Positions 1 through 64,000 of a stretch of DNA of 64,000 nt are shown piece by piece (positions within the stretch are counted from its first letter, which is position 1; each line of letters opens with the position of its first letter). The translations under genes were made by a program, and so were the position numbers. The notes under the pieces are model-generated. The model worked only from the letters and a program-made list of their open reading frames with translations, was not told the DNA's origin and did not search any database. The stretch spans positions 1,130,784 to 1,194,783 of the forward strand of contig NZ_CP023018.1 in NCBI RefSeq assembly GCF_022406875.1, read 5' to 3'. The DNA is from Ectothiorhodosinus mongolicus. GTDB lineage: Bacteria > Pseudomonadota > Gammaproteobacteria > Ectothiorhodospirales > Ectothiorhodospiraceae.

Positions 1-1
1 T

Positions 2-556
2 TCTGAGCTGAAAGTCTCTGACGTTGAATCTGCCAATGCTGTGGCTCGTGTGTTCACCAACACCAACCTGGCTGCCGCTGGTGGTGTGATCGCCGCGATC
101 ATTGCTTCACGCCTGATCTTTGGCAAAGCTGATTTGACCATGGGCCTGAACGGTGCGATCGCTGGCCTGGTGTCGATCACCGCTGAACCGCTGATGCCGC
201 ATCCCTTCTTGGCGATGATCATCGGTATGGTCGGTGGCGTGCTCGTGGTGCTGTCAATCCTGGCCCTCGACAAGATGCGTCTGGACGATCCGGCTGGTGC
301 CATCTCCGCTCACGGTACCGCAGGTATCTGGGGTGTGTTGGCGGTGCTGCTGTCCAATCCCGACGCGACCTTTGCCGGTCAGATCGTGGGTCTGGTCGCT
401 ATCTTCGCCTTCGTCTTCGTCCTTAGCTTCATCTTCTGGGGCCTGCTCAAAGCCACGATCGGTATTCGTGTCAGCGAGGAAGACGAGTACAACGGTGTGG
501 ATATCGCCGAATGTGGTCTCGAGGCTTATCCGGAATTCACTTCCGGTCGCAAGTAA
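2..556 (+). CDS. amtB: Ammonium transporter Amt, C-terminal part (cut by window edge)
   Basis: Membrane channel of the Amt/MEP/Rh family that takes up ammonium across the inner membrane. The reading frame is open from base 2, so the true start lies outside the window; an in-frame GTG at 41 is not the start. What remains is about 184 residues: transmembrane stretches such as GVIAAIIASRLIFG, the family-typical DDPAGAISAHGTAGIWG with its conserved His, and a charged cytoplasmic tail ending in EAYPEFTSGRK. Amt genes usually follow glnK and belong to the NtrC regulon, but the promoter is not visible here. A strong terminator follows. Confidence 0.93.
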   Translation, partial: SELKVSDVESANAVARVFTNTNLAAAGGVIAAIIASRLIFGKADLTMGLNGAIAGLVSITAEPLMPHPFLAMIIGMVGGVLVVLSILALDKMRLDDPAGAISAHGTAGIWGVLAVLLSNPDATFAGQIVGLVAIFAFVFVLSFIFWGLLKATIGIRVSEEDEYNGVDIAECGLEAYPEFTSGRK

Positions 557-584
557 GCCTAAGCACGATCTTCAAGGAAGAAAC

Positions 585-612
585 GCAGGCGCCCTCGGGC
601 GCCTGCTTTTTT
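585..612 (+). terminator. Rho-independent terminator after amtB
   Basis: GCAGGCGCCC (585-594) pairs with GGGCGCCTGC (597-606), a perfect 10-bp GC-rich inverted repeat, followed directly by TTTTTT (607-612). It lies 28 bases after the amtB stop. The minus-strand side has only a weak T-rich tail, so any role in ending ispH transcription, which arrives from the other side, is less clear. Confidence 0.92.
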
Positions 613-623
613 ATGTGCGGCGG

Positions 624-1559
624 TTAAGCGCGTAATTCGCGGGGGAGTTGGAAAATGACCTGTTCCTTGCGGCCCTGGTTTTCGATACAGGCCTCAACAC
701 CGCGTTCTTTGAGATAGCTAATGACCTGTTGCACCAAGAGTTCGGGGGCAGAGGCGCCTGCGGTCAGGCCAATGTGCTGCCGGTCTTTAAGCCAAGCCTC
801 ATCAATGTCTTCCGGACCATCAATAAGATAGGCTTCAACACCCATCTTCTCGGCAATTTCTCTCAAGCGATTGGAGTTAGAACTATTGGGCGAACCCACC
901 ACTAACATTAAATCGCATTCCGTGGCCAGCGATTTCACCGCATCTTGGCGGTTCTGAGTGGCGTAACAAATATCGTCGCGACGTTGACCCATGATACTGG
1001 GGAAGCGCTTGCGCAGCGCATCAACAATATTTTGGGTGTCATCCATCGACAGCGTCGTCTGGGTCACAAACGCCAGCTTTTCTGGGTTTTTCACCTGTAG
1101 TTTTTCGGCTTGTTCGACATCTTCGACGAGATACATTTCGCCACCTTTGCTGCGATCGTACTGGCCTAGGGTTCCGTCCACCTCGGGATGGCCGGCATGG
1201 CCAATGAGAATCACCTCTTCACCACGACTAGCATGTCTCGAAACTTCCATATGGACTTTGGTGACCAGTGGGCAGGTAGCATCGAAAACTCTCAGACCGC
1301 GCTCATCGGCTTCTTCGCGTATGCGCTTGGCTACCCCATGAGCGCTGAAGATCACCGTGGCCCCATCGGGCACTTCACTGAGTTCTTCGACGAAAATGGC
1401 ACCCTTGTCACGCAGTTCATTGACCACATAGCGGTTATGTACGACTTCATGGCGCACATAAATGGGCTTACCAAACATCTCTAAAGCGCGTTCAACAATC
1501 TCGATTGCACGGTCAACGCCAGCGCAAAAGCCACGCGGATTGGCCAGAAGGATATTCAT
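624..1559 (-). CDS. ispH: 4-hydroxy-3-methylbut-2-enyl diphosphate reductase
   Basis: Last enzyme of the MEP (non-mevalonate) isoprenoid pathway: it reductively dehydrates HMBPP to IPP and DMAPP using a [4Fe-4S] cluster in the cytosol. The 311-residue protein has normal family length. The three cluster cysteines are visible in [11 protein letters not shown] (about residue 12), [11 protein letters not shown] (about 96) and [11 protein letters not shown] (about 198). The active-site stretches AHGVAKRI and VGSPNSSNS are also present. It is the last gene of the leftward ribF-ileS-lspA-fkpB-ispH series, a standard gammaproteobacterial order. Confidence 0.97.
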
Positions 1560-1603
1560 ACATCAATCGCCTGTAATAAGTGCCACAGACCAAGCATAGT
1601 ACA

Positions 1604-2044
1604 TCATTCGCCCGGTGCCTTGACTTCGAGGATTTCGACGTCCACCACAATGGTGTGCCCCGCGAGCGGGTGATTGAAATCCACGCGCACTTGATCAGCC
1701 TCCAATGCTTGGATCACTCCCGGGATTTGGGTGCCGGTAGGTGTATCAAAACCGATCAGCATGCCTAGTTCTAATTCCATATCTTTGGGAAAATCTCCGC
1801 GCGGCATCGTCTGGATGGCGCTGCTGCTAGGCAGGCCAAAGGCTTTTTCCGGCGGCAAGGTGGTTTGCTGGCGCATGCCCACATCTAAACCAGCGATCAG
1901 GCCCTCCAAACACTCGTGAAATTCTCCCGAACCAACAACAAACTCAACCGCTTGGCTTTGCGGTTGCCGGGTATCGTCCACCACGCGCCCATCTTCTAAA
2001 GTGATGGTGTAATGCATGCGAACGCGACTGCCTGGGGTAATCAT
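1604..2044 (-). CDS. fkpB: FKBP-type peptidyl-prolyl isomerase, SlpA type
   Basis: Cytosolic proline isomerase/chaperone of the SlpA (FkpB) subfamily. The 146-residue protein opens with VRMHYTITLEDGRVVDDT, then an inserted flap domain (LPPEKAFGLPSS...), and closes with the hallmark VDFNHPLAGHTI. I chose ATG at 2044 over the TTG at 2047 because it overlaps the lspA stop as TGATG, the usual coupled arrangement. It has no signal peptide. Its place between lspA and ispH matches E. coli. Confidence 0.94.
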   Translation of the reverse strand: MITPGSRVRMHYTITLEDGRVVDDTRQPQSQAVEFVVGSGEFHECLEGLIAGLDVGMRQQTTLPPEKAFGLPSSSAIQTMPRGDFPKDMELELGMLIGFDTPTGTQIPGVIQALEADQVRVDFNHPLAGHTIVVDVEILEVKAPGE

Positions 2045-2514
2045 CAAGAATTCCTGTGTTTTCCCTGCCCGGGAAGTAGGTGGGCAAAGATGAGTAAGAG
2101 GGCACCAACGGTGATGGCACTATCGGCCAGATTAAATACCGGCCAGTGATAGCCGGCATAGTGCAAATCGATGAAGTCGATCACATGACCATGCCATAGG
2201 CGATCAATCACATTGCCAATAGCACCGCCCAGAATTAGCGAGAGTGAGAAAGCAGTCAGGCGCTCGCCTTCAATGCGCCGCAGCCACATAATTAAAATCG
2301 CACTGATGATCAGAGCCAAAACGGTGAAAAACCAGCGCTGCCAACCCCCAGCCTGACTTAAGAAGCTGAAGGCCGCACCTGGGTTGTAGGCTAAGGTGAA
2401 GTTAAAAAAAGGCAGCACCGGGACAGGTGCATAAAGCACCAGAAGGCGCTCAGCAAAAAACTTGCTGAGCTGGTCCAAAATCACCACCAAGGCAGACAGC
2501 CATAGCCAATGCAT
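2044..2514 (-). CDS. lspA: Lipoprotein signal peptidase (signal peptidase II)
   Basis: Inner-membrane aspartyl protease that removes the signal peptide from diacylglyceryl-modified prolipoproteins. The 156-residue length is normal. Four hydrophobic segments are visible, with the family motifs VVILDQLSKF near the N-terminus, FNFTLAYNPGAAFSFL, GGAIGNVIDRLWHGHVIDFI (first catalytic Asp) and FNLADSAITVG (second catalytic Asp). It starts 8 bases after the ileS stop, and its stop overlaps the fkpB start. Confidence 0.97.
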   Translation of the reverse strand: MHWLWLSALVVILDQLSKFFAERLLVLYAPVPVLPFFNFTLAYNPGAAFSFLSQAGGWQRWFFTVLALIISAILIMWLRRIEGERLTAFSLSLILGGAIGNVIDRLWHGHVIDFIDLHYAGYHWPVFNLADSAITVGALLLIFAHLLPGQGKHRNS

Positions 2515-2522
2515 AAAGATTC

Positions 2523-5348
2523 CTAGGCCAAATGGCGTTGTTCGCCCGTGCCGCTGACATTCTCAACGCAACGGCCACACAGTTCAGGATGCTCGCTATG
2601 CGACCCCACGTCTTCACGTCGATGCCAGCAGCGCACGCATTTCTCATGCGGGCTGCGGCGTGCCTCAATGGCCAGTGCTGTGCCGTCAGGTAGCGCGGTG
2701 ACCGAGGCCTCATTTGGTGCATGTTGGCGATGCTTTACGTGGGCCTCGGAGGTGATCAGCACAAAACGCAATTCATCGCCCAGCGTCTCTAAAACCTGCA
2801 ACAGCTCATCTTGGCAATAAACCGTCACATCGGCATCCAGACCCGCACCAATCTCTCCCTCGGTACGCAGCTTTTCCAGCTCCCGACTGACGCATTGGCG
2901 TACTTCCAAGACACGCTGCCAGTCAGCGGCACTGAGCACGGCATCGGCATCCAGAGCGAATAAATCTGAGTACCAGGTTTGCAGGAAAATGGAGGCGGAC
3001 GACTTGCCGGGGATAGCTTGCCAGATTTCCTCGGCGGTGAAGCTGAGGATCGGCGCCAACCAGCGGGTCATGGCTTGGATAATGTGGTACATCGCCGTTT
3101 GCGCTGAACGCCGAGCACGACTATCGGCTTGGGTCGTGTACTGACGGTCCTTGATCACGTCTAGATAAAAACTCCCCAGCTCGATCGAGCAGAAGTGGTG
3201 CACCCGTTGGTAAATCTGATGAAACTGATACTGCTCATAAGCAGCCACAACTTGGTTTTGCACTTTAAGAGCTTGGTCCACGGCCCAGCGATCCAAAGGC
3301 AGCATGGCATCGGCGCTAAGCAAATCCTTTTCAGGATCAAAACCATTCAAATTGGCGAGCAAGAAGCGCGCCGTATTGCGCATGCGCCGATAAGCATCAG
3401 CGGTGCGTTTTAAGATTTCATCGGATACGGCCATTTCACCGCTAAAATCCGTGGCCGCCACCCATAGGCGCAGAATATCGGCGCCCAAGGTATCCATGAT
3501 TTTTTGTGGGGCCACCACATTGCCGCGGGATTTGGACATTTTTTGGCCCAAAGCATCGACCGTGAAGCCATGGGTCAACACAGCGCGGTAGGGTGCTTCA
3601 CCGCGCATTGCTACAGCGGTCAAAAGTGACGACTGGAACCAACCGCGATGCTGATCCGAGCCTTCTAAATACAGATCGGCTGGCAAGTGACCCAGCTCGG
3701 GCCTAGCTTCGGTAACCGTGGCATGGGTGACGCCAGAATCAAACCAAACATCCAGCGTATCGGTGATTTTTTCGTATTGATCGGCTTGATCACCAAGTAC
3801 TTCTTGCGGCTCTAGCGTAAACCAAGCCTCGATCCCTTGCTGAGCCACGCGCTCAGCCACGGCTTCAATTAGCGCCGGCGTATCGGGATGCAGGACACCG
3901 GTATCTTTGTGCACGAACAACGGAATCGGTACACCCCAGTTGCGTTGGCGGGAAATACACCAATCGGGGCGATTTTCTACCATGCCTTGAATACGTGCTT
4001 CGCCCCACTCGGGGATCCAGCGCACGTGTTCGATGGCACCGAGCGCTGCTTTGCGCAACTGATGACGCTCCATGCTAATAAACCACTGTGCGGTGGCACG
4101 AAACAAAATAGGGGTCTTGTGGCGCCAGCAGTGCGGGTAACTGTGGGTGAGTTTTTCACTGTGCACCAGACTGCCGTTATCCCGCATCAGGTCAATGATG
4201 AGGGTATTGGCCTGCTCGGTACTCTTGCCCTCCAGTAAGGGCGTTCCGGTAACAAAGTAACCGCGGGCATCCACCGGGTTGTCAATCGGTAGCTGATAAC
4301 GAGTACCAACGACATAGTCTTCCTGACCATGCCCAGGGGCGGTGTGTACTGCACCTGTGCCGGCCTCTAGGGTGACATGCTCGCCGAGAATTAGCGGCAC
4401 TTCCCGTTCGTAAAAGGGATGTTTGAGGATCAGGCCCTCTAAAGCAGCGCCCGGCGCAAAGCCAATGACTTGGAAGCCCGTAATGCCATAGCGCTGCATC
4501 AGGCCCTCAACCAGCTGCCGAGCCAGCAGCAAGGCTTCACCATTGATTTTCACTAGGGCGTATTCCAGCTCCGGGTGAATGGCCACGGCTTGGTTGGCGG
4601 GCAAAGTCCATGGTGTGGTGGTCCAGATCACCACACTGGCTGACTCCAAATTCGGTTCACCCGCTAAATTCAGTCGGCGCAGCAAGTCTTCGCTATCGAC
4701 GCAGGTAAAGCGTACATCGACGGTGAGTGAGGTTTTATCGTGATACTCCACTTCCGCCTCAGCCAGAGCTGAGCCGCAGTCCAAGCACCAATGCACGGGC
4801 TTATGGCCTTTCTCCAGATGGCCTTGCTCAATGATGCGCCCTAGACTACGAATAATGTCGGCTTCTACCGCGTAATCCATGGTGAGATAGGGATTGTCCC
4901 AATCTCCCAGCACGCCAAGGCGCTTGAAATCCTGACGTTGGCGGTTGACTTGCTCTAGGGCGTACTCACGACAAGCGTGGCGAAAGGCTTTAGCATCAAT
5001 GCCCTTACCAGCCTTGCCCAAAGCTTTTTCCACCTGCAGTTCGATGGGCAATCCATGGCAGTCCCAACCGGGCACATAGGGCGCGTCAAAGCCAGCCAAA
5101 GTGCGGCTTTTGACGATGATGTCCTTGAGGATTTTGTTTACCGCATGACCGATGTGAATATCCCCATTGGCATAGGGCGGCCCATCCGCCAGGACGAACT
5201 TAGGGCGACCCGCACTGGCTTGGCGAATGGCCTGATAGAGCCCATCTTTTTCCCACTGCGCCAACCGGTCAGGCTCGCGCCGAGCCAGGTCGCCACGCAT
5301 GGGGAAATCAGTCTGCGGCAGGTTTAATGTGTGTTTGTAATCGGTCAT
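2523..5348 (-). CDS. ileS: Isoleucyl-tRNA synthetase
   Basis: Class I aminoacyl-tRNA synthetase that charges tRNA-Ile and edits misactivated Val. About 941 residues, the usual bacterial length. Visible signatures are [19 protein letters not shown] (HIGH), the editing-domain [24 protein letters not shown] (KMSKS), WFDSG, and a C-terminal zinc finger [13 protein letters not shown]...LCGRCVENV with four Cys. ATG at 5348 is chosen over the upstream GTG (5354) because it overlaps the ribF stop as ATGA. The short form of this type is sensitive to mupirocin in general; nothing here suggests the resistant eukaryote-like form. Confidence 0.97.
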
Positions 5349-6292
5349 TGCCACTGGCTTCCCGTTGGCCGTTGAAAGAACGCATGAGCCAAAGCGATAT
5401 CTTCGCCGATACGCGCGCGCAGCGCATCTAACGACTCAAAACGAACCTCGTCGCGAATGTGGTGCAGCAGGTCCACTTGTATGTGCTGTCCGTATAAATC
5501 ACCCGTAAAATCAAACAGGTGGACTTCTAAACGCAGCTCAGTGCCATTCACAGTCGGCCGTCTGCCGACGTTAGCCACCCCTTGGATGGGGGCGCCCTGT
5601 GGGCCAAAAACCTCGGCGGCAAAGACGCCGCGCACTGCCATAGCGTGTTTGCCCAAGCGCAAATTGGCGGTGGGGAAGCCCAATTGTCGGCCGCGTTTAT
5701 CGCCATGGGCAACGCGGCCATTCATGCGATAGGGTCGGCCCAAGAGGCGCTCGGCATCACGCATATTGCCGGCGGCTAGAGCGGCGCGCACCCGGGTGCT
5801 ACTGACCCGCTCACCATCGATTTGGAAACTGTGCATGTGCACTACCTCAAAGCCCAGTCTCTCTCCCGCTTCTGCCAGTGTCGTAAAATCACCGGAGCGA
5901 TTCTTGCCGAAGCGAAAATCATCACCCACCACCAGATAGCGAACATTCAGGCGGTCGACTAAAAGACGCTGGATAAAATCATCGGCGCTCAAGTTGGCCA
6001 GTGGCGCATCAAAGCGCAGACACAGCAGGCGGTCCACAGAAAATCGGCTCAGCGCCAGATATTTATCGCGGAAACGCTGCAAGCGCGCGGGTGCCTTCTC
6101 ACCCATGAAATACTCCCTAGGTAAGGGCTCAAAACTGATGACAGTGGTGGGCAGGTTGAGCAGAGCCGCTTTTTCCGCCAGCTGACCCAGAACGGCTTGA
6201 TGTCCCAAGTGCACGCCATCAAAGTTGCCAATAGTGGCAACAGTCCCGCGATGGCGGTCCTTCAGGTTGTGCGCGCCGCGAATAAGTTCCAT
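5345..6292 (-). CDS. ribF: Bifunctional riboflavin kinase / FAD synthetase
   Basis: Makes FMN from riboflavin and then FAD from FMN. About 315 residues. The N-terminal adenylyltransferase domain has [18 protein letters not shown] and [16 protein letters not shown], and SSTRVR with the conserved Ser-Arg. The C-terminal kinase domain has [14 protein letters not shown]. The start is set at ATG 6292 (MELIRG) because AGG lies five bases upstream; the in-frame ATG at 6307 has no such site. It is head of the ileS-lspA-fkpB-ispH series and overlaps ileS by ATGA. Confidence 0.96.
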
Positions 6293-6361
6293 GAACCTGC
6301 AATGCAAAAGGCAAGATTATACGGGTCTGGTGTTCCGCATGACCACCTTCAAAGCGGATTA

Positions 6362-7921
6362 TTACTCGCCGCTGAGCAGGAATTGTCGGGGCCGTAAGCC
6401 CAGGGCGAGCAGAGCCAGGATGTAGGTGAGCGCGCCTGCAGCAATTAGCAGTAGCAATTGGGTGAGGCGTTGCGGCGCCAACCACTGACTCCACAAAGTC
6501 ACATCCGGCAGCATCCACAGCAGCAAACCGACCAGTAGCGCATTGGCTGTCAGGATACGCAGCAGAAAAGAACGCCAGCCCGGATTTAAGGTGAGGATGC
6601 CACTGCGGCGCAGTCCCAGGAACAACAGTAAAGCATTCAGATAGGCCGACAGTGTTGTCGCCAGAGCCAGACCCGCATGCGGCCCTGCCCAGCCCAACAT
6701 TACCCACGGCACGACAATGGCGATATTAAGAATAATGTTGGCCAGCATGGCAATCACCGCTACCTTGACCGGGGTTTTTGTGTCCTGTCGAGAGAAATAG
6801 CCGGGGGCGAGAATTTTGATCAACATGAAACCAGGCAGGCCGGCTGCATAGGCCATCAAAGACAAAGCCGCCATATGTGTGTCGCTGGCCAAAAACTCTC
6901 GATATTGAATCAAGCTGGCGAGAATCGGCGTGGCCAAAAGAATCAAGCCAAGTGCTGAGGGGATGGCAATGAGTACAGCCAAGCGCAGCGCCCAATCCAA
7001 AGTTTGGCTAAAGCCCTGGCGATTGGATTGCGCATGTTCTTTGGAGAGGCGGGGCAGGATGACCGTGGCAATGGCGATGCCAAACAGCGCCAGAGGCAAT
7101 TCGACAAAGCGATCCGAGAAATACAACCAGGTGATGGAGCCTGCCATGAGGAACGATGCGATCAAGGTGTCAATCAATAAATTGATTTGCACCACCGAGG
7201 TCCCAAAGATGGCGGGCAGCATCAATCGAAAGATGCGCTTCACGCCCTCATGCGCACGTCGCCAACGCGGCCGCGGCAACAGGCCATGGCGCATCAAAAA
7301 AGGGATTTGAAAAGCCAACTGAATGGCACCTGCTGCGAATACTCCCCAAGCCAGTGCCACCACCGGTTCAGAGAAGTAGGGCGCGCCATACAAAGCCGCG
7401 ACAATGAGCGAGAGATTGAGAAATACTGGGGTGAAAGCGGGGACGGCAAAACGCCCAAGGCTATTTAAAATTCCCCCAGCCATCGCCGTTAGTGAAATGA
7501 ATAACAAGTAAGGAAAGGTGATGCGCAGCATCTCCGCGGCCAGCACATGCCGCCCGTCGTCGCCCTGAAAGCCAGGGGCGAAAATGCTGATTAATACCGG
7601 GGCGGCGATAATCCCTACGGCCGTCACCAAAAACAGGACCAGCGTCAGCGCGCCGCTGACATGATCGACCAAGTCTTTGAGCGCAGCCGCCCCCCGCTTT
7701 TCTCGATACTCAGCAAAAACCGGCACAAAGGCCTGCGAAAAGGCGCCCTCAGCAAACAGGCGACGCAGAAAGTTGGGGATGCGAAAGGCGACGAAAAAGG
7801 CATCGGTGGCGCCGCTCGCACCAAAGGTGATTGCCAACACCATATCGCGTAGATAGCCAAATAGGCGCGATATCAGCGTCATGCTGCTGACAATGGCGGT
7901 AGATTTAAAGATTCGGCTCAT
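6362..7921 (-). CDS. murJ: Lipid II flippase MurJ (MviN)
   Basis: Polytopic inner-membrane protein of the MOP superfamily that flips lipid II for peptidoglycan synthesis. The 519-residue protein carries about 14 hydrophobic segments. It begins with the characteristic ISRLFGYLRDMVLAITFG and FRIPNFLRRLFAEGAFSQAF (conserved Arg residues of the central cavity). It lies between rpsT and ribF, a usual neighbourhood. The gap to ribF is about 70 bases with no clear terminator. Confidence 0.96.
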   Translation of the reverse strand: MSRIFKSTAIVSSMTLISRLFGYLRDMVLAITFGASGATDAFFVAFRIPNFLRRLFAEGAFSQAFVPVFAEYREKRGAAALKDLVDHVSGALTLVLFLVTAVGIIAAPVLISIFAPGFQGDDGRHVLAAEMLRITFPYLLFISLTAMAGGILNSLGRFAVPAFTPVFLNLSLIVAALYGAPYFSEPVVALAWGVFAAGAIQLAFQIPFLMRHGLLPRPRWRRAHEGVKRIFRLMLPAIFGTSVVQINLLIDTLIASFLMAGSITWLYFSDRFVELPLALFGIAIATVILPRLSKEHAQSNRQGFSQTLDWALRLAVLIAIPSALGLILLATPILASLIQYREFLASDTHMAALSLMAYAAGLPGFMLIKILAPGYFSRQDTKTPVKVAVIAMLANIILNIAIVVPWVMLGWAGPHAGLALATTLSAYLNALLLFLGLRRSGILTLNPGWRSFLLRILTANALLVGLLLWMLPDVTLWSQWLAPQRLTQLLLLIAAGALTYILALLALGLRPRQFLLSGE

Positions 7922-7944
7922 GGGCGGCTAAACAGGCGGACATG

Positions 7945-7969
7945 AAAAAGCCCGGCGTACCGGGCTTTT
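7945..7969 (-). terminator. Terminator after rpsT
   Basis: GCCCGG (7950-7955) pairs with CCGGGC (7960-7965) around a CGTA loop. A-rich and T-rich flanks on either side extend the stem and give a T5 tail on the minus strand. It lies 25 bases downstream of the rpsT stop and just before murJ, so it probably separates abundant rpsT mRNA from murJ transcription. Confidence 0.85.
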
Positions 7970-7993
7970 ATATCACGAGAAAGTGCCTGACGC

Positions 7994-8254
7994 TCAAAGC
8001 GCGCGGACGCGACTATTGAGTCGGCTTTTGTGGCGCGCGGCCTTATTCCGATGAATAATGCCTTTGGTGACGGTTTGATCAATCACTGGCACGGCAGCTT
8101 GATAGGCTGCGGTGGCGGTTTCTTTATCGCCAGCGCGAACGGCTTTGAGCACTTTCTTCACCGCGGTGCGGAAATGTGAACGAGCCGCCATGTTACGCTG
8201 CCGGTTATTCTCCGCCTGACGGGCGCGCTTACGGGCTGAGGCGATATTGGCCAA
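7994..8254 (-). CDS. rpsT: 30S ribosomal protein S20 (TTG start)
   Basis: Small, very basic 16S rRNA-binding protein of the 30S subunit body. The 86-residue sequence begins [19 protein letters not shown] and ends [16 protein letters not shown], typical of S20. The only in-frame start at the right place is TTG (8252-8254), preceded by AGGAG. The E. coli rpsT gene also starts with UUG, and that weak codon is needed for its translational self-control; the same control may apply here (inference). Confidence 0.96.
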
Positions 8255-8293
8255 AGGACTCTCCTGATGAATACAATTCGATAAAAGCGCGAA

Positions 8294-8322
8294 AGTGTGC
8301 CCCGACGGGCGCTTAATGTCAA
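8294..8322 (-). promoter_or_regulatory. Candidate sigma70 promoter for rpsT
   Basis: Minus-strand TTGACA (8317-8322) is a perfect -35 box. At 17 bases spacing sits CACACT (8294-8299), a weak -10. The perfect -35 about 40 bases above the rpsT start is the main support; the -10 assignment is uncertain. Confidence 0.35.
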
Positions 8323-8356
8323 TAATAAGATGTGGTTTTTAAAAGGAGGAGTGATG

Positions 8357-8854
8357 ATGAAAAGACGAAGCGTGAAGAGCTTTTTCCTGATTTTTTTGTT
8401 GTTGTCTTTGGTTTGGGCTCCCGCTCCTTTGATTGCCGGGGATCAGACTGCTAGGGTCGTCTGGCATGTGGATTTTTCGGACCCTCGACGCTTCAGCGCC
8501 ATGCTAACCAGCATCAACAATATGGCGGTATTGTATGAGAGCGAGTTGATGGAGCATGACATTCGCATTGTTGCTTTGTCACATGGCATTCGTTTTCTCA
8601 CTGATGACCCACTCACGGGTACGCCCTTCGTTGAAGACGAGGTATTAGCAGCAGAACGTGACAATCTTCGAGGCCGATTGATGACTTTAATGAGTATGCA
8701 TGATGTCAAAGTCGAGCTATGCGACATCACGCGCACGGCGGTAGGGCTCGACGCGGGCATTTTCTACGATGGCATCGAGATCGTCCCCTCAGGGGTGGTG
8801 CGTATTGCCGACCTGCAAAGTAACCACGGATTTGCTTACTTAAAAGCAGAGTAG
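8357..8854 (+). CDS. Secreted DsrE/DsrF-like family protein
   Basis: About 165 residues. The ATG at 8357 is seven bases from a strong AAGGAGG (8343-8349); an adjacent in-frame ATG at 8354 is possible. A clear signal peptide, MKRRSVKSFFLIFLLLSLVW followed by APAPLIAG, predicts export to the periplasm. The mature part resembles DsrE/YchN-like proteins: an alternating beta/alpha pattern beginning ARVVWHVDFSDPRRFSAML, and one Cys in VKVELCDITRT at the place where related proteins hold their conserved Cys. DsrE-type proteins take part in sulfur relay in the cytosol; exported members are widespread but of unknown function. It stands alone, convergent with proB. Confidence 0.75.
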   Translation: MKRRSVKSFFLIFLLLSLVWAPAPLIAGDQTARVVWHVDFSDPRRFSAMLTSINNMAVLYESELMEHDIRIVALSHGIRFLTDDPLTGTPFVEDEVLAAERDNLRGRLMTLMSMHDVKVELCDITRTAVGLDAGIFYDGIEIVPSGVVRIADLQSNHGFAYLKAE

Positions 8855-8861
8855 CCAGGGC

Positions 8862-11001
<2,140 letters not shown>

Positions 11002-11010
11002 TTAATCCAC

Positions 11011-11038
11011 AAAAAAGCCCCGGGCAGGCCGGGGCTTT
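11011..11038 (-). terminator. Terminator after rpmA
   Basis: GCCCCGG (11017-11023) pairs with CCGGGGC (11029-11035), with six consecutive T on the minus strand (A at 11011-11016). It lies 27 bases after the rpmA stop and immediately before obgE, so part of the ribosomal-protein transcript should end here while read-through feeds obgE-proB. Confidence 0.88.
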
Positions 11039-11064
11039 CGCATTCAGCCTGCGCTGAGCAACCG

Positions 11065-11322
11065 TTAGGCAGGCTGCACGCTCACAAACTTGCGATTTTT
11101 CGGGCCTTTGTTATGAAACACAACCAAGCCGTCCACTTTGGCAAACAGCGTATGGTCTTTGCCACAGCCCACATTGACTCCCGGATGGACTTTGGTACCG
11201 CGCTGACGGACCAGGATATTACCGGCGAGTACGCTTTGCCCGCCATAGCGCTTGACGCCAAGGCGTTTGCTTTCTGAATCGCGGCCGTTGCGTGTACTGC
11301 CGCCTGCTTTCTTATGTGCCAT
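11065..11322 (-). CDS. rpmA: 50S ribosomal protein L27
   Basis: L27 reaches the peptidyl-transferase centre with its N-terminal tail. The 85-residue protein begins [20 protein letters not shown], the invariant L27 start, with no cleavable N-terminal extension of the Firmicutes type. [20 protein letters not shown] follows as expected. It is 19 bases downstream of rplU. Confidence 0.98.
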
Positions 11323-11341
11323 GTCTGCTTACCCTATTCAA

Positions 11342-11653
11342 TCAACCGGCAATCGAGGTGATTTCCAGCTCGGTGTAGTGCTGGCGATGACCCATTTGCT
11401 TGCGGTGGTGTTTGCGGCGGCGGAATTTGATGATTTCAATCTTTTCGCCACGCCCGTGCGCCTTGACCGTTGCTGTGACTTTGGCGCCCTTAACCATGGG
11501 CTCGCCAATTTTCACGGCGTCGCCGCTACCAACCATCAACACATCACTGAATTCCACAGCTGCGCCGGCGTCGGCGTCGAGTTTCTCGACCCTGAGCACG
11601 TCACCCTGGGTAACCCGGTATTGCTTGCCACCGGTGGCGATAACCGCATACAT
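11342..11653 (-). CDS. rplU: 50S ribosomal protein L21
   Basis: 23S rRNA-binding protein of the large subunit. From ATG 11653 the protein is 103 residues, the standard length, starting [20 protein letters not shown] and holding [21 protein letters not shown] longer open frame reaches 11722, but its extra 23 codons overlap the promoter, do not resemble L21, and GGAG and AGG lie just before 11653. First gene of the rplU-rpmA transcript. Confidence 0.97.
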
Positions 11654-11693
11654 CCTGTTGTTCTCCAAAAAGGGGGTCACGCAAAGAGGCGGA

Positions 11694-11722
11694 ATTCTAA
11701 CTGCGTAGCTGCCACAGGTCAA
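11694..11722 (-). promoter_or_regulatory. Sigma70 promoter for rplU-rpmA
   Basis: Minus-strand TTGACC (11717-11722), exactly 17 bases, then TAGAAT (11694-11699): both boxes match the consensus in five of six places. The predicted mRNA start leaves a leader of about 35 bases before the L21 start. Back to back with the ispB promoter. Confidence 0.75.
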
Positions 11723-11752
11723 ATACTGGCGTCATCTCTTCAGAGAAGCTGC

Positions 11753-11781
11753 TTGACAGCGAACCGCGTCATTCCTAGCAT
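11753..11781 (+). promoter_or_regulatory. Sigma70 promoter for ispB
   Basis: TTGACA (11753-11758, perfect -35), 17-base spacer, TAGCAT (11776-11781, four of six). It points towards ispB, whose ATG is 46 bases further on. With the rplU promoter it forms a compact divergent promoter region whose -35 boxes are 30 bases apart. Confidence 0.7.
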
Positions 11782-11827
11782 GCCGTAAGACTTTTCCCTC
11801 CCCAAGCCCGTTGGCACTGATAATTTC

Positions 11828-12796
11828 ATGCAATTGGATCAAATACGTGAATTGATCGCCGCTGATATGACCGCGGTAGACCAGTGCATTCGTGAGCGCT
11901 TGCAGTCGCCCGTGGTGCTGATCAATCAGCTTGGACACTACATTATTAATAGTGGTGGTAAGCGTCTGCGGCCTTTGTTGGTATTGCTTTCTGCGGGCGC
12001 CTGTTCCTACTCGGGTCGTGATCATATTTCTATGGCGGCAGTCATCGAGTTCATTCACACCGCAACGCTACTGCATGACGATGTGGTCGATGACTCCCAA
12101 ATGCGTCGCGGTCGTCAAACCGCCAATGCTTTATTTGGCAATGAAGCCAGCGTATTGGTGGGTGATTTTCTCTACTCGCGTTCCTTTGAAATGATGGTCG
12201 AGCTAGGTGATATGCGCATCATGCAAATCGTCTCCAATACCACCAGCACCGTGGCTGAGGGTGAAGTGATGCAGTTGCTCAATTGCCATGATGCCGACAC
12301 CACAGAAGAGCGCTACATGCATGTGATTCAGTCCAAAACCGCGAAATTATTTGAAGCCGCCGGCCGCATGGGGCCGATTCTGGCAGGTCAGTCAGAGGTC
12401 ATTGAACAGGGTTTGGCAGCCTACGGCATGCACCTCGGCACGGCGTTTCAGCTCATTGATGATGTTCTGGACTACAGCGGTCAACAGGGAGAGATGGGCA
12501 AAAACATGGGCGATGACTTAGCCGAGGGTAAACCCACTTTGCCGTTAATTCATGCCATTCGCACGGGCGCTGCTGAGAATGCCACCTTGATTCGTGAGGC
12601 GATTGAACAGGGCGGTCGCGAGTACGCGGATAGAGTTTTGGCTGCTTTAGCCGAGTCTCAGTCCATCGATTACGCCCGAGCCATGGCACAGCGGGAAATT
12701 GATCATGCCATCGATAACCTGAAGGTATTGCCAGAAAGCCAGTATCGCGATGCATTGATTGAACTGGCCCGCTTATCGATTGATCGGGCCTCATAA
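11828..12796 (+). CDS. ispB: Octaprenyl (polyprenyl) diphosphate synthase
   Basis: Trans-prenyltransferase that builds the long side chain of ubiquinone/menaquinone from FPP and IPP. 322 residues. The two aspartate-rich Mg-binding motifs are visible: LLHDDVVDDSQMRRGR (first, near residue 84) and FQLIDDVLDYSG (second, near 211), plus GGKRLRPLLVLLS. Divergent from rplU, a very common arrangement. The chain length cannot be fixed from motifs alone; the octaprenyl label follows the family context. Confidence 0.95.
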   Translation: MQLDQIRELIAADMTAVDQCIRERLQSPVVLINQLGHYIINSGGKRLRPLLVLLSAGACSYSGRDHISMAAVIEFIHTATLLHDDVVDDSQMRRGRQTANALFGNEASVLVGDFLYSRSFEMMVELGDMRIMQIVSNTTSTVAEGEVMQLLNCHDADTTEERYMHVIQSKTAKLFEAAGRMGPILAGQSEVIEQGLAAYGMHLGTAFQLIDDVLDYSGQQGEMGKNMGDDLAEGKPTLPLIHAIRTGAAENATLIREAIEQGGREYADRVLAALAESQSIDYARAMAQREIDHAIDNLKVLPESQYRDALIELARLSIDRAS

Positions 12797-12824
12797 AGAT
12801 CTACTTCTAAATACCGTCCTACCG

Positions 12825-12853
12825 TAGACATCGCGATCTGCTGAAGTCACAAT
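12825..12853 (+). promoter_or_regulatory. Candidate promoter for tRNA-Pro
   Basis: TAGACA (12825-12830, five of six to -35), 17 bases, CACAAT (12848-12853, four of six to -10). The predicted start lies about 28 bases before the tRNA, after a C-rich stretch, as is common at stable-RNA promoters. Confidence 0.4.
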
Positions 12854-12887
12854 ACCCAGCCTGTCCACTAGGTGCAGAAAACGACCT

Positions 12888-12964
12888 CGGAGTGTAGCTC
12901 AGCCTGGTAGAGCACTGCCTTCGGGAGGCAGGGGTCGAAGGTTCGAATCCTTTCACTCCGACCA
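12888..12964 (+). tRNA. proK: tRNA-Pro (anticodon CGG)
   Basis: 77 bases with encoded CCA. The acceptor stem CGGAGTG (12888-12894) pairs perfectly with CACTCCG (12954-12960), discriminator A, then CCA. D arm: GCTCAGCCTGGTAGAGC. Anticodon stem CTGCC/GGCAG encloses the loop TTCGGGA, giving anticodon CGG, which reads CCG. T arm: GAAGGTTCGAATCCTTT. The C1 start, GCCTGGTAG D loop and CGG anticodon closely resemble E. coli proK. Confidence 0.97.
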
Positions 12965-12981
12965 AATTCTTTAAAGGTTCC

Positions 12982-13935
12982 TTACTCGTTTGGCTGGTCG
13001 GCCAACGGCCGAGCGGTTTCTGCATGCTTCTGCAAAAACGCGTCATAGTGTTTAAAGAACGTCTCAGGAATCTCAAAATACGGTAGCGCGCCTGCCTCCA
13101 GAAGATGGATATCCCATTGGGGATTGTCGGCAAACAAGCCAACGCCGCGATAGTCCACAAAATCTCCGCGGTCACCATGCGTCATGAATACTGGGATTTT
13201 CAGCGATTCATAGACTCGGGTGATGTCATTGCTGAACAAATTACCCGAAAGAAAGTGATAGGGAGCATGCATGGCACCCGGCTGGTTGGTGGTTGTTGTA
13301 CTGTAGTCCAACAAGCCCTCATCAATATTTTTTGAACCCCAAGCTTTGTTCAGGAAAAAGCGCACAACAGAGCGTCGCGTGAGTGCGTTATAGACCGACT
13401 GAGACCAAGGTGGGCGAGTAAACATGGCGTAAAGCCAAGGCATGCCGCGTGTGCTACCCGGCGGACCGTCACGACGGGTCGTGCCTTTAAAGCCGGTCGG
13501 GCTGATCATGGCGATGCTATGCAACCATTGGGGCTGCTCAGCAGCTGCTCTGGCTAGGAATTCAGACCCCAGCGAGAGAGATAAGGCGTCAATGGTCATG
13601 TCTTGATGCCGACTGCGCAGCTCGCTAACGCCGCGCAAGATGGCATCGGTCATGAGACGTGGTGTGTAATTCCTGTCGCTGCGGTCAGAGCGACCAAAGC
13701 CTGGCAGCTCCAGCGCGTAAACGGGACGAGACCCGAGAAAATGATCGTAAATCGGTTTGATCTCATAGGCTGACCCTGCTGCGTTGACACTGTGGATCAA
13801 CAATAGCGGTCGCGCTTTTGCGGCATCTGGTTCGATATGGGCGTAAAGACTGAGCCTGCCGGTTTGCGGGTCATCGATGTAACTATGCTCCCCCGAAAGC
13901 GCTGGAGGTAGGGGGCTTGTGACCGTTTGCTTCAT
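12982..13935 (-). CDS. Alpha/beta hydrolase-fold protein with an abnormal catalytic triad
   Basis: 317 residues of clear alpha/beta hydrolase fold: LLLIHSVNAAGSAYE (oxyanion-hole region, near 45), VYALELPGFGRSDRS (near 72), the nucleophile elbow ALSLSLGSEF (near 117-126), a lid region, and the acid-strand IPVFMTHGDRGDFVD (near 248-261). Two departures stand out. The elbow reads S-x-S-x-G rather than G-x-S-x-G. The place where hydrolases carry the catalytic His (AGHxPxxE) reads AGALPYFE, with Ala 283 encoded by GCG. It may be non-catalytic, use another His, or have a different reaction. Alone, and divergent from fbp. Substrate unknown. Confidence 0.8.
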   Translation of the reverse strand: MKQTVTSPLPPALSGEHSYIDDPQTGRLSLYAHIEPDAAKARPLLLIHSVNAAGSAYEIKPIYDHFLGSRPVYALELPGFGRSDRSDRNYTPRLMTDAILRGVSELRSRHQDMTIDALSLSLGSEFLARAAAEQPQWLHSIAMISPTGFKGTTRRDGPPGSTRGMPWLYAMFTRPPWSQSVYNALTRRSVVRFFLNKAWGSKNIDEGLLDYSTTTTNQPGAMHAPYHFLSGNLFSNDITRVYESLKIPVFMTHGDRGDFVDYRGVGLFADNPQWDIHLLEAGALPYFEIPETFFKHYDAFLQKHAETARPLADQPNE

Positions 13936-14102
13936 GGAAATCCACTCCCGGGCTTAAAAACCCCATTCAGATTAAGGCATAGGCCATAGCAGCCTGTTCT
14001 GCTAGTATAACGGCAGTGTACGCGCTCCCGGCTGACGCTGGCAAAACAACAACAAAAGCGCGCGAAAAATCATCAATTATTATCGCTAAAAGGGGTTTGA
14101 GT

Positions 14103-15110
14103 ATGCATATCGGTACTACACTGACCAATTTTATCATTGAGTCACAACGTAAATTTTCTGGCGCCACAGGGGAATTCACTGGCCTACTGAATGATATCGC
14201 TGTCGCTTGTAAAAAGATTTCTGACCTGGTGAATAAGGGTGATCTGGTCGGTATCCTGGGGACTGCCGGGTCTGAGAATGTTCAGGGCGAACAACAGAAA
14301 AAGCTCGATGTGATCTCCAATGAGATTTTTATCGAGGCCTTGGCACATAACGGTCATGTTGCTGGCCTGGCCTCGGAAGAAATGGATGAGATCTACGAGT
14401 TGCCCAAACAGGCGCCGCGTGGCAAGTACTTGGTGTTGTTCGATCCCCTAGATGGGTCTTCGAATATCGATGTCAATGTATCGGTGGGGACCATTTTTTC
14501 CATACTCAAAGCCCCGCCTGGCGTCGATAATCCTTCCACTGAGGATTTTTTAAAGCCGGGAACTGAGCAAGTGGCTGCTGGCTATTGCCTGTATGGTCCA
14601 TCAACCATGATGGTGCTGACCACTGGCCAAGGCACAAATATGTTCACCTTGGATCGTGATTTTGGCGAATTTCTTTTGACCCATTCGGACATTCAAATTC
14701 CAGAAGATACTCAGGAGTTTGCGGTGAATGCCTCCAATATGCGTTTCTGGGAAGAGCCTGTGCAGCGCTATATCGACGAATGCCTCGCGGGCAAGGATGG
14801 CCCCCGCGGTAAAGACTTCAATATGCGTTGGATTGCTTCCATGGTGGCGGAAGTGCACCGCATTTTGACGCGGGGCGGAATTTTTATGTACCCATTGGAC
14901 TCCAAGCTCCAGAGCAAGGGACAAACAGGCAAATTGCGGCTGATGTACGAAGCCAATCCTATGGCCTTTATCATCGAGCAGGCAGGCGGGGCCGCCACAA
15001 CGGGTCGTGAGAGAATTCTTAGCATGAGTCCGGCAGCGATTCACCAGCGAGTGCCCGTCGTTCTGGGTTCAAAAAATGAGGTAGACCGCTTGACCGGTTA
15101 CCATCACTGA
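14103..15110 (+). CDS. fbp: Fructose-1,6-bisphosphatase class I
   Basis: Hydrolyses fructose 1,6-bisphosphate to fructose 6-phosphate in gluconeogenesis or the Calvin cycle. 335 residues from ATG 14103, with AAGGGG eight bases upstream; the longer frame back to 14016 has no supporting site. Conserved parts: [24 protein letters not shown], the metal-binding [21 protein letters not shown], and [20 protein letters not shown]. It stands alone with its own upstream region rather than inside the tkt-fba cluster. Confidence 0.96.
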
Positions 15111-15137
15111 TCGATACGCACTGGGTATGGGGGCTGA

Positions 15138-15776
<639 letters not shown>

Positions 15777-15811
15777 AATCCATTAAGTTAGAGAATCATT
15801 TCGAGGTTTTT

Positions 15812-16069
15812 ATGGCACGCATTACCGTAGAAGATTGTTTGGACAATGTAGACAACCGGTTTCAGCTGGTTTTGGTCGCCGCTAAGCGTGCCCGCCAGCT
15901 CGCCAGCGGTATACACCCGCATGTGGACTGGGAGAATGACAAGCCCACGGTTGTCGCGCTGCGGGAAATTGCCGCCGGTCATATCGGCCGGGAAGTGCTG
16001 GATGAAGTGACGGCGCAGGAGCATGCCATGCCCACAGCCATTGTCGAAGAGGTCACTCCGGAGCAATAG
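15812..16069 (+). CDS. rpoZ: RNA polymerase omega subunit
   Basis: Small subunit that helps assemble beta-prime and forms part of a ppGpp site. 85 residues beginning [30 protein letters not shown], the family signature, with the conserved [15 protein letters not shown]. It is 35 bases after gmk and 28 bases before spoT, the usual gammaproteobacterial order. Confidence 0.97.
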
Positions 16070-16097
16070 TCCGGTGAGCTGACCTCATCTCCGCGCC

Positions 16098-18287
16098 ATG
16101 GTCGAGACCGCAACCACTGCCAAGACCACTGCGACATCGACCTCGCTGGATAACACGCGCTTTCTTGCGCGTGATTTATGTTCCTATCTGGAAACCTACC
16201 TAGACTCGGATCAGGTGGCCGAAGTGTACCGCGCTTACCTGTTGGGTGCCGAAGCCCATGACGGCCAGATGCGCCTCAGCGGCGACCCCTATATCATCCA
16301 TCCGCTGGCCGTTGCCAAGACCATGGCGGAGATGCGTTTAGACCATAAGAGCATCGTTGCCGCGATCCTTCATGATGTGATGGAGGATACCCACATCAGC
16401 AAAGAACGCATTGTCACCGAGTTTGGTGAGGATGTGGCCGAATTGGTGGATGGAGTATCCAAACTAACCCATCTAAAATTCAGTTCCAAAGCCGAAGCCC
16501 AGGCAGAAAACTTCCGCAAAATGATGCTGGCGATCACCCGAGATTTGCGCGTGATCCTCATTAAACTGGCCGATCGTCTCCACAATATGCGCACCTTGGG
16601 CGTGATGCGTGCTGACAAGAGTCGCCGCATTGCGCGTGAGACCTTAGACATCTATGCGCCGATTGCACAGCGCTTGGGCATGAATGCGATTCGCAGAGAG
16701 CTGGAGATGCTCGGTTTTGCCGCGCATTATCCGATGCGCTATCGCATCCTTCAGGAGGCGGTAAAAAAATCACGCGGTCATCGCAAGGAAGTGATGCAGA
16801 AAATTGAGACCGCCATTTGTGCGCGCATGGAAGAAGCCAGCATCGAAGCACGCATTACCGGTCGTGAAAAACATCTATACAGCATCTACCGCAAGATGCA
16901 GGAAAAGCGGCTGTCGTTTGCAGAAGTCTTTGATGTTTATGCCATCCGTATCGTCGCCGGTGATGTTGATGCCTGCTATCGAGCACTGGGTGTGGTGCAT
17001 AACTTGTATAAGCCAGTGCCGGGGCGATTCAAGGATTACATCGCCATTCCTAAGGCCAACGGGTACCAAAGCCTGCATACCGTGTTGTTTGGACCGCATG
17101 GTATTCCCATCGAAGTGCAAATCCGCACCCAGGAGATGGATCAGGTTGCCGAGAGCGGCATTGCCGCCCACTGGCTGTATAAGACGGGGGATCGCCAGTC
17201 AGGGACGGCCCAGGCTCGTGCGCGCGAGTGGCTAAAAAGCGTGCTGGAAATTCAGCAGGCGGCCGGTAACTCCATGGAGTTTCTCGAGAGTGTGAAAGTC
17301 GATTTATTCCCTGAGGAGGTTTACATCTTCACACCTCAGGGTGAAATCATGGAGTTGCCGCGCGGGGCCACCGCAGTAGATTTTGCCTATGCCGTCCACT
17401 CAGACGTGGGCAATACCTGTGTGGCAGCTAAGATTGACCGACGTTTGGCGCCATTATCCACGCGTTTGGAAAGTGGCCGTACGGTTGAGATTGTTACAGC
17501 GCCGGGGGCCCGACCTAATCCGGCTTGGCTTAACTTTGTGGTCACGGGTAAGGCGCGTACGGCCATTCGCCACTATTTGAAGAATCTGCAGCTGAGTGAA
17601 GCCATCAGTTTAGGTCAGCGGTTATTGGATAAGGCGCTTAATAATGTGGGCAGCAGTCTGGCTGATGTGGACCCTCAGCGTTGGGTGCTCATTTTGTCCG
17701 AGCTTGAACTTAAGGATCAGGAAACCTTGCTGGCTGATATTGGCCTCGGGAATCGCATGGCCGCTTTGGTGGCACGACGCCTATTGCTCGATTGGGAGCA
17801 AGATGAAGCGGCATCCGCCGAAACAGAGGGTGATGATGCTAATGCGCCTTTGGCAGTTAAAGGCACCGAAGGCATGGTCCTGTCTTTCGCCCGTTGCTGC
17901 TATCCCATCCCGGGTGATGCCATCGTTGGGGTGATGAGTGCGGGTCGAGGGCTGGTGGTGCATCGCGAAAATTGCGGCAATGCGCTAGAAAACCGTCACA
18001 AGCCCGACAAGTGGATACCACTGCAATGGCATCCTGAAACCCAACCCGAATATAACGCAGCGATCCGGGTTCAGACCGCCAATAAACGCGGTGTTTTGGC
18101 TAACTTAGCCGCCGTCATCTCTGATCTGGGATCGAATATTGAGAATGTCTCATTTGATGAACGAGATGGTCATGTGTCAACGATCACGTTTACCGTCAGT
18201 GTTCGCGACCGGAAACATCTAGCCGACATGATGCGTCGTATGCGTCATGTCCCAGAGGTGCTTCGCATTAATCGATCTCGGGGCTGA
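16098..18287 (+). CDS. spoT: Bifunctional (p)ppGpp synthetase/hydrolase SpoT
   Basis: Controls the stringent response by making and breaking (p)ppGpp. 729 residues in the order hydrolase HD domain (GDPYIIHPLAVAKTMAEM, AAILHDVMEDT, LADRLHNMRT), synthetase domain (VYAIRIVAGDVDACYRALGVVH, GRFKDYIAIPKANGYQSLHT), TGS domain (VYIFTPQGEIMELPRGATAVDFAY) and a C-terminal ACT domain (IRVQTANKRGVLANLAAVISD). HD-domain residues are intact, so hydrolase activity is expected. Only a weak ribosome site precedes ATG 16098. It ends 11 bases from a convergent gene; a short GGGGC-GCCCC hairpin there has no T run. Confidence 0.96.
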   Translation: MVETATTAKTTATSTSLDNTRFLARDLCSYLETYLDSDQVAEVYRAYLLGAEAHDGQMRLSGDPYIIHPLAVAKTMAEMRLDHKSIVAAILHDVMEDTHISKERIVTEFGEDVAELVDGVSKLTHLKFSSKAEAQAENFRKMMLAITRDLRVILIKLADRLHNMRTLGVMRADKSRRIARETLDIYAPIAQRLGMNAIRRELEMLGFAAHYPMRYRILQEAVKKSRGHRKEVMQKIETAICARMEEASIEARITGREKHLYSIYRKMQEKRLSFAEVFDVYAIRIVAGDVDACYRALGVVHNLYKPVPGRFKDYIAIPKANGYQSLHTVLFGPHGIPIEVQIRTQEMDQVAESGIAAHWLYKTGDRQSGTAQARAREWLKSVLEIQQAAGNSMEFLESVKVDLFPEEVYIFTPQGEIMELPRGATAVDFAYAVHSDVGNTCVAAKIDRRLAPLSTRLESGRTVEIVTAPGARPNPAWLNFVVTGKARTAIRHYLKNLQLSEAISLGQRLLDKALNNVGSSLADVDPQRWVLILSELELKDQETLLADIGLGNRMAALVARRLLLDWEQDEAASAETEGDDANAPLAVKGTEGMVLSFARCCYPIPGDAIVGVMSAGRGLVVHRENCGNALENRHKPDKWIPLQWHPETQPEYNAAIRVQTANKRGVLANLAAVISDLGSNIENVSFDERDGHVSTITFTVSVRDRKHLADMMRRMRHVPEVLRINRSRG

Positions 18288-18298
18288 GCCCCGTCAGA

Positions 18299-18586
18299 TT
18301 AGTCGCCTGCTCCTTGAGAGCTCTGCTGCGCGGGACGATTGCCCCCTGGTTTTCTGGAAAAAGATTTCTTTCTTCCCGAGCTTGGACGATTGCGACTGCC
18401 CCGCGAACGGCCAGAGCCATTACTGTGCGCATCATGGCGATCAGAAGCGGATTTTTGATTGACAGGTGCGAGCGATATTTCCAGCTCAATCAACTCATCC
18501 CATTGCGCTTCGGAACGCTTGCTATCGGGTATAGACAAAAGTTCTTTGAGGCGTTGCTTAGGGTGGACGGTTTCTGATTCAGTCAT
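18299..18586 (-). CDS. Small protein with a basic Ser/Arg/Gly-rich tail, function unknown
   Basis: 95 residues. I do not recognise a named family. The first half (residues 8-40) is acidic and probably helical: RLKELLSIPDSKRSEAQWDE, then LIELEISLAPVN. The second half is low-complexity and strongly basic, with repeated Ser, Arg, Gly and Asn (GRSRGSRNRPSSGRKKSFSR). That shape suggests a disordered nucleic-acid-binding tail, which is inference. It follows the DsbA-like gene by 80 bases on the same strand; a CGGCGC-GCGCCG hairpin (18638-18653) lies between them. No good ribosome site is visible. Confidence 0.55.
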   Translation of the reverse strand: MTESETVHPKQRLKELLSIPDSKRSEAQWDELIELEISLAPVNQKSASDRHDAHSNGSGRSRGSRNRPSSGRKKSFSRKPGGNRPAQQSSQGAGD

Positions 18587-18666
18587 GGTAGATTTTCATG
18601 GTTTTTACCCCTTTTTTGAGGCTGGTTGATGAAGATTCGGCGCACTTGCGCCGTTTCTGGATAGCT

Positions 18667-19302
18667 TTAGCTGCGTGCCCTAATAATCAGTTGATCAGCG
18701 ATATCAAATAGCTCTTGATAAGAGGTGGCGCCTTGGCCGACAACTGCATAGCGGCCGTCGACCACCAAAGTGGGTACGCTGCGGACCTCGAAACGTGTTT
18801 GTAGCCGATCACTGCGAGCGACCAGACTGCTTGTCTGTGATGCCTGAAAGGCCTGACGAAAGGCTGTTGCATCGACACCACGTGCAGTAACCCAGGCGGT
18901 AATCTGTGCCTCATCAAACAGTGGCTCACGCCGTACACCGATAGCGTCATAGATTTCTTGGCTTAGACGCTCTGCATCGCCAGTAGTTTCAAGGGCAAAA
19001 TACAGCCGAGAGAGCATGGCCCAAGCATCACGGTTAAAGCTGACTGGTACCCGTTGGAATACAACATCTTCAGGCAAACTGGCCAGCCATCCGCCCATCG
19101 CTCTATGCATTTGCCCACAAAAGGGACAGCCATAAGAGAAGAACATCGTCAGGCCGATTTGACCGTCTGGCAGGGTGCGCTGAGGTCTGGCAATGCTGCG
19201 CCAATCGCTACCTTCCACCATATTGGCGAAAACAGAAGGCGACAGTGCCACGGCCATGCCGCCCAGCAGGGTTTGGTTAAAACGCCGACGTGATAAAGCC
19301 AT
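18667..19302 (-). CDS. DsbA-like thiol:disulfide oxidoreductase with a Tat-type signal
   Basis: 211 residues of the DsbA/thioredoxin fold. The N-terminus MALSRRRFNQTLLGGMAVAL carries twin arginines in an SRRRFNQ context, pointing to Tat export, followed by SPSVFA. The active site is GCPFCGQMH (CPFC, near residue 57), and the cis-Pro loop is VRSVPTLVVDGRY (near 175). The helical insertion between them is of DsbA type. Likely periplasmic disulfide oxidation, but the CPFC motif differs from CPHC of classical DsbA, and Tat export would be unusual since it carries folded proteins. Divergent from the TauE/SafE gene. Confidence 0.82.
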   Translation of the reverse strand: MALSRRRFNQTLLGGMAVALSPSVFANMVEGSDWRSIARPQRTLPDGQIGLTMFFSYGCPFCGQMHRAMGGWLASLPEDVVFQRVPVSFNRDAWAMLSRLYFALETTGDAERLSQEIYDAIGVRREPLFDEAQITAWVTARGVDATAFRQAFQASQTSSLVARSDRLQTRFEVRSVPTLVVDGRYAVVGQGATSYQELFDIADQLIIRARS

Positions 19303-19528
19303 CCGGTGCTCCCGTGGTCTCAGCGGCTCTAGGGCTCGCTACACCATATCAAGGAAATTTTTTGGCAGTTTTCATGCGGTTTCCCCAAAGGACATCCGCT
19401 TTGCGCCGTCATGCAGCGACTATTGCCAAAACACAAATCCGATTATATCGCTTTTGTTAGATTTTTTCCCAGTCTCTATCAGACATGTAGAATACGCGAT
19501 TCTATTTGGGTTGTGGAGTTGCATCATC

Positions 19529-20290
19529 GTGATTCTTGAGCCGGGCGTCCTCGCCCTGATAGCGCTGGCTGCTTTGTTTGCCGGCGCTATAAACGCACTT
19601 GCTGGCGGGGGTAGTTTTTTGACTTTGCCCGCATTGGTTTTTACTGGCGTGCCGCCGGTTGCTGCAAATGCGACCGGGACTGCAGCTTTACTCCCTGGCT
19701 ATTTGGCCAGCGCCTGGGCCTATAGAGATCTCATGAAGGCGCCACCGGGCATGACTGTGCTCGCGGTTGTGTTGATCGGCGCCGTGGGCGGTGCTGCAGG
19801 CGCGTTACTGCTTCTGGCAACATCCAATGAGGCTTTTCGCGTCATTATTCCTTGGTTGTTACTGTTTGCAACCCTGTTGTTTGCTTTCGGGCCGCGCCTA
19901 CAACTCTGGATTCAAGCGCGCAGCCGAGGTGAGGGTGGTTTGCTGGGACGAGTGAGTGTTTTTCTCGTTTCTGGTTACGGGGGCTATTTCAATGGGGGCA
20001 TGGGGATCGTCATGCTGGCGGCCTTTCGCGTGCTTGGGGTGCACGATCTGAATACCGCCAATGCACTGAAGAACCTGCTCTCTGCAGTACTCACATTGAT
20101 CGCCGTACTCATTTATGCGCTGGGCGGCGTAATTCAATGGGCGCAAGCATTGCCGATGGCTGTGGCTGCTACTATCGGCGGGTATGCTGGTGTTTCCTTA
20201 GCGCGTGCCTTACCTCAAACCGTGCTACGAAACGCGATTATCATCGCCGGCATCCTCACCACCGCGATCTTCTTTTGGGACCTGCGCTAG
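19529..20290 (+). CDS. TauE/SafE-family membrane permease
   Basis: About 253 residues with eight hydrophobic segments. The signature of the TauE/SafE (DUF81) family is seen twice in related form: LFAGAINALAGGGSFLTLPA near the N-terminus and GYGGYFNGGMGIVMLA near the middle. These proteins export or import sulfur-containing organic or inorganic anions (sulfite, sulfoacetate); the substrate here is unknown. The open frame reaches back to 19193, but the upstream part is not membrane-like. I set the start at GTG 19529, with GGAG ten bases before; TTG 19511 is the alternative. Confidence 0.85.
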   Translation: MILEPGVLALIALAALFAGAINALAGGGSFLTLPALVFTGVPPVAANATGTAALLPGYLASAWAYRDLMKAPPGMTVLAVVLIGAVGGAAGALLLLATSNEAFRVIIPWLLLFATLLFAFGPRLQLWIQARSRGEGGLLGRVSVFLVSGYGGYFNGGMGIVMLAAFRVLGVHDLNTANALKNLLSAVLTLIAVLIYALGGVIQWAQALPMAVAATIGGYAGVSLARALPQTVLRNAIIIAGILTTAIFFWDLR

Positions 20291-20298
20291 ATTTTGGT

Positions 20299-21624
20299 TT
20301 ACCAGCCAATGGCTTCGGGCAGCCACAAGGCAATAGCTGGGAAAGCAATAATCAGGGCCAATGCCACCAGTTGAATGATCACGAAGGGAATGGCGCCGCG
20401 GTAGATGTCTGAGGTCTTAATGCCTTTGGGCGCCACCCCCTTCATAAAGATCAGCGACCATCCGAAAGGTGGCGTCAGGAAGGATGTCTGTAGATTCATG
20501 GCAATCAGAATCGCGATCCAGACCATGGAGAACTCGGGAACCCCCGCAAGGAAAGGCAGAAATAGCGGAACAACGATGTAGGTGATCTGAATCCATTCCA
20601 AGAAGAATCCGAGCAGAAAAATCAGCAACATCATGAACAATAAAGTGCCATAAGGTCCGCCCGGTACCCAGTTAAGCATTCCCTCCACTAACAACTCTCC
20701 ATCCAAACCGCGGAAGGCCAGAGCGAATACCTGCGAGGCAATCAATACGAAAAAGACCATGGCAGTGATGCGCACAGTGGTTAGCAAAGCGTCATTAAGC
20801 ACGGGCATGCTCAAGCGACGCATTAAGGCGGCGACCACCACAGCCCCCACAGCGCCCACCGAGGCTGCCTCCGTGGGAGCGGCAACGCCGCCAATAATGG
20901 CACCTAGTACAGCCAGCACCAAAGCCAATGGAGGCAAGACTGAGGTGACCAAATCTTTCATGATCTGAGTCTTACTGATTGAGGCCCGCTCAGCAGCATC
21001 GAGTGCCGGAACATCCGCTGAGTTATACCAGGCCAGTACCAGCAAATAGAGCACGTAGAGCGTCGCCAGCGCTAAGCCGGGCACCAAGGCGGCAGCGAAC
21101 AAGCTGCCCACCGATAGATTCATGGTGTCTGCTAAAACCAGCAAAACGAGGCTTGGCGGGATGATCTGACCTAGCGTTCCCGAGGCACAAATCGTTCCAC
21201 AAGCGACTGTTGGTTTATAGCCGCGGCGAATCAGGGTGGGCAGTGCCATCAATGTCAGAGTGACAATGGCGGCGCCAACAATCCCGGTAGCCGCGCCCAT
21301 GAGCACTCCCACGAGGATAACCGCCAGAGCCATACCGCCTGGTAAAGCACCACTGGCATGGCCAATCACATCGAGCATGCGTTCAGCCACCCTAGTTTTA
21401 TCCAGCATCACCCCCATGAATACGAACAGCGGGATGGCTAACAGAGTGTAATTTGTCACACTGCCAAAAATCCGCGAGGGTAGTAATTCAAATAGCCAGC
21501 CGTCAAAACCGATAAAACCAAAAATGAAGCCCACTGCAGCAATAGCAAAAGCCACCGGCATGCCGGTTAATACCAGCACGAAGAAACCGATGATCATCAT
21601 CAGAGCAATATATTCAAGCGGCAT
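20299..21624 (-). CDS. dctM: TRAP transporter large permease DctM
   Basis: Membrane subunit that drives Na+-coupled uptake of an organic acid delivered by the DctP protein. 441 residues, about 12 hydrophobic segments. Typical DctM stretches: GMPVAFAIAAVGF, PLFVFMGVMLDKTRVAERM, ICASGTLGQIIPPSLVLLV and LFLPFLAG. It overlaps the end of dctQ by 11 bases. Convergent with the TauE/SafE gene, 8 bases apart. Confidence 0.95.
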   Translation of the reverse strand: MPLEYIALMMIIGFFVLVLTGMPVAFAIAAVGFIFGFIGFDGWLFELLPSRIFGSVTNYTLLAIPLFVFMGVMLDKTRVAERMLDVIGHASGALPGGMALAVILVGVLMGAATGIVGAAIVTLTLMALPTLIRRGYKPTVACGTICASGTLGQIIPPSLVLLVLADTMNLSVGSLFAAALVPGLALATLYVLYLLVLAWYNSADVPALDAAERASISKTQIMKDLVTSVLPPLALVLAVLGAIIGGVAAPTEAASVGAVGAVVVAALMRRLSMPVLNDALLTTVRITAMVFFVLIASQVFALAFRGLDGELLVEGMLNWVPGGPYGTLLFMMLLIFLLGFFLEWIQITYIVVPLFLPFLAGVPEFSMVWIAILIAMNLQTSFLTPPFGWSLIFMKGVAPKGIKTSDIYRGAIPFVIIQLVALALIIAFPAIALWLPEAIGW

Positions 21625-22168
21625 GATTGCGGTTCCGAGGCGGGTTAGCGGGGCGCCGATAGTGGAAACTCAGGCGGCGGCCGACACTGATTATCTTGCG
21701 GATTGATTCGCTTAGTATGAGAAAAAAGCCTAGCAGAATCATCGCCTTGGGGAGAAAAGTCCACGGCATGCCACCGGCATTGGGCGAGCGTTCTCCGCGC
21801 ACATATGAAGTTTGTACAAAAGGCCATGTGTAATAAAGAACCAGAATGGCGACAGGCACCGCGACCAAGGTCATGGTCAGCATATCCAGCCACATGCGGC
21901 CTTTACGATTTAAGCGGCTGGAGAAAATATCAACGCGCACATGCTCATCGGCGCGCATGGCATAGGCGATCGCCGTCATCACGCTCAGCGACAGAATGTA
22001 CCACTCCAGCTCTTGCAGCCAAACCGCGCCAAAGCCCATCAAATAACGAGCTGCCATATTGCCAAACACCAGCAATATTAGTGCTGCCATAGAGACCGCA
22101 GCCACCCAGCCAGAAATGCTGGTGATCCGATAAAGCACGCGTTCTAGACGATGCAAAAATAGATACAT
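21614..22168 (-). CDS. dctQ: TRAP transporter small permease DctQ
   Basis: Four-helix membrane subunit that pairs with DctM. 184 residues: hydrophobic segments at about 15-40, 50-70, 90-115 and 135-155, with FGAVWLQELEWYILSLSVMT and ADEHVRVDIF typical of the mannitol/chloroaromatic-type DctQ. A strong terminator lies between dctP and this gene, so its expression should be lower than that of dctP. Confidence 0.92.
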   Translation of the reverse strand: MYLFLHRLERVLYRITSISGWVAAVSMAALILLVFGNMAARYLMGFGAVWLQELEWYILSLSVMTAIAYAMRADEHVRVDIFSSRLNRKGRMWLDMLTMTLVAVPVAILVLYYTWPFVQTSYVRGERSPNAGGMPWTFLPKAMILLGFFLILSESIRKIISVGRRLSFHYRRPANPPRNRNHAA

Positions 22169-22197
22169 GGGGTACTGGAAAGATTAGCCAGTTGGAG

Positions 22198-22231
22198 AAA
22201 AAAGCCCCTCTCTCGCAAGCGAAAGAGGGGC
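22198..22231 (-). terminator. Terminator-like hairpin inside the dctP-dctQM operon
   Basis: GCCCCTCTCTCGC (22204-22216) pairs with GCGAAAGAGGGGC (22219-22231), 13 bp with one mismatch, followed on the minus strand by a T6 tract. It sits 25 bases after the dctP stop and 30 bases before the dctQ start. Partial termination here would give many DctP per DctQM, as such transporters need. Confidence 0.85.
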
Positions 22232-22255
22232 GGTTCGCGCTAAAAAATCATGCTA

Positions 22256-23374
22256 TCAGCCAAGAATCTGCTGACCCAGATCGCGAATCTGCGTCTGGAA
22301 CATGGTCTCAGAGTTTTGATTCCAGCGGTCGTGCTTGGCTTTAAAGGTGAAGTAGCTCTCATTCACGCGACGCACCAGATCATCACGACGAGCATTGTCT
22401 GACAGGATATCCTTGGTGGCTTCCAAAAGCGCTTGAATAACATCATCAGGCAGCGGCAGGAACTGCGTGCCGTGGTTGTTGATGAGGTCGTCCAAAGCGT
22501 CTGCATTCTGCGCTTCCAACCAAGTATGCGAGGTGATATTGCAGGCAGCTGCAGCATTGCGCATAACGGCCTGCAGGTCAGCCGGCAGGGAGTCCCACGC
22601 ACTGCGGTTGACAACCACTTCCGTACTGGTGGCCGGTTCATGCCAACCTGAGCTGTAGTAGAGGCTTGCGGCCCGATGCAGGCCGAGTTCACGGTCAGAG
22701 TAAGGTCCGACCCATTCTGCCGCATCAATAGCACCACGCTCCAACGCGGCGAATAGTTCGCCGCCGGGCAGCAAACGGGCATTAGCGCCAATAGCATTGT
22801 AGATGTCACCAGCCAGACCCGGCATACGAATGTTCAAGCCACGGAAATCAGCTAGGCTTTCCACCGGACGGCGGAACCAGCCCACGGGCTGAACGCCTGT
22901 GCAGCCCACCACCAAAGGTACGAGATTGAACGGGCGATAGGTTTCTTCATAAAGCTCATAACCGCCGCCAAAGTTCATCCACGCATTATGACCTTGGAAA
23001 GTCATGCCGAAAGGCACAGTGGTGAAATACTGGGCGGCAAAGGACTTGCCCGCCCAGTAGTAGGCGCAGCCATGGTTGAGTTGCACCTGGCGCCCTGCAG
23101 AGGCGGCATCGAAGCCCTCGAACGCCGGCACTAACTCGCCAGCGGAGTAAACGCGAATGCGAATGCGCCCGCCAGACATTTCTTCCACGCGGCGCGCAAA
23201 GTCGGTAGCACTACCCGGACCCGTTTGGAAAAACGGCAGCCCAGCAGGCCAAGTGGTCGTCATGCGCCAGTTAAAAGTTTGCTGAGCTTTAACAATGGCT
23301 GGTGCCCCTAAAATGGTGGCGCCTGCGGCAGCTGCTGTTCCTGCTTTGAGAAAATCGCGACGTTTCATCGACAT
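22256..23374 (-). CDS. dctP: TRAP transporter solute-binding protein DctP (Tat signal)
   Basis: Periplasmic receptor of the TakP/mannitol-chloroaromatic type. 372 residues. The start MSMKRRDFLKAGTAAAAGA is a textbook Tat signal (KRRDFLK), ending near IVKAQ. The ligand-binding features of TakP-like proteins are present: LNIRMPGLAGD with the carboxylate-binding Arg, and GAIDAAEWVGPYSDRELG with the WVGP metal/ligand motif. These suggest a small 2-oxo acid or similar carboxylate, which is inference. GGAGGAG stands 11 bases before the ATG. It lies 101 bases after gltD on the same strand. Confidence 0.92.
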   Translation of the reverse strand: MSMKRRDFLKAGTAAAAGATILGAPAIVKAQQTFNWRMTTTWPAGLPFFQTGPGSATDFARRVEEMSGGRIRIRVYSAGELVPAFEGFDAASAGRQVQLNHGCAYYWAGKSFAAQYFTTVPFGMTFQGHNAWMNFGGGYELYEETYRPFNLVPLVVGCTGVQPVGWFRRPVESLADFRGLNIRMPGLAGDIYNAIGANARLLPGGELFAALERGAIDAAEWVGPYSDRELGLHRAASLYYSSGWHEPATSTEVVVNRSAWDSLPADLQAVMRNAAAACNITSHTWLEAQNADALDDLINNHGTQFLPLPDDVIQALLEATKDILSDNARRDDLVRRVNESYFTFKAKHDRWNQNSETMFQTQIRDLGQQILG

Positions 23375-23475
23375 TGTTTGGGTAACTCCTCCGAATTTAA
23401 AGTTTTATGCACAACACAGTGTCAGCCAAGATTTTGGCCACGAAACCATAAATGAGTCAAAACGGTTTTTCCAGC

Positions 23476-24942
23476 CTAACGAGGCAGGATAGTACTACCC
23501 ATAAGCCATTCATCGACGGCTCGGGCACATTGCCGGCCCTCACGAATAGCCCAGACCACCAAAGACTGGCCGCGGCGCATATCACCAGCGGCAAACACGC
23601 CATCCACGTTGGTGTAATAGGCTTTGGGACCTTCCGTGCTGCCTTGAACATTGCCGCGCTGATCGAGTTGTAGATCTTTTTCCGAGCGTAACTGTTCAAG
23701 CATGCCTTCATGAATGGGATGCACAAAGCCCATGGCTAAAAGCACCAAATCGGCCTTCATCTGTCCCTCTGAACCGGGTACCTCTGACATTTGCCAGCGG
23801 CCCTGTTCATCCTTATCCCAACGCACCAGAACATAGTTCAAGGCGATGACATGACCATCTTCATCGCGTTCGAAGGACTTGGTTAATACATTCCACATAC
23901 GCTCACAGCCCTCTTCTTGAGAACTGGAGGTGCGCAATTTATTGGGCCAGTTCGGCCATGTCAGACCCTTGTCTTCTTTTACCGGTGGTTTGTCGAGAAT
24001 CTCAATTTGAGTCACCGAGGCGGCACCATGACGATTCGAGGTGCCAATACAGTCGGAACCGGTATCACCACCGCCGATAACGATGACATGCTTGCCCTTA
24101 GCGCTGATGAAATCATCATCCAGAACAGTAACACCCTGAACGCGCTTGCTATTGCGCGTCAGAAAATCCATGGCGTAATGAACGCCTAGGGCTTCACGAC
24201 CGGGAACAGGCAGGTCACGTGGCTTTTCCGAGCCGCCAGAGAGTACCACCGCATCAAATTCTTGTTGCAGATGGCTAATGGGCATATTTACGCCCACATG
24301 GGTCAGGGTGTGGAACTTGACCCCCTCGGTACGCATTTGTGCAATGCGTCGATCGATCAGTGACTTATCCAGCTTGAAGTCCGGAATGCCATAACGCATT
24401 AAGCCGCCGATGCGATCATTTTTTTCAAAAACTTCAACACTGTGGCCGGCGCGTGCCAGTTGCTGAGCACACGCCAAACCAGCGGGTCCAGAGCCGATAA
24501 TGGCGATGCGCTTGCCGGTGCGATGTGCGGGAACCTGAGGCTTTATCCAGCCTTCTTTCCAGGCACGATCGACGATGGCGCATTCGATGGACTTAATGGT
24601 GACGGGGTTGTCATCGATATTTAGTGTGCACGAAGCCTCGCAGGGGGCTGGGCAAATGCGCCCCGTGAATTCAGGAAAATTATTGGTGGAATGCAGTACC
24701 TCAATGGCTTGCTGCCAATCATCTTGGTACACCAGATCATTCCAGTCAGGAATTAGATTGTTAACCGGGCAGCCCTGATGACAAAAGGGGATGCCACAAT
24801 CCATGCAGCGTGCACCCTGCTCTCTGAGCGATTCATCTTTCAGGGGAATGACGAATTCGCGATAGTGGCTGAGCCGATCACTGACCGGCTCGTAGCGCCG
24901 TTCCTGACGTTCAATCTCAATGAATCCCGTGGGTTTACCCAT
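23476..24942 (-). CDS. gltD: Glutamate synthase (NADPH) small subunit
   Basis: FAD subunit that moves electrons from NADPH through Fe-S clusters to GltB. 488 residues. The N-terminal Fe-S region has [20 protein letters not shown] and [12 protein letters not shown]; the FAD motif is [21 protein letters not shown]; the NADPH motif is [18 protein letters not shown]. It ends with [17 protein letters not shown]. The start overlaps the gltB stop by 8 bases. Confidence 0.97.
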
Positions 24943-27900
24943 GAGCCGTACTTCCTTCCAAAGTCTGTTGCTGTTTGGTTTTGTTAGATTCCTGCACGTT
25001 GGCCTGCAATGCCTTCATATCACGCAAGGCGCGACGATAGTCTACCGGCATGACTTTTACGAACTTGGGCAGCATCGTTGCCCAATGATCCAAAATACTC
25101 TGTCCGCGTTCGGATCCGGTGTAAGCCACATGTCTTTCAATCAGCGCTCTGAGCCGCAGGGCATCAAAGCGCGTCATGTCATGACTAACATCGACCCGGC
25201 CATGCGTCTCTAAATCACCGCCTTGGTGGTCATGGGCTTCCAACGCATCATCTTCTTCACTAATCGGTTCCAGTTCCACCATCGCCAGATTGCAACGGTC
25301 GGCAAAATTGCCTTCTTCATCCAGGACATAGGCAATACCACCCGACATCCCTGCTGCAAAATTACGCCCGGTCTGACCTAAGCACACCATGATGCCGCCG
25401 GTCATGTATTCGCAACCATGATCACCAACCCCTTCGACAACGGCTGTGGCGCCTGAGTTTCGAACACAGAAACGCTCGCCGGCTACGCCACGGAAGAATA
25501 CCTCACCAGTGATGGCGCCATAGAGGACTGTGTTGCCCACGATGATGTTGTTCGCTGCGGCATCAATGGCCGAATGGGCGGGTGGATAGATGATGATGCG
25601 CCCACCCGAAAGGCCTTTACCCACGTAATCATTGGCTTCGCCTTCGAGTTCAATGGTGACGCCCTGAGCCAGCCAGGCACCAAAAGACTGTCCGCCGGTT
25701 CCTGTGCCCTTGATGTGAATCGTGTCATCGGCCAATCCAGCATGTCCGTAGCGCTCCGCCACTCGACCGGAGAGCATCGCCCCAACACTGCGATGATAAT
25801 TGTGGATTGGAGTCTCGATGGTCACGGCCTCAGCGCGTTCTAATGCCGGTGCTGCACGCTCAATTAGCTCGTTGTCGAGCGCATGATCTAACCCATGGTC
25901 CTGGGTCTCACTATTGTAGATAGCCACGGATTCGGGCACCTCAGGACGCGCCAGCAGGTTCGAGAAATCCAAGCCATGCGCTTTCCAATGGTTGATAGCA
26001 CGACGCATTTCCAAGCGCTGTGACTGACCAATCATCTCATTCATGGAGCGATAACCCAGTTTGGCCATCAACTGCCGCACTTCTTCGGCGATAAAGAAGA
26101 AGTAATTGATCACGAATTCGGGCTTGCCAGAGAATTTTTTGCGCAGTTCTGGATCTTGGGTTGCTACGCCTACCGGGCAGGTGTTGAGATGGCATTTGCG
26201 CATCATGATGCAGCCTTCAACAATCAGCGGTGCCGTGGCGAAACCAAATTCGTCTGCGCCTAGTAAAGCGCCGATGACCACATCGCGTCCGGTGCGCAGG
26301 CCGCCGTCGACCTGCAGGGCAACGCGGCCTCGCAGGCGGTTGAGTACCAGTGTTTGATGGGTTTCGGCGAGGCCAATTTCCCAGGGGCTGCCGGCGTGCT
26401 TAATGGAAGTCAAAGGGCTAGCCCCGGTGCCGCCATCATAGCCCGCTACCGTGATGTGATCGGCATGCGCCTTAGAAACACCAGCAGCGACTGTGCCCAC
26501 GCCCAACTCGGAGACGAGTTTGACCGAGATCCGCGCGTTGGGGTTGACGTTTTTCAGGTCATGAATCAGCTGAGCCAAATCCTCAATGGAGTAGATGTCA
26601 TGATGCGGGGGCGGTGAAATCAGACCCACCCCAGGCGTTGAATGACGCACCCGGGCAATTCGCGCATCCACTTTATGGCCAGGTAACTGGCCACCTTCAC
26701 CCGGCTTGGCGCCCTGAGCAATCTTGATCTGGATATCATCACCATTGACCAAATACTCAGTAGTGACACCAAAGCGCCCTGAGGCGACCTGCTTGATCGC
26801 TGAGCGATTGGGGTTGCGTGAGCCGTCGACCAGCGGGATAAAGCGTTCGGGTTCTTCCCCCCCTTCGCCGGTGTTGGACTTGCCGCCAATCGCATTCATG
26901 GCTTGGGCCAGTGTGGTATGCGCCTCAGGAGAGATGGAACCAAAAGACATGGCACCCGTGGCAAAGCGCTTGACGATCTCTTTAGCTGGCTCGACCTCGT
27001 CTAAGGGAACAGCGGTATCGGCGAACTTGAATTCCATTAGGCCGCGGAACGTCAGTAGGCGCTCGGTCTGTTCATTGATGAGGCGGGAGAACTCGGCAAA
27101 GGTATTGGCATCATTGGACCGCGTGGCATGCTGCAATTTGCTGATCGTATCGGGGGTCCATATATGATCCTCACCGCGTAAGCGGAAGGCATAGTCACCG
27201 CCCACATCCAGCTGCTTGCGATAGATTTCCGCATCGCCAAAAGCTTGTGTGTGCCAGCGCACCGCTTCCTCAGCCACTTCTGCCAGACCAATGCCTTCTA
27301 CCCGGGTTTGGGTCCCGGTGAAATACTCACCAACGAAGGGAGACGAGAGGCCCACAGCATCAAAGATCTGGGCGCCACAATAAGACTCCAGAGTGGAGAT
27401 GCCCATTTTTGACATGACCTTTAACAGGCCTTTGCCAATCGCTTTGATGTAGCGCTTTTGCGCCTCCTCAAAACCCAGCTTCTCCGGTAGGTGTGGCAGC
27501 AGTGATTCGATGGTATCGAAGGCTAGGTAGGGATTAATGGCTTCAGCGCCATAGCCGCTGAGCGTGGCGAAATGATGCACTTCCAGAGCTGAACCGGTCT
27601 CCACTACCAAGCCTGAGCTGGTGCGTAGTCCTTGGTTAATCAGATGATGATGCACGGCTGATGTCGCCAGCAGCATGGGAATCGGAATGCGATCAGGATT
27701 GCTGTCGCGGTCGGACAAAATAAGAATATTAAAGCCATCCAGAACGGCTTTTTCAGCATCTTCACAGAGTTTCTTTACGGCGGCGGCCATGCCCGCTGAA
27801 CCCTCAGTCGAGGCATAGCAAACATCCAAGGTCCGGGTGCGGAAGGCGCCTCCGGAGTGATACTCGATGTGACGAATACGCTCCAAGTCCTGATTGGTTA

Positions 27901-29605
27901 GGACCGGTTGCGGGGTCTCTAAGCGCCAGTGCGAACCAGCCTCGTTAATACCCAATAGGTTCGGTCGCGGCCCGATCATGCAGACCAGCGACATCACCAG
28001 CTCTTCGCGAATCGGATCAATCGGTGGATTGGTGACTTGGGCGAAATTTTGTTTGAAATAGGTTGATAAATGCTTGGGTCGTGAGGACAGCACCGAGGGA
28101 GGGTTATCCGCGCCCATAGAACCCACCGCTTCCTGGCCGGTCATGACCATTGGCGTGAGTAGGAACTTTACATCCTCTTGGGTGTAACCAAAGGTTTGTT
28201 GCTGATCCAATAAGGTGGGGGCATCGGGGGACATTGGGGCGATGCCTGCTGGCAAATCCTCCAGGCGGATCTGGGTTTTCTTCAGCCACTCCCCATAGGG
28301 ACGCGCTTCGGCGAGTTGGGTCTTGATTTCATCATCGCTGATAATCCGGCCCTGCTCGAGATCGATCAGCAGCATTTTGCCGGGCTGGAGACGCCATTTC
28401 TTCACAATCCGTTCTTCAGGAATATCCAACACGCCCATCTCAGAGCCCAGCACGACCATGTCATCGTTGGTCACCAAGTAACGCGCCGGACGCAGGCCAT
28501 TACGATCCAGGGTCGCGCCGATTTGTCGGCCGTCGGTGAAACACATCGCTGCAGGGCCGTCCCAAGGTTCCATGAGTGCCATGTGGTATTCGTAGAAGGC
28601 GCGGCGGTTTTCTTCCATGAGTTTATTGCCTGCCCAAGCCTCAGGAATCAGAATCATCATGGCGTGGGCCAGTGAGTAGCCCCCCATGACTAGCAGTTCC
28701 AGTGCATTATCAAAGCAGGCGGAGTCGGATTGGCCCTCGGGAATCAGAGGCCAGATGGTATCCAAATCTTCGCCTAGGATTTCTGAGCGCATGGTGTGAC
28801 GACGAGCCGCCATCCAGTTCACATTGCCGCGGAGTGTGTTGATCTCCCCATTGTGGCAAATCATGCGAAACGGCTGGGCTAAGTCCCAGGTGGGGAATGT
28901 GTTAGTCGAAAAGCGCTGATGCACCAAGGCCATGGCGCTGACCAAGCGCTCATCCTGCAAATCGTGATAGTAGCGGCCAACTTGGCCGGCTAGCAGCATG
29001 CCCTTGTAGTTGAGCGTGCGTGAGGACATTGAAGACACGTAACAAGCGGCAAAGCCCAAGCCCAGATCGCGCACTTCATTATCCATGCGCTTACGGATCA
29101 CAAACAGCTTGCGTTCAAAGCTATCTTGGTCGGCGCAATTATCGCTGCGGCCGATAAACAACTGTTTCGTGAGGGGTTCGGTGGGTAGGACACTCTCACC
29201 CAGATCGCCGTTGTCAACTGGCACATCGCGCCAGCCTAGAACCTTCTGGCCAGCCGCTGCGACCTGTTGTTCGATAATGGCGACAACTTGATCACGTACT
29301 GTGGCATCACGATCCAGAAAAATCATGGCGACGCCATACTCACCCAGTGATGGTAGATTGAAGTCGACTACCGCGCGCAAGAACGCATCGGGCATTTGAA
29401 TGAGTATCCCGGCACCATCCCCCGCTTTGGGATCTGCGCCCACAGCGCCACGATGATTGATGCGATTGAGGATTTCGAGGCCTTGTTGAACAATGGCATG
29501 GCTTTTTTGATTTTTGATATGACAAACAAAGCCAACGCCACACGCGTCGCGCTCGAGGGCAGGATCATAAAGGCCCTGTTTGGGCGGCAAAGCATGAAAA
29601 CTCAT
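24935..29605 (-). CDS. gltB: Glutamate synthase (NADPH) large subunit
   Basis: Converts 2-oxoglutarate and glutamine into two glutamates. About 1556 residues from ATG 29605 ([11 protein letters not shown]), which has GAGTGAGG upstream; the open frame extends 17 codons further without a site. Domain order: Ntn glutaminase starting at [13 protein letters not shown] (the catalytic Cys becomes the N-terminus after cleavage), central domain, FMN/synthase domain ([30 protein letters not shown], 3Fe-4S Cys in [16 protein letters not shown]), and a C-terminal beta-helix GXGXG domain. Works with GltD. An NtrC-type palindrome lies 174 bases upstream. Confidence 0.97.
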
Positions 29606-29870
29606 TACGGACCTCACTCTCAAAGTGCCACGGCCTGATCGCCGTCGGCAGCACAACAGCTCTGATTCTCAAGAGCGGTTATTTTTGACCGGGACATGCC
29701 AGTGTTATCACCAGCGGGTCTGCGAGAATAAAATTAATTGCGTTCTAACGCCAGAGCCAATAGCAGTTTTATGCTTATATGCACCAGCATGGTGCATCAA
29801 GTGGATGACATTACGGAGTTGGTGCGGCTGATATCATGTCTTGCATGTACAACCCACAGGACCAATTTTG
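29606..29870. other. Divergent intergenic region between gltB and the patatin-like gene
   Basis: About 265 bases without a gene. The NtrC-type palindrome (29779-29797) is the only clear element. On the minus strand TTGGCT, a 17-base gap and TTAATT form a weak sigma70-like pair; TGGCAC (29625-29630) resembles half a sigma54 promoter, but no GC lies at the needed -12 spacing. No terminator or small RNA was seen. Confidence 0.5.
29779..29797. promoter_or_regulatory. NtrC-type enhancer palindrome upstream of gltB
   Basis: ATGCACCAGCATGGTGCAT is an 8+3+8 perfect inverted repeat. It matches the NtrC (NR-I) consensus TGCACC-N5-GGTGCA exactly and closely resembles the sites of the E. coli glnA enhancer. 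Its distance to the gltB start (about 174 bases) is normal for NtrC sites. Only one site was found, and no clean -24/-12 promoter accompanies it. It could also serve the divergent patatin-like gene. Confidence 0.7.
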
Positions 29871-30755
29871 ATGCCAAAGCAGGTGCAGCGCAATAAACCC
29901 AAATCAGTCTCCCTCGTGTTGGGATCCGGCGGCGCGCGTGGCTTGGCTCATATCGGCGTTATCCAAGAGCTAGAGGCTCGGGGTTTTAAGGTGCAAGCGA
30001 TCGCTGGCAGCTCGATGGGTGCCTTGGTAGGTGGTATTTACGCGCTGGGTAAGCTCCAAATCTATGCGGATTGGGTTAGTGGGTTGGAGCAATCCGATGT
30101 GCTTTGGCTCATCGATTGGAGCTTTAGTGGCGGTGGCATCATCCGCGGTCAAAAGGTCATTAATAAGTTACGTGAGCTGGTCGGCGAGGAGGACATCGAG
30201 CGCCTACCCATTGCATTCACAGCCGTAGCCGTCGACATCGAGCGGGGAAAAGAGATTTGGTTCCATGATGGCCCCTTATTTGATGCCATCCGAGCATCCA
30301 TTGCCATCCCTGGTTTGTTTACCCCACATCACTATCGCGGATTAACGCTGGTAGATGGTGGGCTTCTAAACCCTGTCCCTGTAGCGCCCACCCTGAGCGC
30401 GCTAACCGATCTCACCATCGTCGTGGATGTGAATGGACCCGCCGAAGATTTGACGCCGGAAGTTTCGCCGGGCAACGATCACGGCCGTTTTTTGGAGCGC
30501 TTAAGATCTTATGCCGAAGCCTTGGGGTTGGATATCAACGGAGATAATGAGGGGCTGGCTTTATCGGATATTTTGATGCGCTCTTTCGACACGATGCAGG
30601 CAGCGCTGACGCGCCAGCATTTGGCTGTTTTTCATCCTGATGTTGTGATCCGCATTCCCAAGAATGCCTGCATGGTCCACGAGTTCTATCAGGCCAAACC
30701 GATTATTCAACTGGGTCGCGAGCGGGCTAAAGCGGCTCTGGATGAGTGGCTTTAG
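29871..30755 (+). CDS. Patatin-like phospholipase, RssA type
   Basis: 294 residues from ATG 29871 (MPKQVQRN); a TTG at 29841 would add ten codons and is less likely. Patatin features: glycine-rich oxyanion loop LVLGSGGARGLAHIGVI, nucleophile elbow IAGSSMGALVGG (Ser), and the dyad Asp in LVDGGLLNPVPV. So a Ser-Asp lipid acyl hydrolase is expected, cytosolic, with no signal peptide. It resembles the NTE/RssA group, whose substrates are unclear. The stop overlaps the stop of the convergent Fe-S flavoprotein gene. Confidence 0.9.
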   Translation: MPKQVQRNKPKSVSLVLGSGGARGLAHIGVIQELEARGFKVQAIAGSSMGALVGGIYALGKLQIYADWVSGLEQSDVLWLIDWSFSGGGIIRGQKVINKLRELVGEEDIERLPIAFTAVAVDIERGKEIWFHDGPLFDAIRASIAIPGLFTPHHYRGLTLVDGGLLNPVPVAPTLSALTDLTIVVDVNGPAEDLTPEVSPGNDHGRFLERLRSYAEALGLDINGDNEGLALSDILMRSFDTMQAALTRQHLAVFHPDVVIRIPKNACMVHEFYQAKPIIQLGRERAKAALDEWL

Positions 30756-31966
30756 CGTTCCCCTTCCTCAGGTTTGAGCCCGTAGGACTCAACCAAACGC
30801 CAGACATGATCAGGAATCATGTGACGCATGCGCCTAGGTTTGACACGTCGCAAATGCAAAACGGTCTCCACTGCTTTCATTTCCAGTCGCGCCCGAGCAA
30901 ATTCAAGACCTCGGGGTCCGATGCGGGGCATGAGATAGGCGGCAATGGGTCGAGCCCAGTCGGGCATAGCTCGCAGCGGTAGACCGCCAGCGGCGCGCTC
31001 AGTATTTTTCAAAAAGCCTTTCACTGGCCCGGCTCTATTGCCCGCGCTGCTGGGCGTTTTCAGGCTGATCTCCTCGCCCAGTAAGTCCAGCATTTCCTGT
31101 CCGCGCGCATTGCGCACCAGCAACCATTGTTCGCCTCGGCCCGCCATGTAACCCACGGTGATGTCAGCCAAAACATTGGTGTAATCAACACAGGTCTGGC
31201 ACGTCAGCGGAAAGAAATCTCGCGGTAACTGGGACAGCGGTAGTTTCAGAAAGGGAATGGTTTTGATTTCACCATTCTGAAAACGCATCTCCACATGGTA
31301 GTCCGCGCGAAACTCCAAATAAGTACAGGTCTCAGGCTGCTCGCAAAGCAAAGCGAGAAACTCATGAAAACGTTCGGTGGTCGTGTTGTCGGAGCACGGT
31401 GTGCCAATGACATACAGTTGCTCAATACCCATCTCGTCCTGCAAAGCCCGCAAAGCATAGACTTGGCAGGGGATGCCAATAATGGCTAGGCGCTTGAGTC
31501 CCACTGCTATGGCAGGCTCAACCAAACTGAGCAGAGGGGCATAACCCATGCGCATGCCGCGACAGGCTGCTAGATCGTCGACATTAGTCACCAAGGTAGG
31601 TACTGGTCTCCAGCGATCATTCGGATCAGCAGTCATGGTAAGCACGGCATCGACTTTTCCAGATACAAGAAGCTTTTCGGCGATTTTGGTGGTGATGCCA
31701 GTCCACTGGGCGCCCGCCGAGGGTTGCTTCAGGCCGGCCTGAAACATGCTTAGATAGGGACCAAAAAACGCCTCGTCACCGCTTTTTGTATCGCGTGCAC
31801 GACCATGCACTTGTTGCTCTAGTTTCGGATAATTTGGCCGGATGAACTGACAGGCGCGTCCGCAGCGACTGGCGTCAGGGGTCCTGCTGATGCCGCAATC
31901 TGTGCATAGATCACGATGCGGCGGGTTCTCCGCGTTGGGTGATGGTAGCGGCCGGATGGGGATCAT
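30752..31966 (-). CDS. FrhB-family Fe-S flavoprotein related to BciB / 7-hydroxymethyl chlorophyll a reductase
   Basis: 404 residues of the 'F420 hydrogenase beta subunit' superfamily. It resembles BciB (divinyl chlorophyllide 8-vinyl reductase) and plant HCAR along most of its length: QVHGRARDTKSGDEAFFG, GAQWTGITTKIAEKLL, DPNDRWRPVPTL, LAIIGIPCQVYALRAL, LYVIGTPCSDN, TCQTCVDYTNVLADITVGYM, VRNARGQEML. Cluster-type Cys are C21, C24, C35, C39 and the later GIPC, GTPC and CQTC. BciB proteins have CxxCxxC at the start; here the third position is Ser, with C35 perhaps replacing it. The start is 3 bases from the ccmI stop, so it is probably part of the ccmEFGHI transcript. Substrate unproven; F420 use is not implied. 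Confidence 0.82.
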   Translation of the reverse strand: MIPIRPLPSPNAENPPHRDLCTDCGISRTPDASRCGRACQFIRPNYPKLEQQVHGRARDTKSGDEAFFGPYLSMFQAGLKQPSAGAQWTGITTKIAEKLLVSGKVDAVLTMTADPNDRWRPVPTLVTNVDDLAACRGMRMGYAPLLSLVEPAIAVGLKRLAIIGIPCQVYALRALQDEMGIEQLYVIGTPCSDNTTTERFHEFLALLCEQPETCTYLEFRADYHVEMRFQNGEIKTIPFLKLPLSQLPRDFFPLTCQTCVDYTNVLADITVGYMAGRGEQWLLVRNARGQEMLDLLGEEISLKTPSSAGNRAGPVKGFLKNTERAAGGLPLRAMPDWARPIAAYLMPRIGPRGLEFARARLEMKAVETVLHLRRVKPRRMRHMIPDHVWRLVESYGLKPEEGER

Positions 31967-31969
31967 GCC

Positions 31970-33244
31970 CTAGGGCAGCACGCGATTAATACGAATCTGA
32001 ACACGCGCATCAGGTAGCGTTGGGTTCACAGGCTCAGCGACGCCTTCAAGGTCGCCACTTTGGACTTCTGCCATGCCACTTTTTGAGACCCGTGCAACCA
32101 CTTCGACCTGATCAAACTGCGCCATTGAGGCGCCGCCCATCATCTCATGCGAGGCGTCTAGGACCAGTTCGAGGGGAAACTGAGCGCTTACTCGTTGCAC
32201 CGCAATCGGCATCCGCGGCCCTCCAACAGGGCGAGCAAAAACCATCACCATCTCCTCGCCACTGAGTTCAGCGCCCAGAGCTGGATCCAGATCAACCTGC
32301 ACGCGGATGGAGGTAGTTTCTGAGCTTTCCAAGCGTGTTTGCGGCGCTGGAACTGGGGCTGGCGCGGGACTTGCCGAAGACTGACGCAGTGCGTCGCGCA
32401 CATCATCCAGCGCACTGCGTACCACTTGCTCACTCTCAGGATCGCCTTGAACTAGCGGCACTAAGCGTTCCAGTAATTCCAAAGAAACCGTGAAATTATT
32501 GGTTTGGAAGTGACTGATGGCCTTAAGCCATAGGGCATTGGGATGGTTGGGCTCCAATTCCAGCGCTGTATCTAACAAGGCATTGGCTTGGGGAGTAAAG
32601 GCGCCCATGGAAGCCAGCATGAGATGCTCCGCGTAGCTCACATTGAGATCAGCCTCGTCACCTACAATGCTGTGGGCTCGGCCAAATGCTCTTGCTGCAT
32701 CTTCATATTGCTCCATGAATCCATAGGTGCGTCCCAACATTATCCAGCCTTCGGCATCCTCAGGAGAGTCACCCAGTCGGGTTTCCATTTGTTGCGCCAT
32801 AGCAGTTAGGTCGGCTGCATCGGGCATAGCCATGGTTGTTTCCGGCGCACTAGAGATATGCCCGGGCCGGAGGTCCGGATCATGTACCTGCAAATAGATA
32901 TAGATGGCGAAGGCTGGCACCACCACCGCACTCACAGCCAGCACGGTAAGCCCTTGGCGCGGCTTGGGGGCTGATTTGAGAGATTCCGGCTCGGGTTCGA
33001 GCTCGACATCCGTTAACAGGTTGTCTTCGAGCTCGGCGCGGGCCGAGTCATATTGTTCCTGATTCAGGTACCCAGAAGCCAGTTCCTGATCCAGTTCCGC
33101 CAGCCGTTGGCGGTAGATGGTGATGTTCAGTTCTCGCTGTTTGACTTCGTTAGCTGTCTTGGCACTGCGCAGAAAGGGCCAAAGTAAAATCACCGCTGCC
33201 AGGAGGACTAACGCCCCGGCAGCCAACCAAAAACTGACATTCAT
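31970..33244 (-). CDS. ccmI: Cytochrome c biogenesis protein CcmI
   Basis: Holds apocytochrome c for haem ligation. 424 residues: an N-terminal double-membrane CcmI-1 part (FWLAAGALVLLAAVILLWPF at 5-24; a second helix near 100) with a cytoplasmic loop carrying the conserved ELNITIYRQRLAELDQELASG; a periplasmic TPR region (GWIMLGRTYGFMEQYEDAARAFGRA, then LEPNHPNALWLKAISHFQTN); and a beta-rich C-terminus. It overlaps ccmH by ATGA. Confidence 0.92.
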   Translation of the reverse strand: MNVSFWLAAGALVLLAAVILLWPFLRSAKTANEVKQRELNITIYRQRLAELDQELASGYLNQEQYDSARAELEDNLLTDVELEPEPESLKSAPKPRQGLTVLAVSAVVVPAFAIYIYLQVHDPDLRPGHISSAPETTMAMPDAADLTAMAQQMETRLGDSPEDAEGWIMLGRTYGFMEQYEDAARAFGRAHSIVGDEADLNVSYAEHLMLASMGAFTPQANALLDTALELEPNHPNALWLKAISHFQTNNFTVSLELLERLVPLVQGDPESEQVVRSALDDVRDALRQSSASPAPAPVPAPQTRLESSETTSIRVQVDLDPALGAELSGEEMVMVFARPVGGPRMPIAVQRVSAQFPLELVLDASHEMMGGASMAQFDQVEVVARVSKSGMAEVQSGDLEGVAEPVNPTLPDARVQIRINRVLP

Positions 33245-33720
33245 ACATCTTTTCCTTCGCTAAGCAGACGTCGGGCTTTTTCCCGAGCCTGTTCATCTGT
33301 GGGCTGCAATTGTCTTGCTGTTTGGCTACCTCGGGCTGTAGCCCAAAGCACTATCAAACCAAACACCAGCAGTACAAAGGGCCCGATCCAGAGTAAATAA
33401 GTGGCGGGGGAAAAGGGCGGGCGATACAAGACGAATTCGCCGTAGCGTGCCACCATAAAATCAATGATTTGAGGATTGCTCGACCCCGCATTGAGTTGAT
33501 CCCTTAACTCTCGCCGCAAATCCCTAGCCAATCCAGCATCTGAATCAGCCAAAGATTGGTTTTGACAGACGGTACAACGCAATTCATGCAGGAGCTCGCG
33601 GTAGCGCTGTTCTAAGCTGGGGTCCTCAAAGTATGTCACCCCTGCTTGTTGACTGGAGGCGGGCGCCGTTGCCAAGGCAAATGCTAGGGCAACCGCCAGG
33701 GCAGCAATCAGCCTAGGCAT
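33241..33720 (-). CDS. ccmH: Cytochrome c biogenesis protein CcmH (CcmL-type)
   Basis: Periplasmic membrane-anchored thiol protein that handles apocytochrome. 159 residues: signal peptide (1-23), the family motif ELRCTVCQNQSLADSDAGLARDLR with the redox pair C-x2-C, and a C-terminal transmembrane helix (YLLWIGPFVLLVFGLIVLWA). Short form, not the E. coli-like fusion with the TPR domain, which is separate here as CcmI. Its start overlaps the ccmG stop by one base. Confidence 0.95.
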   Translation of the reverse strand: MPRLIAALAVALAFALATAPASSQQAGVTYFEDPSLEQRYRELLHELRCTVCQNQSLADSDAGLARDLRRELRDQLNAGSSNPQIIDFMVARYGEFVLYRPPFSPATYLLWIGPFVLLVFGLIVLWATARGSQTARQLQPTDEQAREKARRLLSEGKDV

Positions 33721-34256
33721 CAGGTCTCGCTCCGTAGTCGCTGAATGAGGGGCAGGATATCTCGTTCAACCTTGGCCCAAGTTATCGGACCCACATGTTT
33801 GTAGCGAATTACACCCTGGCGATCGATGACGAAAGTTTCGGGCGTACCATAAACACCCCACTCGATGCCGACCCGGCCCTCATGGTCAAAGGCATTCCAA
33901 ATATAGGGATTGCCAAAGCGCCGCAGATACTCAAGTCCATCAGCCCGCTCATCTTTATAGTTCAATCCATAAATGGGAATGCCATAGTCACGCGCCATTC
34001 TCACCAAATAGCGATGTTCCTGACGACAGGATACGCACCATGACGCCCAAATATTGAACACCACGACTTCGCCCTCAAAATCAGCCGTGCCCACCTCGCG
34101 CTCCGCTGCTTGAAGTTCAGGCAGACTAAATTGCGGTATCGGATGATTGACCAGCGGCGAGGGCAGAAGGCTGGGGTCTAAAAGCAGACCCTTGGCCAAG
34201 AAACCGCCCAACACCGCCAGCAATACCAGCGGCGATAAAAACAGCAGCTTTTTCAT
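33720..34256 (-). CDS. ccmG: Thiol:disulfide interchange protein CcmG/DsbE
   Basis: Membrane-anchored periplasmic thioredoxin that reduces apocytochrome c. 178 residues: N-terminal anchor (LLFLSPLVLLAVLGGFLAKG), NIWASWCVSCRQEHRYL (active site CVSC), an acidic loop YGLNYKDERADGLEYL, and the cis-Pro VYGTPETFVIDRQG. The usual motif is WCxxC, as here. It overlaps ccmF by ATGA. Confidence 0.95.
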   Translation of the reverse strand: MKKLLFLSPLVLLAVLGGFLAKGLLLDPSLLPSPLVNHPIPQFSLPELQAAEREVGTADFEGEVVVFNIWASWCVSCRQEHRYLVRMARDYGIPIYGLNYKDERADGLEYLRRFGNPYIWNAFDHEGRVGIEWGVYGTPETFVIDRQGVIRYKHVGPITWAKVERDILPLIQRLRSET

Positions 34257-36286
34257 CCGGAGCTACTCCGCGTGGCGACACCAGAGGGATTGGCATTGTC
34301 ATCCGGCTTGGATTCAGCGATTCGATTTTCTTTCGCAAGCGCTTCTGAGCGACGCCGTGAGAATACCCGATAGCGGCGGTCAGCAGCGGCAATGAATCCC
34401 CCCAGAACGATGAATGTTGCGCCAATCCATAGCCAGGACTGGAAGGGGTTGTGATACAGCCGCAGTGACCAAGTATTGCCCGACATGGGCTCACCCAGCG
34501 CCACGAAGATATCGCGTAGTAAGTTCGACTGATAAGACGCTTGCGCCATTGGCATTGTCTGCACACGGTAGACCCGGCGCTGCGGGAACAAGTCAGTCAC
34601 GTGGCTCCCATCGCGAGTAACGCCAACGCGTGCTTCGATCGCATCCCAGTTCGGGCCGGCGACAGAGTAAACCTCTTGCAGTTCAAAAGTGTAGCCACCC
34701 AAGGTGTGACTCTGTCCCATACCCAGACGCACATCGGTCTCGGACTCAAAAGCCATAAGCATGGTAATGCCCATGACCAAGATGGCAAACCCGAAATGGG
34801 CCACGGACATACCCCAGTAACCGGCTGGCATCTTACGCAGGGTTTTCATTGGAGTGCCTTGTTTACGAGCGCGCTGGTAAAGATCGCGGCCAATGCTAAA
34901 TACGATCCAAAAAGCCATAGCCATGCCCACAGTCACCATGAAGGTCGTGCTGCCCACCATCACCAGTGGGAAAATCACGCCCACCACCACCGCGGCTAGC
35001 AGGGTATGCCACAGCCGCTGCGAAAGCTCCCAAGCAGAAGATCGTTTCCAGCGCAACAGCGGACCCAAACCCACCATGAAAACCAGTGGCACCATGAGCG
35101 GAGCAAACACAGAGTTAAAGTACGGGGGGCCGACGGAGATCTTACCCATGTTAAGCGCGTCTAAGAACAACGGATACAGCGTCCCTAGAAGCACGGCCGC
35201 CAGAGCTACCACCATGATGACGTTGTTGACCAACAGGCCAGACTCGCGCGAGACCGGATGGAACTCAGTCTGGCTGCGCACCTTAGGCGCGCGCCATGCA
35301 TACAACAGGAATGAGCTTCCGGCGATAGCAAGCAGTAGCATCAGAATATAGACGCCGCGTGTGGGATCGGTGGCGAAGGCATGCACCGATACCAGCACCC
35401 CGGAGCGCACCAGAAAGGTTCCCAACAGACTGAGACAGAACGCTGAGATAGCCAGCAACACCGTCCAACTGCGAAACACGCCGCGTTTTTCGGTAGCCGC
35501 CAGGGAGTGGATTAGGGCAGTGGCTGCCAACCATGGCATCAGTGAGGCATTTTCCACGGGATCCCAGAACCACCAGCCGCCCCAGCCCAGCGTGTAGTAA
35601 GCCCACCAGCTGCCTAGAGCAATGCCAGCGCCCAAAAAGGCCCAAGCGCTGGTTGCCCAAGGGCGCGTCCAGCGTGCCCAAGTGGCATCCAGTTTACCGC
35701 CAATAAGAGCGGCTACAGCAATGGCGAACGGCACAGCCAAACCTACATAACCCATGTAAAGCATAGGCGGATGGATCACCAGCCCAGGGTCCTGTAGCAG
35801 CGGATTCAGATCGCGGCCATCGGCAGGAATCGGGAACAGGGCTTCGAAGGGGTTAGAGGTAAACAGCGTGAAGGACAGAATGCCTACACTCACCAAACCC
35901 ATGACGGCGATGGTGCGTGCTGCCATGTCCGTCGGCAGACCTTTGCTGAATAGGGATACGGCAAGCGACCAGCCGCCCAACATGAGGGCCCAAAGTACCA
36001 AGGATCCCTCATGACCACCCCAGACACCCGAGATGCGATACATCAAAGGAAGCGCGGTATTCGAGTGGTTTGCGACGTACGCTACCGAGAAGTCATGCGT
36101 GATAAAGGCGTAGGTGAGGGCCAAGTACGCAATCAGAAGAAAGATGAATTGCCCCGCGACCGCCGTGTGTGCTGTGCGCATCCACGATAAAGTGCCGCGA
36201 TGCGCACCAATAAGAGGGATGGTGCCCTGGACGGCGGCCATTAAAAGGGCCAGCACCAGGGCCATTTGGCCGATTTCTGGGATCAT
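34253..36286 (-). CDS. ccmF: Haem lyase subunit CcmF
   Basis: Large membrane protein that takes haem from CcmE and, with CcmH/I, attaches it to apocytochrome c. 677 residues, about 15 membrane helices. The haem-handling tryptophan-rich signature is WWAYYTLGWGGWWFWDPVEN. Other conserved parts: GHEGSLVLWALMLGGWS and FLVRSGVLVSVHAFATDP. Starts 2 bases after ccmE. Confidence 0.97.
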   Translation of the reverse strand: MIPEIGQMALVLALLMAAVQGTIPLIGAHRGTLSWMRTAHTAVAGQFIFLLIAYLALTYAFITHDFSVAYVANHSNTALPLMYRISGVWGGHEGSLVLWALMLGGWSLAVSLFSKGLPTDMAARTIAVMGLVSVGILSFTLFTSNPFEALFPIPADGRDLNPLLQDPGLVIHPPMLYMGYVGLAVPFAIAVAALIGGKLDATWARWTRPWATSAWAFLGAGIALGSWWAYYTLGWGGWWFWDPVENASLMPWLAATALIHSLAATEKRGVFRSWTVLLAISAFCLSLLGTFLVRSGVLVSVHAFATDPTRGVYILMLLLAIAGSSFLLYAWRAPKVRSQTEFHPVSRESGLLVNNVIMVVALAAVLLGTLYPLFLDALNMGKISVGPPYFNSVFAPLMVPLVFMVGLGPLLRWKRSSAWELSQRLWHTLLAAVVVGVIFPLVMVGSTTFMVTVGMAMAFWIVFSIGRDLYQRARKQGTPMKTLRKMPAGYWGMSVAHFGFAILVMGITMLMAFESETDVRLGMGQSHTLGGYTFELQEVYSVAGPNWDAIEARVGVTRDGSHVTDLFPQRRVYRVQTMPMAQASYQSNLLRDIFVALGEPMSGNTWSLRLYHNPFQSWLWIGATFIVLGGFIAAADRRYRVFSRRRSEALAKENRIAESKPDDNANPSGVATRSSSG

Positions 36287-36288
36287 AA

Positions 36289-36759
36289 TCAGTAGGTCGC
36301 TGTGGGTGAGCCGCCCGGATGTTCTTCAAAGCCAGCCGCTTTCAGCGCGGCCGCAACTTCCGGAGCCATATAATTTTCATCATGTCGCGCCAAAACCCGC
36401 TCGGCGCGGAAGATGCCATCACCGCCCATACGTCCATGGGTGACAACACCTTGTCCTTCGCGAAATAAATCAGGCAGCAAGCCGACGAACTGAACCGGAA
36501 TGCTGTGGCGCGTGTCGGTGACGCTAAACGAGACCATCAGGCCTTCGTCAGCATGCTTGATGGAATTAGCTTCCACCAGTCCCCCCAAGCGAATAATTCG
36601 ATCGGGGTTGGGCAGCTGCTCGCCTTCCGCAATTTGTGATGGTCCGTAGAAGTACATCATGTTGTCGCGGAAGGCGCTGAGCGCTAGCGCTGAGGCAGTC
36701 GAGACAGCGACGACAATCAATACTACCCCGGCCAGTCGTTTCTTTTGTCGAGGGGTCAT
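36289..36759 (-). CDS. ccmE: Haem chaperone CcmE
   Basis: Periplasmic OB-fold protein, anchored by one helix, that carries haem covalently on a His. 156 residues from ATG 36759 (MTPRQKKRLAGVVLIV), chosen because GGAG lies six bases upstream; a TTG at 36771 would add four codons. The haem-binding HDENY motif (LARHDENYMAPEV) is present. It is the first gene of the leftward ccmEFGHI operon and faces ccmA across about 215 bases. Confidence 0.96.
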   Translation of the reverse strand: MTPRQKKRLAGVVLIVVAVSTASALALSAFRDNMMYFYGPSQIAEGEQLPNPDRIIRLGGLVEANSIKHADEGLMVSFSVTDTRHSIPVQFVGLLPDLFREGQGVVTHGRMGGDGIFRAERVLARHDENYMAPEVAAALKAAGFEEHPGGSPTATY

Positions 36760-36907
36760 TACACACTCCAACTACATCAGGTTTATCCGCTTATTTTGGA
36801 CCGCAGGCCACTTTTTTCGCAATTACTTCGCCAATATGACCGTGCGCATTGCCGGAGGTTCGCCTGCTTTCGTGATCAAGCGCAAGAGTCATGATAGCTC
36901 GTGCGGG

Positions 36908-36936
36908 TTCGCATGGCAGCAGCATCGTTGTAGTAT
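36908..36936 (+). promoter_or_regulatory. Candidate promoter for ccmABCD
   Basis: TTCGCA (36908-36913), 17 bases, TAGTAT (36931-36936): each box four of six. The mRNA would begin about 32 bases before ccmA. No comparable pair was convincing for the leftward ccmE operon in the same 215-base gap. Confidence 0.4.
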
Positions 36937-36974
36937 CCTGCGCCAGATTATCGCCACCCATCTATTGGAGTGAC

Positions 36975-37619
36975 ATGTCGCCGTCTTTTGCCGATCAGAC
37001 GCTCGAGGTCAGAGATCTTGTTTTGGAGCGCGGGGAGCGTGAGCTGTTTCACGGACTCGCTTTCAAGCTGGATTCAGGAGAGCTACTACAGCTAGCGGGC
37101 CGCAATGGCTCAGGTAAAACCAGCCTGTTGCGAGTTCTTTGTGGATTGTCCCGACCGTTGCAAGGAGAAGTGCTGTGGAATGGTCAGTCGTTATCTGCTC
37201 AAGAGGACGGTCCGGCAGCACACCTTGCCTATCTGGCGCATCTGAATGCTTCTAAAGAAGAGCTGAACGCCGAGGAAAATATTCGCCTCTCATCAGCGCT
37301 TCAGGGACGTAACATAGGTCGCGAAGAAGCCTGGGAAATGCTCGGCCAATTGGATCTGCGTGGTTTTGAGGATTTGCCGGTCAAATTCCTAAGCCAAGGT
37401 CAGAAACGACGCGTTGCCCTGGCTAAGTTATTGTTGTCTGCGCGACCGTTGTGGATTATGGACGAGCCCTTTGCTGCTCTCGATGTGCAAGTCATCCAGG
37501 TACTTAAAGCCTGTATGGAAGATCAGCTGAAGCGCGGTGGCATGATCGTTTTGACAACGCATCAAGCCGTTCCCATCGAGGGTCCACAACAGACGGTCAC
37601 CCTAGGAGATGCGCGATGA
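36975..37619 (+). CDS. ccmA: Haem exporter ATP-binding protein CcmA
   Basis: ABC ATPase of the CcmABCD complex that releases holo-CcmE. 214 residues from ATG 36975, with TTGGAG just upstream; the frame extends back to 36891 without support. Walker A GRNGSGKTSLLRVL, signature FLSQGQKRRVALAKL, Walker B LWIMDEPFAALD, and the switch His in TTHQA. It overlaps ccmB by ATGA. Confidence 0.96.
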   Translation: MSPSFADQTLEVRDLVLERGERELFHGLAFKLDSGELLQLAGRNGSGKTSLLRVLCGLSRPLQGEVLWNGQSLSAQEDGPAAHLAYLAHLNASKEELNAEENIRLSSALQGRNIGREEAWEMLGQLDLRGFEDLPVKFLSQGQKRRVALAKLLLSARPLWIMDEPFAALDVQVIQVLKACMEDQLKRGGMIVLTTHQAVPIEGPQQTVTLGDAR

Positions 37620-38293
37620 GTGCTCTCTTAAGTGTACTTTGGGTTTTATTGCGCCGCGATCTGACCTTGGCAATGCGCCGACGCCAGGATGCTTTGGTGG
37701 TACTGGGGTTTTTTATCGTCGTCGTGTCTTTGTTCCCATTGGGCGTTGGCCCAGATCCACAGTTATTGCGCAGTATGGCGCCCGGAGTCATTTGGGTGGC
37801 GGCCTTGTTGGCTACCATGCTGTCCTTGGAACGCTTATTCTCGGATGATTTTCGTGATGGCAGTTTGGAGCAATTGCTACTAGTACCGCAGCCACTCAGC
37901 GTTCTGGTGATGGTGAAGATTTTGGCGCACTGGCTGGTGATTGGCCTGCCGCTGGTGCTGGTCTCACCCCTGCTGGGCATGCAGCTGAACCTTTCTGGCG
38001 AAGAAATACTCGTACTCATGGCTGCATTGTTGCTTGGGACGCCCATCCTGAGTCTGGTGGGTGCGATTGGTGCGGCATTGACTCTGGGTATACGCGGTGG
38101 CGGGGTGCTGATTTCTTTGTTGATTTTGCCACTTTACGTACCACCGCTGGTGCTAGGCGCTGGTGCTATTGATGCCGTTATGTTTGGCTCAAGCCCAATG
38201 GCGCATCTTTCAATGCTGGCAGCGCTCGCAATTCTGGCATTATTGTTGGCACCCTTCGCAATCGCTGCTGCGTTGCGAATTATGCTGGATTAA
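37616..38293 (+). CDS. ccmB: Haem exporter permease CcmB
   Basis: Six-helix membrane partner of CcmA. 225 residues; RRDLTLAMRRRQDAL at the N-terminus, ERLFSDDFRDGSLEQLLL, and LVSPLLGMQLNLS are typical. Eleven bases separate it from ccmC. Confidence 0.96.
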   Translation: MSALLSVLWVLLRRDLTLAMRRRQDALVVLGFFIVVVSLFPLGVGPDPQLLRSMAPGVIWVAALLATMLSLERLFSDDFRDGSLEQLLLVPQPLSVLVMVKILAHWLVIGLPLVLVSPLLGMQLNLSGEEILVLMAALLLGTPILSLVGAIGAALTLGIRGGGVLISLLILPLYVPPLVLGAGAIDAVMFGSSPMAHLSMLAALAILALLLAPFAIAAALRIMLD

Positions 38294-38304
38294 GGAGAGC
38301 AGAC

Positions 38305-39054
38305 GTGGCTGAACGCGGTATTCAGTGGTTTAAGTTTTCATCGCCACCGAATTTTTATTATTTGACCGGCGTGCTCGCACCCTGGTTTATGGGCCTGGCA
38401 GCGGTTTTGGCACTGCTGGGGCTTTATTGGGGCTTTGTGGTTGCGCCTATCGATTATCAGCAGGGCGAGAGCTATCGCATCATGTTCATTCATGTGCCTG
38501 CTGCCTGGATGGCTATGTTCATCTACATATTAATGGCGGCCTACGGCGCTATTGGCTTGGTTTGGCGCATTAAGACCGCCGAAGTCATGGCTAAAGCCAT
38601 GGCGCCTACGGGTGCCATTTTTTGTTTTCTTGCGCTTTGGACTGGGGCCTTGTGGGGCAAACCGACCTGGGGAACCTACTGGGTTTGGGATGCGCGTATC
38701 ACCTCTAACCTGATCCTATTGTTTTTGTATATGGGTTACATAGCGCTGCACGCTGCGATCGAAGATCGTCAGCGCGCAGCAAACGCCAGTGCTGTGTTGG
38801 CTTTGGCGGGTGTGGTTAATGTGCCGATCATCTATTTCTCAGTGATTTGGTGGAATACCCTGCATCAAGCGCCTTCCATCACCGTGACTGACTCACCGTC
38901 TATGGAAACGTCAATGTTCACGGCCTTGATGCTGATGACCTTTGCCTGTTGGATGTACTCAATCGCCGTGATTCTCAAGCGGGCACGCCTTGAACTGCTG
39001 GATCGGGAGCGCAAGGCCAGTTGGGTGACAGAACGGCTGGGAGATAAGTCATGA
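38305..39054 (+). CDS. ccmC: Haem handling protein CcmC
   Basis: Membrane protein that attaches haem to CcmE. 249 residues with six helices. The tryptophan-rich loop WGKPTWGTYWVWDARITS and flanking His residues (MFIHVPAAWMA; IAVILKRAR near the end) are typical. The start is read as GTG 38305, after AGGAG. Its stop overlaps the ccmD start. Confidence 0.96.
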   Translation: MAERGIQWFKFSSPPNFYYLTGVLAPWFMGLAAVLALLGLYWGFVVAPIDYQQGESYRIMFIHVPAAWMAMFIYILMAAYGAIGLVWRIKTAEVMAKAMAPTGAIFCFLALWTGALWGKPTWGTYWVWDARITSNLILLFLYMGYIALHAAIEDRQRAANASAVLALAGVVNVPIIYFSVIWWNTLHQAPSITVTDSPSMETSMFTALMLMTFACWMYSIAVILKRARLELLDRERKASWVTERLGDKS

Positions 39055-39221
39055 TGGAGTACTTAGCCATGGGTGGGCACGGCTTTTACATCTGGGGATC
39101 CTATGGGGTTGCCCTACTGTTGCTGATCATCGAGCTTTTCTTGTTACGCCGACGTCGCGTCACCCAAGCCGCTACGCTGCGGCGCCTCGCGCGTTTGAGT
39201 GAGCAACAAGAAAACGTTTAA
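39051..39221 (+). CDS. ccmD: Haem exporter subunit CcmD (56 residues)
   Basis: Small single-helix membrane protein that stabilises CcmC-CcmE in the CcmABCD complex. It reads MMEYLAMGGHGFYIWGSYGV, then a helix ALLLLIIELFLL, then RRRR and a basic tail ending QENV. The GGHGFYIWGSYG motif before the helix identifies it. ATG 39051 overlaps the ccmC stop as ATGA, and GGAG lies seven bases upstream. Length is normal for CcmD. Confidence 0.93.
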   Translation: MMEYLAMGGHGFYIWGSYGVALLLLIIELFLLRRRRVTQAATLRRLARLSEQQENV

Positions 39222-39454
39222 GGCGAGCTGAGCTGTTTCATCCCCTGGAGTTCAGCGTGATGTCCTGAGTCTGCATGGCAACCGAGGCATGTGGTGTGCC
39301 GTTGCATCATCGAGGTGTGCATGCGGAAAAATGCTGGATCCCTCTCGCGGGCCTCGTCTGTCATGTGACAGGACGTACAGTTGGCACTAATGGCTTCAGG
39401 GAAGGATCGGCTGGGTGAATCATTAAAGATGGGAGAGTGTTCCCCGGGATTCAC
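39218..39454 (-). pseudogene. Remnant of a multihaem c-type cytochrome (3' part)
   Basis: A 78-codon frame with two haem-binding motifs, CTSCH and CLGCH, in ISANCTSCHMTDEARERD and HTTCLGCHADSGHH, with several extra His residues that could be haem ligands. It has no signal peptide and its only start is an internal-looking GTG, so it could not be exported and matured as it stands. The frame stays open upstream to about 39575 without looking like a cytochrome. Best read as the tail end of a lost gene. Confidence 0.5.
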
Positions 39455-39588
39455 GGGCTTTTCATGCGTTTTTTTGTATGGCTTATGCCTGAAGATCGAA
39501 TGTGCACAGCATGTCCCGTGGCGCCAACTTGGCTCGCCAAAAACTCTGTGTCGTATCCATTTCGAGCAGTAGCATCAATCACTAACAT
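39451..39588 (-). pseudogene. Possible remnant of an MnmM/YtqB-type rRNA/tRNA methyltransferase
   Basis: A short frame reading MLVIDATARNGYDTEFLASQ, then VGATGHAVHIRSSGISHTKK. This resembles the SAM-binding start of the MnmM (YtqB) family, VDATAGNGHDTLFLA...VG..G.V.AFD. The normal GNG is RNG, the acidic residue after the second strand is lost, and the frame stops after about 45 codons, 0-5 bases from the cytochrome-like piece. Similarity is judged by eye; chance is not excluded. Confidence 0.35.
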
Positions 39589-39667
39589 GCTTTTTTTTGT
39601 GCATTTTGTGATGTGCATCCGCGCTATTTCTGTCAACCGGGTATGCACGCTTACTTGCCCCTAGTCA

Positions 39668-39697
39668 TTGTGTGGGTGACAATAGCGACCCTATAAG
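39668..39697 (+). promoter_or_regulatory. Candidate promoter for the tkt cluster
   Basis: TATAAG (39692-39697, five of six to -10) with TTGTGT (39668-39673) 18 bases upstream. The -35 is weak, as at activated promoters. The leader to tkt would be about 100 bases and include the repeats at 39719-39753. Confidence 0.4.
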
Positions 39698-39718
39698 AAT
39701 ATCCAAGTCAGTCAGGCC

Positions 39719-39753
39719 GCATAACTAAAGCATAACTGTCGACCCGCGGGTCG
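39719..39753. repeat. Operator-like repeats in the tkt leader
   Basis: GCATAACT occurs at 39719-39726 and again at 39730-39737, in direct orientation with an 11-base period, one turn of the helix. Three bases further lies CGACCCGCGGGTCG (39740-39753), a perfect 14-base palindrome. Such patterns are common at response-regulator or LysR-type operators; no specific regulator is claimed. Confidence 0.45.
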
Positions 39754-39802
39754 CTCGGCCAAAAAACGGATACCACCGAATTTTTTTAATCAGGAGATGT
39801 TC

Positions 39803-41800
39803 ATGCCTTCTCGCAGACAGCTAGCGAATGCCATCCGTGCGCTCTCGATGGATGCTGTGCAAAAAGCCAATTCAGGCCATCCCGGTGCCCCAATGGGCAT
39901 GGCGGACATTGCTGAAGTGCTTTGGAACGATTACCTAAAGCACAATCCGGCGAATCCTAAGTGGGCAGACAGGGATCGGTTCGTGATGTCCAATGGTCAC
40001 GGTTCCATGTTGGTTTATTCCTTATTGCATCTTTCTGGCTACAACCTGCCGATGGATGAGATCAAACAGTTCCGCCAGTTCCATTCACAGACACCGGGGC
40101 ATCCCGAGTACGGGTATACAGAGGGTGTGGAGACAACCACCGGACCATTGGGTCAGGGCATCACCAACGCCGTGGGTATGGCGCTGGCCGAAAAAGCACT
40201 GGCAGCGCATTTTAACCGGCCGGGCCATGAGGTTGTTGACCATCACACCTATGTATTTTTGGGCGACGGCTGTCTCATGGAAGGCATTTCCCATGAAGCC
40301 TGTTCTCTGGCTGGCACTCTAGGCCTAGGCAAACTCATAGCTTTCTACGATGACAACGGCATTTCCATTGATGGTGAGGTCGAAGGCTGGTTCACTGATA
40401 ACACACCCAAGCGATTTGAGGCCTATGGTTGGCATGTGGTCGCTGATGTGGATGGGCATGATGCTGATGCGGTCAAAGCCGCGATCGAAGCCGCGCGGGC
40501 TGTTACTGATAAGCCCAGTATTATCTGCTGCAAAACGGTTATTGGCTGGGGTTCACCGAATAAGCAGGGCAAAGAAGAATGCCATGGCGCGGCTTTAGGG
40601 GAGGCCGAAGTGGCTTTGGTGCGCGAGACCATTGACTGGCCTCACGCTCCCTTTGAGATACCCGAAGAAATTTATGCTGGATGGAGCGCTAAAGATAAGG
40701 GCGGCAGGGCAGAACAAGATTGGGAGACCCGATTTGCAGCCTACAGTCAGGCTAATCCGGAGCTGGCGGCTGAGTTTAAGCGACGTATGGCAGGTGATTT
40801 GCCGGCGGACTGGGTTGAAAAGGCCCAAGCCTACATCGCTGAAACGATCAACAAAGGTGAAACGATTGCCAGCCGTAAAGCTTCGCAGAATGCGATCGGC
40901 GGTTTCGCCCCCGCATTGCCAGAATTGCTCGGTGGCTCGGCGGACTTGGCCGGTTCCAATTTGACCCTTTGGAAAGGGTCCAAAGGCATCAGCAAGCAAG
41001 ACGGTGACGGCAATTACGTGTTTTACGGCGTTCGTGAGTTTGGCATGGCGGCCATCATGAACGGCATCGCTTTGCATGGTGGGTTCATTCCCTATGGCGG
41101 CACCTTCCTGATTTTCAGCGACTATGCGCGTAACGGTATTCGCATGTCGGCGCTGATGAAACAGCGCATTTTGTATGTGATGACACATGATTCCATTGGT
41201 TTGGGTGAAGATGGCCCCACCCATCAGCCTATCGAGCAGGTCGCCAGCTTGCGCTTGATTCCCAACTTGAATGTCTGGCGTCCTTGCGATGCTGTTGAGA
41301 CGGCTGTTGCATGGCGTTGTGGCATTGAGCGCACTGATGGTCCCAGTCTGTTCAGCCTGTCTCGGCAGAATCTGCCGCATCAGGCGAGATCCGATGAACA
41401 ACAGCAAAACATCGCGCGCGGTGGTTATGTGTTGCATGACAGCGATGGCACGCCTGATGTCATTCTCATGGCTACGGGTTCTGAGGTGGGTATTTGTATG
41501 GAAGCCGCGCAGCAGCTCGAAACCAAGGGCCGTAAAGTGCGCGTTGTGTCCATGCCCTGTCTTGACGTATTTGAGTCTCAAGATGCCAGTTATCGTGAAT
41601 CCGTATTGCCCAAATCGGTACGCAAGCGTTTAGCGGTAGAGGCCGGTGTTACCAATGGCTGGGCTCGATATGTGGGGTTTGAAGGGGCGGTGATTGGTAT
41701 GGATCGCTTCGGTGAGTCCGCGCCTGGCGGCGAGTTAATGAAACACTTTGGATTCACAGCCGATAATGTGGTCAGCCAGGCAGAAAGTCTATTGGCCTAA
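39803..41800 (+). CDS. tkt: Transketolase
   Basis: ThDP enzyme moving two-carbon units in the pentose phosphate and Calvin pathways. 665 residues from ATG 39803, with AGGAG six bases upstream; ATG 39797 touches the site and is rejected. Motifs: [38 protein letters not shown], the ThDP motif [20 protein letters not shown], and [19 protein letters not shown]. First gene of tkt-gap-pgk-pyk-fba (the cbbT position in autotrophs). Confidence 0.96.
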
Positions 41801-42847
<1,047 letters not shown>

Positions 42848-42857
42848 GGTGGCTACC

Positions 42858-44036
42858 ATGAGCGTTAAAAAGATGTCTGGGTTGGATCTGGCCGGTCAGC
42901 GTGTGCTGATCCGGCAAGACCTCAACGTGCCAGTGAAAGATGGCAAGGTGACCTCTGATGCGCGCATACGCGCAAGCCTTCCCACCATCAAGCAGGCCGC
43001 GGAGGCTGGCGCCCGCGTCATGTTGATGTCGCACTTGGGCCGCCCAGAAGAGGGTGTGTTCAGCGAGGCTGATTCGCTGGCGCCCGTAGCCGAACATCTC
43101 TCAGGACTGTTGGGAAGTCAGGTGCGCCTAGTGCGTGATTATCTCGATGGTGTAGATGTTGCCGAAGGAGAGGTCGTCCTGCTGGAGAATGTGCGTTTCA
43201 ATAAAGGCGAGAAAAAAGATGACGAGACATTGGCACGCCGTTATGCCGCACTCTGCGACATATACGTGATGGATGCCTTTGGTACGGCGCATCGTGCCCA
43301 GGCCTCTACCCATGGTGTGGGTCAGTTCGCCCCGGTTGCGTGCGCCGGTCCCTTGCTGGCAGCTGAACTGGACGCTTTGAGTAAAGCCTTGGGTAGCCCA
43401 AAACGACCGCTGGTAGCCATCGTCGGTGGGTCTAAAGTGTCAACCAAACTCACCGTGCTCGACTCACTGTCTCAGGTTGTTGATCAGCTGATCGTCGGCG
43501 GTGGAATCGCTAATACTTTTATTGCGGCCCAAGGCCACCGTGTGGGCAAGTCCTTGTGTGAAGACGATCTGATTCCCGAGGCCAAGCGCTTGATGGAAGC
43601 TGCCCGTGCCAAGGGTGGTGAGATTCCTGTACCTACTGATGTGACGGTGGGTCAGGAATTTTCCGAGACTACGCCTGCAACGGTCTGTGGTGTTGCGGAG
43701 GTGGGTGGTGGTGACATGATTTTCGATGTGGGCCCCAAAACCGCTGCCAGTTATGCCGCATTGCTAAAAAAAGCCGGGACCATTGTGTGGAACGGTCCAG
43801 TGGGCGTATTCGAGTTCGATCAGTTTGCCGGTGGCACCAAAGCCATGGGTGAGGCGATTGCCGCCAGTGATGCATTTTCGATTGCTGGCGGTGGCGATAC
43901 CCTGGCAGCCATCGATAAATACGGTCTGGCCGATAAGATTTCCTACATCTCCACCGGTGGCGGTGCCTTTTTGGAGTTTCTTGAGGGCAAGACACTGCCA
44001 GCAGTAGCGATGCTGGAGGCTCGAGCCAAAGGCTAG
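42858..44036 (+). CDS. pgk: Phosphoglycerate kinase
   Basis: Interconverts 1,3-bisphosphoglycerate and 3-phosphoglycerate with ADP/ATP. 392 residues from ATG 42858, with AAGGTGG five bases before; GTG 42849 would lie within that site. Motifs: [46 protein letters not shown], and the C-terminal [15 protein letters not shown] with [13 protein letters not shown]. Confidence 0.97.
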
Positions 44037-44039
44037 CTG

Positions 44040-45482
44040 ATGCGCAGAACCAAAATCGTCGCCACCTTGGGGCCGGCAACGGACTCGCCGGCCGCCATGC
44101 GTCGACTTGTCGATGCGGGCATTGATGTGGTGCGTCTTAATTTTTCTCATGGCAGTGCCGATGATCACCGGCGGCGTCTGGCCTTGTTACGTGAGGCAGC
44201 AGAGGCAGCGGGTCGTATCATTGGTATTTTGGGAGACTTGCAGGGACCGAAAATCCGTATCACCCGGTTTGCTGATGGGGCAATCGAGCTGGCTGAGGGC
44301 GATGACTTCGTTCTGGACGCATCCTTAGATGCTGCCGCCGGCGATCAGCATCGAGTGGGTTTGACCTATCAAGCTTTGCCCGACGATGTGGCGGTGGGCG
44401 ATATGCTGTTGCTCGATGATGGCCGTTTGGTGCTAAGCGTGAAAAAAGTGCAGGGTTCGGCGATTCACACCCAGGTTCTCGTTGGCGGAACACTGTCCAA
44501 TAATAAGGGCATTAATCGTCAGGGCGGAGGGCTATCTGCGCCAGCTTTAACCAACAAAGATCTGGAAGATATCCGTTTGGCTGCTGAACTACAGGTCGAC
44601 TTTCTGGCTGTCTCGTTTCCACGCTGCGGGGACGATATTCGGCTGGCTCGAGAAAAGCTGCAGGCAGCCGGAGGGCAAGCGGAAATCTGCGCCAAGATCG
44701 AGCGTGCCGAGGCGGTCACGGCTATTGAGGATATTCTCGACGAAACCGACATCATCATGATTGCCCGCGGTGATTTGGGTGTTGAGATTGGTGATGCGGA
44801 GCTTCCCGGTGTGCAAAAGCGTTTGATTGAATTGGCGCGCACCCGTAATCGCGTCGTGATTACCGCCACTCAGATGATGGAATCCATGATTACCAATCCC
44901 ATTCCCACGCGCGCCGAGGTCTTTGATGTAGCCAATGCCGTGCTCGATGGAACGGATGCCGTCATGTTGTCTGGGGAAACCGCGACTGGAAAATATCCGC
45001 ACATGGCGGTAACGTCGATGGGCCGGATTTGCGAAGCCGCCGAGCGCCAACGTCAGGCTCGTGTATCCAAACATCGCATGGACAGTACATTCGAGCGCGT
45101 CGATGAGGCCATTGCCATGGCAACCATGTATACGGCGAACCATCTTAACGTGAAGGCCATTGTGGCCATGACCGAATCTGGCTCCACCGCTCAGTGGATG
45201 TCCCGTATCAGCTCGGGTATGCCGATTTTTGCCATGACACGCCATGAGCCGATCTGTCGCAAGGTTTCTCTATACCGGGGCGTTTATCCTGTGTCATTCC
45301 AAAGTGAGAATACCAGTCATGCGGAAAACAATCGGTTGGTGGTCGGTATGCTCAAAGAGGCCGGCATGGTTGATGATGGTGATTTAGTGATCATCACCAA
45401 AGGCGACCTCACAGGTGTCCATGGTGGCACCAATGCCATGAAGATCGTACAAGTGGGCGCATTGCAGGACAGCGTCAGCTAA
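44040..45482 (+). CDS. pyk: Pyruvate kinase
   Basis: Makes pyruvate and ATP from PEP. 480 residues: MRRTKIVATLGPATDSP start, VVRLNFSHGSADDH, DLQGPKIRI, the active-site MIARGDLGVEIG, and ATQMMESMITNPIPTRAEVFDVANAV. A C-terminal allosteric domain is present. It starts 3 bases after pgk. A pyk gene inside a tkt-gap-pgk-fba run is also found in autotrophic proteobacteria. Confidence 0.97.
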   Translation: MRRTKIVATLGPATDSPAAMRRLVDAGIDVVRLNFSHGSADDHRRRLALLREAAEAAGRIIGILGDLQGPKIRITRFADGAIELAEGDDFVLDASLDAAAGDQHRVGLTYQALPDDVAVGDMLLLDDGRLVLSVKKVQGSAIHTQVLVGGTLSNNKGINRQGGGLSAPALTNKDLEDIRLAAELQVDFLAVSFPRCGDDIRLAREKLQAAGGQAEICAKIERAEAVTAIEDILDETDIIMIARGDLGVEIGDAELPGVQKRLIELARTRNRVVITATQMMESMITNPIPTRAEVFDVANAVLDGTDAVMLSGETATGKYPHMAVTSMGRICEAAERQRQARVSKHRMDSTFERVDEAIAMATMYTANHLNVKAIVAMTESGSTAQWMSRISSGMPIFAMTRHEPICRKVSLYRGVYPVSFQSENTSHAENNRLVVGMLKEAGMVDDGDLVIITKGDLTGVHGGTNAMKIVQVGALQDSVS

Positions 45483-45535
45483 CTAGCGAATAGGTAACCA
45501 CTTTTTACAGTTAACAAACCAGAGGAGGTCTCAGT

Positions 45536-46579
45536 ATGGCCCTTATTTCTTTACGACAGTTGCTGGATCATGCCGCCGAACATGGCTATGGCATGCCCGC
45601 ATACAATGCCAACAACATGGAGCAGGTGCATTCAGTAATGCAGGCCGCCGATGCGGTTGATTCTCCTGTGATCATTCAGGCATCCGCTGGCGCGCGCAGT
45701 TACGCGGGCGAACCCTTTCTGCGTCATTTGATTATCGCTGCGGTCGAACAGTACCCGCATATTCCGGTTGTCTTGCATCAGGATCATGGGGCCGAGCCGG
45801 CTGTTTGTATGCGATCCATTCAGTCTGGGTTTACCTCGGTGATGATGGATGGCTCTTTGATGCCTGATATGAAGACCCCAGCCAGCTATGAATACAATGT
45901 CGAGGTGACTCGTCAGGTCACTGAGATGGCCCATTGGTTGGGTGTCTCGGTCGAAGGCGAGCTGGGTTGCTTGGGGTCTCTTGAGACGGGTATGGCCGGC
46001 GAGGAAGACGGTCACGGCGCCGAGGGTCAGTTGTCTCATGATCAGCTACTGACGGATCCCGATGAAGCGGCAGATTTTGTGGAAAAGACCGGTGTTGATG
46101 CTCTGGCGATCGCTATCGGCACCAGTCATGGTGCCTATAAGTTCACGCGCCCACCCACTGGAGACATTCTCGCCATCGACCGCATCAAGGAAATTCATGC
46201 GCGCATTCCTAATACCCATTTGGTGATGCATGGTTCTTCCTCTGTGCCGCAGGAATGGCTGAAAATCATCAATGAGTTTGGTGGTGACATGGGTGAAACC
46301 TATGGCGTGCCCGTTGAGGAAATCCAAGAAGGCATTAAACACGGTGTGCGCAAGGTGAATATCGATACCGACCTGCGTATGGCTTCAACAGGTGCCGTGC
46401 GTAAGTTCCTGGCTGAAAATCCCAAGGAGTTTGATCCACGCAAGTTCCTGAAAGCCTCCACCAAAGCCATGAAAGACATCTGTCAGGCTCGCTTTGAGGC
46501 CTTTGGTTGTGCCGGTATGGCCTCCAAGATCAAGCCCATCAGCCTCGAAGGCATGGTCAACCGCTACAAAGCGAAATAA
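45536..46579 (+). CDS. fba: Fructose-bisphosphate aldolase class II (CbbA type)
   Basis: Zn-dependent aldolase joining DHAP with GAP (and in the Calvin cycle with erythrose 4-phosphate). 347 residues. The zinc-site [20 protein letters not shown] and [47 protein letters not shown], and [10 protein letters not shown] match the CbbA subgroup rather than E. coli FbaA. A strong AGAGGAGGT lies just before the ATG. A strong hairpin follows. Confidence 0.96.
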
Positions 46580-46580
46580 A

Positions 46581-46619
46581 AAATGGGGTACGACCCCATT
46601 TGGGGTCGTACCCCATTTT
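46581..46619 (+). terminator. Long perfect inverted repeat after fba (terminator, perhaps REP-like)
   Basis: AAATGGGGTACGACCCC (46581-46597) and GGGGTCGTACCCCATTT (46602-46618) pair over 17 bp around a four-base loop, ending in TTTT. It starts one base after the fba stop. As a terminator it is effective on both strands, and mtgA ends 8 bases further on the other strand. Each arm is itself nearly self-complementary (GGGGTACGACCCC), which is more like a REP/REPIN element than a simple terminator. Confidence 0.8.
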
Positions 46620-46626
46620 CGCATTT

Positions 46627-47367
46627 TCAATGCGGGTAAAGGCCGTCTAGGTAGCCTCGTTTCTCCAGCTCCGGGAGTTGCCATAGGATCCAGGCCTGAC
46701 GTTCGATGACATAGTCGTTTGGGCTATGGATCCTCAGGCGTGACGGGCTAGGTAAGATGCTAGCCAAGAGCGCGCCTTCTTCAACTGTGAGTTCTGCTGC
46801 TGGTTTGCCGAAATAGCTTCGGCTGGCGGCTTCGATGCCGTAGATGTTGGGTCCGAATTGCGCAATATTGAGATAAATCTCGAGAATGCGCTGTTTGGGC
46901 AGTAGGGCTTCAAGAAAAACCGTAAACCAGGTTTCCAAAAGCTTGCGACCGATACTGCCTTGCGGCCAGAGGAAAAGATTTTTCGCGGTTTGCTGCGAGA
47001 TGGTGCTTGAGCCACGGATGACTCCGGTGCTGCGGTAGTCGCGAATCGCCCAGCGGATAGCCCGATAGTCAAAACCATGGTGGTGGCGGAAATTCTGGTC
47101 CTCGGCGGTGATGACAGTATGCACTGCCGGTGCTGAGATCCACTCTAATTTCACCCACTGATGCCGTACTGGAATGCGGTGTCCTGTAACAGTATGCGAG
47201 TGTTCGTGGCGCAGCATGAAGGCTGATGTTGTTGGATCCAGCCAGCGCAGACTGCCTACCAAAAGCAGACTGGCCAGCACCGCGATCAATCCTAGCACCG
47301 CAAAGCTCCGCACAACCCAGCCAAACGTGGGTCTCCAAAAACGCAGTGCAAGCGGGTTTTGACTCAT
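46627..47367 (-). CDS. mtgA: Monofunctional peptidoglycan glycosyltransferase
   Basis: Polymerises lipid II into glycan strands (GT51 family) without a transpeptidase domain. 246 residues: one N-terminal membrane helix (SFAVLGLIAVLASLLLVGSL), then ITAEDQNFRHHHGFDYRAI (catalytic Glu), RGSSTISQQTAKNLFLW, RKLLETWFTVFLE, and KQRILEIYLNIAQFG. Divergent from trhP. Confidence 0.96.
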   Translation of the reverse strand: MSQNPLALRFWRPTFGWVVRSFAVLGLIAVLASLLLVGSLRWLDPTTSAFMLRHEHSHTVTGHRIPVRHQWVKLEWISAPAVHTVITAEDQNFRHHHGFDYRAIRWAIRDYRSTGVIRGSSTISQQTAKNLFLWPQGSIGRKLLETWFTVFLEALLPKQRILEIYLNIAQFGPNIYGIEAASRSYFGKPAAELTVEEGALLASILPSPSRLRIHSPNDYVIERQAWILWQLPELEKRGYLDGLYPH

Positions 47368-47434
47368 GACTGCAATATCGCGATTTTTTTGGCTGAGTGG
47401 AAGTGCTGATGTGGGAATCTGCTAGGATGCCGGC

Positions 47435-48763
47435 ATGTCTACACCCCACGCACCCGGCCCCGAGTTATTAGCGCCTGCTGGAACGCTCCAGCATGTAGAA
47501 CACGCCTTAGCCTATGGCGCTGATGCAGTCTATGCCGGGATGCCCCGCTATTCCCTGCGGGTACGCAATAATTCATTCTCCGGTGTCGATACCCTGCGCA
47601 CGGGTATCGATATGGCTCATGCCGCCGGAGGACGCTTTTACCTCGCGGCCAACATCACCGCGCATCAAGCCAAGGTGCACACCTTTTTGCGGGATATCAC
47701 GCCAGTTATTGAGCTGCAGCCAGATGCGCTGATTATGGCCGATCCCGGTCTGATTATGTTGGTACGGGAAAAATGGCCGGAGATGCGCGTGCACCTCTCT
47801 GTTCAGGCCAGCACAGTCAACGCCGCTGCGGTACGTTTTTGGCAACACATGGGACTGAAACGGGTCATTCTCTCTCGCGAATTATCCCTCAATGAAATCG
47901 AACAAATCCGCCAAGAATGTCCCGATATGGAGTTGGAGGTCTTTGTTCATGGCGCCATGTGTATCGCTTATTCAGGGCGCTGCTTATTATCGGGATTTTT
48001 TAATCACCGCGATGCCAATCAGGGCACCTGCACTAATGCCTGCCGTTGGCAGTACCAGCTGCAGCCAGCAGCCAGTGATGCCACTGGCGATTTGGTCCCC
48101 ATGCGCACTGAGCGGCATCCGCAAGCCAATCAACCTTTCTTGCTCGAAGAGAGTGAGCGGCCGGGTCAGTGGATGCCCATGGAAGAGGACGAACATGGCA
48201 CATATATTCTTAATGCCACGGATCTGCGGGCCATTGAACATGTGCACCGATTGACGGCCATAGGTGTGGATTCGGTGAAAATCGAAGGCCGCACTAAATC
48301 CCCATACTATGTTTCTCGTGCGGCGCGAGCCTATCGAGCAGCGCTCAACGACGCTGCGGCTGGGCGGCCATTTAATCCCGAACTGCTGACCGATCTTGAG
48401 GGTCTAGCGAATCGAGGTTATACCGATGGATTTCTTGTTCGTAATCGTGACCGCACGGAAACCTATGAACGAGGACACTCCGAATCTGATTACCGCTTGC
48501 TGGTTGGCGCTATCCGGAGTTACAACCCGGATACGGGTGAGGCGGATATCGAGGTCAAGAACCGCTTTTCATTAGAAGACACATTGGAGGTGATGACGCC
48601 CTCAGGTAACCTCAAGCTTCGGGGATTTGTCATGCACAACTTCGATGGTGAATCGGTCTCAGTGGCGCCGGGTTCCGGTCACTGGGTGCGCCTGGCTTTA
48701 CCGCCTGGCGACTACCGCCACGCTTTCGTGCTGCGTTGTTTGGATAAAGAATCTGCGCTCTGA
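47435..48763 (+). CDS. trhP: U32-family tRNA hydroxylation protein TrhP (YegQ)
   Basis: Works in prephenate-dependent 5-hydroxyuridine formation at tRNA wobble position 34. 442 residues of peptidase U32 type: PELLAPAGTLQHVEHALAYG, VHLSVQASTVNAAAVRFW, and the Fe-S cysteine block HGAMCIAYSGRCLLSGFF...GTCTNACRW, then VKIEGRTKSPYYV. Length and sequence fit YegQ rather than RlhA or UbiU/V. AGGA seven bases before ATG serves as ribosome site. Its stop abuts the stop of the convergent peroxiredoxin gene. Confidence 0.9.
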   Translation: MSTPHAPGPELLAPAGTLQHVEHALAYGADAVYAGMPRYSLRVRNNSFSGVDTLRTGIDMAHAAGGRFYLAANITAHQAKVHTFLRDITPVIELQPDALIMADPGLIMLVREKWPEMRVHLSVQASTVNAAAVRFWQHMGLKRVILSRELSLNEIEQIRQECPDMELEVFVHGAMCIAYSGRCLLSGFFNHRDANQGTCTNACRWQYQLQPAASDATGDLVPMRTERHPQANQPFLLEESERPGQWMPMEEDEHGTYILNATDLRAIEHVHRLTAIGVDSVKIEGRTKSPYYVSRAARAYRAALNDAAAGRPFNPELLTDLEGLANRGYTDGFLVRNRDRTETYERGHSESDYRLLVGAIRSYNPDTGEADIEVKNRFSLEDTLEVMTPSGNLKLRGFVMHNFDGESVSVAPGSGHWVRLALPPGDYRHAFVLRCLDKESAL

Positions 48764-49258
48764 TCAGTTGAGGGTCTTTAGGACCTCAAGAACCCGGTCG
48801 GCACCGCTCTCAACAACTTGTCGAGGTTGATCAACGCCCAGCCAACTCACGATGCCATTATCCACGATCATCGCGTAGCGGCGCGAGCGGGTTCCCATGC
48901 CACTGCCGCTGGCGTCCTGATCCAGACCCATACCACGCGCGAAATCGGCATTGCCGTCGGACACCATAATAATGCCATCGCCGGTCTCATGAATGTCTGC
49001 CCAAGCCTGCAACACAAAGATGTCGTTGACAGCGATGCACAAGATTCTCTCCGCACCTGCCGCGCGTAAGGCCTGTTCACGATCGATGAAGGAAGGCAAG
49101 TGAATGCCCGAGCAAGAGGGCGTAAAGGCGCCGGGAACAGCAAAAGCCACAACGCGAAAGCCTGCGAACAGTTCATCTGTGGCCACAGACTGATCTCCCG
49201 AAGCTGTCATAATGCGCAGGCTAACGTCTGGCAAGCTATCGCCAATTTGGATGCTCAT
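48764..49258 (-). CDS. Peroxiredoxin, Prx5 type
   Basis: Thiol peroxidase reducing H2O2 and organic peroxides in the cytosol. 164 residues. The active site VAFAVPGAFTPSCSGIHLPSF holds the peroxidatic Cys in the usual PGAFTPxC context; the Arg in SRRYAMIVDNG completes the site. A second Cys near LCIAVND might act as resolving Cys, uncertain. No fused glutaredoxin domain, unlike some gammaproteobacterial members. Divergent from the YihY gene. Confidence 0.93.
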   Translation of the reverse strand: MSIQIGDSLPDVSLRIMTASGDQSVATDELFAGFRVVAFAVPGAFTPSCSGIHLPSFIDREQALRAAGAERILCIAVNDIFVLQAWADIHETGDGIIMVSDGNADFARGMGLDQDASGSGMGTRSRRYAMIVDNGIVSWLGVDQPRQVVESGADRVLEVLKTLN

Positions 49259-49332
49259 AGGCGCTCCTGAGGATTCGATGATCTTAGAGTGTAACTTAAG
49301 CTAGAGTAACAGGGATTTTACCGGGAAGATCG

Positions 49333-50676
49333 ATGGGTATCATGAAAGCTATTGAGACTTTTATCTACTGGCTGCAGACAGGCAATCTGCGCGTTTTGAA
49401 TCCTTGGAAGGCCCGTTTTTTCGCGTCCTTACGGGCCTTCAAAGACATCATTCAAGATGCCAGTAACGGACCACTAAGTCTGCATGCGATGAGTCTAGTG
49501 TATACCAGCATGTTGGCCTTTGTGCCTCTGCTGGCACTGTCTTTTTCCGTGCTGCATGCTTTCGGTGTACATAACGCAGTGGAACCGTTTTTGTTGAATC
49601 TGCTTGACCCCCTGGGTGAGCAGGGTGAAGAAATCACTCAGCAAATTGTTTTGTTCGTCGATAATATTAATGTCGGCGTTCTAGGCTTTGTTGGCTTGAT
49701 ATTTCTGCTATTCACCACCATTGGCCTGATCCAAAAGGTGGAGAATGCCTTTAATTACATCTGGCAAATAAAAACACCGCGCAGCTTTGTGCAGAAATTT
49801 TCCAGCTACCTCAGTGTCATTCTGGTGGGGCCCGTTCTGGTGTTTTCAGCGTTGGGGATTACCGCTTCTCTGATGGCCTCAGATATCGCCCAACAGGCTT
49901 TGGATCATGAGGTGGCTGAGCAATCCTTGGCGCTTGTTTCTTTTCTACTGCCCTACGCCCTTTTAGCCGGTGCTCTAAGTTTCTTTTACATCTTTATTCC
50001 CAATACTCGGGTGCGCTTCTTGCCTGCATTGGTTGGCGGTTTGATCGCTGCAGCACTTTGGAAGCTCACGGGTATGGCATTTTCTGGAATGATGTCGGGT
50101 TCGACACGCTACGATGCGATTTACTCCAGTTTTGCCATCATGATCCTATTATTGATCTGGATTTATTTGAACTGGCTGATCTTATTGTTGGGATCCAAGG
50201 TAACCTTTTTCCTGCAAAAACCGATTTATCTGTTTGCCGGTAGTGAAGAGTCAGGCACGCCCAGCAGCTGCCAACAGGAGCAACTGGCATTGCAGCTCAT
50301 GCAGGCTATTGGCAAACAGTTTGCTGAGGGTCAGAAACCCCTTACGGCAGAACAATTGGCTCACCGGCTGCAACAGCCAGATGGATGGGTGGGTCAGGCC
50401 CTGCAAGCGCTGCAATCAGCCAATATCTTACTCGGCCTAAATCAGGAGCCAGAAGCCTATATCCCAGCGCGCGATATTGACAGTATCAGCCTTAAGTCAG
50501 TGGTGGATGCAGTGCGCGGTAAAGCGGTAGACTCGGGAGTCGCCACCGTGATTCCTGTGCAAGAAACGTTAAAAGACATTGATACGGCTTTGCAGGATAG
50601 CTTGGGCCGCTGTTCGCTGAAAAATTGGGTGCAGAGCGAGACGCCCCAAACCCCTGATGAATCATTGCGTAATTAG
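49333..50676 (+). CDS. YihY/BrkB-family inner membrane protein
   Basis: 447 residues. An N-terminal part of about 290 residues has six helices with LSLHAMSLVYTSMLAFVPLLALSF, GLIQKVENAFNYIWQIKTPR, and FSGMMSGSTRYDAIYSSFA, all typical of YihY (UPF0761). A soluble C-terminal domain of about 130 residues looks like a winged helix (LTAEQLAHRLQQPDGWVGQAL). The family was once called ribonuclease BN, which was a mistaken assignment; its role is unknown, probably transport or envelope-related. Its stop overlaps that of the next, convergent gene. Confidence 0.9.
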   Translation: MGIMKAIETFIYWLQTGNLRVLNPWKARFFASLRAFKDIIQDASNGPLSLHAMSLVYTSMLAFVPLLALSFSVLHAFGVHNAVEPFLLNLLDPLGEQGEEITQQIVLFVDNINVGVLGFVGLIFLLFTTIGLIQKVENAFNYIWQIKTPRSFVQKFSSYLSVILVGPVLVFSALGITASLMASDIAQQALDHEVAEQSLALVSFLLPYALLAGALSFFYIFIPNTRVRFLPALVGGLIAAALWKLTGMAFSGMMSGSTRYDAIYSSFAIMILLLIWIYLNWLILLLGSKVTFFLQKPIYLFAGSEESGTPSSCQQEQLALQLMQAIGKQFAEGQKPLTAEQLAHRLQQPDGWVGQALQALQSANILLGLNQEPEAYIPARDIDSISLKSVVDAVRGKAVDSGVATVIPVQETLKDIDTALQDSLGRCSLKNWVQSETPQTPDESLRN

Positions 50677-51728
50677 GGGTGCAGCAGTTCTAAAGATCGC
50701 TTCTCGACGTTAAAGATAGCGCTTAAACGTGTCAGGCGTCGAGTAAGCTCGGGCTCTGTATGCGCAATGATGTTCTCGGCGAGATCAGCAGAAAGCCGCG
50801 AGCGAAACTCTGCTGTAGCCTTCTCCACCAAGCCATCGTTATAAAGGCAGCAACTAAGCAACAGGGCGCCATCTTCAGGAATTCTTCCCTTTTGCATGTT
50901 GCGAGCAACCACTCGGGCAGCCGTAGAAACCGGTTTTCCCATGTCGGGGCTATATGGGCCAATGACCATGGCGACATTGGGGGTTCGAATAAACTCGAAA
51001 CCGTTGCCGACGCAAATAGCCCACTCACAATGTTCTAAGGCGATACCACGCTCAGTGGCGCGCAGCTCTGCCGCATGATTCACATTGCCCTGCAATAGCG
51101 GCAGAAAATCCTGAGCCAAGTTTTCCGGTAAGTGGGGGTGCAGTCTGTTTAGCCAAACTCCAAGACTATCCGCATTGAGTTCAGGGTCAGACAGATTGAG
51201 GCTTTGGCCATCGGCGCCGTGGATGAGTAAAGCCTCTATGTCTGTATCAAAGCCACAGACCAGCGGATAAACTGGAAAAGCATGACTCACATAGGTTTGA
51301 CGGATGTGTTCGGCCACCTGAAAACAGTCTTGGCGAGCCAATTCGGTATCGCAACCGTAGGCAGCGCAGCCGAGGTGTGTGTGGCTGCCCGAGAAGTGAT
51401 AAGTCACCATGATCAAGCTGCCCTGACCTAAAGCAGCGGCAGCACTGATATGGCTGTCCACATGACTGGCGAAATCCATGCGCTTCATGGTCAGTTGTGG
51501 GCCGATATTGCGCAAAAACTTCATCAAGCCTGGGGGACTTTGCATGGCGTGGGCCAGATTGACCCGGCCATCGATACAGGCAGTCACCAAAATGGGGCTT
51601 GGGTGTTCCTGAACATAGCGCCGTCTAGCGGCACTAAGATCTGGATGGCTGAACCGCTCACAATAGACTTGAGCTTCATTTAAAAGCCATTCAACGCGTT
51701 GTTGTATTGGTAAATCTTTTAGGTTCAA
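50673..51728 (-). CDS. Putative carbonic anhydrase-like zinc protein (TTG start)
   Basis: 351 residues, no signal peptide. The motifs of beta-class carbonic anhydrases are recognisable: TACIDGRVNLAHA gives C51-x-D53-x-R55 (zinc Cys and Asp-Arg dyad), and YHFSGSHTHLGCAAYGCDTE offers H118-x2-C121 or H116-x9-C126 as the remaining ligands. The length and spaced ligands recall the catalytic part of the carboxysomal CsoSCA group. The rest is not familiar to me. The only upstream start is TTG 51728, overlapping the nth stop as TTGA, so it is the last gene of rnf-nth. Enzyme activity is inferred, not shown. Confidence 0.6.
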   Translation of the reverse strand: MNLKDLPIQQRVEWLLNEAQVYCERFSHPDLSAARRRYVQEHPSPILVTACIDGRVNLAHAMQSPPGLMKFLRNIGPQLTMKRMDFASHVDSHISAAAALGQGSLIMVTYHFSGSHTHLGCAAYGCDTELARQDCFQVAEHIRQTYVSHAFPVYPLVCGFDTDIEALLIHGADGQSLNLSDPELNADSLGVWLNRLHPHLPENLAQDFLPLLQGNVNHAAELRATERGIALEHCEWAICVGNGFEFIRTPNVAMVIGPYSPDMGKPVSTAARVVARNMQKGRIPEDGALLLSCCLYNDGLVEKATAEFRSRLSADLAENIIAHTEPELTRRLTRLSAIFNVEKRSLELLHP

Positions 51729-52357
51729 AGGTTCTTATTCTTATAGTCACAAAGGTCAGCAATAAGACACTCTGCACATCGCGGCGAGCGTGCCAAACAC
51801 ACATAGCGTCCATGCAAAATCATCCAGTGATGAGCATCTTGTTTAAACTCATTGGGCACAACTTTCAAGAGGCGATTTTCAACCGCCAGAGGCGTTTTGC
51901 CGGGGGCGAGACCAGTTCGATTGGCGACCCGAAAAATATGGGTGTCCACAGCAATGGTCGGCTCGCCAAAAGCGGTATTGAGAACAACATTGGCTGTCTT
52001 GCGCCCGACGCCGGGTAACGCCTCCAAAGCCGCACGATCACGCGGCACTTCACCTCCATGCTTCTCCATAAGGATTTGGCAGGTTTTGATGATGTTTTCT
52101 GCTTTGCTATTAAAAAGACCGATCGTGCGCACATACGATTTCAGTGTTTCCACACCCAAATCGAAGATGGCTTGCGGTGTATTGGCCACAGGGAAGAGCT
52201 TAGCTGTGGCTTTGTTAACGCCCTTATCTGTAGCCTGCGCGGAGAGAATAACCGCGATCAGTAATTCAAAAGCGCTGTCGTAGTTCAGTTCGGTTGTGGG
52301 CTTTGGGTTGGCACTTTGCCAGCGATAGAAAATATCCCACCGCTTTTCTTTGTTCAC
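51725..52357 (-). CDS. nth: Endonuclease III (GTG start)
   Basis: DNA glycosylase/AP lyase that removes oxidised pyrimidines. 210 residues: [19 protein letters not shown], the helix-hairpin-helix [18 protein letters not shown] with catalytic Lys, [11 protein letters not shown] with catalytic Asp, and the 4Fe-4S site [20 protein letters not shown] 52357 is chosen: AAGGGG lies upstream and it overlaps the rnfE stop as GTGA. A longer open frame upstream is the shadow of rnfE. nth after rnfE is the standard order. Confidence 0.96.
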
Positions 52358-53037
52358 GCACGCACCCCTTGAGGTGCAACGGATCTGCGCAAAGCACGGC
52401 GCTCCACTTGTTGATCGATGACGTTTTTCAGTGCCAACAACAGGCCCAGTCCAATAAAGGCACCGGGCGGCAATATCGCTAAGAGAAAGCCTCGATAATC
52501 CTCGATAAGAACAATCGAAAACCCCCGCGCTGCCTCGCCAAACATGAGATGCGCGTTGGCCATCAGCGTTCCGGCCCCCAATGCTTCGCGCATAGCACCC
52601 AAAGCGACCAAAACTAAGGTAAAGCCAATACCCATGGTCAGGCCGTCCACAAAGGCTCGCGGCACGGCATTGCGGGAGGCAAAAGCTTCGGCGCGGCCAA
52701 TGATGGCGCAGTTGGTCACAATCAATGGAATAAAGATGCCCAATACCAAGAACAATTCGTGGAAAAAGGCATTCATGGCCAGTTCGATGGCAGTGACTAC
52801 TGAGGCAATGATTAAGACAAAAATAGGAATGCGAATTTCGGGGCGCACCCAATTGCGAATCATCGACACGGAAACATTAGAGGCGACCAGTGTTAGGGTA
52901 GTAGCCAAGCCCAAACCAATGGCATTGACCATAGTTCCAGAGATGGCCAACAAAGGGCAGAGGCCCAACAACTGGACCAGCCCAGGATTGTTGTACCAAA
53001 GCCCATCAGCCACAATTTGTCGGTAGCTGCTGATCAT
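52354..53037 (-). CDS. rnfE: Rnf electron transport complex subunit RnfE
   Basis: Inner-membrane subunit of the ion-pumping ferredoxin:NAD oxidoreductase. 227 residues, six helices. [27 protein letters not shown] at the start and [20 protein letters not shown] with the conserved Cys are paired with matching sites in RnfA. One base lies between it and rnfG. Confidence 0.95.
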
Positions 53038-53038
53038 C

Positions 53039-53671
53039 TTAATCCGCCCGGTTCCCCGTTTCAGCAGTCATTTGGAATAGATCTGACCCATAGGCTTGAA
53101 AGTATAGCAGGGCATTGCGCACGGCTCTGACCACAGCTCTAGGGGTGACGGTTGCGCCAGTAAACTGGTCAAACACTCCACCATCACGATGCACCGCCCA
53201 AAGATCCTCCTCTGGATCCGCCAAAGACCGTTCATTAAAGCCCAAAATCCAATCAGATCGAGTGGCTTCAATATCATCGCCTAGGCCGGGAGTCTCCCGA
53301 TGCGCAACCACGCGAGTTCCAGCAATGCGGCCATCCATGAATACACCAACCAGCATGTGAATATCCCCTGAATAGCCGCCGCGCGCCACAACCGTGAATA
53401 CCACGGCAACCGGTTCACTTTGACGACGCGCCAGATAAACCTCGAGATCATCACCACCCAGTAAGGGGTCAGAGAGGCGCAAGCTGTCTTGAAGAATATC
53501 GTTATCGTAGAGATCTTCGGGCAGGATTTCATTGAGTCGCGCCAGAGTCGCCGCCTCAATATTGGCTGCGATACGCTCACGCGTGCTGTCATGAATCAAC
53601 GCTACTAGAGTGGTTCCCAGCAATCCGAAGAGGGCCAGTAGCGCCGTGGAGATGATGATGTTGCGTCCCAT
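53039..53671 (-). CDS. rnfG: Rnf complex subunit RnfG (covalent FMN)
   Basis: Membrane-anchored periplasmic flavoprotein. 210 residues: one N-terminal helix, then a soluble FMN domain. [15 protein letters not shown] holds the flavin attachment motif TGATVT (Thr 176), where ApbE would link [12 protein letters not shown] is also typical. Three bases separate it from rnfD. No apbE gene lies in the window. Confidence 0.95.
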
Positions 53672-53674
53672 GAA

Positions 53675-54721
53675 TCAAAGGCCCTTGGAGCTGCGCGTCT
53701 TGCCAAAGGTTCGAGGCTGGGTGTACTGGTCGATCACCGGTGCCATCATATTCATCAGTAAGATGGCGAAAGCCACACCCTCGGCGTAACCGCCCCAACT
53801 GCGGATGACAAATGTGATCAGACCGACTCCCGCCCCAAAAATAACGCGGCCCAGCGGGGTTGTGCTGCCGGAAACAGGATCGGTGGCAATAAAAAAAGCA
53901 CCGATGATGGCAGAGCCGCTCAGCAGGTGAATCCACGGGGCAGGATGGCTAGCCGGCGCTATCAGCCAAAACAATAGGGAAAGCGCGCCTAGGGTGATCA
54001 GCATGGCCGCGGGTGCATGCCAAGTGATGATCTTGCGAAAAATGAGCCACAGGCCACCAGCCAAGAACAGCAGATTAATCCATTCCCAACCGATGCCGGC
54101 TATCATGCCGAAAAAAGGTGAAGCTTGGATATCCGCCATACTGCGATCAAGGCCCAGCTCGGTTTGAATGCGATCCAAAGGTGTGGCACTACTGATCATG
54201 TCCCAGGTGAGTCCCGTGGGAAGCTGATGAAAGAAAATAATGCTGAGCGTCTGGGGTAAGTCAAAAGCGTATTCAGCTAGGCTCGAGGGCGGTAGCCAAA
54301 GCGTCATTTCCCGCGGGAAGGAGATGACCAGAACCACGTAGCCAACCATGGCAGGATTAAAAACGTTATATCCCAAGCCACCATAGAGGTGCTTGGCGAT
54401 GATAATCGCAAACACAACACCGACAAAGGTGATCCACCAAGGCGTCAATGGTGGTATCGCCAGTGCCAGCAGCCAGCCTGTCACGACGGCGGATAAATCC
54501 GTGACGAAGGGTGTTATTGGCCGACGCCGCAGTTTCAGAACCAATGCTTCCAGCGCCACACAAAGAATCACCGCCAGAGCCACATTGACGAGGATGCCCC
54601 AGCCAAAAAACCAAGTCATGGCAATGGTTCCGGGCACTAGGGCATAGAGAACCTGGCGCATCACGCCATTGACGCTCAGTGCGGGCGATAAGTGGGGAGA
54701 GGTAACGGTTTCAAAACGCAT
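53675..54721 (-). CDS. rnfD: Rnf complex subunit RnfD (covalent FMN)
   Basis: Membrane subunit related to NqrB. 348 residues, about nine helices. MISSATPLDRIQ contains the SSAT motif whose Thr (about 181) is the expected FMN site. KHLYGGLGYNVFNPAMVGYV, DLSAVVTGWLLALAIPP and DPVSGSTTPLGRVIFG are conserved. Confidence 0.95.
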   Translation of the reverse strand: MRFETVTSPHLSPALSVNGVMRQVLYALVPGTIAMTWFFGWGILVNVALAVILCVALEALVLKLRRRPITPFVTDLSAVVTGWLLALAIPPLTPWWITFVGVVFAIIIAKHLYGGLGYNVFNPAMVGYVVLVISFPREMTLWLPPSSLAEYAFDLPQTLSIIFFHQLPTGLTWDMISSATPLDRIQTELGLDRSMADIQASPFFGMIAGIGWEWINLLFLAGGLWLIFRKIITWHAPAAMLITLGALSLLFWLIAPASHPAPWIHLLSGSAIIGAFFIATDPVSGSTTPLGRVIFGAGVGLITFVIRSWGGYAEGVAFAILLMNMMAPVIDQYTQPRTFGKTRSSKGL

Positions 54722-54733
54722 GTGTTGACCGAC

Positions 54734-56293
54734 TTAGGCCTCCCGACTGGCCTTGCGGGCCTGAACCCGCTTGAGCGCCGCTTCTATGGCCGCTTTGCGT
54801 GGATCTTCTACGGCATCGGTTGACGCTTTTTCGCTTAACTCACGTTTTTTGCGCGCCAGGCGTTCAGCCTTTTCTTTTTTCTCCCGCTCCAGTCGCTCTT
54901 GTCGCCACTCGTGACGCAGGCGAGAGGCTTGCGATTGCTGTTTTTCCTGTTCCTTGGCCCAAATCTCATTTTTTGCAAAGCGATAAAACTGTACCAAAGG
55001 AATATTGCTGGGGCAGACATGAGCGCAGCAGCCACACTCAATACAATCGAACAAATTGTAGTCCTGAGCCTTATCGAAATCCTGTGATCGGCTATACCAA
55101 TACAGCTGCTGTGGCAGCAGTTGCGCCGGACAGACTTTGACGCAATCGCCACAGCGAATACAGGGCATGACGGGGTCGCGTGGCTTTACGGTATCGCGGT
55201 CACCCACCAAAATGCAGTTCGTGCCCTTAATGATGGGCACCGCATCATTGGCTAAGGCAAAACCCATCATCGGTCCACCCATGATCAAGCGCTCGGCCTG
55301 ATCGGTATAGCCTCCTGCCAGCTTGACTAACTCGCTGATTGGTGTGCCCAAGCGGACTTTGAAATTACGTGGGCGATGCACTCCCGCGCCCGTCACTGTG
55401 ACGATGCGTGAAATTAAGGGTTCGCCATGCACGACAGCGCGAAAGATGGCGGCCAAGGTACCGCCGTTGTGACACACCACACCTATGTCAGCCGGTATGC
55501 CATCAGCAGGCACTTCAGTACCTGTGAGTGTTTTAATCAGCTGGCGTTCGCCGCCGGCGGGATAAATGGTGGGCAATGCGACGATGCGGATATTGTCGCG
55601 CTGTTCACCACCCAAGGCTTCAGTCATCGCGCGAATTGCCTCGGGTTTATTGTCTTCAATACCAATCAGGCATTGCTTGGGTCGCAAAGCGCTACGCACC
55701 AACATCAATCCAGCAATGACTTTCTCGGCCTCTGTGCGCATCAGGATGTCATCGCAAGTAATGTAGGGTTCGCATTCCGCGCCATTGACGATGAGGGTAT
55801 GGATTTTTTGCTCCGGTCGAGGATTAAGTTTGACCGCCGAAGGAAAGGCAGCTCCGCCTAATCCGACAATTCCGGCTTCACGCACGCGCTCGCGCAGCAG
55901 CATGGGATCCATGTCCTCAAAGTTGTCAATCGGCGCCATACGATGTTCGCCCCAATGATCATCGCCATCAACCTCGAGGCGAATACAGGGCGCCGCCAAC
56001 CCTGAGGGATGGGGCACGGGAGCATCTTCAATACTTAGAATGCGACCCGAGGTGGGGGCGTGCAGGTGGGCACCGACATAAGTATCACAGCGAGCGATGA
56101 TCTGGCCTTTGCAGACCTGGTCTCCTGCTTTAACAACCACTTGTGCAGGCTCGCCAATATGCTGGCGCAAGGGAATAGTCAGGAGTTCGGGTAGCGGCGC
56201 AGTGGCCAAGGGTTCAACCAGACTTTCGGCCTTATGGTCGGGGATATCCAGACCGCCGTGAAAGCGCCAGAGTTTGAGGGGCTTAGTACTCAT
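54734..56293 (-). CDS. rnfC: Rnf complex subunit RnfC
   Basis: Peripheral NADH/Fe-S subunit. 519 residues: LKLWRFHGGLDIPDHKA start, the nucleotide/FMN region GIVGLGGAAFPSAVKLN, then two 4Fe-4S motifs CIRCGDCVKVCP (about 377) and CIECGCCAHVCP (about 416). The C-terminal 70 residues form a highly charged Lys/Arg/Glu/Ala helix with repeats, shorter than the long repetitive tail of E. coli RsxC. Confidence 0.96.
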   Translation of the reverse strand: MSTKPLKLWRFHGGLDIPDHKAESLVEPLATAPLPELLTIPLRQHIGEPAQVVVKAGDQVCKGQIIARCDTYVGAHLHAPTSGRILSIEDAPVPHPSGLAAPCIRLEVDGDDHWGEHRMAPIDNFEDMDPMLLRERVREAGIVGLGGAAFPSAVKLNPRPEQKIHTLIVNGAECEPYITCDDILMRTEAEKVIAGLMLVRSALRPKQCLIGIEDNKPEAIRAMTEALGGEQRDNIRIVALPTIYPAGGERQLIKTLTGTEVPADGIPADIGVVCHNGGTLAAIFRAVVHGEPLISRIVTVTGAGVHRPRNFKVRLGTPISELVKLAGGYTDQAERLIMGGPMMGFALANDAVPIIKGTNCILVGDRDTVKPRDPVMPCIRCGDCVKVCPAQLLPQQLYWYSRSQDFDKAQDYNLFDCIECGCCAHVCPSNIPLVQFYRFAKNEIWAKEQEKQQSQASRLRHEWRQERLEREKKEKAERLARKKRELSEKASTDAVEDPRKAAIEAALKRVQARKASREA

Positions 56294-56330
56294 GGTCTGT
56301 GATTGTAAACCAAAGCGGATTTGAGGCCGC

Positions 56331-56912
56331 TCATGACGATACTGGGTTGGGACGCGCTAAATCTAGTAGACGCAGGGTTCCCGCATATTGTTCCTCAGGT
56401 AACGGCCACTTCCAGCTGCCGATGTCCTGCTCAATGGGCAGCATGACAATACAATCCACCGGACAGGGGGCGATGCAAAGCTCGCACCCTGTGCATTGTT
56501 CGGCGATAACCGTATGCATTTGTTTCGCCGCCCCTAAAATGGCATCCACAGGACAGGCTTGAATACACAACGTGCAGCCAATGCAGGTTTGTTCATCAAT
56601 GACAGCCAGAGACTTTTCCTTAATTTCGCCTTCCAGGGGTTTAGGATCCCGGCCCAGAAGATCCGCTAGCGCCAGCACTGTGGTTTCGCCGCCCGGAGGA
56701 CAGCGGTTGATGTCTGCTTGCCCCTCAGCAATAGCAGCAGCATAGGGGCGACATCCCGCATAGCCACACTGGCCACACTGGGTTTGCGGCAGCAAGTCAT
56801 TGATTTGGTCAGCGACGGGATCACCTTCGACGCGGAAACGAACCGCCGAGTATCCCAAGATAATGCCGAAGAGGGCACATAGAGAGACGATGACGAGAAT
56901 GGCAGCAATCAT
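56331..56912 (-). CDS. rnfB: Rnf complex subunit RnfB
   Basis: Fe-S subunit that receives electrons from ferredoxin. 193 residues: an N-terminal membrane anchor, a 4-Cys motif [14 protein letters not shown], then two 4Fe-4S motifs [16 protein letters not shown] and [16 protein letters not shown]. Length fits the gammaproteobacterial form, shorter than that of clostridia. The gap to rnfC is 37 bases. Confidence 0.96.
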
Positions 56913-56922
56913 GTCAGCATCC

Positions 56923-57501
56923 TCAAGGCGCTAGACCGATAAAGCCCATAAAGGCCAATGACATAAGGCCGGCAGTGATTAACGCAATCGCACTGCCTTT
57001 AAAGGGTGTCGGCACGTCCCCCGCAGCGATTCTCTCGCGCAAGGCAGCAAACAATACCAGCACAATGGAAAAACCAATCGCCGCGCCCATGCCGTAAACA
57101 ACCGACTCAACAAAGCCATGCATCTCCTGGATATTCAACAAAGCCACACCCAGTACCGCGCAGTTGGTGGTGATCAAAGGCAGGAATATACCCAGCACGT
57201 TGTATAACAGCGGACTGGTTTTGTGCACCACCATTTCTGTGAATTGCACGACTGCGGCGATCACCAAGATAAATGAGATAGTGCGCAAATACTCAAGGCC
57301 AAACGGCGCCAGTAAGTACTCATTCACCAAGAAGCTACAGACCGAGGATAGGGTCAACACAAAGGTTGTGGCCAGCCCCATGCCAGCAGCGGTTTCGACT
57401 TTACGGGAGACGCCCATGAACGGGCACAGGCCAAGGAACTTCACCAAAACGAAGTTATTGACCAGTACCGTACTGACAAGAATGAGCGCTAACTCAGCCA
57501 T
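56923..57501 (-). CDS. rnfA: Rnf complex subunit RnfA
   Basis: Membrane subunit, pseudo-symmetric partner of RnfE. 192 residues with six helices: [29 protein letters not shown] and [18 protein letters not shown] carry the conserved Cys residues. TTAAGGAGAAAC before the ATG is a strong ribosome site. First gene of rnfABCDGE-nth. Confidence 0.96.
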
Positions 57502-57516
57502 GTTTCTCCTTAATTA

Positions 57517-57550
57517 CTGCCCACAGTATCGGGCAGCCCGGTAGCGGGCT
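57517..57550 (-). other. Two tandem hairpins in the rnfA leader
   Basis: On the minus strand AGCCCG-CGGGCT (57535-57550) is followed by CTGCCC-GGGCAG (57517-57536), the two sharing two bases. No T run follows either, so they are not standard terminators. They sit in the 70 bases between cysB and rnfA, ending 16 bases before the rnfA start. Confidence 0.4.
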
Positions 57551-57571
57551 TCAACCGCTGAGAAACTGGGG

Positions 57572-58573
57572 TCAAGCGCGAACGCTGGAACGGCTGGGGC
57601 CACGCGTTGGCAGCTTGATTTGCGTCAGCAGTTTCTGCACGGCTGGTGCATCCGGGTCGCGGGCTGCACGAGCGACCTGTTCCGCGCCCAGATGTGGCGC
57701 CAGCATCGCGATGAATTCAAACATATAGCCCCGCAACCAAGCACCACGGCGAAAGCCAATGCGCGTGATATTGGGTGAGAAGGCGGGGTGCGTGTTCAAA
57801 GCCACCAGATCATCGTCATAACCAGGCTCTAAAGCCACATGGGCAATGATACCCACGCCCATGCCATGACGCACATAGGTCTTAATGACATCGGCATCGG
57901 CAGCGGTGAGCACAATTTCGGGGGTCAGCCCAGCACGTTTGAAGTCGGCATCCAACTTGGTTCTTCCGGTGAAGCCATCCAAATAAGTCACAATGGGGAA
58001 CTCCGCGAGACGTTCCAGCGTGATCGCCCCTTCTTTGGCCAACACATGGTCACGAGGTACAACCACACAGTGATACCAGCGATAAGCAGGCAACAACACC
58101 ATTTGTCCACTGTGCGCGATAGGATCAGTGCCGATCACGAAATCGGCCTCACCATGGGCCAGCATGCCACCGACCTGTGGGGGAGAGCCCTGATGGATTT
58201 GCACACGCACGCCAGGAAATCGGGTTTTGAAATGATCGATAATGGGAGGCAGTACATAGCGTGCTTGCGAGTGGGTCGTGGCGATGCGCAGCTCGCCGTT
58301 TTGATCATCACAGGCCTCGTCCGCGGCAGCACGAATATTGTCTACGTCCTGCAGGATTTTTTCGCCGTAGTGCAGGATTTTCTTGCCCACATCCGTCATG
58401 TCAGTAAGATGTTTGCCGCTGCGATGAAACAGCGGTACGCCCAGTTCCTCCTCCAAGAGTCTAACTTGCTTACTGATGCCGGGCTGTGAAGTGTGGAGGT
58501 GTTGGGCGGCCTCAGAAATATTGAGGTTATGACGCGCAATCGCCCTCAGGTAGCGCAACTGTTGGAGTTTCAT
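57572..58573 (-). CDS. cysB: LysR-type regulator CysB
   Basis: Activator of cysteine and sulfate assimilation genes, answering N-acetylserine. 333 residues: winged helix [20 protein letters not shown] with [20 protein letters not shown], then a ligand domain with [11 protein letters not shown] and [12 protein letters not shown]. CysB rather than a generic LysR protein is supported by resemblance along the whole length. Its start overlaps the metG stop as ATGA. cys targets are not in the window. Confidence 0.9.
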
Positions 58574-60255
58574 GACGCGTCCCCCGACGCAGACTGGCTG
58601 GGCGCCAGATTATCCCGTGATGCCTCAACCATGGCCTGAACGGCTGCTGGGTCGACTCTTGTCGCCAGTGGCTGATAAGGATGGATATTGCTGCCCAACA
58701 GTGGCTGGCGGACAGAATCCCAGATCAATGGCTCACATTGTAAGAACTGCTCTGCCTGCGTGGCCATTTGCGGCAATATAGGCTTTAAATAAGTCATGAT
58801 CACGCGGAAAAGATTAATGCCTTGCGTACAGACAGTTTGCACCCGCTGCTGTTGTCCATCTTGTTTGGCCAATACCCACGGTTTCTGTTCATCCACATAT
58901 TGATTGGCTGCATCGGCCAGCGACATGATTTCGCGCACGGCCTGTGCATACTCGCGATTCTCATAATGACTACTAATACGTTCGCCGGCATCGATAAATT
59001 GGGCATAAAGGGCCTCATCATCGAGGCTTTCAGCCAGTTGGCCGGCAAAGCTTTTGTGGATAAATCCAGCGCAGCGTGAGGCGATATTCACGGCTTTACC
59101 CACCAGATCGCTATTCACGCGGGCAATGAAATCATCTAGCGAAAGGTCGATGTCGTCCACGCCTGGCCCCAGTTTGGCGGCAAAGTAGTAACGTAGGTAC
59201 TCGGGGTGTAAATGTTCTAAATAGGCCCGCGCTTTAATAAACGTGCCGCGGGATTTGGACATTTTCTGGCCATTGACGGTCAAAAATCCATGGCAATGCA
59301 CTGCGCTGGGTGTGCGAAAGCCAGCGCCATGCAACATGGCGGGCCAAAACAGGGTATGGAAATAGGCGATGTCTTTGCCGATGAAATGATGCAATTCAGT
59401 TTGGCTGTCGGGCTGCCACCAGTCGTCAAAATTCAGGCCGTGTTTGGCGCAGTAATGTTGGAAACTCGCCATGTAGCCAATGGGTGCGTCCAGCCAGACG
59501 TAAAAATATTTACCCGGTGCGTCAGGGATTTCGAAACCCCAGTAGGGCGCATCGCGCGAGATGTCCCAGTCATTTAATCCGCAGTCAAACCATTCCTGAA
59601 GCTTATTGCGGATCTCGGGCTGCAAGCTGCCCGATCGAGTCCAGGCTGAGAGCATGTCGGCAAACTGGCCAAGCGTAAAAAAGTAATGCTCTGAGTCTTT
59701 CTCAATGGGAGTCACCCCAGAGATCGCTGAGACAGGATTTTTCAGGTCGGTGGGGCTATAGGTGGCGCCGCAGGCTTCACAGGAATCGCCATACTGATCT
59801 TTGGCGCCGCAGCGCGGACACTCACCTTTGATAAAGCGATCGGGAAGAAACATTTCCGCTTTGGGGTCATAGGCCTGTCGGATGGTGCGCCGCGCAATAT
59901 GCCCGGCGTCGCGCAAACGACCGTAGATCAGCGTGGCAAACTGCCGGTTCTCATCGGAGTGAGTGCTGTGATAATGATCGAATTCAATGAAAAACTCTGA
60001 GAAATCGGCACGATGCTCTCGACCAATGGTTTCGATGAGTTCTTCAGGAGTGATGCCTTCGCTTTGCGCTTTGAGCATGATGGGTGTGCCGTGTGCGTCA
60101 TCGGCACAAACATAAATCACCTCGTGCCCGCGCATTTTCTGGAAGCGAACCCAAATATCCGTCTGTATGTATTCCACCAGATGGCCTAAATGAATGGGGC
60201 CATTGGCGTAAGGCAAGGCGCTGGTGACTAGGATCTGTCGGGCTGGCTGAGTCAT
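58570..60255 (-). CDS. metG: Methionyl-tRNA synthetase (short form)
   Basis: Charges tRNA-Met. 561 residues: [20 protein letters not shown] (HLGH), a four-Cys zinc knuckle [20 protein letters not shown], and [12 protein letters not shown] (KMSKS). It ends after the anticodon-binding domain and lacks the C-terminal EMAPII-like tRNA-binding domain of E. coli MetG (677 residues). Divergent from mrp, as in E. coli. Confidence 0.96.
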
Positions 60256-60370
60256 GGTTCAGGCTGATATCACAAAGACCCCGAAATTTACCAGCTTACA
60301 GGGGTCAACCACCAGTTGCGGGTTGGCTTTACCCGGGTTGGATCACTAAAACCCCTAAAATCACGTCTTT

Positions 60371-60398
60371 ATTGCCGGACCGGGGCTTGGTGTAGAAT
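60371..60398 (+). promoter_or_regulatory. Candidate promoter for mrp
   Basis: TAGAAT (60393-60398) is a good -10. Upstream, TTGCCG at 15 bases or ATTGCC at 16 is the best -35 and is imperfect. The mRNA would start about 25 bases before the mrp ATG. Confidence 0.45.
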
Positions 60399-60428
60399 AG
60401 GGCGCTAATTGCACCCAAGGAGCCATAG

Positions 60429-61520
60429 ATGACGGAAGTATCTCGCCTGAAGTTGGAGACCCTACTCAAAGAGATTCACGATCCTTACATTGACGCGGAT
60501 CTAATGTCTTCCAAACAGGTGCGCGACATTCGTATCGAGGGGGGCGTGGCCACTATAGATATCTCATTGGGGTATGCGGCCGAAGGCTGGCATCCTAGCT
60601 TGCGCCAAGCCATTGTCGACAAGCTACAAGGGGTTTCTGGAATCACTGCAGTCAAGGTCAACATTGAGACCAAGGTGGCCTCTCATAGTGTGCAGCGCGG
60701 GCTCAAGCCGCTGCACAACATCAAAAATATTATTGCCGTCGCCTCGGGCAAAGGCGGGGTAGGCAAATCCACCACGGCAGTCAATTTGGCCTTAGCGTTG
60801 AAAGCAGAGGGGGCCACGGTGGGTATTTTGGATGCTGATATTTATGGTCCCAGTCAGCCACGTATGCTGGGTATTGTCGGTAAGCCGGAGACCAAGGATG
60901 GAAAAAGCATGGAACCCATGGAAAATCATGGGATACAGGCTATGTCCATCGGCTTTCTTATTGAGGAAGACACGCCAATGATCTGGCGCGGACCCATGGT
61001 CACTCAGGCGCTTGAGCAATTGCTGCGGGACACGAACTGGAAAGATTTGGATTACCTAGTCATCGATTTGCCGCCGGGCACGGGTGATACCCAGCTCACT
61101 TTGGCGCAAAAAATTCCCGTTAGCGGTGCTGTGATTGTCACCACGCCTCAAGATATTGCCCTTTTAGATGCACGTAAGGGACTGAAGATGTTTGAAAAAG
61201 TCGATGTGCCCGTGCTCGGTGTGGTGGAGAACATGAGTATCCATATCTGTTCCAAATGCGGCCATGAGGAACATATTTTCGGACAGGGCGGTGGCGAACG
61301 TATGGCCGAGGAATATGATGTGGATTTCCTAGGTGCTTTGCCTTTGGACGTGCATATCCGTGAACAAGTGGATAGCGGCAATCCCACCGTTGTGGCCAGC
61401 CCGGAAGGGCGCATCGCCGAGATTTATCGCGAAATAGCTCGCCGTGCTGGTGCGCGCTTAGCCTTGCAGGCGCGGGACTTTTCGGCCAAATTCCCCAACA
61501 TCGTCATTCAAAACACCTAG
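60429..61520 (+). CDS. mrp: Fe-S cluster carrier Mrp/ApbC
   Basis: P-loop ATPase that carries and delivers Fe-S clusters. 363 residues: an N-terminal MIP18/DUF59 domain ([20 protein letters not shown]), then the deviant Walker [48 protein letters not shown], and [12 protein letters not shown] (C-x2-C cluster site at the dimer interface). AAGGAG lies before the ATG. Divergent from metG and 7 bases from dcd. Confidence 0.95.
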
Positions 61521-61527
61521 GAATTAC

Positions 61528-62094
61528 ATGGCTATCAAATCCGATCACTGGATCCGTCGTATGGCGGCGGAGCAGGGCATGATTGAGCCTTTCGCCCATG
61601 AGCAGGTGCGACAGGTTAATGGGGAAAAGATTATCTCCTATGGCACGTCCAGCTACGGCTACGACGTGCGCTGTGCTGACGAGTTCAAGATTTTCACCAA
61701 CATCAATTCCAGCATCGTCGATCCCAAGCATTTCGATGAGCGCAGTTTTGTCGATATCAAATCCGATGTTTGCATCATTCCCCCCAATTCCTTTGCACTG
61801 GCGCGCACGGTCGAATATTTTCGTATTCCCCGAAGTGTGTTGACCGTGTGCTTGGGTAAAAGCACTTACGCCCGCTGTGGCATCATCGTCAACGTGACGC
61901 CACTGGAACCGGAGTGGGAGGGGCATGTCACCCTAGAGTTTTCCAATACCACGCCCCTGCCTGCAAGGATTTATGCCCATGAAGGCGTGGCTCAGATGTT
62001 GTTTTTTGAGTCAGACGAAATCTGCGCTACATCCTACAAAGATCGTGGCGGCAAGTATCAGGGGCAGACGGGTGTGACGCTGCCCAAGACCTAA
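61528..62094 (+). CDS. dcd: dCTP deaminase
   Basis: Makes dUTP from dCTP for thymidylate synthesis. 188 residues: the phosphate-binding [20 protein letters not shown], and [21 protein letters not shown] with the catalytic Glu. Monofunctional length. mrp-dcd pairing is common in Gammaproteobacteria. Confidence 0.96.
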
Positions 62095-62109
62095 TCTAGG
62101 CTGGGTTTT

Positions 62110-63039
62110 ATGCAATTGGCCGAGCACGTTAATACGCTTGGGTCTGATATGCAGGCCCATTTCGGTACGCGTATTCATAAACTCACCGTCAGTGCCGGAT
62201 TTATTTGCCCCAACATGGATGGCAGTAAGGGCGAGGGGGGTTGCACCTTTTGCAACAACGCCAGTTTTGCACCGCAGGGGCATGACGGTGGTGAAGTGGC
62301 TCGGCAACTGGCCGAAGGTGCCGAGGTGGTGCGCAAACGCACAGGTGCACGCCGCTATCTTGCATATTTCCAGGCTTACACCAATACCTATGCCGAAATT
62401 GACCGCCTAAAAGCCTTATATGACGAGGCCTTGCAAACGCATGATGTGGTGGGTTTGGCAGTAGGTACGCGCCCTGACTGCGTGCCTGATAAGGTGCTGG
62501 ACCTGCTCGCTAGCTATCAAGACCAAGGTCAATTCATTTGGTTGGAGCTGGGATTACAGTCTTCTTTTGATGAAACCTTGGCGCGGGTCAATCGCGGCCA
62601 CGGCTATGCGGAGTATTGTGATGCAGTGAAAAGAGCGCGCCAACGCCAATTGCGTGTGTGTACACATTTAATGCATGGCTTGCCGGGTGAAGAGGAATGG
62701 CATCAGTATCAGACCCTGCGCCGTGTGATTGATGAGGGTGTGGATGGCCTCAAGTTACACCCGGTCCATGTCGTGCGGGGCACACAGTTAGCGAAGCAGT
62801 GGCGGGCGGGTGAATTTCAGCCTTGGACTTTGGAGCGCTACGTGAATCTGGCCGTAGATCTGATTGAGATGACGCCGCCCGAAGTTGTGTTCCATCGCCT
62901 AACGGCTACAGCCCAAGAGCCTTTGTTACTGGCGCCGGAGTGGTGCAGCACCAAATGGCCAGCGCTTAATGGGATTGATCGTGAGTTGCGGCGACGTGGG
63001 TCTTATCAGGGCTGTCGCTTAAGCGGAGAGAATAAATGA
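62110..63039 (+). CDS. Radical SAM protein, YhcC (TIGR01212) family
   Basis: 309 residues. The cluster motif is the unusual long form CPNMDGSKGEGGCTFCNNAS (C-x11-C-x2-C), typical of YhcC. YFQAYTNTYAE, VGLAVGTRPDCVPD, WLELGLQSSFDETL, and HLMHGLPGEE follow the family pattern. The reaction is not known to me; the family is close to Elp3-like radical SAM enzymes. Its stop overlaps the ubiU start as ATGA. Confidence 0.9.
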   Translation: MQLAEHVNTLGSDMQAHFGTRIHKLTVSAGFICPNMDGSKGEGGCTFCNNASFAPQGHDGGEVARQLAEGAEVVRKRTGARRYLAYFQAYTNTYAEIDRLKALYDEALQTHDVVGLAVGTRPDCVPDKVLDLLASYQDQGQFIWLELGLQSSFDETLARVNRGHGYAEYCDAVKRARQRQLRVCTHLMHGLPGEEEWHQYQTLRRVIDEGVDGLKLHPVHVVRGTQLAKQWRAGEFQPWTLERYVNLAVDLIEMTPPEVVFHRLTATAQEPLLLAPEWCSTKWPALNGIDRELRRRGSYQGCRLSGENK

Positions 63040-64000
63040 GTGATAAAGGTTTGGAACTGGTATGTCCGGCAGGTGGATTGCCAGCGCTGCGCACCGCTGT
63101 GGATCATGGCGCAGATGCTGTGTATCTCAGCCTACGCGGCGAGGTGAATGCGCGCAATTTTCCCGGCTTAAACTTTGATCGCAAGACCTTGGTTAAAGGC
63201 ATTCAATACGCCCATTCTCATGGTGCGCGGGTGTATATGGCGCTGAACACCTACCCCCAGCCGGATCTTTTCGACCAGGCAACGGCGGCGATTGATGTCG
63301 CTGCTGCTGAGGGTATTGACGCAGTGATTCTCGCGGATATGGGGGTGATGCGTTACGCCGCTCAAACCCATCCCGAGCTCAAGCTGCACTTATCGGTGCA
63401 GGGCTCAGCCACCACGGCAGATGCCCTGAATTTCTATCATGAGCGTTTTGGTGTGCGGCGTGCAGTTCTGCCTCGAGTGCTTTCCTTGGCGCAGGTTGAA
63501 CAGGTGATCAAGCGCAGCAAAATTGATATCGAGGTGTTTGGTTTTGGCAGTCTATGCGTCATGGTCGAGGGCCGCTGCATGCTATCGTCTTATGCCACGG
63601 GTGATGCACCTAATACGCATGGGGCCTGCTCACCGGCTCACGCTGTGCGCTGGATTGAGACGGACAAAGGGCGCGAAGCACGACTCAACGGCGTACTGAT
63701 TGATACCTTTAAACCCGGTGAAAGCGCTGGCTACCCGGTGATTTGTAAGGGCCGCTATCAGGTGGGAGACGCTCCTGAGCACTTCTATGCCATCGAAGAG
63801 CCGACCAGCTTGAGCACCCTCGATATCCTGCCAGATCTCTACCGCATCGGCGTTCGCGCTATCAAGCTTGAAGGCCGCCAGCGCAGCCCCGCCTATGTGG
63901 CTGAGGCGACACGGGTGATGCGCGCGGCCATCGATGCCTGTCATGAAAACCCCGAGGGTTTTCGCGTCAAGCCAGACTGGGCTCAGGCTTTGGCTGGCAT
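63036..64000 (+). CDS. ubiU: Ubiquinone biosynthesis protein UbiU (cut by window edge)
   Basis: U32-family 4Fe-4S protein that, with UbiV, hydroxylates ubiquinone precursors without oxygen, using prephenate. 321 codons are visible; about ten are missing beyond the edge. It resembles E. coli UbiU (YhbU) along its length, and the four cluster cysteines lie at 174, 181, 198 and 237 (GSLCVMVEGRCMLSS, NTHGACSP, VICKGRY), each five places on from the E. coli positions. UbiV should follow outside the window. It points to growth without oxygen. Confidence 0.92.
   Translation, partial: MSDKGLELVCPAGGLPALRTAVDHGADAVYLSLRGEVNARNFPGLNFDRKTLVKGIQYAHSHGARVYMALNTYPQPDLFDQATAAIDVAAAEGIDAVILADMGVMRYAAQTHPELKLHLSVQGSATTADALNFYHERFGVRRAVLPRVLSLAQVEQVIKRSKIDIEVFGFGSLCVMVEGRCMLSSYATGDAPNTHGACSPAHAVRWIETDKGREARLNGVLIDTFKPGESAGYPVICKGRYQVGDAPEHFYAIEEPTSLSTLDILPDLYRIGVRAIKLEGRQRSPAYVAEATRVMRAAIDACHENPEGFRVKPDWAQALAG

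Follow-up and report, generated by a model that had tools for sequence, protein, structure and literature searches.

A purple-bacterial BciB beside ccmI in Ectothiorhodosinus mongolicus, probably an 8-vinyl reductase of bacteriochlorophyll synthesis

BciB is a ferredoxin-dependent 8-vinyl reductase, with slr1923 of Synechocystis and Ctha_1208 of Chloroherpeton thalassium as examples. It is an FAD protein that depends on ferredoxin and contains two [4Fe-4S] clusters, and some purple bacteria carry it (PMC7242693; PMC13297055). The other 8-vinyl reductase, BciA, is NADPH-dependent and unrelated to BciB (PMC13297055; PMC4214422), being an NmrA/SDR protein. Moreover, COR, encoded by bchXYZ, is also capable of 8-vinyl reduction (PMC4214422, PMC7242693), so that a separate enzyme for this step is not indispensable. 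In plants, 7-hydroxymethyl chlorophyll a reductase (HCAR), which acts in the conversion of chlorophyll b to a, shows that the BciB family can change its substrate (PMC4214422). The F420-dependent reductases FrhB, FpoF and Fsr have core FrhB domains in common with the protein described here.

The bciB gene considered in this work is located in a 64,000-nucleotide stretch of the E. mongolicus genome (the window), immediately downstream of ccmI (Table 1). We assign a probability of about 0.87 to the explanation that it is an ordinary late-pathway BciB of a purple phototroph, likely a C8-vinyl reductase, which has moved beside ccmI with no functional link to the maturation of cytochrome c. We infer its substrate, electron donor, cluster ligation and co-transcription.

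The bciB locus and the family of its product

The gene is an open reading frame on the minus strand with an ATG start, and three bases (GGC) separate this ATG from the stop codon of ccmI (31970-31972). Given the 3-bp gap, the two genes may be co-transcribed. A promoter scan of the ccmI-bciB gap gave nothing above chance. The frame and its spacing from ccmI were as reported in an earlier note on this DNA, which did not give the strand. That note had also found no other pigment gene in the window, and a BLAST search of the window with a set of photosynthesis-cluster proteins is in agreement, showing no other bch or puf gene. The matches in this search were a transketolase (against dxs) and a prenyl diphosphate synthase-like ORF (window positions 11789-12793, 31% identity to crtE), which probably belongs to general isoprenoid metabolism.

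Table 1. Features of the bciB region (positions in the window)
Feature	Position	Strand	Remarks
bciB, purple-bacterial type	30752..31966	-	404 aa; probable ferredoxin-dependent 8-vinyl (proto)chlorophyllide reductase
First cysteine set, C21-x2-C24-(S27)-x10-C35-x3-C39	31850..31906	-	predicted ligands of the first [4Fe-4S] cluster, one probably moved from 27 to 35
Second cysteine set, codons C167, C191, C256, C259	31190..31468	-	predicted second [4Fe-4S] cluster, next to FAD
ccmI, immediate upstream neighbour	31970..33244	-	named from sequence and operon position; orthologues in seven Ectothiorhodospira loci
ccmH, ccmG, ccmF, ccmE	33241..36771	-	named from sequence and operon position
ccmA, ccmB, ccmC, divergent	36891..39054	+	context of bciB
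Patatin/RssA-like gene	29841..30755	+	converges on bciB; 3' ends overlap by 4 bases

The bciB product contains the Pfam domains FrhB_FdhB_N (E = 3e-21) and FrhB_FdhB_C (E = 5e-26), and its domain plan (N-terminal cysteine region, FrhB_N and FrhB_C) is that of the known type of BciB. A phmmer search of the Protein Data Bank finds Arabidopsis HCAR (entry 5dqr) as the top match, with an E value of 1.3e-72, and further FrhB proteins at 1e-15 or weaker. The AlphaFold2 model, built from 32 relatives, has a pLDDT of 87 and a pTM of 0.88. With this model, Foldseek matches HCAR over the whole length (TM 0.86-0.88), and the F420 enzymes come next, at 0.58 or less by query length. Models of F420 enzymes were also the only ones in NCBIfam to match, but the scores (about 58-71 bits) are far under the cut-offs (269-475 bits), and the protein therefore receives no curated name. 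As judged from its sequence and from the model, the bciB product is a full-length protein of the BciB/HCAR family rather than a generic FrhB.

Cysteine sets and the proposed reaction

The purple type and the known type of BciB have equal numbers of candidate cluster cysteines, eight in each. These positions were compared in an alignment of 54 sequences (52 of them purple), in a 38-sequence alignment (A1), and in 14 more purple sequences. The residues of the second set, C167, C191, C256 and C259, are invariant in every sequence compared, including HCAR and a BciB of Thiodictyon (see below). The Cys, Asp and Asn of the C-S-D-N motif around D193 are likewise retained in all the sequences, and HCAR shares the motif as C-x-D-N. 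D193 is probably the equivalent of D197 in Synechocystis BciB, which is located near the Mg in an AF3 model that places ferredoxin on residues 9-40 (PMC13297055).

The difference between the types is in the first set. HCAR and the Thiodictyon BciB have CxxCGLC and also the final Cys; their residue at position 35 is Val or Met. In comparison, C21, C24, C35 and C39 are present in all 66 purple sequences (52 plus 14), with Ser or Thr at position 27 in place of the third Cys of CxxCxxC, and C35 is an extra invariant residue. The bciB product therefore departs from the canonical CxxCxxC...C pattern, with its four cysteines retained and one of them relocated. As four cysteines are kept in each type, one cluster ligand has probably moved, from position 27 to position 35, in the purple branch. 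In the AlphaFold2 model, residues 34-37 form a short helix, with pLDDT near 90.

The residues at these positions are those given in the earlier note (C21, C24, Ser 27, C35 and C39), which took them as a hint of a subfamily distinct from true BciB. The set is indeed distinct, in all the purple sequences. On the other hand, the exclusion of BciA (see below) indicates that it marks the common purple form of BciB and not a different kind of enzyme. The pattern may already be described in subscription papers. A search of the accessible literature found no enzyme assay or mutant for the purple BciB subfamily.

In the proposed mechanism, the product would act in the synthesis of bacteriochlorophyll on 3,8-divinyl chlorophyllide a (and protochlorophyllide), the vinyl group of which at C8 would be reduced to ethyl. 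By homology, reduced ferredoxin would dock at the N-terminal region, electrons would then run via the two [4Fe-4S] clusters to FAD, and a hydride would pass from there to the C8 vinyl group. C35 would substitute for the usual third Cys of CxxCxxC in the first cluster. Purple BciB may be distinct in a further way, although we regard this tentatively, as somewhat short of an even chance: the ligand shift from 27 to 35 could retune the ferredoxin-facing cluster, or its docking face, to suit a proteobacterial electron donor or exposure to oxygen. Such retuning would fit the report that Synechocystis BciB did not function in Rhodobacter sphaeroides, for which the authors offered lack of a suitable reductant as one explanation (PMC4214422). 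The shift of the probable ligand extends through the subfamily and falls in the region modelled to face ferredoxin (PMC13297055), and it is a simple target for mutagenesis.

A CxxCGLC-type BciB is found on plasmid pTs485 of Candidatus Thiodictyon syntrophicum, beside bchI-bchD-bchO (L073 3041-4285; NZ_CP020372.1 288040-289284). Together with the common type, this canonical type makes two types of BciB within the purple bacteria. The Thiodictyon protein has 42% identity to HCAR but only 37% to the bciB product, and in view of this low value it was perhaps acquired from another phylum. The gene is the one full-length relative found in a search of a plasmid collection, and a scan of viral contigs with the mixed alignment gave no canonical BciB relatives. 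In a tree of 68 rows, HCAR and the Thiodictyon sequence are the only ones outside the purple clade, each on a very long branch; Thiodictyon (37% identity) is the single canonical-type bacterial BciB in this comparison.

Phototrophy of the host and the ccm neighbourhood

The host genome is a single, nearly complete contig of 2.0 Mb. Its genus mates have 2.6-3.8 Mb, and the difference suggests marked genome reduction in the host lineage. The genome has pufL and pufM, as well as bchI, D, O, C, X, Y and Z and crt genes around C1:1.67-1.69 Mb. By gene content, the organism is therefore a bacteriochlorophyll maker, and it is a phototroph of the Ectothiorhodospira group. Among 58 relatives, BciB is present in 11, pufLM in exactly the same 11, and neither in the other 47. 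This set of 11 takes in a member of another genus of the family (G013). The Fisher p value for the co-occurrence, 4e-12, ignores kinship and is descriptive only.

The earlier note had offered two alternatives for the position of bciB. The first was relocation of the gene in an organism that makes bacteriochlorophyll. The search of the rest of the genome agrees with this, as pufLM, bchIDO and bchCXYZ are found about 0.5 Mb from bciB and homologues elsewhere are located inside photosynthesis gene clusters. The second alternative was a related reductase that acts on another tetrapyrrole alongside the assembly of c-type cytochromes. In its explicit form, this would be a paralogous FrhB-type reductase that took on a role in haem or cytochrome c maturation, such as keeping a haem-handling or thiol step reduced, and that is co-expressed with the ccm genes.

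The neighbourhood survey covered 47 named loci and the loci from the genus, with 41 loci from outside Ectothiorhodospira. Adjacency to ccmI is restricted to Ectothiorhodospira, where it is seen in 8 of the 10 genomes including the host, and these eight genomes, with the 3-bp gap in the host, are what speaks for a role in cytochrome c maturation. However, the gap is about 28-217 bp in the seven other Ectothiorhodospira loci, and none of the 41 outside loci is by ccmI or otherwise linked to ccm. In at least 18 of these 41, the flanking sequence retrieved contains bch, crt, ppsR or PucC-type genes, with close neighbours such as bchF/ppsR (L049, L053, L055 and L058), bchP/tspO (L052 and L060), bchI (L045, L054 and L056) and crtE (L042). 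Two congeners, G001 and G008 (L064 and L063), have BciB away from ccm. Moreover, the gene tracks pufLM exactly and is missing from those family members that are not phototrophic, and some of these, at least, would be expected to make c-type cytochromes. Conservation next to ccmI, which the earlier note had proposed to follow across genomes, thus ends at the genus. The note had named a lack of linkage to ccm in other genomes as a refutation, and by this measure the result counts against the haem or cytochrome reading, which we consider very improbable. A role of bciB in haem or cytochrome c metabolism is not supported, and the ccm neighbourhood is a lineage-specific rearrangement. This removes a false lead, the adjacency being a local event rather than a new haem-linked pathway.

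For the gene as a BciB that moved beside ccmI, the most parsimonious account is a single relocation in the common ancestor of the eight ccm-linked genomes, with later shrinkage of the gap in the small host genome. The BciBs of these eight form one clade in a quick tree (99% SH-aLRT). A single move to just downstream of ccmI would have occurred in the ancestor of most Ectothiorhodospira species, and the gap would later have shrunk to 3 bp; co-transcription may follow from this, not a functional tie to ccm.

In G001, BciB adjoins priA and argS, and the G008 contig has an ORF of equal length (739 aa) at the place of priA. The BciBs of these two genomes group with Magnetospira-type and other sequences in the quick tree, apart from the ccm-linked eight. 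Their position and their placement in the tree suggest that the gene was exchanged or replaced within the genus.

BciB and BciA in phototrophic Pseudomonadota

In a phylum-wide sample of Pseudomonadota, 30 further genomes have reaction-centre genes, and these phototrophs were searched for both reductases. The BciA query was a sequence taken as that of the Arabidopsis protein. Its matches align for most of their length at about 50% identity, one of them with the stretch VISCIASRSG...HFILLSAICVQKP, and they indicate that the query worked as a probe. Weak BciA-like matches (about 30% identity; G411, G516, G751 and G802) were regarded as generic NmrA proteins and not counted, since G725 has such a match in addition to a strong BciA.

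Strong BciA (47-56% identity, E < 1e-70) is present in 10 of the 30 genomes and purple BciB (60-73% identity) in 14, and the two are never found together (0/30; p = 3e-4). In addition, none of 37 BciB genomes has a strong BciA, with a single match of 31% identity among them. Families f107, f213 and f223 each include BciA genomes as well as BciB genomes, and this alternation shows that the pattern is not one deep split. Since each enzyme replaces the other across the purple bacteria, purple BciB is predicted to share the function of BciA and probably catalyzes the same reaction, which argues against a different substrate. As to what makes the 8-ethyl group in BciA-less purple bacteria, one conserved type of BciB swaps cleanly with BciA here, even within families.

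These data also bear on whether the protein is a BciB-family enzyme with another bacteriochlorophyll-related reaction, for example an HCAR-like reduction of a 7-hydroxymethyl or other side chain. The identity to HCAR, only about 34-38%, and the departure of the first cysteine set from CxxCxxC count against the 8-vinyl assignment. In favour of another reaction, no solved structure is closer than HCAR, the purple subfamily carries a cysteine set of its own, and plant members of the family have changed their substrate (PMC4214422). On the other hand, the exclusion of BciA, with switches inside families, fits an 8-vinyl reductase and would be unexpected from another reaction. To our knowledge, chlorophyll b-type pigments are not known in purple bacteria, nor are they expected there. 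We regard another reaction as unlikely.

The remaining alternative is a redundant or decaying copy, the job of which is covered by COR. Reduction of the 8-vinyl group by COR is known (PMC4214422, PMC7242693), and six of the 30 phototrophs lack both BciA and BciB. However, the bciB frame is intact in all the genomes searched, its product, compared between alpha-, beta- and gammaproteobacteria, keeps 59-76% identity and over 100 invariant alignment columns, and the gene is retained in the host, whose genome of 2.0 Mb is the smallest in the genus. We give hardly any weight to decay.

The six phototrophs with neither BciA nor BciB are G452, G512, G558, G566, G581 and G757. Four of them belong to genus g361, of which another member, G684, has BciB. 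COR or another enzyme may carry out 8-vinyl reduction in these six. Full-length BciA is absent from G452, and an 87-aa open frame in this genome matches the C-terminal end of BciA over 64 aa (L092; G452:C1:4586633-4586821), possibly as a remnant gene or a divergent form.
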